Shown: one piece after another, positions 1-41,545 of the stretch
Layout: each line of letters opens with the position of its first letter
How positions within the stretch are numbered: the stretch's first letter is position 1
DNA from: Oscillospiraceae bacterium
GTDB lineage: Bacteria; Bacillota; Clostridia; Oscillospirales; Acutalibacteraceae
DNA: 41,545 nucleotides
Direction of reading: 5' to 3'
Assembly (NCBI GenBank): GCA_031256825.1
Contig: JAIRPV010000008.1
Span: 1-41,545 of the forward strand
The notes under the pieces: model-generated
The model's input: only the letters and a program-made list of their open reading frames with translations
Database searches by the model: none
What the model was told of the DNA's origin: nothing
Made by a program: the position numbers and the translations under genes

Positions 1-477
1 TGGCGCGCAAGGCGGTTTTGGAGGATATGGCGGAGGGGGCGGCGTTGGCGCGCAAGGCGGCTTTGGAGGATATGGAGGAGGTGGCGGCGTTGGCGCGCAA
101 GGCGGTTTTGGAGGATATGGCGGAGGGGGAGGAGCTGGCGCGCAAGGCGGCTGCGGCGGAAAAAATGGATAGGGGGGCGGCGCGGAGGGATATGGAGGAA
201 AGGGGAATTGCGGGGGATATGGAGGGAGAGGTTCCGGCGGAAACGGAGGATATGGAGGGTAGGCGGGCCGCGGCGGCGTCGGATAGGGCGGAAGGAAGGG
301 CGGCTCCGGCGGCGGCGGTGGCGGCGGCGGCGCAGACGGGAAACAATCGGGGTTTGGCGGTTCGCATTCGCTGTGTTCCCACCAGCAATCGTTGGGAGGG
401 GATTCGTTTGGGCGGCAGCCCTTATATTGACGCGCGCAGGCGCATTGCCCGCAGCGGCATCCATTTTGCATTGGCAT
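1..477 (-). CDS. Proline/cysteine-rich protein, 3' end outside window
   Basis: An open minus-strand frame of 159 codons starts at ATG 477-475 and is still open at base 1. A GGAAAGG ribosome site lies about 8 nt upstream. The first 45 residues are rich in Cys and polar residues (CRCGQCAC, then a WW pair). The rest is almost all Pro and Tyr with scattered Cys, and ends in a 15-residue repeat of the form PPPPPYPPKPPCAPT that is still running at the window edge. The plus strand also reads open for 191 codons here, but that product has no ordinary composition, while the minus reading has a clean start and regular repeats. I do not recognise the family. Cys plus Pro-Tyr repeats would suit a cross-linked surface or spore-coat protein, and the neighbouring spore gene fits, but this is inference. 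Confidence 0.6.
   Translation of the reverse strand, partial: MPMQNGCRCGQCACARQYKGCRPNESPPNDCWWEHSECEPPNPDCFPSAPPPPPPPPEPPFLPPYPTPPRPAYPPYPPFPPEPLPPYPPQFPFPPYPSAPPPYPFFPPQPPCAPAPPPPPYPPKPPCAPTPPPPPYPPKPPCAPTPPPPPYPPKPPCAP
3..135. repeat. 45-bp tandem repeat within the Pro-rich gene
   Basis: Nearly identical 45-bp units follow one another (each begins near GGCGCGCAAGGCGG). In the minus frame each codes for one Pro-rich 15-residue unit. Three are visible before the window edge and the array probably continues to the left. Confidence 0.75.
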
Positions 478-590
478 GGAATAAGTTCCTTTCCAAAGTA
501 ACGTTACGTACTGACAAGCAGCCGCGTGGCTGTTGTCCTGTTCCATTGTATTCAAACGCGCAGGGAAGGTGCAAACCCATTATTTCTCAA

Positions 591-619
591 TGATAAATCT
601 TCGCAAGTGGCTCATACTA
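591..619 (+). promoter_or_regulatory. Candidate sigma-G (forespore) promoter of the SASP-like gene
   Basis: CATACTA at 613-619 is the classical sigma-G -10 element. TGATAA at 591-596 is an imperfect -35 with a 16-bp spacer. The site lies 48 bp before the SASP-like start codon. The -10 match and the gene product agree; the -35 is weak. Confidence 0.5.
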
Positions 620-667
620 TGAATGCTTTCCATAGCAAAAATTTGAGATACCACAGGAGTGAAGAAT

Positions 668-1267
668 ATGACAAGCCAGACAAGCAAAGCAAAGCCTGCG
701 GCCAAAAAGCAGGCCGCAAAGACACTTGCCAGCAGCAAGAGCAGCCCCGCGCAGCGCAGCACCGCCGCGAAAAACCTCGCCAGCCGCAGCGCCAGCAGCG
801 CAAAAAGCGCCCCGGCGGCGAAGGCCAGCACGGCCAAGCCCGCCGCAAAGCGCAGCACCGCCTCCGCCGCGAAAAGCCCCGCCCAGAGCGGCGTGCACAA
901 AGCGGCCAAAACCCTTGCAACAGCCAAAAACAGCACCGCGCAGCGCAGCAAGGCCGCGAAAACATTGGCCAGCGCCCGCAGCGCAAGCGCAACCAAATCT
1001 GCGCCAGCCGCGAAAAACTCTGCCGCAAAATCTTCTTCGGCAGCAAAAAAAGCCCCGGCAAAATCCAGCGCAAGCTCCGCCCGCGGGCGCGTGACCGCAG
1101 CAGCGGCACGCCAAACCAGCCAGCAGGCCTTGCAGAAATACAAGATGGAAGCCGCGCAGGAACTGGGGTTCCAGCTGGGCACGGGGCGGCTCACCCGCAA
1201 ACAGGCCGGGCAAATTGGCGGCCGCGTTGTGAAGAAGATGGTTGCCGCCTACGAGAAAAACAAGTGA
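668..1267 (+). CDS. SASP-domain protein with histone H1-like Lys/Ala/Ser tail
   Basis: Predicted spore DNA-binding protein of 199 aa. Residues 1-150 are nearly all Ala, Lys and Ser with some Pro, Arg and Thr, like the tail of histone H1. Residues 16-57 and 79-121 are two copies of one unit (AAKTLA...AQRS..AAK.LAS...SAPAAK). Residues 151-199 match alpha/beta-type small acid-soluble spore proteins: ALQKYKMEAAQELGFQLG corresponds to the helix holding the GPR protease site (cleavage expected in EAAQEL), and IGGRVVKKMV to the second DNA-contacting helix. Ordinary SASPs of this type are only 60-75 aa. ATG 668 is chosen because AGGAG lies 8 nt before it; a GTG at 659 overlaps that site. A sigma-G-like promoter and two terminators frame it as a single-gene unit. 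The role in coating or compacting spore DNA is inferred from the family. Confidence 0.85.
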   Translation: MTSQTSKAKPAAKKQAAKTLASSKSSPAQRSTAAKNLASRSASSAKSAPAAKASTAKPAAKRSTASAAKSPAQSGVHKAAKTLATAKNSTAQRSKAAKTLASARSASATKSAPAAKNSAAKSSSAAKKAPAKSSASSARGRVTAAAARQTSQQALQKYKMEAAQELGFQLGTGRLTRKQAGQIGGRVVKKMVAAYEKNK

Positions 1268-1280
1268 TTGCAGCGCAAAG

Positions 1281-1317
1281 AACCCGCCGGGGCAAAAGTC
1301 CCGGCGGGGTTTGTTTT
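1281..1317 (+). terminator. Rho-independent terminator of the SASP-like gene
   Basis: A perfect 9-bp stem (CCCGCCGGG with CCCGGCGGG) with an 8-nt loop is followed by GTTTGTTTT, 14 bp after the stop codon. Confidence 0.9.
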
Positions 1318-1321
1318 GAAG

Positions 1322-1350
1322 AAAAGCCCGCCTTGCGGCGGACTTTTTTT
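1322..1350. terminator. Bidirectional terminator between convergent genes
   Basis: The stem GCCCGCC/GGCGGAC with a TTGC loop is flanked by A's on the left and seven T's on the right. It can stop the SASP-like transcript and also the minus-strand transcript of the glycine-rich gene ending at 1385. Confidence 0.8.
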
Positions 1351-1384
1351 CGTTTGCGCAGTTAAAAGGGCCAGGTTGTTTTGA

Positions 1385-2629
1385 TCAATAAGCCAATCCG
1401 GGGGCAGCACTGCTATTGCCATTGGTATAATCCCCGCTGCTCAAAAAGACCAGACACACCACGCCGTGGTGGAGGGCACTTTTGGTGCGGGTTGTGCCTT
1501 TTGCCGTCCAAGCGTTACCCGTGTTGGTGTAAAAATTCTGGTAAATGTAATTCCAAGCAAACGCATAAGTCCCTCCCAAATTGGTGAGCGTTCGCAAACG
1601 CACGCCGTTATTGGTGGCCTTGATATACGAACTGCCGCCGCCGCCAGCGCCGTCATTCGTGCCGCTGCTCCAATAGCCGGCACCGCCGCCCCAAAAGCCG
1701 CCGCCGCCGCCGCCGCCCCAGTGGTCGGTAGGTGCATTTCCGCCTTTCAAAAAACCGCCGGGGCCGCCGGTCGGCGGGTTGCCATTTGTGCCGCCAGTGG
1801 TACCACGCTCACCGCCGCCGCTCACGCCGCCGCCGCCGCCATTGTAGCTGTCATTGTTCGTTGTAACGATGGTATCCCCATCTACATCCCGGCCTTGCGA
1901 CCCTCTGCGAATAAACCCGCCGCCCTTGATGATGGCACCGGCTGTTTGATTGCCCCAACCAGTATTGGTGGTAAAGTTTCCTGTCCAATAATACTTGCTG
2001 CCGCTGGGGGAGGCACCCATATCCTCAGTACCGGTGTTCGCATTGGTTGCCGGAATTTCTGTGATGATGCCGCCCCAACCGCCCCGGCGATTTATGTTCC
2101 TGGAGCCGCCGCCGCCGCCGCCTGCTGCCACCGCTAACAAGTCATTTTCATTTGCGGGGCTGTTATTATAAGCGATAATCGAATAAGCGCCCCCATTTCC
2201 GCCGCCTGCCCAATCACCTGAAGTACTTCCAGTTCCGCCGCCGGTTGCTCCCCACTTGTTTTTGGATACACCGCCGCCTTGACCCGCTTTGCAATAAATG
2301 GTTGTTGCGCCGTCGAACCAACAAAGCGCATAAACATAACCCGCTTCGCCGCCCGGTCCATTATCCAGTGGATCGCCTGAGTCTTCAAATCGGCCTCCCT
2401 GGCCGCCGCGCAGAAAAATAGCCCACCAACCGCGTCCGGGGGTCACCGGATTCCAACCGCTGTCTCCGGTGTCAGTCGCTGAAAATGTGAACAGCCCTCG
2501 GCTCATGTACCAAGTGCGGGTGTCGCCCACCACTTCCACATACTTTGCCCGGCTTATGCTCAACGAACTGACGGCAAGCGCCAAAATGAGCATCAGGATA
2601 CCAAGGCGCAACATTACATTTCGTTTCAT
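1385..2629 (-). CDS. Secreted glycine-rich protein (ALK-like Gly-rich domain)
   Basis: 414 aa. Residues 1-28 form a signal peptide or anchor (KR, then a hydrophobic stretch, then SRAKY). The body has long Gly runs and ends many blocks with GGGGSSYI. The order WAIFLRGGQGG, GGEAGYVYALCWF, IYCKAGQGGG resembles the Gly-rich domain known from ALK/LTK receptors and from bacterial surface proteins, where polyglycine helices pack together. The start has GGAGGG 8 nt upstream. It lies 21 bp after another secreted protein on the same strand, so they form one operon. The SRAKY motif after the hydrophobic segment resembles GKYYA in that neighbour, which suggests similar export or processing. Function unknown; an extracellular matrix or surface role is inferred. 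Confidence 0.75.
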   Translation of the reverse strand: MKRNVMLRLGILMLILALAVSSLSISRAKYVEVVGDTRTWYMSRGLFTFSATDTGDSGWNPVTPGRGWWAIFLRGGQGGRFEDSGDPLDNGPGGEAGYVYALCWFDGATTIYCKAGQGGGVSKNKWGATGGGTGSTSGDWAGGGNGGAYSIIAYNNSPANENDLLAVAAGGGGGGSRNINRRGGWGGIITEIPATNANTGTEDMGASPSGSKYYWTGNFTTNTGWGNQTAGAIIKGGGFIRRGSQGRDVDGDTIVTTNNDSYNGGGGGVSGGGERGTTGGTNGNPPTGGPGGFLKGGNAPTDHWGGGGGGGFWGGGAGYWSSGTNDGAGGGGSSYIKATNNGVRLRTLTNLGGTYAFAWNYIYQNFYTNTGNAWTAKGTTRTKSALHHGVVCLVFLSSGDYTNGNSSAAPGLAY

Positions 2630-2650
2630 TCTGATTACCCTCCTTTCGAC

Positions 2651-3316
2651 TCAGTCTACCTGCACTGCTTGGAAGAATATTTTGCAGCGATGCCCCAAGT
2701 TGTTGGCAAATGTCGTTCCATCCACACTGCCTGTACCCATCTGAAAAGTCAGACGAACGATCGCTACACCCCCCATGGGCACCCGTATGCGCCAAGTGTT
2801 TGGATTCGCTGCAACTTCCGCCGCCGAAAAGCCATTGGCAACCGTTACAGCTACGCAATTTGTCGCCACGCCGCCGATCGTTCCGTTCACTGTTCGGGCG
2901 TTGTAATACGCTATATTGCTCTGGTCATAGAACTGCGTAACAGAACGATCATCCTCCAAAGACATACTGAAGTAAGGAGAACGGCTACTGCTTTCGCTTG
3001 GGATAGCGTCGGAGGCAGTACTGACCACGTAGCCGACCCAGCAGTAAAAATCTACAAGAACCTCGCTCTTGTTTTCGAGCGCAAAGCTTTGATAGCCGCT
3101 GGTTCCAACTGCCCCCGCGATAGCGGTTCCATTGTTCCAGCAGCCTATCTGATACGGGGGATATATGACATCCCACTTTGCGATATGCGCGGTGGCAGAG
3201 CCTTCGCCCGTCGCATAATATTTGCCCATCCCCAGCGGCACGGTGCAAAGCGCCGCAACAAACAGCACTAAAACACCAAGCCGGAGGAAAGGCGATTCTT
3301 TCCAGCTTTTCTTCAA
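2651..3316 (-). CDS. Secreted protein, SipW-dependent/TasA-like N-terminus
   Basis: 221 aa from a TTG at 3316-3314, chosen because AAAGGAGGG lies 9 nt upstream; longer readings would translate the ribosome site itself. A basic start (KKSWKES) is followed by a hydrophobic signal segment (LRLGVLVLFVAALCTVPLG) and then GKYYATGEGSATAHIAKW. The pattern (A/G)KY..G.G.A.A.VAKW is common after the signal peptide in clostridial proteins related to TasA/camelysin, which are exported and often cut by the SipW signal peptidase. No SipW gene is seen here. The rest is a beta-rich domain without recognised catalytic motifs. It is the first gene of an operon with the glycine-rich protein; the pair may form a surface or biofilm fibre (inference). 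Confidence 0.65.
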   Translation of the reverse strand: MKKSWKESPFLRLGVLVLFVAALCTVPLGMGKYYATGEGSATAHIAKWDVIYPPYQIGCWNNGTAIAGAVGTSGYQSFALENKSEVLVDFYCWVGYVVSTASDAIPSESSSRSPYFSMSLEDDRSVTQFYDQSNIAYYNARTVNGTIGGVATNCVAVTVANGFSAAEVAANPNTWRIRVPMGGVAIVRLTFQMGTGSVDGTTFANNLGHRCKIFFQAVQVD

Positions 3317-3357
3317 AACAAAATTCCCTCCTTTAGTCAAGTCAATAAGCTAATTTA

Positions 3358-3386
3358 ATCATACTCCTTTATGGATAATTTGTCAA
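3358..3386 (-). promoter_or_regulatory. Sigma-A promoter of the secreted-protein operon
   Basis: On the minus strand TTGACA (3386-3381), a 17-bp spacer and TATGAT (3363-3358) stand about 40 bp before the TTG start of the TasA-like gene. The match is strong. Confidence 0.85.
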
Positions 3387-3440
3387 GCCCTAATTTCAAA
3401 TTTTTGTAGATTTTTTCTATGCGCCCGCGCGTTTGTGGGA

Positions 3441-5423
3441 TTACGACACATCCGCAAGCTCCAGATATTCGTGCCCATGCAGGGCGATATGCTCCTTGCG
3501 CCCGGCGAGGTTGTCGCCTTCCATGAGATCGAACATATCGGCCGTGGCTTTTGCTTCGGCCGGGCAAATTTGCACTAGGCGGCGGGTGGCGGGGTTCATG
3601 GTGGTCAGGCTCATCATATCCGCGTCGTTTTCGCCCAGCCCTTTGCTGCGCTGAATCGTATAGCGCTTGCCTTCGAGCAAGGCGAGGGCCTGCGCTTTTT
3701 CGCGTTCGGTGTAGGCAAACCAGGTTTCGTTGCCGCAGGTGATTTCATACAGCGGCGATTCCGCGATATAAACCAGCCCTTCTTGAATGAGCGCGGGCAT
3801 GAGCCGGTAGATCATCGTCAGGATCAGCGTGCGGATCTGGAAGCCATCCACGTCCGCGTCCGTGCAGATGATGACCTTGCTCCAGTTGAGGTTGCCCAGG
3901 TCGAACGACGAGAGTTCTTTGTTGGCCTTGCCGTGCATTTCCACCCCGCAGCCGAGCACCTTGATGAGATCGGTAATGATTTCGTTCTTAAAAATTTTGC
4001 CGTAGTCGCTCTTAAGGCAATTGAGAATTTTTCCGCGCACGGGGATAATCGCCTGGAATTCGCTGTCGCGCGCCTGTTTGCAGGCGCCGAGGGCGCTGTC
4101 GCCTTCCACAATATAGATTTCCCGCCGGGAAACCTCCCGCGTGCGGCAATCCTGGAATTTTGCCACACGGTTGGTCAGCGAATTGCCGCTTTGCAGCGTT
4201 TTTTTCAGCGACACGCGCGTTTGCTCGGCCTTGACGCGGCTGCGCAGGTTGATGAGCACCTGCTCGGCGATTTTTTCCGCGTCCAGGGGGTTCTCCAAAA
4301 AGTAGACCTCCATCTGATGCCGGAAAAACTCCGTCATGGCCTCCTGGATGAAGCGGTTGTTGATTGCCTTTTTTGTTTGGTTTTCGTAGGAGGTCTGCGT
4401 GGAAAAGCTCGAAACAACGAGCAGCATGCAATCGGTGATATCCTGAAATTTTACTTTCGGGTCGTTTTTGTTGTATTTGCCGCTGTTCTTCAGGTAACTG
4501 TCGAGATACCCAACAAAAGCGCTCTGGGCGGCTTTTTCGGGCGCGCCGCCGTGTTCAAGAAAACTGGAGTTGTGGTAATACTCTTTCAGCTGGCGGCTTT
4601 TTGAAAAAGCAATCGCCGCGGTCATTTTCACCTGATAATCGGGCTGATCGGCGCGGTCGCGGCCGCGGCGCTCCGTTTGCCAGAACTGCGCGTCGGTCAG
4701 CAGTTCGCCTTCGGCGGCTTCGAGGATATAATCCACAATCCCGTGTTCGTAGAAAAATTCCTCCTGCTCAAACTTGCCCGGCGCCGTTTCGTGCCGCAAA
4801 AAGAAGCGCACCCCGGGGTTGACAACGGACTGCCGCCGCAGCACATCCTGAAAATACGCCAGCGGCACGTTGATTTCCGTGAACACGTCCAGATCCGGCT
4901 TCCAGCGGAAACGGGAGCCGGTGTCTTTCTTTTTATAAGGCTCTTTTAACATCTCGCCCACCAGGTAGCCTTTTTCGAAGCGAAGCAGGTAGCGCGTGTT
5001 GTCGCGGTGGATTTCCGCGTCCATCCATTCGGAGCTTTGCTGCGTTGCTGTGAGCCCCAGCCCGTTCAGGCCCAGGGAATAGGTATAGCTACCGCCGGCG
5101 TTGGTGTCGTATTTACCGCCGGCGTACAGTTCGCAAAACACCAGCTCCCAATTATAGCGCCCCTCGCGTTCGTTCCAGTCAACCGGGCAGCCCCGCCCGA
5201 AATCCTGCACCTCCACGCTCTGATCCAGGAACTTCGTCACCACCAGCTTGTCGCCAAAGCCTTCGCGGGCTTCATCGATGCCGTTGGATATGATTTCGAA
5301 GATCGAGTGCTCGCAGCCTTCGAGCCCGTCGGAGCCAAATATAACCGCAGGGCGCTTGCGCACCCTGTCGGCCCCTTTGAGCAATGTGATATCGGTTTCT
5401 TTATAATCTTTTTTTCTGGGCAT
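3441..5423 (-). CDS. Type IIA topoisomerase B subunit (GyrB/ParE-like)
   Basis: 660 aa ATPase subunit of a DNA topoisomerase. The N-terminal GHKL ATPase region shows KRPAVIFG, the catalytic-type helix IFEIISNGIDEA and DFGRGCPVDW. The TOPRIM domain has the metal-binding EGDSALGACKQARD and DADVDGFQIRTL, followed by the C-terminal SKGLGEND region. It is diverged from ordinary GyrB (EGDSALG replaces EGDSAGG; a large region 105-330 is unlike gyrase), and it looks like the second B-type subunit seen in many Clostridia beside gyrase. Start ATG 5423 has GAGG about 9 nt upstream and overlaps the end of the membrane protein gene before it, so it is co-transcribed from the liaF side. The matching A subunit lies at 15863-18109 on the opposite strand. 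Whether the holoenzyme acts as topoisomerase IV or otherwise is not decided by sequence. Confidence 0.9.
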   Translation of the reverse strand: MPRKKDYKETDITLLKGADRVRKRPAVIFGSDGLEGCEHSIFEIISNGIDEAREGFGDKLVVTKFLDQSVEVQDFGRGCPVDWNEREGRYNWELVFCELYAGGKYDTNAGGSYTYSLGLNGLGLTATQQSSEWMDAEIHRDNTRYLLRFEKGYLVGEMLKEPYKKKDTGSRFRWKPDLDVFTEINVPLAYFQDVLRRQSVVNPGVRFFLRHETAPGKFEQEEFFYEHGIVDYILEAAEGELLTDAQFWQTERRGRDRADQPDYQVKMTAAIAFSKSRQLKEYYHNSSFLEHGGAPEKAAQSAFVGYLDSYLKNSGKYNKNDPKVKFQDITDCMLLVVSSFSTQTSYENQTKKAINNRFIQEAMTEFFRHQMEVYFLENPLDAEKIAEQVLINLRSRVKAEQTRVSLKKTLQSGNSLTNRVAKFQDCRTREVSRREIYIVEGDSALGACKQARDSEFQAIIPVRGKILNCLKSDYGKIFKNEIITDLIKVLGCGVEMHGKANKELSSFDLGNLNWSKVIICTDADVDGFQIRTLILTMIYRLMPALIQEGLVYIAESPLYEITCGNETWFAYTEREKAQALALLEGKRYTIQRSKGLGENDADMMSLTTMNPATRRLVQICPAEAKATADMFDLMEGDNLAGRKEHIALHGHEYLELADVS

Positions 5424-6776
5424 ATGTCACCGCCTCGTTTGGTGTTCTGGTTAAAAACGCTGTGATAATCATCGCCATCACGAAAATATAGTAAGTACGC
5501 ACTGAATTCACCCAAATTTCAGACTGAAACCCCATCATCAGCCGCGTTTGCGCCCCGAGCAGCAGCGCACAGACAACGGCGGCGCGCTTTTCTTTCCCCT
5601 GCGCCAATTGCATTGCGCTGAGAAGCATCAGCACGAAAAGGAGCAGATACAGCAGATCCATCCACGGCGAAAAATGATGGAGGTACTCCATGCCACGCAT
5701 ATGGTTCAAAGGCTGCAGGAATTGATAAAGGCCTGTCTTTTGCCCGAATGTTTGGAGCGCGAAGAGCGCCAGCGCCAGCGAAAAGGGCGCGCAGGAAAGC
5801 GCTTTTTGCCCAAGGGATGTGTTGCGGCGCATGGTCTGCACCAGCAGCCAAAGAAGAAAGGCGAAAAAGCAAAGCGTTGGCAAAAGACTAAATATGTCAG
5901 ACATCAAAAGATAAAACGCAGTTTTTGAGGCGGAAAACTCTGGGGACAAGAAGTCAAACGGCAGATCAACGCGTTGGAGGGCCGTGAGCTGATGCCCTGT
6001 AACGGAAAATCTGAGTTCCAGCTTTTGCCAGAAAGTGAGTTCTCTGAACATTGGAAAAGATGAGGGCACAAAAGTTGCTCTTGCGTTGGGCATAAAAAAG
6101 CTGCGGTATACCAGCACAGCTGTTGCGAGAGTCGCAGCGCCCAGATAAAGAACGGGCAACCGGTGGGTTTTCTGATGGGTTCTCGCAAGATACAGATGGA
6201 CAAACAAGAGTTCGATTGTAAGCACGGCTGTTTGCTGCATGGAGCATGCCAATAAAACGGCCAGAAACGCAAGCGCGTTTTTTGCCCCCTGCGGTTTTCC
6301 ATCTTTCGGTTGGCTTGAACTTCTTTTTGGTTGAGGAGCGTATCCCAAACAAACAGCAGCGCAGTGAACGGCCAGAGATAATTCAGCGAGCAGGTCATAG
6401 AGCTGACAATCACCGACAGCATGAGGAAAGAAAACAGGTTCAGTGTGCGCAAAACAAGCCGTTCGCGTTTGCTCTGCAAGCGCAGCAGCCGTATCAGCAG
6501 AATTTCCAGCGCTATGATGACAAGCGGATTGACAAGCCTCCACACAAAGGGCATGCGCACAGAACAATAGGTCAGCCAATCAATTAAGATGCGCGAGCTA
6601 TTGCTGATAACGGTTCGGAAAATTCCGCTTTGTGTTTTTGCCCAACTAAAAAATTTTGCTTCGTCGGTTCCGCGTACATTCAGCGGGAGGAAGAAATGCA
6701 CAACCGTCAGCGCCAGCCAATACCAAAATTCAGGGCTTGCTCTGAGGCGCGCGGCGGCGCTTCGCAGTTTTATCAT
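5401..6776 (-). pseudogene. Frameshifted multi-pass membrane protein
   Basis: Two overlapping minus frames form one gene. The first frame starts at ATG 6776 (GGAGGTG 6 nt upstream) and codes for about 160 aa with several membrane helices. Near 6278-6289 the hydrophobic coding potential moves to another frame, which continues for about 295 aa with more helices and stops at 5401. After that point the first frame loses membrane character. The switch falls beside a run of six T and a run of five C on the plus strand, so a one-base slip is likely. Joined, the product would be about 455 aa. The region SRILIDWLTYC and the overall layout suggest a DUF6056-like or GT-C type glycan membrane protein, at low confidence. 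It may be a true pseudogene, a phase-variable gene or an assembly error. It starts 21 bp after liaF and overlaps the topoisomerase gene. Confidence 0.7.
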
Positions 6777-6797
6777 CCATCACACCTCCGGTTTGCT

Positions 6798-7559
6798 TTA
6801 TTTCACATTCGTTCCGCCGAACAGGTTCAGGTAACGGATGGTCAGCACGGGGTGGGCCGGGTCGTAAGGCCGCCCGGCAATGGCGCGCGCGTCGCAGCCG
6901 CCAAAGATGGAAGTGCCCACGCATTCCACACGCACGCCCGGCGGAGGCAAGACATCCACGCCGCCGAACAGGCAGTTGGCTTCGATCGAAATGGGCTGCG
7001 CAAAATCCGCCTGCCGCAGGTCAGCCATAATGCCGCCGAAAATGGCGCTCAGCCGCGCGCCGCGCAGATTTTTGCAGTCAGACCGCAGATTTTCGCTCGA
7101 AAACAAAGCAAAGCGCACGGGGAATTCTTCGCCGGTAAACGGAACGTTTTGTTTGCCCAGCGGCGCGCTGTCGTTCTCGGGCGGCGGGCAATAGGGCGGC
7201 GGATCGCCGGCGCCGCGCTCCACGAATTCCGGCGGCCTTTGCGGGCGCAGAAAGTTAAGTACCAGCGAGAGCCCCAGCGAAATCACCGCCACAGCGCCCA
7301 CGCAGCCGGCATATTTATCCCATGTGTCGATGATAAAGTCCTGCCAGCGGGCAAACGAGACAATAGAAAACAGGAGCAGGAAAATATTTGGGAACGCGGG
7401 GCGATGCTTTATCATCATCAGCAGCGCCAGCGCCGCCAGCAAGATGGTCCACCAGCCGGAAATCCATGTCCAGTCAAACAAGGTGTAGCCGATCAGCGCC
7501 ACGCCGAGCAAAATGAGCGCGAGTGCGACGAGAATGCCGCCAAAATGACTGCGTTTCAT
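6798..7559 (-). CDS. LiaF-like cell-envelope stress membrane protein
   Basis: 253 aa. Residues 1-105 hold about four membrane helices. A Pro-rich linker with PPYCPPPEN follows, and the C-terminal half (from about 145) is a beta-rich repeat domain (LSAIFGGIMADLR, ANCLFGGVDVLPP, GTSIFGGCDAR, YLNLFGGTNVK). This is the hallmark of the LiaF/DUF2154 domain of cell-wall-active antibiotic response proteins. In Bacillus LiaF restrains the LiaRS two-component system; no LiaR or LiaS is present here. GGAGG lies 7 nt before ATG. It follows ftsH after a repeat-filled gap and precedes the frameshifted membrane gene by 21 bp. Confidence 0.85.
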   Translation of the reverse strand: MKRSHFGGILVALALILLGVALIGYTLFDWTWISGWWTILLAALALLMMIKHRPAFPNIFLLLFSIVSFARWQDFIIDTWDKYAGCVGAVAVISLGLSLVLNFLRPQRPPEFVERGAGDPPPYCPPPENDSAPLGKQNVPFTGEEFPVRFALFSSENLRSDCKNLRGARLSAIFGGIMADLRQADFAQPISIEANCLFGGVDVLPPPGVRVECVGTSIFGGCDARAIAGRPYDPAHPVLTIRYLNLFGGTNVK

Positions 7560-7578
7560 ATGAATCCTCCTTTAAGAT

Positions 7579-7645
7579 GAGGCAGGGCTCAGGAGGCAGG
7601 AGGCAGGCCATACCCCCTAACCCCCTCATTCCTACTTCCTAATTC
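7579..7645. repeat. Composite low-complexity repeat between ftsH and liaF
   Basis: CAGGAGGCAGGAGGCAGG is followed by a C/T-rich module of the form CCCCTAACCCCC and TTCCTAATTCC. The same two modules in the same relative order occur in the insert in tilS, in the opposite orientation. The repeat runs right up to the ftsH stop codon (7648-7646). Confidence 0.7.
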
Positions 7646-9562
7646 CTATAGCTCTCCCAGGGCTTCGCCCTTCATCACGTTCAGGAATTGCTCGCCGCTG
7701 ATGGTTTCGAGCTTCAGCAGCACCTTTGCCACGCGCTCCAGCTGATCCATGTGCTCGGAGAGAATGGCTTTGCAGCGCGCGTAGCCGTTGTTGATGATCT
7801 TCCTGATCTCCTGATCGATCTGCCGGGCCATATCTTCGGAATAACTGCGCGTCTGGTTGAAATCGCGGCCCAGGAACACTTCGTCGTGGCTGGAAGCGTA
7901 GGCGATAGGCCCAAGCTCCGCGCTCATGCCGTAGCGGGTCACCATATCGCGCGCCAGCTTTGTTGCGCGTTCGATGTCGTTGGAAGCGCCCGTTGAAATG
8001 TCATCCAGAACCAGCGCTTCGGCCACGCGCCCGCCCAGCAGCGACACGATGTCTTCTTCCATGTCGGTTTTCGCAATGCTGTCTTTGTCTTCCGTGGGCA
8101 GATACATGGTGAACCCGCCCGCGAGCCCGCGGGAAATGATGCTGATCTGGTGCACGTCGTCCTGCGACTTCAGATAATAAGAGGTAACGGCGTGGCCCGC
8201 CTCATGATAGGCGGTCAGCTTCAGATCTTTCTCGGTCTTTTTGTGGGATTTTTTCTCGGTTCCCACAACGACCTTCAGCATCGCGTCTTCAATTTCCACG
8301 TGGGTGATGGCCTTTTTGCCGTTGCGCGCGGCCAGCAGCGCCGCTTCGTTGAGCAGATTTTCCAGATCGGCCCCGGTGAATCCGGCGGTGGTCCGCGCGA
8401 TGACCTTCAGGCTGACATCTGGCCCCAGCGGCTTATTCTTTGAATGCACCTTCAGGATTTCTTCGCGGCCGCGCACATCGGGCACCAGCACCGTCACCTG
8501 CCGATCGAACCGGCCGGGCCGCAGCAGCGCCGGATCGAGGATATCGGGCCGGTTGGTTGCGGCGATGATGATTACGCCTTCGTTGGTGCCAAAGCCGTCC
8601 ATTTCCACCAGCAACTGGTTCAGGGTTTGCTCGCGTTCGTCGTGGCCGCCGCCCATGCCCGCGCCCCGCTGGCGGCCAACAGCGTCGATCTCGTCGATGA
8701 ATACAATCGACGGCGCGTGTTTTTTGGCCTGGCCAAACATATCGCGCACGCGCGACGCGCCCACGCCAACATATAGCTCCACAAAATCGGAGCCGGAAAT
8801 GCTGAAGAACGGCACGTCGGCTTCGCCTGCCACAGCCCGCGCCAGCAGCGTTTTGCCGGTGCCGGGCGGGCCAACGAGCAAAACGCCCTTCGGGATCCGT
8901 GCCCCCAGGTCGCTGAAGCGCTGCGGGCTGCGCAAAAATTCCACAATTTCGCTCAGCTCATACTTTTCTTCGTCCGCCCCGGCAACGTCGGCAAAGGTGG
9001 TTTTGCGCCTGTCGTCTTTGCTCTGCTGCCGCAGCCGGGCTTTGCCGAACGTCATCGAGCGGTTGTTTTCGCTCATCAGGCTCTGATTCATGCGGCGCAT
9101 CATCATAATAACAAAACCCACAACCAGCGCGCCCATCAGCAGCATGGGGATCATCTCGATGAGCCAGCTGCCGCCCCCGCCTGTAACGGGGACGAAATTG
9201 ATGATCTTCGCGTGATCGTTGGCGTATTTCTTCCAGTTTGCGTTCAGCAGCGGATGAATGTCGGACCAAAAATTGTTGGGCGGCACGGTGTCCTTCACAG
9301 ACTTGTTCCGCTGATCTTCTTTTGGTTTAACAAAGCCGGTCGCCTTGTCCGGCTCCAGCTGATCCCACAGCCAGTATTGCAGCGCGCCCGTGCTGCCGTT
9401 ATAGGTGAGATAGCCGATCTCGTTGTTTTCGAACTGGTTGACCAGCTGCGCGTAAGTTAGCTGCTCTTTTTTGCTGCTCTGCACATAGTGCAGCGCCAGC
9501 CCAATCATGAGCACTGGCACCATCACATAGGCCAGAATCGTTAGAATTTTGCGTGTATTCAA
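7646..9562 (-). CDS. ftsH: ATP-dependent zinc metalloprotease FtsH
   Basis: 638 aa membrane-anchored AAA protease that degrades membrane and regulatory proteins. The N-terminal helix ([19 protein letters not shown]), an extracytoplasmic domain and a second helix near 160-185 precede the AAA module: Walker A GPPGTGKT at about 229, Walker [11 protein letters not shown], and the second region of homology [19 protein letters not shown]. The M41 protease has the zinc motif HEAGH at about 453 and the third ligand region [14 protein letters not shown]. The start is TTG at 9562 with AAAGGGG 6-7 nt upstream; no ATG alternative exists before the first helix. Gene order tilS-hpt-ftsH is conserved in Firmicutes, but here hpt and ftsH are separated by about 300 bp of repeats. 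Confidence 0.97.
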
Positions 9563-9578
9563 AGCAGACCCCTTTCTT

Positions 9579-9838
9579 CAGGTGGCAGGATGCAGGAGGC
9601 AGGTGGCAGGGATGCCGTTCTGATCCCGTATATTTTGTGCGCGTTCCGCGCGGCTAAACAGGGGATAGGGACGCCGTTTTTCAGGTGGCAGGATGCAGGA
9701 GGCAGGTGGCAGGGATGCCGTTTTTCAGGAGGCAGGATGCAGGTGGCAGGGATGCCGTTCTGATCCCGTATATTTTGTGCGCGTTCCGCGCGGCTAAACT
9801 GATCCTGTATATTTTGTGCGCGTTGCGCGCGGCTAAAC
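9579..9838. repeat. Interleaved two-module repeat cluster between hpt and ftsH
   Basis: Module A (about 41 bp, G-rich, CAGGTGGCAGG...GGGATGCCGTT) occurs at 9579-9619, 9682-9722 and, shortened, 9726-9759. Module B (40 bp, CTGATCCCGTATATTTTG through GCGCGTTCCGCGC to GGCTAAAC) occurs at 9620-9659, 9760-9799 and 9799-9838; the last copy has a few changes. Module B contains a short GCGCG-TTC-CGCGC hairpin. The whole hpt-ftsH gap is this cluster; no gene or clear promoter is seen in it. Confidence 0.9.
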
Positions 9839-9867
9839 CAGATTCCAGCGGATTTCCCGGGATCGCA

Positions 9868-10395
9868 TTAAGTTCCCAGATCAAGAATGCCAACATATGG
9901 AAGGGAGCGGTAGCGCTGCGCGTAATCCAGCCCGTATCCGACAACGAACGCGTCGGGGATTTCGCGGCCCACATAGTCGGCTTCCAGCGGCGTCTGGCGG
10001 CGGCTGGGTTTGTCCAAAAAAGCGCACAGCTTCAGGCTTCTGGGCTTTTTTTCGCCAAGATACCGCAGCATGGCCGAAAGCGTTCTTCCGCTGTCGAGAA
10101 TGTCTTCCACCACCAGCACGTCGTATTGCTCCAGCGGCATGCTCAAATCCGTCAGAACCTCCAGTTCCCCCGGATGGCTCTGGTTGCGGTAGGATGACAC
10201 CCGCAGGAACTCGACTTCGCACGGAATGGTCAGCGCCCGGGCCAGGTCGGCCAGAAAAACATACGCGCCCTTGAGGATGCCGATGAGGATCAGCTGGCGG
10301 CCCTCGTAGTCGCGGCTGATGCGCGCGGCCAAACCCGTTACGATCGCTTCAATTTCCGCCTGACTGATGAGTACCTCGCGCACACGTTCGCCCAT
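9868..10395 (-). CDS. hpt: Hypoxanthine-guanine phosphoribosyltransferase
   Basis: 175 aa purine salvage enzyme that joins hypoxanthine or guanine to PRPP. The PRPP-binding motif VLVVEDILDSGRTL and the upstream LIGILKGAYVFLADLARAL are clear, and the C-terminal DFVVGYGLDYAQRYRSLPYVG form (here DAFVVGYGLDYAQRYRSLP) closes the active site. ATG 10395 is chosen because GGAGGGC lies 8 nt upstream; a longer reading to 10485 would run into tilS. The start follows the tilS stop by 2 bp, so the two are translationally linked. The 3' end borders the repeat cluster. Confidence 0.96.
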   Translation of the reverse strand: MGERVREVLISQAEIEAIVTGLAARISRDYEGRQLILIGILKGAYVFLADLARALTIPCEVEFLRVSSYRNQSHPGELEVLTDLSMPLEQYDVLVVEDILDSGRTLSAMLRYLGEKKPRSLKLCAFLDKPSRRQTPLEADYVGREIPDAFVVGYGLDYAQRYRSLPYVGILDLGT

Positions 10396-10397
10396 GC

Positions 10398-11900
10398 TCA
10401 GCCCTCCTGAATGATAATTCGCAGCGTCTTTTTTGTTTTGTCCGTTATCCGGCAGCGGTGCGCGCAGCCAAAGCCCTCGATCCAAACCACGCCCGCGTCG
10501 TCCCGCAGCACAACCGGCTGCCCGCGCTCTTCCGGCGGCACGCCGCGCTCCTGAAACAATTTTTTCAGCGGCTTCGTGCCCGCGCCGTTGACCATCCGCA
10601 TGCGATCGCCCGGCGCGCGCCGGCCAATGACAAGGCTACCCCTTATTGTATCACAATCCAGGCGATTTGCCAACCCCTGATTTGTAAAATTTTCATGTTG
10701 ATTCCAGTCGGCCCATTCCAGTTTCACCGAAATGTTCCGCGCCGGCGCAACGGCGCGCCGCGCGCCGGTTTGCCGCAGCGCCGCCATGCGCGCCTGCGTT
10801 GGCTCCCGCTTTGCCAGAACCAGTTGTTCCCTCAGCAGGCGGGTTTGCAGCGCTTCGGGCAATTCGCCCGCCGTGGGCTGCGCGTTGCGCGCCGCGGATT
10901 GCAGAAACGCTTCGTCCGCTTCCAGGGCGCGGAACATCCGCCGCATCACGCCATCGTTCAATTGCAGCGGCGGCAGCACCTCGCGGCGAATCTGGTTGCG
11001 CCGGAAGGATAAATCGAAGTTGCTGCTGTCGGTGCGGTAAGCAAGGCCGTGCGCCGCGCAGTATGCTTCCACCTGCGCGCGCGAGCACTCAATGAGCGGC
11101 CGAATAATGAGCGAGTTGGGCATTAAGGGATTAGGCGTTAAGGGATTAGGAGTTAGGGGATTAGGCGCTAAGGGATTAGGCGCTAAGGGATTAGGCGTTA
11201 AGGGATTAGGCGTTAGGGGATTAGACGTTAGGGGATTAGGAGTTAAGGGGTTAGACGTTAGGGGATTAGACGTTAGGGGATTAGGCGTTAGGGGATTAGA
11301 CGTTAGGGGATTAGGAGTTAGGGGATTAGGCGTTAAGGGATTAGGAGTTAAGGGAACGCGGGCGGGGTTCTGCGCGCTGTTGGCTGTCTCTCTCCCTGCC
11401 TCCTGTCTCCTGATTCCTGCCTCCTGTCTCCTGACCGCTGGGATCGAGAGCAGACCACGCAAAGCCGCGCCCCGGCGCATATTCAGCAGCATCGTTTCAA
11501 TCCGGTCGCTGAGCGTGTGCGCCAGCGCAATTCTGTCCGCCGGAATTTCGTTGAAAAATTCATAGCGGGCTGCGCGCCCCGCCTCTTCCAATCCCACATG
11601 CCGCTCCCGGGCCAGCGCCGCCGCGTCGATTCTTCGAACATGCAGCGGAACCTCCAACGCTTCGCACAGCGCAAGGCAAAAGGCTTCGTCTCCGTCGGAT
11701 TCCGCCCCGCGCAGCCCATGGTTCACATGCGCCGCCAGCAGCGTGAAGGGCAGCTCCCGCCGCAGACCGTGCAGCCAGTGCAGCAGCGCCACGGAATCCG
11801 CGCCGCCCGAAAGCCCGGCCAGCACAACGCAGCCGGGCGAAAGCATATCATACCGCCGCAGGGCTTCCCGCGCGCGCCGCTCCAACGAATCTTGTTCCAT
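10398..11900 (-). CDS. tilS: tRNA(Ile)-lysidine synthase with in-frame repeat insert
   Basis: 500 aa enzyme that attaches lysine to C34 of the AUA-decoding tRNA(Ile). The PP-loop motif SGGADS is at 31-36, followed by AAHVNHGLRG and a C-terminal substrate-binding domain. Between IPAVR and LIIRPLIECSR, parts that are normally a few residues apart, about 110 residues are inserted (about 154-263): a RRQEAG repeat, a linker, then sixteen LTPNP-type pentapeptides. The frame is kept and the flanking motifs are intact, so the enzyme may still work with a loop pushed out. ATG 11900 is chosen over 11918 because a perfect sigma-A promoter occupies the longer reading; this leaves almost no leader. Confidence 0.93.
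   Translation of the reverse strand: MEQDSLERRAREALRRYDMLSPGCVVLAGLSGGADSVALLHWLHGLRRELPFTLLAAHVNHGLRGAESDGDEAFCLALCEALEVPLHVRRIDAAALARERHVGLEEAGRAARYEFFNEIPADRIALAHTLSDRIETMLLNMRRGAALRGLLSIPAVRRQEAGIRRQEAGRETANSAQNPARVPLTPNPLTPNPLTPNPLTSNPLTPNPLTSNPLTSNPLTPNPLTSNPLTPNPLTPNPLAPNPLAPNPLTPNPLTPNPLMPNSLIIRPLIECSRAQVEAYCAAHGLAYRTDSSNFDLSFRRNQIRREVLPPLQLNDGVMRRMFRALEADEAFLQSAARNAQPTAGELPEALQTRLLREQLVLAKREPTQARMAALRQTGARRAVAPARNISVKLEWADWNQHENFTNQGLANRLDCDTIRGSLVIGRRAPGDRMRMVNGAGTKPLKKLFQERGVPPEERGQPVVLRDDAGVVWIEGFGCAHRCRITDKTKKTLRIIIQEG
11112..11351. repeat. 15-bp tandem array inside tilS (16 units)
   Basis: Sixteen units of 15 bp, consensus on the plus strand GGGATTAGGCGTTAA, span exactly 240 bp. 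Each unit codes on the minus strand for Leu-(Thr/Ser/Ala)-Pro-Asn-Pro; the unit nearest the 3' end of the gene is LMPNS. Third-position and Thr/Ser/Ala changes show the array is not brand new, yet no unit breaks the frame. Confidence 0.97.
11395..11433. repeat. CCTGCCTCCTG repeat module next to the tilS array
   Basis: Two copies of CCTGCCTCCTGTCTCCTG are separated by ATT. On the minus strand they code for RRQEAG-type repeats in TilS. The module has the same core (CAGGAGGCAGG) as the repeats at 7579-7645 and 9579-9759. Confidence 0.8.
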
Positions 11901-11906
11901 GAACCT

Positions 11907-11935
11907 ATTATATACCATGATAGAAAGAATGTCAA
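11907..11935 (-). promoter_or_regulatory. Perfect sigma-A promoter of the tilS operon
   Basis: TTGACA (11935-11930), a 17-bp spacer and TATAAT (11912-11907) match the consensus at all twelve positions. The predicted transcription start falls on or next to the tilS ATG at 11900, which implies a leaderless or nearly leaderless mRNA. Confidence 0.88.
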
Positions 11936-12007
11936 GACGGCAGGAAAGTTTGCCACGCGCAAGTCATAAAAAGAATGGCAAGACGGCAGGAAAGTTTGCT
12001 GCGCGCA
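11924..12007. repeat. 38-bp direct repeat between tilS and recA
   Basis: Copies at 11924-11961 and 11970-12007 (46-bp period) agree at 35 of 38 positions, core AAGACGGCAGGAAAGTTTG. The first copy holds the -35 element of tilS; in the second the same site is changed from TTGACA to TTGCCA. Confidence 0.9.
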
Positions 12008-12126
12008 GGCAGATTTTTGCGCTTGCGGCGCAGCTGTTTTTATGCGATTTGCGAATGAACGCGATAAAGCGGCAAAGCAAAACGCCCGGCTGCGCCGAAT
12101 CCGCGAAAGAAAAATCCAAAAACCTC

Positions 12127-12155
12127 TTGCCATTTTCCGCAAAACATAGTATAAT
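12127..12155 (+). promoter_or_regulatory. Sigma-A promoter of recA
   Basis: TTGCCA (12127-12132), a 17-bp spacer and TATAAT (12150-12155) stand 52 bp before the recA ATG. No GAAC-N4-GTTC type LexA box is visible near it. Confidence 0.85.
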
Positions 12156-12207
12156 AAAATTATCATGAAATGTCAATTATGTTAAGCAGGAAGCGGGGGT
12201 ACTCAAT

Positions 12208-13314
12208 ATGGCAGCACCAACCGGCAGCCAGGACAAGCGTAAGGCGATCGACACAGCCATGGCGCAGATTGAAAAATCCTACGGCAAAGGGGCCATCATG
12301 CGGCTGGGCGAAAACACCGGCATGCAGGTGGCCGCAATTTCCACAGGTTCGCTGGGGCTCGACGCCGCAACGGGCATCGGCGGTTTGCCGCGCGGGCGCA
12401 TTGTTGAAATTTACGGGCCGGAATCTTCCGGCAAAACCACGTTGGCGCTTCACGCGATTGCCCAGGCGCAAAAAGGCGGCGGCGAGGCCGCGTTCATTGA
12501 CGCGGAGCATGCGCTCGACCCGGTTTATGCCGCCAAGCTGGGCGTAGACATCGATTCGCTGCTCGTGGCCCAGCCCGATAACGGCGAACAGGCGCTCGAA
12601 ATTGCCGAGGCGCTGGTGCGTTCCGGCGCGCTGGATGTGGTGGTGGTCGACAGCGTGGCGGCGCTGGTGCCCCGGGCCGAAATTGAAGGCGAAATGGGCG
12701 ACAGCCATGTGGGGTTGCACGCGCGGCTGATGTCGCAGGCGCTGCGCAAGCTGGCCGGGGCAATCTCAAAATCCAACGCGATTTTGATTTTTATCAACCA
12801 GCTGCGCGAAAAAGTTGGCGTAATGTACGGCAACCCGGAGGTGACAACGGGCGGCCGCGCGCTGAAGTTTTACGCTTCCATGCGCCTGGATGTGCGCAAG
12901 ACCGAACAGCTCAAAGGCGCCGACGGCGAGTTCGTTGGCTCCCATACCCGGGTGAAGATTGTGAAAAATAAAGTGGCCCCGCCCTTTAAGATGGCGGAAT
13001 TTGACATACTTTACGGCAAGGGGATTTCCCGGGATGGGGAACTCCTCGACATGGCTGTGAAGCTGGAAATCATTAAAAAGAGCGGCGCCTGGTTCAGTTA
13101 TGGCGACATGCGCTGGCAGGGGCGCGATAATGTGCGCGATTATCTTGGCGCGCACCCGGAACTCATGGACGAAATCGCGGCTTTGGCGCAGGCCGCCGCC
13201 GCCCAAAAGCCCCTTCCCGTTGAACCCAAAGAGCCAAAGGGCAGGGCGAAGGCAAAGACCGCGCCGAAGGCGGCCGATTTGGATATCATTGTTGACGACG
13301 ACGAGGAGGTATGA
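12208..13314 (+). CDS. recA: Recombinase RecA
   Basis: 368 aa, the usual length. RecA forms ATP-dependent filaments on single-stranded DNA for homologous recombination and LexA cleavage. Walker [10 protein letters not shown] is at 70-78, Walker B is the [15 protein letters not shown] region, and loop 2 is [21 protein letters not shown]. The C-terminus is an Ala/Pro/Lys linker ending in the acidic tail DDDEEV, normal for RecA. ATG 12208 follows an AAGCGGGGG-type site about 10 nt upstream. It opens a plus-strand operon with a lipoprotein gene, recX and rimO. Confidence 0.98.
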
Positions 13315-13318
13315 CACA

Positions 13319-13828
13319 ATGAAGCGTTCCCTGAACATCACAGCCTGCTTGCTGGCGCTGCTGCTGTGCGCCGCCTGCGGCAGCGGCGGCAAAGACGAGC
13401 GTTCGATCCGGGATGCGGTGCACAACGTTGGCTCGGCCAACTTTCAGGTTTTGGAAGGGCAGCAAACCCCCGCCAGCGTGGAAGATATCATTCCCCCGCG
13501 GGAAGCCCTGGTGACGGCGCTGAAAGAAAAAGGCTACGACGTAAAGGAATATGGCATTGAGATCAAATCCCAGCCCGCCACATGGGTTTACGCCGAAAAA
13601 TACGAGGGGGAGATCAGGCGCCTGGTCGATATCACCTATTGCGAAACGGACGAACAGGCGCAGGAGAAATTTAAGCAATACTTTGCGCTGTATTATGCCG
13701 ACCCGCCCCGCTTTTATGTGTTGGCGCGCAACGAGTATTGGGTCTATTGCTTCAGCGACAAACTGGCCTTCCGCGACGCGGGCTTCACCAGCCTTGCCAA
13801 CAACGGCGAGCAATACATTTTGGAGTAA
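13319..13828 (+). CDS. Small predicted lipoprotein between recA and recX
   Basis: 169 aa. The N-terminus is a lipoprotein signal: KRSLNITACLLALLLCAAC, with the lipidated Cys most likely the one before GSGG. The mature part is mixed alpha/beta (about 145 aa), with no motif I recognise; it holds several aromatic residues near the end (FYVLARNEYWVYCFSD). The ATG has GAGGAGG 9 nt upstream, a site that lies within the last codons of recA. It sits 4 bp after recA and 8 bp before recX, splitting a pair that is usually adjacent or fused by readthrough. Function unknown. Confidence 0.85.
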   Translation: MKRSLNITACLLALLLCAACGSGGKDERSIRDAVHNVGSANFQVLEGQQTPASVEDIIPPREALVTALKEKGYDVKEYGIEIKSQPATWVYAEKYEGEIRRLVDITYCETDEQAQEKFKQYFALYYADPPRFYVLARNEYWVYCFSDKLAFRDAGFTSLANNGEQYILE

Positions 13829-13836
13829 AAAACGAT

Positions 13837-14319
13837 ATGCCGCAAGAACCCTACGAGGCCCTTTGGAACCGCGCGCTGTGGTATCTGGGCAGGCGCGCTT
13901 ATGGCACGCGGGAGCTGCGCGAAAAATTGCTGCGCCGCCCGCCGGAAAAACCCATCCCGGCGCAAGAGGATGTTGAGCGGGCGCTTGCCCGCCTGGCGGA
14001 GCTGGGGCTGCTCAACGACAGCGCGCGCGCGCGGCAGCTGGCCGAAGCTTGCGCCCGCAAAGGCTATGGCGCGCGCAGGCTCCAGATGGAACTGCGCCGG
14101 CTTGGGCTGGAAAACGAAGCGCCGCCGCCACCGCAAGACGAGACCGGGGCGATTGCGCGCTTGCTCGAAACAAAATATGCCGCCCGCCTGCGCGACGAAA
14201 AAGGCTGCCGGGCGGTCTTTCAGGCCTTGCTGCGCCGGGGGTTTCCGGCGGCGGATATCCGGCAGGCCATGCGCGACGCAGCGGAATGCCGGGAAGATAT
14301 GCTGGAGGAGAGTGAGTAA
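13837..14319 (+). CDS. recX: Regulatory protein RecX
   Basis: 160 aa modulator that binds RecA filaments and limits their extension. Pattern of three-helix repeats: ALWYLGRRAYGTRELREKLLRR, then LARLAELGLLNDSARARQLAE and GYGARRLQMELRRLGL, then AVFQALLRRGFPAADIRQAM. ATG 13837 begins just after the lipoprotein stop; its ribosome site (GGAG in the last codons of that gene) is about 11 nt away and modest, so translational coupling is likely. A longer frame back to 13738 only overlaps the lipoprotein gene. Next to recA, as expected. Confidence 0.88.
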   Translation: MPQEPYEALWNRALWYLGRRAYGTRELREKLLRRPPEKPIPAQEDVERALARLAELGLLNDSARARQLAEACARKGYGARRLQMELRRLGLENEAPPPPQDETGAIARLLETKYAARLRDEKGCRAVFQALLRRGFPAADIRQAMRDAAECREDMLEESE

Positions 14320-14320
14320 T

Positions 14321-15655
14321 ATGGCAACCAGAGTTGGGCTTTTGAGCCTTGGCTGCCCAAAAAATCAGGTGAACGCCGAGCGTATGCTGGCCGCGCTGCA
14401 AGAGGCCGGCATGGAGCTGACAGAAAATATTTATGCCGACGGAGCGGACGCGGTGATCGTCAACACCTGCGGGTTTATCGACGACGCCAAGCGCGAAGCG
14501 GTTGAATGCATACTGGAAATGGCGGAGCTAAAAGAAGAAGGCCTTGTGCGCCGCATCCTGGTGACAGGCTGCCTTGCCGAAAGCTACCGCGAGCAGATTA
14601 AGCGGGAAATTCCGGAAGTGGACGCCGTGCTGGGCCTGGGGGCGAACGAAGACATTGCCCATTATGTGTTCGAGGCGCTGGCCGGCGAGCAGAAGGAGAC
14701 ATGGCCCGAGCTGGGCTGCCTGCCGCTGGGCGGCCCGCGCCGTTTGCTCAGCCCCGCCCACTGGGCTTATCTGATGCTGGCCGACGGATGCGACAACCGC
14801 TGCGCCTATTGCAAAATTCCGGACATCCGCGGGCCGTTCCGCTCCCGGCCGGAAGAAGATATTCTGGAAGAAGCCCGGCAGCTGGCCGGGCGGGGCGTAA
14901 AAGAACTGGTGCTCATCGCGCAGGATACCACCCGCTACGGCCTGGATTTATACGGCGCGCGCACGCTGCCCGGGCTGCTGCGCAAACTCTGCCGGATCGA
15001 CGGCATCGCGTGGCTGCGCCTGCTCTATTGCTACCCGGACGAAGTGACCGACGAGCTGATACAGGTCATGGCCGAGGAGCCGAACATTGTGAAATACATC
15101 GATCTGCCGCTCCAGCACATCGACGACCGGATCCTCCGGGCGATGGGGAGAAGGGGCACGCAGGCGCAAATCCGGGAGCTGCTGCAAAAACTGCGCGGAC
15201 AAATCCCCGGGATCGCCATCCGCACCACCTTCCTCGTGGGCTTCCCCGGGGAAGACGAGCAGGCCTTCGAGGCCCTTTCGGCTTTTGTGGAAGAGCAGCG
15301 CTTTGAGCGCATGGGCGTGTTTGCTTTTTCGCCGCAGGAGGGCACCCCGGCGTATGGCATGCCCGGCCAGGTGGATCCCGAAGTTGCCAGCCGCCGCGCC
15401 GAGATCCTGAACCAGCAGCAGGCGGAGATTGCCGACCGGCTGAAAGCCGAAGCCGTGGGCGGCGTTTTGCCGGCCATCATTGAAGATTACGACGGCTACA
15501 CCGATAGCTATATGGGCCGCACCGCCCTGGATGCGCCGGAAATCGACGGCGGCATTATCCTGATTAGCCCGCGGGATCTTGAAAACGGGGATATTGTGAA
15601 CGTGCGCGTCGCGGGTGTCCGGGAGGATGACCTGCTGGGCAGGGTGCTGCCATAA
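14321..15655 (+). CDS. rimO: Ribosomal protein S12 methylthiotransferase RimO
   Basis: 444 aa radical SAM enzyme that adds a methylthio group to an Asp of ribosomal protein S12. The N-terminal UPF0004 domain holds the first cluster Cys residues (LGCPKNQVNAERM, VNTCGFIDDAKREA, VTGCLAESY). The radical SAM motif CDNRCAYCKIPDIRG, a CxxxCxxC, is at about 155-165. The C-terminal TRAM domain (YDGYTDSYMGRTALDAPEIDG) binds S12. The RimO rather than MiaB identity rests on CPKN and the C-terminal form. ATG 14321 follows the recX stop by one base; GGAGGAGAG lies upstream. Confidence 0.95.
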   Translation: MATRVGLLSLGCPKNQVNAERMLAALQEAGMELTENIYADGADAVIVNTCGFIDDAKREAVECILEMAELKEEGLVRRILVTGCLAESYREQIKREIPEVDAVLGLGANEDIAHYVFEALAGEQKETWPELGCLPLGGPRRLLSPAHWAYLMLADGCDNRCAYCKIPDIRGPFRSRPEEDILEEARQLAGRGVKELVLIAQDTTRYGLDLYGARTLPGLLRKLCRIDGIAWLRLLYCYPDEVTDELIQVMAEEPNIVKYIDLPLQHIDDRILRAMGRRGTQAQIRELLQKLRGQIPGIAIRTTFLVGFPGEDEQAFEALSAFVEEQRFERMGVFAFSPQEGTPAYGMPGQVDPEVASRRAEILNQQQAEIADRLKAEAVGGVLPAIIEDYDGYTDSYMGRTALDAPEIDGGIILISPRDLENGDIVNVRVAGVREDDLLGRVLP

Positions 15656-15693
15656 CGCCGCGATTGCTTGCCCGGCGCGCCAAAACCTTTTGC

Positions 15694-15722
15694 TTGCATT
15701 TTTCTGGCATTCATGCTATACT
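15694..15722 (+). promoter_or_regulatory. Sigma-A promoter of the topoisomerase A subunit gene
   Basis: TTGCAT (15694-15699), a 17-bp spacer and TATACT (15717-15722) lie in the 207-bp gap after rimO. The leader would be about 130 nt; I see no riboswitch in it. Confidence 0.7.
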
Positions 15723-15862
15723 GGGCAGGCGCGTGGATTTGGACATGCCGCCCGCGCGGCGCCACCGCTTCGCAACGATATAACGCGTCATGAAAGAGCA
15801 AGGCCATGGCGCAACGCGCTGAACGCCACCCCTATTACAATCGTAAGAGAGGCCACCCAATT

Positions 15863-18109
15863 ATGCCGAAACCCCGCAGGAAGCAACCCCAAAACCCCGG
15901 CGAAATCCCCGCCAACGCCCACATTCTGGGCGCGGGGGAGATTGTGCGGCAGCCTGTGACCGAAACGGTTGAAACAAATTTTATGCCTTACGCCATGAGC
16001 GTGATTTTGTCGCGCGCCATCCCGGAAATCGACGGCTTTAAACCTTCGCACCGCAAGATCTTATATACGATGTATAAAATGGGCCTGCTCAACGGCCCGC
16101 GCTCCAAGTCGGCAAATATTGTGGGGCGCACCATGCAGCTGAACCCCCACGGCGACGCGGCCATCTACGAAACCATGGTGCTGCTTTCCAAGGGGCACGA
16201 AAAGCTGCTGCATCCTTATGTTGACAGCAAGGGCAACTTTGGGAAATATTATTCCCGCGACATGATGTGGGCGGCCTCGCGCTATACCGAGGCCAGGCTG
16301 GAAAAACTCAGCGGCGAACTCTTCCGCGACATCGACAAAAACACGGTTGATTTTACCGATAACTACGACGCCACCATGAAGGAGCCGACGCTGCTGCCCG
16401 TGCGGTTTCCGTCGGTGCTGGTGAATATCAACAGCGGCGTGGCCGTGGGCATGGCAAGCGCCATCTGTTCGTTCAACCTGGCCGAAGTTTGCGCCACCAC
16501 CATCGCTCTGTCCAAAGATCCGCAGCACGATCTTCTGGATACCCTTCCCGCGCCCGATTTTGCGGGCGGCGGGCAAGTGCTTTTTTCGCGCCCTCTGTTC
16601 GCGGAAATATACGAAACCGGCCGCGGCAGCCTGCGCGTGCGCGCAAAATATCGTTACGACAAAACGGCCAACTGCATTGAGATTTACGAGATTCCGCCAA
16701 CCACAACGGCCGAAGCCATCATCGACAAAGTCGTGGAGCGGGTGAAGGCCGGCGCCATCCGCGAAATCAGCGATATCCGCGACGAAACGGACAAAAGCGG
16801 CCTGAAGATTGCCATTGACCTCAAGCGCGGCACGGAGCCGGATCGGCTCATGCAGCGCCTGTTTAAATGCACCACGCTCGAAGACACCTTCGCGTGCAAC
16901 TTCAACGTGCTGATCCACGGCTCGCCGCGGGTGCTGGGCGTGCGGGCGCTGCTTCAGGAGTGGATCGCCTTCCGGCAAAGCTGCATCCGCCGCCGCGTGG
17001 AGTTTGACCTGAAGAAAGCGCAGGAAAAGCTGCACCTGCTGGAAGGCCTGGCCAAAATCCTGCTCGATATCGACAAAGCCATCCAGGTCATCCGCGAAAC
17101 GGAAGAAGAGGCCGAAGTGACGCCCAATCTGATGGTTGCCTTCGGCATCGACGAAGTGCAGGCCGACTATGTGGCCGAAATCAAGCTGCGGCACCTGAAC
17201 CGGGAATACATCCTCAAGCGCACGGCGGATATCGAGCAGCTGAAAAAAGACATTGCCGAGATGCTGGGCATACTGGCTTCCGGAACAAAGATCCGCAATA
17301 TCATGGTCAAAGAGCTGGAAGAAGTGGCAAAAACCTACGGCCAGCCCCGCCGCAGCGAGATCATCTATGCCGAAGAGCTGCCTGTGATAGAAGAGCCGAA
17401 AGCGGTTGCCGATTACCCCGTTACGCTCTTTTTCACCCGGCAGGGCTACTTTAAAAAGATCACCCCGGCCAGCCTGCGCATGTATGATCAGCAAAAATGC
17501 AAAGAAGGCGACGCTGTGGCGCAAACGATAGAAACGACGAACGCCGCCGATTTGCTTTTCTTCAGCGACAAATGCCAGGTCTATAAAACCAGCGCCGCGG
17601 AATTTGAAGACACAAAGGCCAGCGTGCTCGGCGACTACATCCCCGCCAAGCTGGGCATGGAAGACGGCGAATCGGCGGTTTATATGGCGGTTACGTCCGA
17701 TTACGCGGGCTGGATGCTCTTTGCCTTCGAAAACGGCAAGGTGGCAAAGGTGGAGCTTTCAGCCTACGCCACAAAGACAAACCGGCGCAAGCTGATCAAG
17801 GCCTATTCCGATAAAGCGCCCCTGGCCGCCGCGTTGCAGCTGGAGCAGGAGGGCGACTGCCTGATGGAAGCCACTTCCGGGCGCGTGCTGCTGTTCCATA
17901 CCGGGGCAATCGCCCCGAAAACCACAAAAGATACCCAGGGCGTGGCGGTTATGACCCTGCGCCGCGGCAGCACGGTCAAACGGCTGCAATTGTTCAGCGA
18001 AGGCCAGCTGAAAACGCCGGCCCGCTACCGCACCCGCGGCTTGCCCGCCGCCGGGGCAATCCCAACGCCGGAAGAGCGCGGCGAAGTGCAGCTGTCGTTT
18101 GAGGAATAA
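15863..18109 (+). CDS. Type IIA topoisomerase A subunit (GyrA/ParC-like)
   Basis: 748 aa DNA breakage-reunion subunit. The winged-helix part shows VILSRAIPEIDGFKPSHRKI and the active-site region WAASRYTEARL, with the DNA-linking Tyr at 141. The coiled-coil tower follows (FDLKKAQEKLHLLEGLAKIL), and a C-terminal domain after about 520 with weak beta-pinwheel character; no GyrA-box QRRGGKG is present, which argues against gyrase. ATG 15863 has GAGAGG 10 nt upstream; a longer reading from 15806 is possible. It pairs with the GyrB/ParE-like subunit at 3441-5423, which lies on the opposite strand. Confidence 0.92.
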   Translation: MPKPRRKQPQNPGEIPANAHILGAGEIVRQPVTETVETNFMPYAMSVILSRAIPEIDGFKPSHRKILYTMYKMGLLNGPRSKSANIVGRTMQLNPHGDAAIYETMVLLSKGHEKLLHPYVDSKGNFGKYYSRDMMWAASRYTEARLEKLSGELFRDIDKNTVDFTDNYDATMKEPTLLPVRFPSVLVNINSGVAVGMASAICSFNLAEVCATTIALSKDPQHDLLDTLPAPDFAGGGQVLFSRPLFAEIYETGRGSLRVRAKYRYDKTANCIEIYEIPPTTTAEAIIDKVVERVKAGAIREISDIRDETDKSGLKIAIDLKRGTEPDRLMQRLFKCTTLEDTFACNFNVLIHGSPRVLGVRALLQEWIAFRQSCIRRRVEFDLKKAQEKLHLLEGLAKILLDIDKAIQVIRETEEEAEVTPNLMVAFGIDEVQADYVAEIKLRHLNREYILKRTADIEQLKKDIAEMLGILASGTKIRNIMVKELEEVAKTYGQPRRSEIIYAEELPVIEEPKAVADYPVTLFFTRQGYFKKITPASLRMYDQQKCKEGDAVAQTIETTNAADLLFFSDKCQVYKTSAAEFEDTKASVLGDYIPAKLGMEDGESAVYMAVTSDYAGWMLFAFENGKVAKVELSAYATKTNRRKLIKAYSDKAPLAAALQLEQEGDCLMEATSGRVLLFHTGAIAPKTTKDTQGVAVMTLRRGSTVKRLQLFSEGQLKTPARYRTRGLPAAGAIPTPEERGEVQLSFEE

Positions 18110-18151
18110 GAACCATCCGCCATTCCATTCTGTGAAGGCAGGTATTGCGCC

Positions 18152-18463
18152 ATGTTCTACCAAACGGTTTACGAAATTGTCAGGCGAATCCCCCGGGGCA
18201 AAGTGGCCACATACGGCCAGGTGGCCCGCCTTGCGGGCAACCCCCGCATGGCGCGGCAGGTGGGCTGGGCGCTGCACCAAAACCCGGAGCCGGGCGTTAT
18301 CCCCTGCCACAGGGTGCTCAACCGGTTCGGTTCCTGCTGCGAGGGCTTTGCCTTTGGCGGGCAGGAAGCGCAGCGCGCGCTGCTGGAAGGCGAGGGCGTT
18401 GGCTTCGGCGCGCAGGGGCTTGTGGATTTGGCGCGGTATCAGTGGGATGGCAATCTGCCCTAA
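18152..18463 (+). CDS. MGMT-family O6-alkylguanine DNA alkyltransferase, short form
   Basis: 103 aa, equal to the DNA-binding and active-site domain of Ogt/Ada-C without the N-terminal RNase-H-like domain. It shows GKVATYGQVARLAG, the DNA-binding helix NPRMARQVGWALHQNP and the active-site motif IPCHRVLNRFGSC, with the alkyl-accepting Cys at 52. Since the Cys is kept (ATL proteins have Trp there), it may transfer alkyl groups itself, though the short length also fits an alkyltransferase-like sensor. GGCAGG lies about 8-9 nt before ATG. It follows the topoisomerase gene by 42 bp. Confidence 0.9.
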   Translation: MFYQTVYEIVRRIPRGKVATYGQVARLAGNPRMARQVGWALHQNPEPGVIPCHRVLNRFGSCCEGFAFGGQEAQRALLEGEGVGFGAQGLVDLARYQWDGNLP

Positions 18464-18495
18464 TCGTTTCGTTTTTGCGTTATTCGGTCTCGCGG

Positions 18496-18525
18496 TTGTC
18501 AATTGCTCCGCTTCCCGCATATAAT
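18496..18525 (+). promoter_or_regulatory. Sigma-A promoter of murA-ftsQ
   Basis: TTGTCA (18496-18501), an 18-bp spacer and TATAAT (18520-18525) stand 30 bp before the murA TTG start. Confidence 0.85.
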
Positions 18526-18555
18526 ATCCAGACAGGATATAGGGAGGGATGCGCG

Positions 18556-19833
18556 TTGGCGGAATTGGTGATTGCGGGCGGAAGGCGTCTGGAAGGAGAA
18601 CATACCGTGCAGGGGGCGAAGAACAGCGCCCTGCCTGTGCTTGCGGCAACGGTTGCCGCGCGGGGCCGCTGCGTTATCCGCCGCTGCCCTAACTTGAGCG
18701 ACATCAACGCCACGCTGGATATTTTGCGGCATTTGGGCTGCGGCGTAACCCGCGCGGGTGATGTGGTATCCGTTGACGCGGGCGCGTTGAGCGGCTGCCT
18801 GGTGCCGGAAGGGCTGATGCGCGAAATGCGCTCGTCGATTGTGTTCCTGGGGCCGCTGCTTTCGGCCCTGGGCTGCGCCGAGCTGGGTTCGCCCGGCGGA
18901 TGCGAAATCGGCCTGCGGCCCATCGACCTGCATCTGGAAGCCATGCGCGCGCTGGGTGTGCGGATTGAAAACGAAGGGGGCCGCCTGCGCTGCCAAACTG
19001 CGCCCGGCGGCCTGCGGGGCGCGCGGTTCGCGCTGTCGTTCCCCAGCGTTGGCGCAACGGAAAACATGATGATTGCCGCGGCTACGGCCAAAGGCGTAAC
19101 GGTGCTGACCAACGCCGCCCGGGAGCCTGAGATTGTTGATCTCGCGAATTTTTTGATTGCCTGCGGGGCGAAGATTCACGGCGCGGGCGAAGGCGTGATT
19201 GTGATCGAGGGCGTGGAGCGGCTGCACGGCGCGGAACATACGGTGATCCCCGATCGGATTACGGCGGCGACCTTCCTTTGCGCGGTGGTGATGTGCGGCG
19301 GCGAATTGCTGCTGCACGGGGTTGCGCCGGGGCACATGGACGCGATGCTCTCTGTGCTGGAACAGGCGGGCGCGCGCGTGCGCCGCATTGGCAAAAACGG
19401 CTTGCAGCTGCGTATGTCTGGCCGCCCGCGCTATTTGCCGATGATTCGCACCATGCCCTACCCGGGCTTTCCAACCGACGCGCAAGCGCTGTTCATGGCC
19501 GTGTCGGCCATTGCCGACGGCACGAGCCTGATCACAGAAACCATCTTCGAAAATCGCTTCCGGCATGTTGGGCAGCTGCAAAAGATGGGCGCGGACATCC
19601 GCGCGCAGGGGAATGTGGCGATTGTCAACGGCGTTCCCCAGTTGCAGGGCGCCGCAGTGAACGCGTGCGACTTGCGGGCGGGCGCGGCCCTGGTGATTGC
19701 GGGCCTTGCCGCGCAGGGCGAAACGCGCGTGCGCGAGATTTGGCATATCGACCGGGGCTGCGAGCGGTTTGAAGAAGATTTGCGGGCGCTCGGCGCAAAA
19801 ATAGAGCGAACGGAACCGGAACGATTGTTCTGA
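18556..19833 (+). CDS. murA: UDP-N-acetylglucosamine 1-carboxyvinyltransferase
   Basis: 425 aa. It moves enolpyruvate from PEP to UDP-GlcNAc, the first committed step of peptidoglycan synthesis. The N-terminal GAKNSALPVLAATVAA, the catalytic loop GSPGGCEIGLRPIDLHL with the fosfomycin-target Cys at 116, and PGFPTDAQALFMA are all present. The start is TTG 18556 with AGGGAGGG 7 nt upstream; the frame is open further 5' but overlaps the promoter and the previous gene. It heads a short division cluster murA-ftsQ, with ftsZ next under its own promoter. Confidence 0.96.
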   Translation: MAELVIAGGRRLEGEHTVQGAKNSALPVLAATVAARGRCVIRRCPNLSDINATLDILRHLGCGVTRAGDVVSVDAGALSGCLVPEGLMREMRSSIVFLGPLLSALGCAELGSPGGCEIGLRPIDLHLEAMRALGVRIENEGGRLRCQTAPGGLRGARFALSFPSVGATENMMIAAATAKGVTVLTNAAREPEIVDLANFLIACGAKIHGAGEGVIVIEGVERLHGAEHTVIPDRITAATFLCAVVMCGGELLLHGVAPGHMDAMLSVLEQAGARVRRIGKNGLQLRMSGRPRYLPMIRTMPYPGFPTDAQALFMAVSAIADGTSLITETIFENRFRHVGQLQKMGADIRAQGNVAIVNGVPQLQGAAVNACDLRAGAALVIAGLAAQGETRVREIWHIDRGCERFEEDLRALGAKIERTEPERLF

Positions 19834-19877
19834 TTGGATTTTTTCTTATTTTTTGGATGCCTGGCGAGGGAGCTGCT

Positions 19878-20666
19878 ATGTCAAAACAACGAAAAAAACC
19901 GGCCAAGCCCCCGCTGAAACTGGCGCGGGTGGCGTTGGCGATCCTGATTCTTCTGGCGGTTCTTGTGCCGGGGGCGGCGGCGGTGCTGCCCGTGCGGCAG
20001 TGCTGGATTGTTGGCCAATCGCGCTACACGGAGCGGGAATACGCCGAGGCCATGGGCCTGGGCCGCGGCCGCGTAACGCTGTTCACCCTGAACAAGGCGG
20101 AGATCTCGAAAGGGATCCGCTCCACGCTGCCCTATGCGAACGCAACCAGAATCAGCCGGGTTTACCCCTGCATGGTGCGCGTTTATGTGCGCGACGAAAA
20201 GCCCGCCTATGCGCAGGAGCAGGATGGCGTTTGGTGGGTGCTCTCAGAAAACGGCCGCCTGCTGGAGGCCAGCGGGCCGCAGCCGAAAGGATTGCTGGTT
20301 CTGACTGGCCTGGCGCTGACCGAACCCGGCATTGGGCTGGCCGCGCACTGGAAAGGTTCGCGGGCAAAGGGAGAAAATCTGGCGGCGCTGGCGCAGGAGC
20401 TGAACGCAAGCCCCCTGCGCAAGGATATCACAGGCCTGCGCGTTACCAGCGGCCCCGTGCCGGATGCGGTTTATCAGGGCCGGCTGCGCCTGCGCTTTGG
20501 CGCGCCGCCCCCCAACCCCGGCATGCTCCCGGAAGAAATTCTGCGCGAAAAACTGCGCCTTGCCCAGCAAACCATTGCCGAACTGAACCAACAAAACCCA
20601 AAACAGCGCGGCGTCGTGGATCTGAGCATTATGGGGCAGTGCTATTTTTCGGCGGAGTGGAACTGA
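19878..20666 (+). CDS. ftsQ: Cell division protein FtsQ/DivIB
   Basis: 262 aa single-pass membrane protein of the divisome. A short basic cytoplasmic tail (SKQRKKPAKPPLK) and a membrane helix (VALAILILLAVLVPGAAAVL) precede a POTRA domain (WIVGQSRYTEREYAEAMGL to VYVRDEKPAYA) and the FtsQ beta domain (WWVLSENGRLLEASG). A C-terminal helical tail with LREKLRLAQQTIAELNQQ could form a coiled coil. ATG 19878 has GAGGGAG 6 nt upstream. It lies 44 bp after murA and before ftsZ, an order usual in Firmicutes. Confidence 0.88.
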   Translation: MSKQRKKPAKPPLKLARVALAILILLAVLVPGAAAVLPVRQCWIVGQSRYTEREYAEAMGLGRGRVTLFTLNKAEISKGIRSTLPYANATRISRVYPCMVRVYVRDEKPAYAQEQDGVWWVLSENGRLLEASGPQPKGLLVLTGLALTEPGIGLAAHWKGSRAKGENLAALAQELNASPLRKDITGLRVTSGPVPDAVYQGRLRLRFGAPPPNPGMLPEEILREKLRLAQQTIAELNQQNPKQRGVVDLSIMGQCYFSAEWN

Positions 20667-20718
20667 TTGCCCCCAAACCGCCGCCCAAAAAACTTTTTCA
20701 CATTTCCCCATTTATCGC

Positions 20719-20747
20719 TTGTTTTTTATGTTGGAATGTGATACAAT
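20719..20747 (+). promoter_or_regulatory. Sigma-A promoter of ftsZ
   Basis: TTGTTT (20719-20724), a 17-bp spacer and TACAAT (20742-20747) in the gap after ftsQ. The leader is about 60 nt. Confidence 0.75.
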
Positions 20748-20813
20748 AGACTGCAATTGTTATTTCTTGCCTTGCTCCAAGGCATTAACCTTGAGAATCG
20801 GAGGAGAACAGCT

Positions 20814-22043
20814 TTGCCTTCCTTTGAATTGGCCAACGAAGTGGCCCAGGCGGTCCAGATTAAAGTCATCGGCGTGGGCGGCGGCGGCGGCAACGCCGTG
20901 AACCGTATGGTGAAAAGCGGCGTGCAGGGCGCGGAATTCATTGCCGTTAACACGGACAAGCAGATTCTGGGCGAATCGGCGGCCACGCATAAGATACAAA
21001 TAGGGGAGCGCACCACCCGCGGCACAGGCGCGGGCGGCGAGCCCGCTGTTGGCATGAAAGCCGCGGAAGAAAGCCGCGAAGCCATCACCGACATCCTGCG
21101 CGGGGCCGATATGGTGTTCGTTACGGCGGGCATGGGCGGCGGCACCGGCACAGGGGCCGCCCCTGTTATCGCGGAAATTTCGAAAGAAATGGGTATCCTA
21201 ACGGTGGGCGTTGTGACCAAGCCCTTTAAATTTGAAGGCAAAAAACGCATGGAGCAGGCCGTTTCGGGCATCGGCCGCCTTGCCGAACATGTGGACAGCC
21301 TCATCGTTATCCCCAACGAACACCTGAAACGCCTGAAGGCCGACGGGCGCCTGCCGATGAAAGAGGCCTTTGCCATGGCCGATCAGGTGCTGGTGGAGGG
21401 CGTGCGCAACATTTCGGAGCTGATCAAAGTTCCGGCCTATATTAACCTTGATTTTGCCGATGTGAGCGCGGTTATGCGCGGCGCGGGCTACGCGCACTTG
21501 GGCGTTGGGCACGGCAAGGGCGGCGCCCGCGCCCAGGATGCGGCGGTGCAGGCGGTGAGCAGCCCGCTGCTCGAGACCACCATTGACGGCGCGGACGGCC
21601 TTATCATTAATATCCGCGCATCCGACGACATCGATCTGGACGAAGTGGAAGAGGCGGTGGAAAAGATCACGGAGACCGCCGACCCCTCGGCGAAGGTCAT
21701 CTGGGGCTTTATGGCCGACGAAGAGATGAACGACGAAATCGCCATCACAGTCATTGCCACCGGCTTTGATCCGAAGGCGCTGGAGGCCCAGCCGGAACGC
21801 CCGGAGCGCCCCCGGCGCGGCTTTGAGCCGCCGCCGCTTGACCCGTTCTTTCTGGCCGGCGCGCCAGCCAATGTGCGCGCGGCCCCGCCGCCCCGGCCCG
21901 CCGCGCAAGACCATCCGGAAGAGGGGAGCGACCCTTTTGCCCTGCCGTTCCCCGGGGAATCGGACGTTGACCGCGATCACGACACGGTCATTGGCATGCT
22001 GGTGGATAAGTTCCAGCGGGAGCGCGGCAAGCGCAACGGATAA
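20814..22043 (+). CDS. ftsZ: Cell division protein FtsZ
   Basis: 409 aa tubulin-like GTPase that forms the Z ring. [13 protein letters not shown], the GTP-binding signature [10 protein letters not shown] and the T7 loop region NLDFADV are all present, with the ordinary core ending at about 320. The C-terminal linker is Pro/Arg-rich. The usual terminal peptide for FtsA/SepF/ZapA binding (DIPxFLR-like) is not seen; the protein ends in [17 protein letters not shown]. The start is TTG 20814, with GGAGGAG 7 nt upstream; a longer reading from 20757 would translate the ribosome site. No ftsA is nearby. A terminator follows. Confidence 0.97.
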
Positions 22044-22071
22044 TCGGGCCTGGCTGGCTGCTTTGATTCAG

Positions 22072-22103
22072 ATTCCGGACGGCTGACAGCCGCCCGGATT
22101 TTT
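22072..22103 (+). terminator. Rho-independent terminator after ftsZ
   Basis: The stem CCGGACGGCT/AGCCGCCCGG (one mismatch) with loop GAC is followed by ATTTTTA. Confidence 0.85.
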
Positions 22104-22127
22104 ATCCACAAAATTGCAGAGGTGCTT

Positions 22128-24659
22128 ATGAAACTTCTTATTCTCGACGGCAACAGCATCCTGAACCGGGCGTTTTACGGCATCAAACTGCTGACCACCC
22201 GCGACGGGCGCTTTACCAACGGCATTTATGGGTTCCTGACCATTTATCTTTCGCTGCGGGAGCAGGCGAAGCCGGAAGGCGTTGCCGTGGCGTTCGACGT
22301 GAAAGCGCCCACGTTCCGCCACGCCATGTATGACCAATACAAAGCCGGGCGGCACGGCATGCCGGAGGAGCTGGCGCAGCAGCTGCCGGTGCTGAAAGAA
22401 CTGCTGGAGGCGTTGGGGCTGAAGGTGCTGGAAGCGCCCGGCTGGGAGGCCGACGACATTTTGGGCACCCTTGCCGCGCGCTGCGCAGCGCAGGGGCACG
22501 AGTGCGTATTGGCCACAGGGGACAGGGATTCGCTGCAGCTTGTGACCGACGAAGTGCAGGTTTGGCTGGCCGCAACAAAAGCGGGCAAACCCGAAACGCG
22601 CAAGTATACCCCGGAAGCGATTCTGGCAGAATACGGCGTAACGCCCGCGCAGCTGATCGAAGTCAAGGGGCTTCAGGGCGACAGCAGCGATCATATCCCC
22701 GGCGTTGCGGGCATTGGGCCGAAAACGGCGCAGGCGCTTGTGGCGCGCTTTGGCACGATGGAAGAAATTTATTCCCATCTCGACGACCCGCTCATCAAGC
22801 AGGGGGTTCGCGCAAAGCTGTTGCAAGACAAAGAACAGGCCTTTTTGAGCCGTGAACTGGGGACCATCCGAACCGACGTGCCCCTCGAATGGGAGCAATA
22901 CCGGCCCGCGCCGCCCAACGCCGCGAAGGTGACGCGCATGATGGCGGAGCTGGAGATGTTCGGGCTGCTCGAGCGGTTGCAGCTGCCCGCCGAACCGGCG
23001 CCCGCGCAGCAAAAAGAAGCGCCGCGGCGGGAATGCGCGGAGGAGTTCGATTTCGACGCGCTGCTGGAGCGCCTGCGGGCGGCCGGCAAAGCGTATTTCG
23101 TGCCGAAGTTCGACGGGGAACTGCTGGAAGGCCTGCTCTTCGCCGAGCAAACGCAAGACACGCTCGCCGCCTGCGGGCATTTATCCTTTGGCGGATTTTT
23201 ACAGGCGCTGCTGGAAGACGAAGCAATCGCCAAATATACTTGCGACACGAAGCTGCTGTGGCGCTATTGCCTGCGCGGCGGCATAAAGGCCAAAAATATC
23301 GCGATGGACACGAGCCTGGCGGGGTATTTGCGCAACCCCGGCGCTTCCGGCTACGATCCGCAGCGGCTGGCGCGCGATTATCACTGCGCCGATTTTGCGC
23401 AGCTTTGCGCTTTGCTGGAGCGGGAACTGCGCGAAAACGGGCAGTTCGCGCTGCTGCAAGACATTGAACTGCCCCTGGCGCGGGTTCTGGCGGCGATGGA
23501 GCTGGCGGGCGTAGCTGTGGATCGGGAGCGCATCGCGCGCTTCGGGGCGCTGCTGGATCAGCGTATTGACGCGTTGACGGAGGAAATCACAGAGCTTGCC
23601 GGGGAAACGTTCAACATCAATTCGCCCAAACAGCTGGGGGTGCTGCTGTTCCAAAAATTGCAGCTGCGCGCGCCGAAAAAAAACAAAACAGGCTACTCCA
23701 CCAACGCGGAAACCCTGGAGGCGCTGCGCGGGGAGCATCCCATCATCGCGCCGATTCTGGAATACCGCAAGCTGATGAAGCTCAAGAGCACCTATTGCGA
23801 AGGGCTGCTGAAAGTGGCGGGGGCCGACGGGCGCATTCACTCCAGCCTGAACCAGACGGAAACCCGCACGGGGCGCATCTCGTCTTCGGAACCGAATTTG
23901 CAGAATATCCCGGTGCGCACGGAGCTGGGGCGCGAACTGCGGCTTTGTTTTGTTGCGCGGGAGGGCTGGACGCTGGTGGACGCGGATTATTCGCAGATTG
24001 AGCTGCGGGTGCTGGCGGCCATGGCCGAAGAAGAAACGATGATCAAAGCCTTCCGCGAAGGGGCGGATATCCACACAATCACGGCTTCGCAGGTGTTCGG
24101 CCTGCCGCCACAGCTGGTGACGCCGCTCATGCGCACGCGCGCGAAAGCAATCAATTTTGGGATCATCTATGGCATCGGGCCGTTTTCGCTGGGCAAAGAT
24201 ATGGGGGTGCCGTTCCGCGAAGCGCAAAACTATATTGAGAGCTACTTTTCCACCTACCCAAAGATCCGCCAATTCCGGGCCGATCTCATAGAACAGGCAA
24301 AAGAGCGCGGCTATGCCGAAACGCTGTTCGGCCGCCGGCGGCCCCTGCCGGAACTGGCCAGTTCCAACCGGCAGCTGCGGGAGTTTGGCGAGCGCGTGGC
24401 GGTGAACATGCCCGTGCAGGGCACGGCGGCGGATGTGATCAAGATCGCGATGGTGCGGGTCTATCAGCGCCTTCTGCGGGAAGGCCGCCAGGCCCGGCTG
24501 ATTTTGCAGGTGCACGACGAGCTGATTGTGGAAGCGCCGCCGGATGAGGCCGAAGCGGTGGCGCAGCTGCTGCGGGAAGAAATGGAAGCCGCCGCCGCGC
24601 TGCGCGTGCCGCTGGAAACGCAGGTGCACTGCGGGGGGAACTGGGACGAAGCGCATTAA
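22128..24659 (+). CDS. polA: DNA polymerase I
   Basis: 843 aa repair and Okazaki-fragment polymerase. The 5'-3' nuclease domain (1-290) shows LDGNSILNRAFYG, AFDVKAPTFRH, WEADDILGT, ATGDRDSLQL and the helix-hairpin-helix GVAGIGPKTAQAL. The 3'-5' exonuclease-like region (about 300-460) lacks the DxE metal site (YFVPKFDGE instead), as usual in Firmicutes. The polymerase domain has RTGRISSSEPNLQNIPVR, motif A DADYSQIELRVLA, the O-helix RTRAKAINFGIIYG and motif C VHDELIVEAP. ATG 22128 has AGAGGTG upstream. Confidence 0.97.
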   Translation: MKLLILDGNSILNRAFYGIKLLTTRDGRFTNGIYGFLTIYLSLREQAKPEGVAVAFDVKAPTFRHAMYDQYKAGRHGMPEELAQQLPVLKELLEALGLKVLEAPGWEADDILGTLAARCAAQGHECVLATGDRDSLQLVTDEVQVWLAATKAGKPETRKYTPEAILAEYGVTPAQLIEVKGLQGDSSDHIPGVAGIGPKTAQALVARFGTMEEIYSHLDDPLIKQGVRAKLLQDKEQAFLSRELGTIRTDVPLEWEQYRPAPPNAAKVTRMMAELEMFGLLERLQLPAEPAPAQQKEAPRRECAEEFDFDALLERLRAAGKAYFVPKFDGELLEGLLFAEQTQDTLAACGHLSFGGFLQALLEDEAIAKYTCDTKLLWRYCLRGGIKAKNIAMDTSLAGYLRNPGASGYDPQRLARDYHCADFAQLCALLERELRENGQFALLQDIELPLARVLAAMELAGVAVDRERIARFGALLDQRIDALTEEITELAGETFNINSPKQLGVLLFQKLQLRAPKKNKTGYSTNAETLEALRGEHPIIAPILEYRKLMKLKSTYCEGLLKVAGADGRIHSSLNQTETRTGRISSSEPNLQNIPVRTELGRELRLCFVAREGWTLVDADYSQIELRVLAAMAEEETMIKAFREGADIHTITASQVFGLPPQLVTPLMRTRAKAINFGIIYGIGPFSLGKDMGVPFREAQNYIESYFSTYPKIRQFRADLIEQAKERGYAETLFGRRRPLPELASSNRQLREFGERVAVNMPVQGTAADVIKIAMVRVYQRLLREGRQARLILQVHDELIVEAPPDEAEAVAQLLREEMEAAAALRVPLETQVHCGGNWDEAH

Positions 24660-24686
24660 GAAATCGCGTTCTGACAAAAAATTTGC

Positions 24687-24716
24687 TTGACAAAATATGC
24701 CTGGGTGTGACATAAT
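24687..24716 (+). promoter_or_regulatory. Sigma-A promoter of rsmD-coaD
   Basis: TTGACA (24687-24692), an 18-bp spacer and CATAAT (24711-24716) stand 16 bp before the rsmD ATG; AGGGGGTG follows as the ribosome site. Confidence 0.8.
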
Positions 24717-24732
24717 ATAAGGGGGTGTTTTT

Positions 24733-25281
24733 ATGCGGGTGATTACGGGCGCGGCGCGCGGCGTGCCCTTGGCGACGCTGCCGGGCGAAGATATTGTGCG
24801 GCCCACATCGCAAAAGATGAAGGAGGCGCTGTTCAGCGCAATTCAGTTCGAGATTGCCGGGCGGCGCGCGCTCGACGCGTTTGCGGGCAGCGGCCAGCTG
24901 GGGATCGAGGCGCTGAGCCGCTCTGCGGAGCATTGCCTGTTCCTGGAGCTGGACGGCGGCGCGCTCCAGATCGTAAAACAGAACCTGGCGCGGGCGAAGC
25001 TGGCGGACAAGGCCTCGGTCATGCAGGTGGATGCGCTGCAATATCTGCGCCGCACGACGGAATTGTTCGATTTGATTTTTCTTGACCCGCCCTACGGCAA
25101 AGAGATTTTGCAGGCCGCAATCCCCGTTGCGGCGGAGCGGCTTCGCCCCGATGGCATACTGGTCTGCGAAGCGCCGCGCGCGGAATCGCTGCCCGACTGG
25201 CACGGCGACGTGCAGCTGCGCAAGACTTACGCGCACGGAAAGGCGAAACTTTGTATTTATCGCAGAGGAACAGCGCAATGA
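24733..25281 (+). CDS. rsmD: 16S rRNA (guanine966-N2)-methyltransferase RsmD
   Basis: 182 aa SAM-dependent methyltransferase of 16S rRNA. It shows VITGAARGVPLATLPGEDIVRPTS (only as the family N-terminus, read in parts), the SAM site LDAFAGSGQLGIEALSR at about 45, and the catalytic motif FLDPPYGKE. Length and motif order are normal. It overlaps coaD by 4 nt (ATGA), a pairing common in Firmicutes. Confidence 0.94.
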   Translation: MRVITGAARGVPLATLPGEDIVRPTSQKMKEALFSAIQFEIAGRRALDAFAGSGQLGIEALSRSAEHCLFLELDGGALQIVKQNLARAKLADKASVMQVDALQYLRRTTELFDLIFLDPPYGKEILQAAIPVAAERLRPDGILVCEAPRAESLPDWHGDVQLRKTYAHGKAKLCIYRRGTAQ

Positions 25282-25754
25282 GAACAGCGGTATATCCCGG
25301 GAGCTTCGACCCGGTGACCAACGGGCATCTGGAAATTATCCGCCGGGCGGCCGCGCTGTTCGATCGGCTGGTGGTGTTGGCGGCTGTGAATTTTACGAAG
25401 GAATATCTCTTCACAGCGCAAGAGCGCGTGGAAATGCTGCGGCTTTGCACGAGCGGCCTGCCGAATGTGGATGTGCGGGCTGCGGAAGGCCTTGTGGCGC
25501 TTTATGCCAAAGAAATCGGTGCGACGGCAATCGTAAAAGGGCTGCGCGCCATGTCGGATTTCGACAGCGAGTTCCAGCAGGCGCTGACCAACCGGCAGCT
25601 CAACCCGCAAACAGAAACGATCTTTCTGCCTGCGGCGGGCGAGAGCATGTTCTTAAGCTCCAGCATGGTCAAGCAGGTCTGCGCGCTGGGCGGAGACATT
25701 GGACCCTTTGTTCCGGCGGCGGCGCTGCCAATGATATTGGGAAAATTAGGATAA
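25278..25754 (+). CDS. coaD: Phosphopantetheine adenylyltransferase
   Basis: 158 aa. It makes dephospho-CoA from 4'-phosphopantetheine and ATP. The nucleotidyltransferase motif YPGSFDPVTNGHLEII (TNGH in place of HxGH) is at 5-20, with KGLRAMSDFDSEFQQA and the C-terminal LSSSMVKQV that corresponds to ISSTxVR. ATG 25278 overlaps the rsmD stop and has AGAGGA upstream; an in-frame longer start at 25251 lies inside rsmD. Confidence 0.96.
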   Translation: MRTAVYPGSFDPVTNGHLEIIRRAAALFDRLVVLAAVNFTKEYLFTAQERVEMLRLCTSGLPNVDVRAAEGLVALYAKEIGATAIVKGLRAMSDFDSEFQQALTNRQLNPQTETIFLPAAGESMFLSSSMVKQVCALGGDIGPFVPAAALPMILGKLG

Positions 25755-25822
25755 TAATTCTTTTGATTGAAATTATTTGTATTTAACTGGTTAACGAATC
25801 ACGGAGAGAGTGGGGTGGCATC

Positions 25823-26542
25823 ATGTCGGACAATGTGGATTCTTTACTGACGCAGATCCAGGAGCGGATTGAGGGCGGAAAACGGTTTGGGCGCCTGCGG
25901 ATGGTCGATCCGCAGGAACTGCAAGACCTGCTGGAATCGGTGCGGGCCGCCATGCCCAACACCATTGAGCGGGCACGCGAAATTGTGGCAAAGCGCACGG
26001 AAATCATCGAAGGCGCGCGCGAAGACGCCGAGGGCACCCTGGCCGACGCGCGGCAGAAGTCCGCCGAACTGGAAGCCAGCACCAACGCGCGCGTGCAGGA
26101 GGTGGTGCAGCACGCCAAAGAGCGCGTGCTGCAAATGCGCGCGCAGGGCGAGCAGATTGTGGAAGCGGCGAAGGCGGAGGCCGCGCGCCTGGTGGAGCAG
26201 CACACCATAACCCTGGGCGCGCAGGAGCAGGCCGAACAGATGCTGCGGCAGGCGCGCGCAGCCGCGGAAAAGATAGAGCTGGAAAGCCGCCAGCAGTGCG
26301 AGCAGGCCATTTCGTCCGCGCAGGGGTATAGCCAGGATTTGCTGCGCCGCACAGAGGATTGGGGCATGCAGTATACCGAAGGGGTGCGGTCGGTGGTGGA
26401 AGAAATCGTCAACGAGGCGGAAGAAATTTTAGCCAGTTCCCTGACAGAAATCCGCGGCACAAAAAAGCGGCTGCAAGTCACAATGACAAAATCGGCCAAG
26501 CCGCCGGAGTTTTATCCGCCAGAGGAGCCGGGCGGCTTTTAA
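25823..26542 (+). CDS. Coiled-coil protein (DivIVA/V-ATPase subunit H-like)
   Basis: 239 aa. After a short N-terminus (LLTQIQERIEGGKRFGR, MVDPQELQDLLESVRAAMP) nearly the whole protein from 45 to 215 is a heptad-rich coiled coil full of Ala, Glu, Gln and Arg. The tail is PPEFYPPEEPGGF. Proteins of this shape directly after coaD are common in Clostridia and are annotated as ATPase or vacuolar H+-ATPase subunit H by resemblance alone; DivIVA-like is the better structural description. There is no ATPase motif. GAGAGAGTGGGG precedes ATG. Function unknown. Confidence 0.75.
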   Translation: MSDNVDSLLTQIQERIEGGKRFGRLRMVDPQELQDLLESVRAAMPNTIERAREIVAKRTEIIEGAREDAEGTLADARQKSAELEASTNARVQEVVQHAKERVLQMRAQGEQIVEAAKAEAARLVEQHTITLGAQEQAEQMLRQARAAAEKIELESRQQCEQAISSAQGYSQDLLRRTEDWGMQYTEGVRSVVEEIVNEAEEILASSLTEIRGTKKRLQVTMTKSAKPPEFYPPEEPGGF

Positions 26543-26595
26543 GCGCGCGCGGCGCATGGGTTCGAACGAACTTTTGGCCGCCTGGCAATTCAGGC

Positions 26596-26624
26596 TTGAC
26601 ATTTGCCGGGTTCTGTGCTATACT
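26596..26624 (+). promoter_or_regulatory. Sigma-A promoter of the sugar/glycan operon
   Basis: TTGACA (26596-26601), a 17-bp spacer and TATACT (26619-26624). The leader to the first gene is about 100 nt. No other promoter of this quality is seen before 37552, so the ten genes are probably one transcript. Confidence 0.85.
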
Positions 26625-26730
26625 ATTTCTCGGTTGCGCGCGCGGCGTCTGGCCTTCCCAAGCGGGCGCCGGGCGGAATAAGCGGCCTGAATGCAGGCCA
26701 TAATATGGTGAAGCAAGCGAAGGGATGCCT

Positions 26731-27765
26731 ATGCTGGATTGGCTGTCGGAACAGGATCATTTTCAAACGATTGCATTTGTGCTTTACGTTTTGTTTTCCG
26801 TGCTCTTTTTGCGTTCCCACAGAATCAGCGCGCGGATTGACAAAGTGGCGTCTGCTCGGGTGTTGTCGCGGCTGGCGCAAATCCTTTCGCCGCAGAAAAA
26901 GAGCAAAACGGAAGAAGCTTCCACCATGCCTTCGCTGACCAAAAAGAAAACGTTTGCCTGGTGGCTGCGCTTTACGGACTGGTTGTTCTACGACAAACTG
27001 AAGCTACTGCCAAGCGCGCGCACGGGGCAGCAATTGAATTTCTTTTTGCTGCTGCTGATTTCTTGGGTTGTAGCGCGTCTCAACAGCTGGGTTGGCACGA
27101 CAAATATCTACGGCAGGTGGACACAGCTTCGCGACCAGAAGCAAGAAGCAAGCCTGCTGTTGCAGCAAAGCGAGAAGCTGCTCGTTTTTTCTTTGCAGAT
27201 CATTGTGCTGGCGTTTCTGCTTTGGCTGCCCTTCTTTTTTCTTCTGCGCAAAAACCGGGAGTTTTATCTGGATGTTGGCGCTTTATTTCTTTTGGTGGAC
27301 GTATCCGCCAGAAAACTTGCCATGTGCGCGCATTTTGGCTGCTGCTTCGGCATTCCCTTTTCCTGGGGGGTATACAATAAAAAGCTGGATACAACGGTTT
27401 TCCCCGTGCAGATATTGGAGGGCTGCGTTGGCCTCGCCTGCGTTGTTCTGTGCGTGTTGTATCTGCTGTTCGCGAAGTCCTACCGGCCCGGGCGGGGGTG
27501 TTCGCTATGTTTGTTTTTCTTTCTGATCCCGCGGTTTTTCTGGGACTTTCTGCGCTACCGGGGCGACGATTACCGGAGCTTAGAAGCGAATACCTTCTTT
27601 GGGCTTACCTCGGTGCAGATCGTTTGCGTCGCAGGGACTTTGCTGGGGATCATTTGGCTGTTTTTGCTTCCGCTGGAAAAGAAGCTGATGGCTCGGCTGG
27701 ATGACGTTCTGATGCGCCGTCTGCCAAAACGCCTGAGTCTGTTCCTTGCGGAGCATGACGCATGA
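26731..27765 (+). CDS. Lgt-like polytopic membrane protein
   Basis: 344 aa with about seven membrane helices. The part ARKLAMCAHFGCCFGIPFSWG followed by TVFPVQILEG and, later, FLRYRGDDYRS...GLTSVQIV lines up with the core of prolipoprotein diacylglyceryl transferase (GRxGCFxxGCCYG, FPxQLYE, FRGD, LSxxQ). The invariant GRxGN Arg and Asn are not both kept, and the N-terminal cytoplasmic stretch (35-95) is unusual, so it is a paralogue and probably not the housekeeping Lgt. The second ATG (26731) is chosen because AAGGG is 7 nt upstream; it touches the first ATG at 26725. As first gene of a glycan operon, a lipid-linked transfer role is possible. It overlaps the next gene by ATGA. Confidence 0.65.
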   Translation: MLDWLSEQDHFQTIAFVLYVLFSVLFLRSHRISARIDKVASARVLSRLAQILSPQKKSKTEEASTMPSLTKKKTFAWWLRFTDWLFYDKLKLLPSARTGQQLNFFLLLLISWVVARLNSWVGTTNIYGRWTQLRDQKQEASLLLQQSEKLLVFSLQIIVLAFLLWLPFFFLLRKNREFYLDVGALFLLVDVSARKLAMCAHFGCCFGIPFSWGVYNKKLDTTVFPVQILEGCVGLACVVLCVLYLLFAKSYRPGRGCSLCLFFFLIPRFFWDFLRYRGDDYRSLEANTFFGLTSVQIVCVAGTLLGIIWLFLLPLEKKLMARLDDVLMRRLPKRLSLFLAEHDA

Positions 27766-29744
27766 TGGGATGGAAGGAGTTGGAGAAAGAAGTTTTGGAA
27801 ACCCAGAGAGACATTTACCTTGTGCAGGTGGATACCCTGCGAAAAATGCCGACCCACAGCACGCTATATCTGCCTTATGCCGTTGGAACTTTGTGGGCCT
27901 ACGCCAAACAGGCGCCTGCTGTGGAGGCGAACTATGCGCTGCGGGAACTGATCTGTATGCGGGAACCGGTTGAGCAAGTGGCCGACCGCATCAAAGCCCC
28001 CTTTTTGGTTGGTTTTTCGTGCTATGTTTGGAACACGGAATACAACAAGGTGCTCGCGGGGGAGCTGAAACGGCGTTTTCCGGCATGTCATATCGTTTTT
28101 GGCGGCCACAATGTGCCCTCTGGCAGCGCAATGCTGGACGAGCTGCCCTATGTGGATTTTTTGCTTCACAACGAAGGGGAACTCGGATTTCAGGCGTTGC
28201 TGCTGGAGCTTTGCAAAGAATCCCCGGATGTTACGGCGGTGCCCGGGCTGTCTTATCGGACGGAGCAGGGCGTTATCACCAACGCCATTGCGGTGGCGCA
28301 GTCAGTCGCGGCGTTCCCTTCGCCCTATCTGGAGGGCATTTTTGACCCCTTGATCGCGGCGCATCCGGAAATTGAATGGAGCACCGTTTGGGAGACCAAC
28401 CGCGGTTGTCCGCATCATTGTATCTATTGCGACTGGGGGCAGCACAAAGCAAAGGTGCGGCAATTTCCCATGGAACGGCTTTTGGCCGAAATTGAATGGT
28501 TTTCCCGGAACAGGATAGGGTTTATCTACGGCGCCGACGCGAACTTTGGTATTTTTGCGCGTGACGAAGATTTGCTCGACGCGCTGGCCGACGTGCACGG
28601 CCGCACGGGCTATCCGCGCCTGTTCGACGTCAACACAACAAAAACCCTGAACGAGCGCGTATTCCGTATCACCGAAAAACTCAATCGAAGCGGCCTGGAT
28701 AAAACAGGGCCAAGCCTGGCGATGCAAAGCATGTCGCCAGAAGTGCTGCGCATCATCGGGCGCCAGAATATAGACGAGAACATGTTTGCCCAGTGGATTC
28801 GCCGCTGCCGCCAGGCGGGGTACCGGACGCACACCGATTTGATTATGGGCCTGCCGGGGGAAACGCTGCAAAGCTTCTGCACCGGCGTAGAAAAATTGTT
28901 TGTGCTGGGGCAGCACGAGGGCATTCGATATTTTCTGTGCAACCTGCTGCCGAACGCGCTGATGGCTGCCCCCGCAATGCGCGAAAAATACAAAATCCGT
29001 GCCACGCGCTTTATTTTTAAACTAACCATGGAGGCGGCTCCCGAAATCATTAATGAATACATCGAAAGTGTGGACGAGACGTCGACAATGCCCTTTGCGG
29101 ACATGCTGACCGCCAATTATTTTATTTTTTTGGTGCACAGCATGCATAGTTTTGGCTTGCTGCGCCTGATTGCCATGTTTTTCCACACCGAAAAAATTGT
29201 TTCCTACGCTGATTTTTATATGGGCCTGCTTGATTTTTGCCATCGGCGGCCCGACACACTGCCCGGCGAAGCGATGGCGCGCATCGAAACGCATTTTAGC
29301 GATATGGCCCGCAGCAGAGAGCCGGAACTCCTGGAGATCCCCGGCTTTGGCTTCGGGAACATGAGCGACGACCAATATTTAATCAGCCGCGCTATTTTGG
29401 AACTGGACCGTTTTTACGCCGGCGCGGAAGAGTTCCTGCGGCAATTTTCCGCGCAGCCCGATGTGTTCGCGCAGCTGCTGCGTTATCAGCGTGAGAGCAT
29501 CCTGCTGCCGCGCGCGGAAGAAAAAACGCTCTGTTTTGATTATGATTTCCCCGCCTATTTCAACGCGATCTACGACGGCGCGCCAGCTCCGCTCCAAAAG
29601 AAAGCCGTGCGGCTGCGCTTTTCGTTTGACGACTGCGACATTTCAGACGAGCAAAAATATTTCCACACCATCGTGCAGTTGGGGCGCTTTACGAGCAAGG
29701 CGTTCTATACCATCGACTATCTTCCCGCGGAAGGGGTTGGTTGA
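27762..29744 (+). CDS. B12-binding-domain radical SAM protein
   Basis: 660 aa. The N-terminal 180 residues look like a Rossmann-type cobalamin-binding domain (FLVGFSCYVWNTEYN, HIVFGGHNVPSG, VDFLLHNEGELGFQALL). The radical SAM cluster motif GCPHHCIYCDWG has Cys at 216, 220 and 223. Then come the SAM-binding GADANFGIF region, a glycine turn DLIMGLPGE, and a long C-terminal domain of 250 residues with no motif I know. Proteins with CxYCDWG are often B12-dependent C- or P-methyltransferases in natural-product and glycan clusters. The B12 ligand DxHxxG is not clear, so cobalamin use is uncertain. It overlaps both neighbours and so is tightly coupled. Confidence 0.85.
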   Translation: MMGWKELEKEVLETQRDIYLVQVDTLRKMPTHSTLYLPYAVGTLWAYAKQAPAVEANYALRELICMREPVEQVADRIKAPFLVGFSCYVWNTEYNKVLAGELKRRFPACHIVFGGHNVPSGSAMLDELPYVDFLLHNEGELGFQALLLELCKESPDVTAVPGLSYRTEQGVITNAIAVAQSVAAFPSPYLEGIFDPLIAAHPEIEWSTVWETNRGCPHHCIYCDWGQHKAKVRQFPMERLLAEIEWFSRNRIGFIYGADANFGIFARDEDLLDALADVHGRTGYPRLFDVNTTKTLNERVFRITEKLNRSGLDKTGPSLAMQSMSPEVLRIIGRQNIDENMFAQWIRRCRQAGYRTHTDLIMGLPGETLQSFCTGVEKLFVLGQHEGIRYFLCNLLPNALMAAPAMREKYKIRATRFIFKLTMEAAPEIINEYIESVDETSTMPFADMLTANYFIFLVHSMHSFGLLRLIAMFFHTEKIVSYADFYMGLLDFCHRRPDTLPGEAMARIETHFSDMARSREPELLEIPGFGFGNMSDDQYLISRAILELDRFYAGAEEFLRQFSAQPDVFAQLLRYQRESILLPRAEEKTLCFDYDFPAYFNAIYDGAPAPLQKKAVRLRFSFDDCDISDEQKYFHTIVQLGRFTSKAFYTIDYLPAEGVG

Positions 29745-30589
29745 CCATCGCGCTTCCAAAGGCGTTTGTGTTTGGGGCGGGCTCGGGAGCTGGCTCCTTT
29801 TTGGGCCTGATCCAAAAAAAATACCAGGTCATTTGTTTGCTGGATAACGACGAGGCGAAGTGGAACAGCCGCGTGGAAGGGATTCCTGTTTGCCGGCCAA
29901 GCATGATACGGGAAGCGGACTACGACAAGATTGTGATCGCTTCCAGCGCCGGCCTGGATGCGATGGTGGAACAGCTGATCGGCATGGGGGTTGGCTATGG
30001 CCGCATCGATACGACGTATGTTGGCGCCATCGAACAGCCCCGCCTTCTTTTTTTAGAAAAGCTGGGGGAGTTGCTGGCGGAGCGGGGCGTTTGCGGCAGC
30101 GTGGCCGAAGCCGGGGTGTTTCAGGGCGCGTTCGCCAAAGAAATCAATCGCGTCTTTCCCGCAAAAAAGCTTTTTTTGTTCGACACATTCTCGGGCTTCG
30201 ACGCAAGGGATCTGCGGGCGGAACGGGAGCACCGGTATTCGCGGCGGGGGGAAGGCTTTTTTGGCGGCACGAGCGAAGAGCTGGTGCGGCGGCAGCTCCC
30301 GCGTGAAGCGCTGTGCGTGATCCGCAAAGGGTATTTTCCGGAAACCGCCGAAGGCCTGGATGAGATCTTCTGTTTCGTCCATCTGGATCTGGATTTATAC
30401 CAGCCTACGCTTGCGGGGCTGGAGTATTTTTACCCCCGCATGGCAAAAGGCGGCGTGATATTGGTTCACGATTATTTTTCGGATGAATACGCGGGCGTAA
30501 AAAAAGCGGTTCAAACATTCGAAAAAGCAAACGGGCGGCTTTCGCTTTTTCCAATCGGAGATTTGTTCAGCCTCGGCATACAGTGCTGA
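29741..30589 (+). CDS. TylF/MycF-type methyltransferase with N-terminal Rossmann domain
   Basis: 282 aa in two domains. Residues 1-90 (FVFGAGSGAGSFLGLIQ, VICLLDNDEAKW, IVIASSAGLDAMVEQL) resemble the small nucleotide-binding domain found ahead of sugar acetyltransferases such as PglD. Residues 105-282 match macrocin O-methyltransferase TylF/MycF: VAEAGVFQGAFAKEINR, FLFDTFSGFDARD, CFVHLDLDLYQPTLAGLEYF and the metal-site GGVILVHDYFSDEY. These enzymes methylate hydroxyls of sugars using Mg2+. The start is TTG 29741, overlapping the previous stop (TTGA) with AAGGGG 4 nt before it. The fused layout suggests the enzyme binds a nucleotide sugar (inference). Confidence 0.88.
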   Translation: MTIALPKAFVFGAGSGAGSFLGLIQKKYQVICLLDNDEAKWNSRVEGIPVCRPSMIREADYDKIVIASSAGLDAMVEQLIGMGVGYGRIDTTYVGAIEQPRLLFLEKLGELLAERGVCGSVAEAGVFQGAFAKEINRVFPAKKLFLFDTFSGFDARDLRAEREHRYSRRGEGFFGGTSEELVRRQLPREALCVIRKGYFPETAEGLDEIFCFVHLDLDLYQPTLAGLEYFYPRMAKGGVILVHDYFSDEYAGVKKAVQTFEKANGRLSLFPIGDLFSLGIQC

Positions 30590-30611
30590 GCTTGATAGCG
30601 AGGTGCGAGAA

Positions 30612-31643
30612 ATGAATGTTTTGGTGACGGGGAACCTGGGTTATATCGGCAGCGTGATGGTTCCCTATCTGGTGAAGAAAAACCACAGAGTGTCGGGCCT
30701 GGACACGGGATATTACGCGGGCGACGCGATGTATCCCTTCCGGCAGCCGGTGGCGCGCCAGATCAACAAAGACATCCGCGATGTGGAACCCGGCGATTTT
30801 GCCGGATACGACGCGGTGATTCATTTGGCTGCCCTTTCGAACGACCCGATTGGCGAACTGAACCCCAGCCTGACAGAAGAGATTAATCTGCGCGCAACGC
30901 TGCGCGTGGCCGAATGCGCGAAGCGGGCGGGCGTCAGCCGGTTCCTCTTTGCCTCTTCGCCCAGCATCTATGGCATTTCGAGCCAGAACAGTGCGCTGGA
31001 TGAAGACGCGGCAAAAGCGCCCCTCACCGTTTATGCCCGCACAAAATGGCAGGCGGAACAGCAGCTGGGCGGCTTCAGCGGCGGCGATTTTTTTTGCGTC
31101 TACCTGCGGCCCTCAACCGCCTACGGCGCCAGCCCCATGTTTCGCGGCGATTTGGTCTTCAATAATTTTATCGCCTGCGCCTACACCACGGGCAAAATAG
31201 AAATCAAGAGCGACGGCGCGCCGTGGCGGCCGCTGGCGCATGTGGAAGATATTGCGGAAGGCTTTGCGGCGGCTCTGGCCGCGCCGCGCGAACTGGTGGA
31301 AAACAGGGCCTTCCATATCGGGGTGCCCGGCGGCAATTATACGGTGCGCGATATCGCGCAGGCGGCGCAGAACGCCCTGCCGCAAGTGCCCCTGACATTC
31401 AGCGGCGAACATGCCCGTTCCCGCTCTTATCAGGCGAGCTTCCGCCGGATCCTGACGGAGTTGGGGGAATACTATCGGCCCCGGTGGAATCTGGAAAAAA
31501 GCGCCGCGGAGATTCTTGCGCTGTTCGAGAAAGTGCATTTCAGCCGGGAGGATTTTGAAGGCCCCCGCACCATACGCATCCAAAGGCTCCAAACGCTTTT
31601 AGAAGAAGGCAAGCTGACCAGCGCTCTCAGGTGGAAGGTATGA
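30612..31643 (+). CDS. SDR-family NAD-dependent sugar nucleotide epimerase/reductase
   Basis: 343 aa extended short-chain dehydrogenase. The NAD motif GNLGYIG is at 8-14, with IHLAALSND, the active-site part FASSPSIYG and the catalytic YxxxK as YARTKWQAE. The 4,6-dehydratase motif T-D-E is absent, so it is not a CDP-glucose 4,6-dehydratase of the usual kind; epimerase or ketoreductase is more likely. The C-terminal RLQTLLEEGKLTSALRW is found in a branch of sugar SDRs. ATG 30612 is preferred over an in-frame upstream start at 30603 because GAGG lies 8 nt before it. It overlaps rfbF by ATGA. Confidence 0.88.
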   Translation: MNVLVTGNLGYIGSVMVPYLVKKNHRVSGLDTGYYAGDAMYPFRQPVARQINKDIRDVEPGDFAGYDAVIHLAALSNDPIGELNPSLTEEINLRATLRVAECAKRAGVSRFLFASSPSIYGISSQNSALDEDAAKAPLTVYARTKWQAEQQLGGFSGGDFFCVYLRPSTAYGASPMFRGDLVFNNFIACAYTTGKIEIKSDGAPWRPLAHVEDIAEGFAAALAAPRELVENRAFHIGVPGGNYTVRDIAQAAQNALPQVPLTFSGEHARSRSYQASFRRILTELGEYYRPRWNLEKSAAEILALFEKVHFSREDFEGPRTIRIQRLQTLLEEGKLTSALRWKV

Positions 31644-32413
31644 AAGCGGTGATTTTGGCGGGCGGCTTAGGCTCCCGCATAACGGAAGAAAGCCACCTGC
31701 GGCCAAAACCGATGGTTGAAATCGGCGAGCAGCCGCTGCTATGGCATATCATGAAACTTTATTCCCACTATGGCGTCAATGATTTTATCATTTGCGCCGG
31801 CTACATGCAGCAAAAAATAAAGGAATATTTTTCCAGTTACTATTTGCACCGCAGCGATATCACGTTCGATTTTACGCGCGGCGGCGCCGTGACCGTGCAC
31901 AGCAATGTGGCCGAGCCATGGAAAGTGACCGTTGCCGACACAGGCATGCATACCATGACCGGCGGCCGGCTGCTGCGCGCGCGCGGCTATATTGGCGAAG
32001 AGCCGTTTTTGCTGACCTATGGCGACGGCGTTGCCGACGTTGACATCGGCGCGCTGCTGAACTTCCACCACGAAAAAAAGAAACTGGCCACAGTAACGGC
32101 AGTTAGCACCCAGCAGCGCTTCGGCGTCATGCGCGCGGACGAAAACAGCTTAATTACGGAATTCCGCGAAAAAAGCGGCATGGATAACATCAGCATCAAC
32201 GGCGGGTTTATGGTGCTCGAGCCAAAGATCTTCGATTACATCGAAGGCGACGCAACGGTGTTTGAGCGCGAACCCATGGAACGCCTGACGGCGGAAGGGC
32301 AGCTGGCGGCCTACCAGCACAAAGGCTTTTGGCAGTGCATGGACACCCTGCGCGACAAACTTTTGCTGGAACAGCTCTGGGACAGCGGCAAAGCGCCCTG
32401 GAAGGTTTGGTGA
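31640..32413 (+). CDS. rfbF: Glucose-1-phosphate cytidylyltransferase
   Basis: 257 aa, exactly the family length. It makes CDP-glucose from CTP and glucose 1-phosphate, the entry step to all CDP-3,6-dideoxy sugars. The nucleotide motif LAGGLGSRITEESHLRPKPM, WHIMKLYSHYGVNDFIICAGY, AEPWKVTVADTG, and LTYGDGVADVDI with the metal-binding Asp pair are all seen. ATG 31640 has GGAAGG upstream. It is the step-one enzyme of this operon and the clearest sign that the sugar is CDP-linked. Confidence 0.95.
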   Translation: MKAVILAGGLGSRITEESHLRPKPMVEIGEQPLLWHIMKLYSHYGVNDFIICAGYMQQKIKEYFSSYYLHRSDITFDFTRGGAVTVHSNVAEPWKVTVADTGMHTMTGGRLLRARGYIGEEPFLLTYGDGVADVDIGALLNFHHEKKKLATVTAVSTQQRFGVMRADENSLITEFREKSGMDNISINGGFMVLEPKIFDYIEGDATVFEREPMERLTAEGQLAAYQHKGFWQCMDTLRDKLLLEQLWDSGKAPWKVW

Positions 32414-32470
32414 AACACAGCGGCCCGAAGGCGCTTGCGCGCGCAAAACGGGCGGGAAAGGCAGGACGGG

Positions 32471-33784
32471 ATGCAGACACAGGCAAGGGCGGAAATCCTC
32501 CGCCTGGTGCGGGACTATTGCGAGCAATATCATGGGCCGCCGGCGTTTGTTCCGGGCGCGCCGATTCCCTATGCGCGGCGCGTCTACGACGCGGAAGAAA
32601 TGACAGCCCTCGTGGACGCCTCGCTGGATTTTTGGCTGACGGCGGGCCGCTATGCCGAAGCGTTCGAGGCCGCGCTGGCGCAATTTTTGCGCGTTGAGCA
32701 CTGCCTGTTGGTCAATTCCGGCTCCAGCGCGAATTTGCTCGCCTTTATGGCGCTGACTTCCCCCCTGCTGGGAGAGCGCGCGATCCGGCCGGGCGACGAG
32801 GTGCTAACCGTTGCCGCGGGGTTCCCGACCACCGTTTCGCCTTTGATCCAATATGGCGCGGTTCCGGTATTTGTCGACGTCACCATACCGCAATACAACA
32901 TTGACGCGGCGCAGCTCGATCGCGCCTGGTCCCCTCGCATGAAGGCCGTGATGCTGGCGCACACGCTGGGCAATCCCTTCCCCGTCGCTGCCGTTAAGGC
33001 GTTCTGCCGGGAGCGCGGGCTTTGGCTCATTGAGGATAACTGCGACGCGCTGGGTTCGGAATATACCCTGGAAGGGCAAACGGGCTACACCGGAACGTTT
33101 GGCGACGTTGGCACATCCAGCTTTTATCCGCCGCACCATATCACCACGGGCGAAGGCGGCGCGGTTTATACCAACAACGCGCTGTTAGCAAAAATCCTGC
33201 GCTCCATGCGGGACTGGGGGCGCGACTGCGTCTGCCCCTCCGGGCAAGACAACCTGTGCGGCAATCGCTTTGGCGGACAATATGGCACTTTGCCGCCGGG
33301 CTACGATCATAAATATGTGTTTTCGCATTTTGGGTATAATTTTAAGGCGACCGAGATGCAGGCCGCCATCGGATGCGCGCAGCTAAAAAAACTGCCCGGA
33401 TTCATTGAACAGCGCCGCGCCAATTTTAACCGCCTGACGGAACTTTTGGCGCCGCTGCGGGAGCGCCTGATCCTCCCCCAGGCCGAGGAGCACGCGAACC
33501 CGAGCTGGTTTGGTTTTATTTTAACCTGCCGCGAGGGCCTTGACCGCACGGCGCTGGTGCGGACGCTGGAAGCCAAGGGCGTGCAGACGAGGATGCTTTT
33601 TTCGGGCAACATGCTGCGCCACCCGTGTTTTACCAATCTGCCGGCGGCGGCGTACCGGGTGGCGGGCGAACTGAACAACAGCAACATTGTAACGGAGCGT
33701 TCGTTTTGGGTTGGCGTGTCCCCGTGCCTTTCGGCGCAACAGGTGGAATATATGGGCGCGGCCATACGGGAATGCGCGGGATAA
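32471..33784 (+). CDS. rfbH: CDP-6-deoxy-4-keto-glucose 3-dehydrase (E1, RfbH)
   Basis: 437 aa, the family length. The iron-sulfur and PMP-dependent enzyme removes the C3 hydroxyl from CDP-4-keto-6-deoxyglucose. Two diagnostic features are seen: the PLP-binding Lys of aminotransferases is replaced in YPPHHITTGEGGAVYTNN by His (222-223), and the [2Fe-2S] motif CxC-x7-C is at 253, 255 and 263, with a further Cys at 191 in EDNCDALGS. ATG 32471 is chosen for its length and for AGGACGGG directly upstream; a frame from 32435 is longer without match. The enzyme needs a reductase partner (E3, RfbI) that is not in this window. Confidence 0.95.
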   Translation: MQTQARAEILRLVRDYCEQYHGPPAFVPGAPIPYARRVYDAEEMTALVDASLDFWLTAGRYAEAFEAALAQFLRVEHCLLVNSGSSANLLAFMALTSPLLGERAIRPGDEVLTVAAGFPTTVSPLIQYGAVPVFVDVTIPQYNIDAAQLDRAWSPRMKAVMLAHTLGNPFPVAAVKAFCRERGLWLIEDNCDALGSEYTLEGQTGYTGTFGDVGTSSFYPPHHITTGEGGAVYTNNALLAKILRSMRDWGRDCVCPSGQDNLCGNRFGGQYGTLPPGYDHKYVFSHFGYNFKATEMQAAIGCAQLKKLPGFIEQRRANFNRLTELLAPLRERLILPQAEEHANPSWFGFILTCREGLDRTALVRTLEAKGVQTRMLFSGNMLRHPCFTNLPAAAYRVAGELNNSNIVTERSFWVGVSPCLSAQQVEYMGAAIRECAG

Positions 33785-33811
33785 CCCAAACGCGCGCAAG
33801 AGGGTAACTAT

Positions 33812-35632
33812 GTGAAAATGATGGTCTCGGAGTATATCGCGGCGTTCCTTGCCGCGAACGGCATTGCCGATATCTTCAGCGTGGTGGGCGGCGGCGCGAT
33901 GTATCTCAACGATGCGCTGGGGCACCACGCGGGCTTGCGCGTGGTTTATCTGCACCACGAGCAGGCCTGCGCCATGGCGGCGGAAGCCTATGCCCGCGTA
34001 GAAAACCGGCTGGCCGCCGTGTGCGTCACAAGCGGGCCGGGGGGAACCAACGCCATCACGGGCGTGCTGTGCGGATGGCTCGACAGCCTGCCAATGCTCG
34101 TGATTTCAGGGCAGGTGCGCTACAACACTTGCGCCCGGAGCACCGGGCTGCCGCTGCGGGCTTTGGGCGATCAGGAGTTTGATATCACAAAAGCCGTGGC
34201 CCCGATGACAAAATATTGCGAAATGGTCAGCGACCCGCGCCGCATTCGCTATTGCCTCGAAAAGGCGCTGTATTTCGCGCGCGCCGGCAGGCCCGGACCC
34301 TGCTGGCTGGATATTCCCCTGGATGTCCAGGGGGCGCTTGTGGACCCCGCGCAATTGCCGGGCTACGACCCGGCGCAGCATGCCCACCTGCTTCCCGGCC
34401 CCGTAACGGAAGCGACGGCGCTGGCGGTCATTGAAAAAATCAGGGCAGCGCGGCGGCCTGTGCTCTATCCGGGCAGCGGCGTTCGCCTTTCTGGCGGCTA
34501 CGATCTGTTTTTGCGCTTTGCGCAAGCCCTGGGCGTTCCGGTGGTGACCTGCTGGAACAGCATTGATCTGCTTTGGGATGCGCACGAGCTGTATACGGGG
34601 CGCGGCGGCATGATGGGCGACCGCGCCGGGAATTTTGCCGTGCAAAACAGCGACCTGCTGATTGCCGTGGGCAACCGCCTGAGCATCCGCCAGGTGGGGT
34701 ACCGCTGGGATACCACAGCCCGGGCGGCTTACCAGATTATGGTAGACATCGATCCGCCGGAACTGCGAAAGCCAACCCTTCGGATCGACATGCCCATCCA
34801 CGCGGATGCGAAAGAGTTCTTCCGGGCGGTTCTCGCGGCCTGCGAAGGCGGCGCGCGCCCGCTGTTTCGCGGCGAAGAATGGCTGGCCCGGTGCGGGCGC
34901 TGGAAGCGCGAATACCCCGTGGTGCTGCCCCGGCATTGCGAACCAGCCGGGCAGGCCAATGTTTATTGCTTTGTCAGGGAGCTGAGCCGCCGCCTGCCGG
35001 AAGGGAAACGCGTGGTGGTGGGCAACGGCTCCGCCTGTGTGGTGGGCAGCCAGGCGTTCGAAATCAAACGCGGGCAGCGCTTTTTTATCAACTCAGGCAC
35101 GGCGGCGATGGGATACGATCTTCCGGCCTCCATCGGCGTATGTTTGGCTTCCAAAGGCGGCGGCGTGGTTGCCGTCACCGGCGAAGGCAGCTTGCAAATG
35201 AATTTGCAGGAACTGCAAACCATTGTGCACCACCGCCTGCCCATCCAACTGTTTGTGATCAACAACGGCGGATACCATTCGATCCGGCAGACGCAAAGCC
35301 GCCTGTTCCCCCGGCGCAGCCTTGTGGGCGTTGGGCCAGAGAGCGGCGATCTGTCGTTCCCGGCGCTGAAAGGCCTGGCCGCGGCCTATGGCATCCCCTA
35401 TTACTGCATAGAAACCAACCGGGATATGGCCTTGCTGGACGAAGTGCTGGCCTGCCCGTCGTATTGCCTGTGCGAAATCGTTGTCTCCGCGCAGCAGGAA
35501 TTTGAGCCGAAAGCCGCGGCAAAGCGCCTGGCGGATGGCACGCTGTATTCCCCACCGCTGGAGGATCTCGCGCCGTTTTTGCCAAGGGAAGAGCTGCTTA
35601 GCAATATGATGATCCCGCTGATAGAGGAGTAG
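33812..35632 (+). CDS. ThDP-dependent enzyme, acetolactate synthase/YerE-like
   Basis: 606 aa with the three domains of the acetolactate synthase family. The N-terminal Pyr domain has the catalytic Glu in HHEQACAMAAEAYAR; the central domain has GSGVRLSGGYD; the PP domain has TGEGSLQMNLQELQTI and then NNGGYHSIRQTQ. The ThDP motif is GEG where GDG is usual, which keeps a carboxylate for Mg2+. The start is GTG 33812, with GAGGG 8 nt upstream; ATGs at 33818 and 33821 are alternatives. In Yersinia, YerE of this family adds an acetyl unit from pyruvate to CDP-3,6-dideoxy-4-ketoglucose. Lying directly after rfbH and before an SDR, a YerE-like role is the best fit; true acetolactate synthase is less likely here. 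Confidence 0.85.
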   Translation: MKMMVSEYIAAFLAANGIADIFSVVGGGAMYLNDALGHHAGLRVVYLHHEQACAMAAEAYARVENRLAAVCVTSGPGGTNAITGVLCGWLDSLPMLVISGQVRYNTCARSTGLPLRALGDQEFDITKAVAPMTKYCEMVSDPRRIRYCLEKALYFARAGRPGPCWLDIPLDVQGALVDPAQLPGYDPAQHAHLLPGPVTEATALAVIEKIRAARRPVLYPGSGVRLSGGYDLFLRFAQALGVPVVTCWNSIDLLWDAHELYTGRGGMMGDRAGNFAVQNSDLLIAVGNRLSIRQVGYRWDTTARAAYQIMVDIDPPELRKPTLRIDMPIHADAKEFFRAVLAACEGGARPLFRGEEWLARCGRWKREYPVVLPRHCEPAGQANVYCFVRELSRRLPEGKRVVVGNGSACVVGSQAFEIKRGQRFFINSGTAAMGYDLPASIGVCLASKGGGVVAVTGEGSLQMNLQELQTIVHHRLPIQLFVINNGGYHSIRQTQSRLFPRRSLVGVGPESGDLSFPALKGLAAAYGIPYYCIETNRDMALLDEVLACPSYCLCEIVVSAQQEFEPKAAAKRLADGTLYSPPLEDLAPFLPREELLSNMMIPLIEE

Positions 35633-35636
35633 CGCT

Positions 35637-36572
35637 ATGGCACAGGAAATCAGCCACGCCGTTATAACGGGCGGCACGGGCATGCTGGCGCAGGCGCTGG
35701 GCCGCCTTTTGGCGCGGCGCGGCGTCGCCGTAACGCTGCTTGTCCGCCCCGGGTCTTCCCGGCTGCGCCAGATGGGGCTTTCCCCCGGAACAACGGTGAT
35801 CCCCTGCGATTTGGGGAACCTTGCTTCGCTTTCGGCGCGGGACATAGGCCGCTGCGACGCGTTGTATCATTTTGGCTGGGAGGGCACGCTGCCACCCGCC
35901 CGCGGCGACGCGGCGCTGCAAAACAGGAACGTCGGCCACACCCTTGCCGCTGTGGAGCTGGCGGCGCGGCTGGGCTGCGGCGTGTTCGTGGGATCCGGTT
36001 CTCAGGCCGAATATGGGCGGCCGGGCGGCATTCTTTCGGCCGCCACGCCGGAAGCCCCCGAAACAGCCTACGGCGTTGCGAAGCTGGCCGCGTCGCGCCT
36101 TTCGCGCGTGGCCTGCCGGGAACGGGGGATGCGGCATGTTTGGGCGCGCGTGCTCAGCGTATATGGCCCGGGCGACCAGCCGCAGACGATGATGATGTCT
36201 TGCGTCCGCGCGCTGCTGCGGGGCGAGCGAATGTCGTTCACCGCAGGGGAGCAGCGCTGGGATTATCTATATTGCGGCGACGCGGCCAGGGCGTTTGAGC
36301 AGCTGGGCGCGCGGGGGCGCGACGGCGGCGTTTATCTGTTGGCCAGCGGGCAGCCGCGCGCGCTGAAGCAATATATCCTTGCCGCCCGCGACGCGATTGC
36401 CCCCGCCGCAGAAGTGGGGCTGGGGGAGCTGCCCTATCCTCCCGGCCAGGTTATGTCGCTGGAAGCGGATTTGAGCGAACTGACGCGAGACACAGGCTTT
36501 CAGCCCACCGTCGCCTTTGAAGACGGCGTGCGGCTGACAGCAAAATGGATAAAGGAGAATCATCTGTTATGA
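35637..36572 (+). CDS. SDR-family CDP-sugar 4-ketoreductase-like (RfbJ/YerF-like)
   Basis: 311 aa. The NAD(P) motif GGTGMLAQALG is at about 12-22. The YxxxK (YGVAKLAA) and the SGSQAEYG preceding it are typical of SDR epimerases and reductases in O-antigen clusters. VLSVYGPGDQPQ and TAGEQRWDYLYCGDAARAF are like the CDP-abequose synthase layout (VYGPGD, TTGEQIRDFIF). No TDE is present, so it is not a dehydratase. GAGGAG lies before ATG. It follows the YerE-like gene by 4 bp and overlaps the glycosyltransferase by ATGA. A final C4-ketone or side-chain reduction is the inferred role. Confidence 0.85.
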   Translation: MAQEISHAVITGGTGMLAQALGRLLARRGVAVTLLVRPGSSRLRQMGLSPGTTVIPCDLGNLASLSARDIGRCDALYHFGWEGTLPPARGDAALQNRNVGHTLAAVELAARLGCGVFVGSGSQAEYGRPGGILSAATPEAPETAYGVAKLAASRLSRVACRERGMRHVWARVLSVYGPGDQPQTMMMSCVRALLRGERMSFTAGEQRWDYLYCGDAARAFEQLGARGRDGGVYLLASGQPRALKQYILAARDAIAPAAEVGLGELPYPPGQVMSLEADLSELTRDTGFQPTVAFEDGVRLTAKWIKENHLL

Positions 36573-37552
36573 AGACCATCAGCATACTGATCCCAACTTA
36601 CAACGAAGAAAACAACGTACTGCCTCTTTACGACGCGCTGCAAGAGCAGCTGGCGGCGCTGAAGGAGCGCTACAACTACGAGATCCTGTTCATCGACAAC
36701 AAATCGCAAGACAGCACCCGCGAAAAAATCAAGCTCCTTTGCGCGCGGGATCGGCACGTCAAGGCCATATTCAATTCGCGCAATTTCGGAGCGGAAAAGT
36801 CCGGGTTTTACGGCGCGATGCAGACCACCGGTGACTGCACGATTGGCATGCACGCGGATTTTCAAACCCCGCCGGAGCTGCTGCCCCGCATGATTGCGGC
36901 CTGGGAGCAGGGCAACAAAATTGTGTTCGCGGCCAAAGACGCCGGCAGCGAAGCTTCGGCGGCCCATTTTCTGCGCAAGCTTTACTATAAGAGCCTGCGC
37001 AAACTATCCAACAACGAAGTGGTTGATCATTTTACTGGCTTCGCCCTTTACGACAGAAGCGTCCTCGAAGAGGGGCGCAAGTGGGATGACGCGGAGCCGA
37101 TGATTCGCACAATGGCTTCCGAAGTGGGGTTTGATCGGTGCATTATTCCCTATACGCAGCAGGAGCGCCGCTCCGGCACAGGCTCTGGCAATTTCTTTTC
37201 GGCCTACGATTTGGCCATGAGCGGCATCGTTAATTACACAAAAGCGGGTTCGCGGCTGGCCACGCTTTTCGGCGCGCTGGTGTCCGCAGCCAGCGCGGTT
37301 TCCGCGCTTGTTTGGCTGATCCTGAAACTGATCAACTGGGAAAAATACCCTGCGGGGCTGGCGCTGCTGGCGATGGGCGTTTTTTTCTTTGGCGGGGTGC
37401 AGCTGATGTTTTTGGGTCTGCTGGGCGAGTATGTAATCAATATTCAACGCCGCACCATGAAACGCCCCCTGGTGGTGGAAGAATGCCGGCTGAATTTTGA
37501 AGACGACGCGGAAGAATACCAAAAAGCGCACCCGAAAGCACGGATGCGCTGA
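36569..37552 (+). CDS. GtrB/DPM1-type family 2 glycosyltransferase
   Basis: 327 aa. The GT-A domain starts ISILIPTYNEENNVLPLY, with DNKSQDSTREKI, and the metal motif HADFQTPPEL (DxQ in place of DxD, as usual in this branch). Then follow RSGTGSGNFFSAYDLAM and two C-terminal membrane helices (ALVSAASAVSALVWLIL, LLAMGVFFFGGVQLMFLGLLGEYV). The type transfers a sugar from a nucleotide donor to polyprenyl phosphate. ATG 36569 overlaps the previous stop; AAAGGAG is 11 nt upstream. It could load the finished operon sugar, or glucose, onto the lipid carrier. Last gene of the operon, 14 bp from the convergent spoVT; no hairpin terminator is seen. Confidence 0.92.
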   Translation: MKTISILIPTYNEENNVLPLYDALQEQLAALKERYNYEILFIDNKSQDSTREKIKLLCARDRHVKAIFNSRNFGAEKSGFYGAMQTTGDCTIGMHADFQTPPELLPRMIAAWEQGNKIVFAAKDAGSEASAAHFLRKLYYKSLRKLSNNEVVDHFTGFALYDRSVLEEGRKWDDAEPMIRTMASEVGFDRCIIPYTQQERRSGTGSGNFFSAYDLAMSGIVNYTKAGSRLATLFGALVSAASAVSALVWLILKLINWEKYPAGLALLAMGVFFFGGVQLMFLGLLGEYVINIQRRTMKRPLVVEECRLNFEDDAEEYQKAHPKARMR

Positions 37553-37566
37553 ACGGAACGGATCGC

Positions 37567-38106
37567 TTACTCTTCCATTTGCCGCCCAAGGAACGACGCC
37601 GCCACCTGGATCAGCTTGACTTCGGTTTGCGTGGGCATGGCGCCGTTTTCGTTCATCAGCATGATCACGCAGCCGGAAACATCGCCGCCGCCGATGATGG
37701 GGCAGGCGACAGCCGCTTCGCGATCCAGGCCTTCGATGGGGCGCATATGCTCGCCGCCGGTGGTTGCCGTAAAGCCAGTGCGGTTTTCGATCACGGTTTC
37801 GAGGGAGCTGGTTACCCGGCGGTCAATGGCCTCTTTTTTGGCCAGGCCCGCGCATGCGATCACGCGATCGCGGTCGGTAATAATGATAGGCAGGTTCGTG
37901 CCGCGGAAGAGCACTTCCGCATAGGGCTTGGTGGTTGCGCTGAGTTCGCCAACGGGGGAATACTTCTTGAAAATGACCTCGCCGTCTGCGTCGGTGAAAA
38001 TCTCGAGGGGATCGCCTTCGCGGATTCGCATCGTCCTACGGATTTCTTTGGGAATGACCACTCGGCCAAGGTCGTCAATGCGCCGCACAATGCCAGTTGC
38101 TTTCAT
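37567..38106 (-). CDS. spoVT: Stage V sporulation protein T
   Basis: 179 aa, the family length. The N-terminal AbrB-type swapped-hairpin DNA-binding domain (MKATGIVRRIDDLGRVVIPKE, IRRTMRIREGDPLEIF) is followed by a GAF-like domain (TDRDRVIACAG, RPIEGLDREAAVACPIIGGG). SpoVT adjusts forespore (sigma-G) gene expression late in sporulation. AAGGATGG precedes ATG. The gene is good evidence for a spore-former and ties in with the SASP-like gene at 668-1267. Confidence 0.97.
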   Translation of the reverse strand: MKATGIVRRIDDLGRVVIPKEIRRTMRIREGDPLEIFTDADGEVIFKKYSPVGELSATTKPYAEVLFRGTNLPIIITDRDRVIACAGLAKKEAIDRRVTSSLETVIENRTGFTATTGGEHMRPIEGLDREAAVACPIIGGGDVSGCVIMLMNENGAMPTQTEVKLIQVAASFLGRQMEE

Positions 38107-38287
38107 AAGCCATCATCCATCCTTGTCTGTAATTAATGGTTTTCACGGATAGTATTTCAGGATGATGGTAAGTTATGCAGAGACTGGAATAACTAGCGCT
38201 GGAAAGTTTTTCAGCGTTGCGCGCTACCACAGTGTTATTTCCATGCTTTCTGCAAACGTCAACCATCTTCTCCATATTTAACAATTT

Positions 38288-38316
38288 ATTTTACCATTTT
38301 CTCAGGGAAAGATCAA
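38288..38316 (-). promoter_or_regulatory. Candidate sigma-A promoter upstream of spoVT
   Basis: On the minus strand TTGATC (38316-38311), a 17-bp spacer and TAAAAT (38293-38288). The leader would be about 175 nt and includes a stem AACGCTG/CAGCGCT around 38196-38220. spoVT is expected to be under sigma-G, for which I see no convincing site. The 351-bp gap 38107-38457 holds this, two ATTATCAC direct repeats near 38337-38354 and the serA terminator, and no gene. Confidence 0.45.
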
Positions 38317-38394
38317 GTGGTAATTGATGACAAAAATTATCACGAAATTATCACAATATTGTAAAAGAATGAAAGGGTTTTGATGAGAGATGAC

Positions 38395-38437
38395 AAAAAA
38401 TTGCAGGAGCCGCTGAGAAGCATTGACAGCGGCTCCC
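38395..38437 (-). terminator. Rho-independent terminator of serA
   Basis: The stem GGAGCCGCTG/CAGCGGCTCC (10 perfect bp, 11-nt loop) is followed on the minus strand by TGCAATTTTTT. T's on the plus side (38441-38445) make it usable in both directions. Confidence 0.88.
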
Positions 38438-38457
38438 GTGTTTTTGGTTGATCTGCG

Positions 38458-39603
38458 TTAGCGGCGCAGCACCCGCACCCGCAGCACGCCGTCGATGGCG
38501 GCAATTGTTCCGGGGTCAACGCCCGCGTCGCCCCCAAAGTCCGCTACAGTGTAGCTGACGCTGCCGCGCGTTTGGCTGACAAGGCCGGCGGGGAGCGCTT
38601 GTTGCAGAACGGCCGGAACCGCTTCGGACGCCTTGTGGATCACGCACACGCGCGTTGTAAAATCGGCGGGCAGTTCCGTCGCGGGAAGATTGACGCTGTT
38701 TTTGACCTCTCCGCGCTCCAAATAGGCCGTTACCTGCCGCGCGGCCATAATAGCGCAGTTGTCTTCGCTCTCCGGCGTAGAGGCCCCCAGATGGGGAATC
38801 GCCGTTACGCCTGCCGCGCCAATGAGATCGTCTGTTGGAAAATCGGTTACATATGCCGCGCATTGCCCGCTGGCCAGCGCCGCCAGCAGATCGCCGCTGT
38901 TGACCAAATCGGCCCGGCTGAAGTTGAGCACCCGCACGCCGGGTTTTGCTTTCGCAAAAAACGCCGCGTTAACGCTGCCCTTTGTTTCGGCGGTCAGCGG
39001 CGCGTGCAGGCTGATGTAATCGCTGCGGCCAAGCAGAGCGTCCAGATCATCCGTCAGTTCCACATCCGGGCTGAGCTGCGCTTTGGCCGCGCTGCTGAGG
39101 TAGGGATCCACGCCGATCACGCGCATGCCCAGCGCGGCGGCGGCGTTTGCCACCAGCCCGCCGATGGCGCCCAGGCCGATTAAGCCCAGTGTTTTTCCAA
39201 AAATTTCCGGCCCGCCAAAGGCGCCCTTGCCTTTTTCAACGAGTTTGCCAACGTTTTCGCCTTCGCCCTTCAGCGTTTTGCACCAGGCAATGCCTTCGGC
39301 CACTTTGCGGGAACTGAGGAACAGGCTGGCAATCACAAGCTCTTTTACCGCGTTGGCGTTTGCGCCGGGGGTGTTGAACACGCAGATCCCCTGTTGCGTG
39401 CAGGTCTCGATGGGAACGTTATTCACGCCCGCGCCCGCCCGGGCAATGGCCAGCAGGCTTTCCGGCAGGGGCGTTTCGTGCAGGCTGGCCGAGCGCACAA
39501 GAATGGCCGCCGGGTGCTCGGCGCTGTCGCCGCAAACATACCCTTGCGGGAATTCGTCAAGGCCAATTTTTGCGATTTTGTTGAGGGTTAAGATGTTTGG
39601 CAT
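38458..39603 (-). CDS. serA: D-3-phosphoglycerate dehydrogenase
   Basis: 381 aa. It oxidises 3-phosphoglycerate, the first step in serine synthesis. RAGAGVNNVPIETC, the NAD motif LGLIGLGAIGGLVA (140-153), the dehydrogenase-family Arg in NFSRADLVN, and the catalytic His region AIPHLGASTPESEDN are seen. The C-terminal 70 residues (CVIHKASEAVPAVLQQAL and on) look like a short ACT-type regulatory domain. AGGAGG is 6 nt before ATG. It follows serC by 33 bp in the same operon. Confidence 0.95.
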   Translation of the reverse strand: MPNILTLNKIAKIGLDEFPQGYVCGDSAEHPAAILVRSASLHETPLPESLLAIARAGAGVNNVPIETCTQQGICVFNTPGANANAVKELVIASLFLSSRKVAEGIAWCKTLKGEGENVGKLVEKGKGAFGGPEIFGKTLGLIGLGAIGGLVANAAAALGMRVIGVDPYLSSAAKAQLSPDVELTDDLDALLGRSDYISLHAPLTAETKGSVNAAFFAKAKPGVRVLNFSRADLVNSGDLLAALASGQCAAYVTDFPTDDLIGAAGVTAIPHLGASTPESEDNCAIMAARQVTAYLERGEVKNSVNLPATELPADFTTRVCVIHKASEAVPAVLQQALPAGLVSQTRGSVSYTVADFGGDAGVDPGTIAAIDGVLRVRVLRR

Positions 39604-39636
39604 AGAGTCCTCCTGTAATCGTATTTTTGCCCGGGG

Positions 39637-40719
39637 TTAGCCGTTCTTTTTCTCGAACTCTTTCATGAACGCAACCAGCGCTTCCACGCCTTCCACCGGC
39701 ATGGCGTTATAAATGCTCGCGCGCATGCCGCCCACGGAACGGTGGCCCTTGAGGTTGACAAAACCGGCGGCGGCGGCTTCTTTAACGAAGGCGGCGTTCA
39801 AATCGTCGCTGGGGGTAACGAACGTGACGTTCATCATGGAGCGGCAGTCGTGCCGCACGGGGTTGCGGAACAGCGCCGAAGCGTCGATGAAATCATAGAG
39901 CAGCTTGGCCTTGTAGGCGTTGCGCTCTTGCAGCGCGGCCAGGCCGCCCAGCTGCCGGATCCATTCCAATACCAGCTTGCAGATATAAATCGACCAGCAG
40001 GGCGGGGTGTTATACATGCTGTCGTTGTCGGCAACCGTTTTCCAGTCCATCACGGTTGGGATATCTTTGCGCGCGCGGCCCAGCAAATCATCGCGCACAA
40101 TCAGAACGGTCAGCCCCGCCGGGGCAATATTCTTCTGCGCGCCGCCGAACAGCACGCCGAACTTGGAAACATCCATGGGTTCGCTCAGGAAGCTGGACGA
40201 AACGTCGGCCACGAGCGGCACGCTGCCTGTGTTGGGCAAAACCGGCCACTTTGTGCCATAGATGGTGTTGTTGTGGCAGATGTAAAAATAGTCTGCGTCC
40301 GCTGTGAACGCCGAGGGATCGAGCGCGGGGATTTCGGAGAAATTCTGGGGCTTTGAAGTGGCGGCCAGCTTGATTTCGCCGTACTTCTGCGCTTCCTGAT
40401 AGGCCTTGTTGGCGAACTGCCCGGTGACCACATAGTCGGCCTTGCCGGAGCCTGTCAGCAAGTTCAGCGGGATTCCCGCGAACTGCAGCGAAGCGCCGCC
40501 CTGCATAAACAGCACCTTGTAGTTTTCCGGGATGTCCAGCACTTCGCGGAACAGCCGCTGCGCGCCAAAGATAATTTCTTCATAGACTTTGCTGCGGTGA
40601 GACATCTCCATTACGCTTTGCCCGGAGCCGTTGTAATCCAAAGCCTCGGCCGCCGCGCGGTTGAGCACCGATTCGGGCAGCATTGAAGGCCCCGCCGAAA
40701 AATTGTAGACTCTTGCCAT
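39637..40719 (-). CDS. serC: Phosphoserine aminotransferase
   Basis: 360 aa PLP enzyme that turns 3-phosphohydroxypyruvate into phosphoserine. YNFSAGPSMLPESVL, VLFMQGGASLQFAGIP, ICHNNTIYGT, VADVSSSFLSEPMD, and the PLP Lys motif FGGAQKNIAPAG are all there, as is GHRSVGGMRASIYNAMP. GGAAGG lies before ATG. It heads a serC-serA operon; serB is not present in the window. Confidence 0.97.
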   Translation of the reverse strand: MARVYNFSAGPSMLPESVLNRAAAEALDYNGSGQSVMEMSHRSKVYEEIIFGAQRLFREVLDIPENYKVLFMQGGASLQFAGIPLNLLTGSGKADYVVTGQFANKAYQEAQKYGEIKLAATSKPQNFSEIPALDPSAFTADADYFYICHNNTIYGTKWPVLPNTGSVPLVADVSSSFLSEPMDVSKFGVLFGGAQKNIAPAGLTVLIVRDDLLGRARKDIPTVMDWKTVADNDSMYNTPPCWSIYICKLVLEWIRQLGGLAALQERNAYKAKLLYDFIDASALFRNPVRHDCRSMMNVTFVTPSDDLNAAFVKEAAAAGFVNLKGHRSVGGMRASIYNAMPVEGVEALVAFMKEFEKKNG

Positions 40720-40738
40720 AGTTGCGCCTTCCTTTCCC

Positions 40739-40772
40739 GCGTTCCAAAAAATCTGGTATCGTGCTGGAACGC
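40739..40772 (-). promoter_or_regulatory. Leader hairpin of serC
   Basis: GCGTTCC and GGAACGC, 7 bp apart by 20 nt, form a hairpin in the short serC leader between the promoter and the ribosome site. A control role is possible but no known riboswitch is recognised. Confidence 0.5.
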
Positions 40773-40778
40773 CCTATC

Positions 40779-40807
40779 ATTATACCGCTTTTTCCTATAA
40801 AAAGCAA
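40779..40807 (-). promoter_or_regulatory. Sigma-A promoter of serC-serA
   Basis: On the minus strand TTGCTT (40807-40802), a 17-bp spacer and TATAAT (40784-40779), about 60 bp before the serC ATG. Upstream lies a run of eight A then eight T (40836-40851), which may bend the DNA. Confidence 0.8.
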
Positions 40808-40936
40808 GGCGGGCGCATTGAGGAATCACAGGGGCAAAAAAAATTTTTTTTGGTGATTTTGACGGGGAAAGCAGGGCAGGGGAGAGAAAAATCGGCGATA
40901 TGGCCATGCGCCCCGCAAGAAAATTTTGCTTTCCCC

Positions 40937-40965
40937 TTGATCAACCTGTCAAGCTGTGGTAGAAT
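40937..40965 (+). promoter_or_regulatory. Possible sigma-A promoter before a decayed gene
   Basis: TTGATC (40937-40942), a 17-bp spacer and TAGAAT (40960-40965). It could be left from the GNAT gene or serve the gene starting at 41420. Confidence 0.5.
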
Positions 40966-41005
40966 GAGCGTATCACCTGTGGCGAGGGATACGCGATTGA
41001 AGCGG

Positions 41006-41200
41006 CTGTTTGGGTGCAAGAAATATGCTTTCGGAACACTCAAATTGAACGAAGTTTATTCCATAATTCGCGACACAAATTTCGCGTCAATGAACGTGGC
41101 AATCCGCAACGGAATGACCGTCCGCAGACGCTTTACAAAGCGCTATTACGGCGTGGATATGCCGCACTATATCTTTTCGGTTCGGAAAACTGACAAATAA
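41006..41200 (+). pseudogene. C-terminal remnant of a GNAT acetyltransferase
   Basis: About 60 codons match the end of RimJ/RimL-type GNAT N-acetyltransferases: YAFGTLKLNEVYSIIRDTN, then MNVAIRNGMTVRRRF and YYGVDMPHYIFSVRK. The N-terminal two thirds, including the acetyl-CoA loop, are missing; upstream in this frame is unrelated sequence and a promoter. No start codon with a ribosome site stands in front. The following 220 bp (41201-41419) show only short open frames on both strands and a GGGTGA/TCACCC hairpin near 41209-41225; I see no gene there. Confidence 0.75.
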
Positions 41201-41419
41201 TTTGTCGGGTGAATACCGTTTTCACCCTCTCCATAGACGTAGACGAGTTCGGCGAGAATGGTTTCGTGAGCCTGTTCGCAGTCGCCGTGGTCAAATTGTA
41301 CGTTTACGGCTATACAAACGGCATCCGTTCGTCCCGTAAACTGGAGGCAGAAACCCACCCCACTGTTATGCAGTGCCCCTTGTCAACCCACAAAATATGG
41401 AAGCGTTCGGGGGCACCGC

Positions 41420-41545
41420 ATGATTGATGTTGAAATTGTATTTCCACGCCTGGCCGACGTGCTGGAACTGGCCTTCCGCCGGGGCGCGCGCTTTGACGGC
41501 TGGGATGAGCAATTTCAGCCCGAACTTTGGAGCCAATGCTTTGCG
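41420..41545 (+). CDS. Unidentified gene, 5' part, runs off the right edge
   Basis: ATG 41420 with GGGGG 7 nt upstream opens a frame of 42 codons to the window end, with GC-rich codon use like the rest of the window. It begins MIDVEIVFPRLADVLELAF and contains FDGWDEQFQPELW. I do not recognise the family from so short a piece. Confidence 0.5.
   Translation, partial: MIDVEIVFPRLADVLELAFRRGARFDGWDEQFQPELWSQCFA

Follow-up and report, generated by a model that had tools for sequence, protein, structure and literature searches.

The closest described system is the CDP-yersiniose pathway of Yersinia, which comprises RfbF-RfbG-RfbH-YerE-YerF and serves LPS assembly. Further known systems bear on single genes: Cj1427 of Campylobacter jejuni acts on a GDP-heptose, the TokK-like cobalamin radical SAM enzymes are familiar from antibiotics, and CysS acts iteratively on an arene methoxyl. 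The operon considered here lies in a window of 41,545 nucleotides, the whole stretch of DNA that was analysed, from the draft assembly of an uncultured Oscillospiraceae bacterium (42 contigs, 97.74% complete). In the same order as the Yersinia pathway it has RfbF, an E1-type RfbH, a YerE-like carboligase and a reductase of the SDR family, but it carries another SDR gene, SDR1, instead of RfbG, adds methylation genes and, its host being clostridial, ends with a transferase for a lipid carrier. We propose, at a probability of about 0.4, that the product is a 3-deoxy, 4-C-branched hexose in CDP-activated form that keeps its 6-hydroxyl through the action of SDR1, and that this sugar is lipid-loaded for the cell surface.

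Operon layout and the yersiniose-type core

Nine genes, not the ten counted in the first-pass annotation, run tightly packed on the + strand in the order Lgt-like protein, B12-type radical SAM enzyme, TylF-like methyltransferase, SDR1, RfbF, RfbH, ThDP enzyme, SDR2 and GtrB, and the gene identities, order and packing given by that annotation were borne out by the called ORFs and junctions. With the starts of the ORF finder the junctions range from -28 to +27 bp, but in-frame ATGs offer better starts for RfbF (31640, instead of GTG 31631), RfbH (32471, instead of 32435, in agreement with the relative in the sister-genome locus L034) and GtrB (36569, instead of 36545), which leave 4-base overlaps at Lgt-radical SAM, SDR1-RfbF and SDR2-GtrB and a gap of 57 bp between RfbF and RfbH. 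The single promoter claimed upstream corresponds to one strong promoter-like site, TTGACA-17-TATACT with an extended -10 TG (26596..26624, + strand; 11/12 matches), a consensus match and the best of seven sites in the region, where shuffles expect 5.2. No terminator-like site was seen on the + strand just past the last operon gene. The suggestion of a spore-forming host agrees with a SpoVT-like neighbour at 37567-38106, which scores 214.5 bits, under the cut-off of 235.9.

RfbF (31640..32413), a glucose-1-phosphate cytidylyltransferase, matches TIGR02623 with 379 bits (cut-off 300), and RfbH (32471..33784), of the CDP-4-keto-6-deoxyglucose-3-dehydrase type, matches NF011936 with 668 bits (cut-off 423). 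The latter is nearest to solved E1 (3bcx, 473 bits, versus 160-168 for ColD-type entries), and when aligned to E1 it shows both the HH motif and all four cysteines of C...CxC..C. E1-type RfbH requires an E3 reductase, and no gene for one occurs within the operon, which counts against the proposed pathway. The ThDP enzyme (33812..35632, 606 aa) best matches 8rph, with 446 bits over nearly its full length and a C-terminal tail in common; 8rph was recognised as JanthE from the CDG motif in the available part of its source (PMC12247030). Acetolactate synthase entries reach 233 bits (5ahk) and next 216, and the score of 303 bits to TIGR00118, the large subunit of biosynthetic acetolactate synthase, is below the cut-off of 538, which rules out acetolactate synthase. 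Therefore, with JanthE as the YerE-like reference, the YerE-like reading made at first sight stands, although JanthE and other YerE-like enzymes carry CDG or GDG as cofactor motif and the enzyme here carries GEG. SDR2 (35637..36572) gives a generic SDR match (PF01370, 106.7 bits) and is RfbJ/YerF-like by position, its exact role being presumably that of a reductase; its gene adjoins the ThDP gene in many relatives. Taken together, these protein sequences support the CDP-linked, 3-deoxy, 4-C-branched sugar of yersiniose type that had been predicted.

The novelty first attached to the sugar core did not survive comparison within the family. Among 300 genomes sampled from the larger family, 37 have the ThDP enzyme, the present one included, and 37 ThDP loci were fetched from the 36 relatives, a second, weaker match in one of them (G107) being left out. 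Loci were tallied at blast scores above 100 bits on longest-ORF gene calls, whose starts may be wrong. Many loci are truncated where a contig stops, and 14 of them do not show both RfbF and RfbH. Even so, RfbG, RfbH, ThDP, SDR2 and GtrB all occur together in 22/37, and the RfbF-RfbG-RfbH-ThDP-SDR2-GtrB set recurs in the family and is ordinary there.

RfbG and SDR1

What sets this operon apart, and was overlooked in the first-pass annotation, which also passed over SDR1, the operon's odd gene, is the absence of RfbG, and this absence changes the predicted product. RfbG is present in all 23 related loci that show both RfbF and RfbH, between the two in 22 of them and on the far side of RfbH in the remaining one (L053), whereas the corresponding junction here (32414..32470) has 57 bp without a remnant and lies well within a 41.5-kb contig. 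In one further locus (L041) RfbH stands at a contig end without RfbG in view; the RfbG-less state was found in one genome only. The top match to TIGR02622 in the 97.7%-complete genome scores 80 bits (cut-off 278) and belongs to RmlB, a regular dTDP enzyme (448 bits, cut-off 365), a search with RfbG from the sister genome yields no more than 33 bits, and the TDKVY codon pattern does not occur in the window; neither the profile nor the sister protein found an RfbG elsewhere in the assembly. Within the genus RfbG was found in 0/14 genomes, which carries little weight because only 2/14 carry the ThDP gene, and no second RfbG-less operon was found. The other carrier (G700, 80% complete) has ThDP, SDR2 and GtrB without SDR1 and RfbG, on a contig that begins just upstream of the ThDP gene. 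A swap of an RfbF-RfbG pair for SDR1-RfbF is rejected, since RfbF groups with its counterparts in the sister genome (L034) and a third MAG (L119) with a support of 0.974; the RfbH and ThDP trees both group with L034 as well.

With about 2% of this draft genome missing, RfbG may have escaped assembly. It is thus a serious possibility that the ordinary yersiniose route operates, with RfbG unassembled or its step covered by RmlB, and leads to a branched 3,6-dideoxy sugar, SDR1 then being a reductase or epimerase of some later step. The draft state of the genome, the constant presence of RfbG in the related loci and the GalE-like [ST]xnYx3K layout of SDR1 favour such a route; the position of RfbG beside RfbH in all of these loci, the clean junction here and the regular dTDP character of RmlB speak against it.

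SDR1 (30603..31643), the proposed CDP-glucose 4-dehydrogenase in place of RfbG, has as its nearest solved structure, the best of 25, the distant 6vo6 (97 bits), which we take to be the C4-dehydrogenase Cj1427. Its motif is SSPSIYG...YARTK, in which the dehydratase Asp-Lys (DK/DE) pair is absent. CDP-glucose 4,6-dehydratases bear the fingerprint [ST]DK...YxxxK (PMC8987622), which SDR1 does not show, and the [ST]DK pair is absent in 20 aligned homologues as well. It is therefore very unlikely that SDR1 is an unusual CDP-glucose 4,6-dehydratase and the product the customary branched 3,6-dideoxy sugar: SDR1 and these homologues are without the Asp/Glu acid and the Lys/Glu base that follow the catalytic Ser/Thr in that fingerprint, although 11/14 annotated RfbG-less homologue loci carry RfbC and in this resemble 6-deoxysugar clusters.

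SDR1 was not found in 299 other family genomes (E 1e-50) or in 13 other genomes of the genus (E 1e-30), which rules it out as an old family gene, and it occurs in 2 of 397 other genomes drawn from the phylum; its G+C content (59.5%, window 58.6%) is unremarkable and gives no composition sign of recent acquisition. The ThDP enzyme found no plasmid match at E 1e-100. The 20 SDR1 homologue loci comprise two genome loci and 18 plasmid records, the latter chosen by hand from 93 matching ones so as to cover different genera. RfbF lies near 19 of the 20 homologues (annotated as glucose-1-phosphate cytidylyltransferase in 11 and sugar phosphate nucleotidyltransferase in 3, and assigned by similarity alone in 5) and RfbH near none, while RfbG lies near one, in neighbourhoods that span only 6-10 kb per side, so that it could lie farther off. 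The frequent company of RfbF without RfbG again weighs against the ordinary route. That route is favoured by the exception, G505 of the same phylum, where SDR1 is flanked by RfbF and a true RfbG (368 bits) and is thus no replacement. The locus without RfbF, in G301, also of this phylum, holds a homologue that has lost the YxxxK lysine.

Other neighbours accord with a 4-keto product. The three methyltransferases scanned from the homologue loci all carry the Methyltransf_14 domain, of C-methyltransferase type, and such enzymes act next to a 4-ketone. In a Deinococcus locus RfbF and SDR1 flank a true L-2-hydroxyglutarate oxidase (583 bits, cut-off 299), and two further Deinococcus records list one; this fits a C4-dehydrogenase, because the enzyme would clear the by-product of Cj1427. 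None was confirmed in the present genome, where one of two DAO hits reaches 172 bits against 299. Cj1427 is the nearest solved relative of an SDR1 that lacks the dehydratase acid/base pair, but the likeness amounts to only 97 bits, and Cj1427 acts on a GDP-heptose while the SDR1 homologues accompany CDP-glucose synthesis.

Methylation and lipid-carrier genes

The operon opens with an Lgt-like polytopic membrane protein (26725..27765, 346 aa), which scores 23.6 bits to PF01790, below the cut-off of 24.9, and has the GCC(F/Y) and Q..E positions in common with relatives in L118 and L121. Relatives above the LGT cut-off occur in L118, in L162 and as one of two genes in L089, which is the same place as L121, and the Lgt profile found no PDB Lgt among the solved structures. 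The radical SAM enzyme that follows (27762..29744, 660 aa) matches PF04055 (56.1 bits) and has CxxxCxxC at residue 216. With the cobalamin radical SAM methylases TokK (7kdx, 319 bits, residues 36-601) and CysS (188 bits) it shares this motif and similarity over most of its length but, unlike them, it lies in a sugar operon; its B12-binding match (PF02310, 22.7 bits) is below the cut-off of 32.1, and its score to the KedN5 subfamily (198 bits) is far under the cut-off of 700. The TylF/MycF-like O-methyltransferase (29741..30589, 282 aa) matches PF05711 (52 bits, cut-off 23) and structures of mycinamicin III 3''-O-methyltransferase (28-30 bits). The decoration enzymes claimed earlier, a TylF protein and a class-B-like radical SAM protein, are thus both present.

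These three genes might form a separate module that acts on lipid or another glycan and shares only the promoter. In L118 and L121 the Lgt-like and radical SAM genes do occur without sugar genes, and arrays of related radical SAM genes occur elsewhere. However, we consider a separate module unlikely: the sugar operon of the sister genome (L034) opens with radical SAM and closes with TylF, and a radical SAM gene lies before RfbF both there (L034/L120) and, immediately 5' of it, in L119, so that the association is not random.

The last gene encodes a GtrB/DPM-type glycosyltransferase (36569..37552) with a PF00535 GT2 domain and a match of 141 bits to 5ekp over residues 9-311, near full length. 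This structure is of sll0501, presumably a GtrB, and the match supports the lipid-carrier loading enzyme predicted earlier. The multi-component transmembrane glycosylation system CsbB/GtcA/YfhO, as the available parts of its sources describe it (PMC5836110, PMC8035078), has a GtrB-type transferase in common with the operon, but the operon in the window has neither a YfhO nor a GtcA gene; in relatives, 4 of the 11 large downstream ORFs scanned are YfhO, following GtrB (L039, L042, L043 and L050).

Proposed pathway and its meaning

Based on these findings, we propose a pathway in which the identities of RfbF, RfbH, the ThDP enzyme and GtrB come from their sequences, while the substrates, the order of steps and the whole of the SDR1, SDR2 and methylation steps are inferred. 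First, RfbF would supply CDP-glucose. SDR1, not RfbG, would then oxidise C4 to the 4-ketone, its NADH probably being recycled on alpha-ketoglutarate in the manner of Cj1427, and C6 would accordingly retain its hydroxyl. RfbH would remove the 3-hydroxyl, the YerE-like ThDP enzyme would acylate C4 with an alpha-keto acid as donor, probably pyruvate, and SDR2 may reduce the ketone of the branch. Methyl groups may then be added, to an oxygen by TylF and, perhaps repeatedly, to an unactivated carbon by the B12 radical SAM enzyme, before GtrB would load the sugar onto undecaprenyl phosphate. For the first half of this chemistry there is a parallel in vitro, as Cj1427 with a PLP 3-dehydratase gives a 3-deoxy-4-keto sugar with its side chain intact, according to the available part of PMC10680097.

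A further-reaching version, which we regard as doubtful, holds that a Cj1427-like 4-dehydrogenase replaces the 4,6-dehydratase to give a 6-hydroxy 3-deoxy-4-C-acyl hexose, which the TokK-class radical SAM enzyme extends into an alkoxy- or C-alkylated surface sugar, perhaps by iterative action on an O-methyl group set by TylF. As part of this same doubtful version, the RfbF-SDR1 start without RfbG would lead to C-methyl sugars in rhizobia and actinobacteria and to further sugars in planctomycetes and Deinococcus.

Should SDR1 prove to be a CDP-glucose 4-dehydrogenase, this would give a function to an SDR family found near RfbF in several phyla, and a single enzyme swap would explain how yersiniose chemistry gives sugars with the 6-hydroxyl kept; the SDR1 route would yield a branched sugar not seen before. 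The operon also links a TokK-like cobalamin radical SAM enzyme to a nucleotide-sugar operon, and may thereby offer a handle on the unexplained arrays of such radical SAM genes in gut Clostridia.

Organization and core enzymes of the operon

The packed branched-sugar operon described in the first-pass annotation is real, intact and tightly packed, and it holds nine genes where ten had been claimed, all on the forward strand in the order Lgt-like, B12-type radical SAM, TylF-like, SDR1 (30603-31643), RfbF, RfbH, the ThDP enzyme (33812-35632), the RfbJ/YerF-like SDR2 (35637-36572) and a GtrB-type gene. With ORF-finder starts the successive junctions measure -4, -4, 13, -13, 21, 27, 4 and -28 bp, and in-frame ATGs are better starts for RfbF, RfbH and GtrB. 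The predicted promoter is a strong sigma-70-like site at 26596-26624; coaD (178 bits, cut-off 103) lies upstream, and a SpoVT-like gene (214.5 bits, just below the 235.9 cut-off) lies downstream on the opposite strand. A coiled-coil-like 239-aa protein (25823-26542), for which a search at E 1e-10 gave no NCBIfam family, is encoded between coaD and the operon.

RfbF scored 379 bits to TIGR02623 (cut-off 300) and RfbH 668 bits to NF011936 (cut-off 423). RfbH matched the solved CDP-6-deoxy-hexulose-3-dehydrase 3bcx at 473 bits versus 160-168 for ColD-type entries, and in alignment with E1 its HH motif matches up, as do all four cysteines of C...CxC..C, presumably the iron-sulphur cluster ligands; judged by sequence, RfbH is of the E1 type. 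The ThDP enzyme scored 446 bits against 8rph. Its score was 233 bits with 5ahk, an entry that bears the name acetolactate synthase II and that we take to be YerE of Pseudomonas protegens, and 216 bits with the acetolactate synthase ranked next, so that the earlier reading of the ThDP enzyme as YerE-like rather than as acetolactate synthase was right. The entry 8rph carries only the label 'Thiamine pyrophosphate-binding protein'; we took it as JanthE because it shows CDG in the alignment where others have GDG, and this cofactor motif is described as unique to JanthE (PMC12247030). In contrast to the CDG of JanthE and the GDG of 5ahk, the window enzyme has GEG.

Distribution of the core and of the radical SAM genes

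At E 1e-120 the ThDP enzyme occurs in 37 of 300 family genomes, own genome counted. Among 37 loci fetched from 36 relatives, RfbF and RfbH are both visible in 23, all of which carry RfbG, the CDP-glucose 4,6-dehydratase, between the two in 22 and adjoining RfbH in L053; RfbG, RfbH, ThDP, SDR2 and GtrB are all present in 22/37. The RfbG-containing core is ordinary in this family. SDR1 and the Lgt-like gene were each found in none of the 37 loci. Eleven large ORFs downstream of GtrB were scanned: four, directly after GtrB, are YfhO (L039, L042, L043, L050), one matches PMT_2 weakly (L035), and six are different or unmatched. By analogy with CsbB-YfhO systems, YfhO after GtrB suggests transfer to a cell-wall polymer in these relatives.

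The radical SAM protein matched TokK with 319 bits over residues 36-601 and CysS with 188 bits. TokK methylates unactivated carbons, in part repeatedly, and the cystobactamid enzyme (CysS type) is reported to do the same. RfbH, the ThDP enzyme, TylF and radical SAM occur together in the sister genome too (L034 = L120, Oscillospiraceae bacterium isolate Hs463_bin127), with the order radical SAM, RfbF, RfbG, RfbH, ThDP, SDR2, GtrB, TylF, and radical SAM with TylF is confined to 1 of the 37 loci. In the locus L119 of a third genome, radical SAM lies immediately 5' of RfbF. Therefore, radical SAM and TylF are sugar-operon members in the sister genome as well, and radical SAM probably is in the third; the sister and related MAGs are, from their naming, presumably of termite-gut origin. 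In L118 and L121, where sugar genes are absent, radical SAM genes are likewise accompanied by the Lgt-like gene; L121 (genome G128) has two Lgt-like genes next to a radical SAM gene, together with a reading frame longer than 2000 aa whose start is signal-like.

At least one radical SAM match at E 1e-60 was found in 32/300 family genomes, own genome counted. In other Oscillospiraceae/Clostridia (L093, L099-L102, L123, L130 and others), TokK-like B12 radical SAM genes stand in tandem, up to six per array, and encode proteins mostly of about 640 aa with roughly 32-42% identity to the window protein. A sugar role is likely for such arrays, because their neighbours include small GT2-like proteins (1/4 scanned above cut-off) and two fusion proteins, one of fucose pyrophosphorylase with a GHMP kinase and one of a nucleotidyltransferase with HAD. 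In G700, a genome of the window's genus, ThDP-SDR2-GtrB (L162, contig C492) precedes a run of five genes (326-367 aa), and the three scanned among them all encode radical SAM proteins, one of these with SPASM; beyond this run come two other genes and then an Lgt-like one.

SDR1 and the missing RfbG

RfbG is absent from the window, and a TIGR02622 search of the own genome, a 97.7%-complete draft, gave a best match of 80 bits (cut-off 278), which proved to be RmlB (448 bits, cut-off 365); the sister-genome RfbG protein gave ≤33 bits there. None of 14 genomes of the genus carries RfbG, a count limited in meaning by the ThDP gene being present in just 2/14. A PF01370 search at E 1e-8 gave seven matches in the own genome, of which only SDR1 and SDR2 are in the operon.

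SDR1 was found at E 1e-50 in none of 299 other family genomes and in 2 of 397 further genomes drawn from the phylum, and its G+C content (59.5% vs 58.6% for the window) is no outlier. Among solved structures the nearest to SDR1 is 6vo6 (97 bits), which we take to be Cj1427. At the positions where RfbG reads TTDKVY and YSNSK, SDR1 reads SSPSIYG and YARTK. Twenty homologue loci (18 hand-picked plasmid records, two genomes of the window's phylum), covering also Alphaproteobacteria, actinobacteria, planctomycetes and Deinococcus, showed RfbF nearby in 19, RfbG in one and RfbH in none; of the 14 with annotation, 11 include RfbC and 10 a class I methyltransferase, and all three methyltransferases scanned (L138, L139, L150) have the C-methyltransferase domain Methyltransf_14. 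In one Deinococcus locus, RfbF and SDR1 flank a gene for a true L-2-hydroxyglutarate oxidase, and lhgO is listed under the SDR1 match in two further Deinococcus records; against this oxidase family, one of two more FAD proteins near SDR1 reached 188 bits (cut-off 299) and the second gave no match.

According to one study, NADH stays bound in Cj1427 and is reoxidised on alpha-ketoglutarate to give L-2-hydroxyglutarate, and Cj1427 with a PLP 3-dehydratase yields in vitro a 3-deoxy-4-keto sugar without 6-deoxygenation (PMC10680097). The window holds a similar pair, SDR1 and RfbH, which here adjoins a CDP-glucose synthase, and from this likeness we infer that SDR1 may be a CDP-glucose C4-dehydrogenase. 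On CDP-glucose, SDR1 would form the 4-ketone without 6-deoxygenation, and RfbH would then act as 3-dehydratase; our searches of the open PMC literature brought up no description of a CDP-glucose route of this kind.

The ordinary route, through RfbG to a 3,6-dideoxy sugar, competes with this replacement. Against replacement, SDR1 in G505 (L142) has RfbF on one side and, on the other, a true RfbG (368 bits, cut-off 278), the homologue in G301 (L143) is without RfbF and has lost the YxxxK lysine, and the RfbG-less state is known from one draft genome. In G700 (80% complete), ThDP, SDR2 and GtrB are present, and SDR1 and RfbG were not found. A joint swap of RfbF with SDR1 was not borne out, and E1 requires an E3 reductase (PMC8987622), none of which was found in the window operon. 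Therefore, we put SDR1 replacing RfbG and the ordinary route at about even odds. The L142 cluster, which joins RfbF, SDR1, RfbG, two putative transketolase-like proteins, two FkbM methyltransferases and a ThDP enzyme, is perhaps another branched-sugar operon.

Two features are new here: the substitution of SDR1 for a lost RfbG, which is about as probable as the ordinary route, and a predicted radical methylation within a sugar operon.
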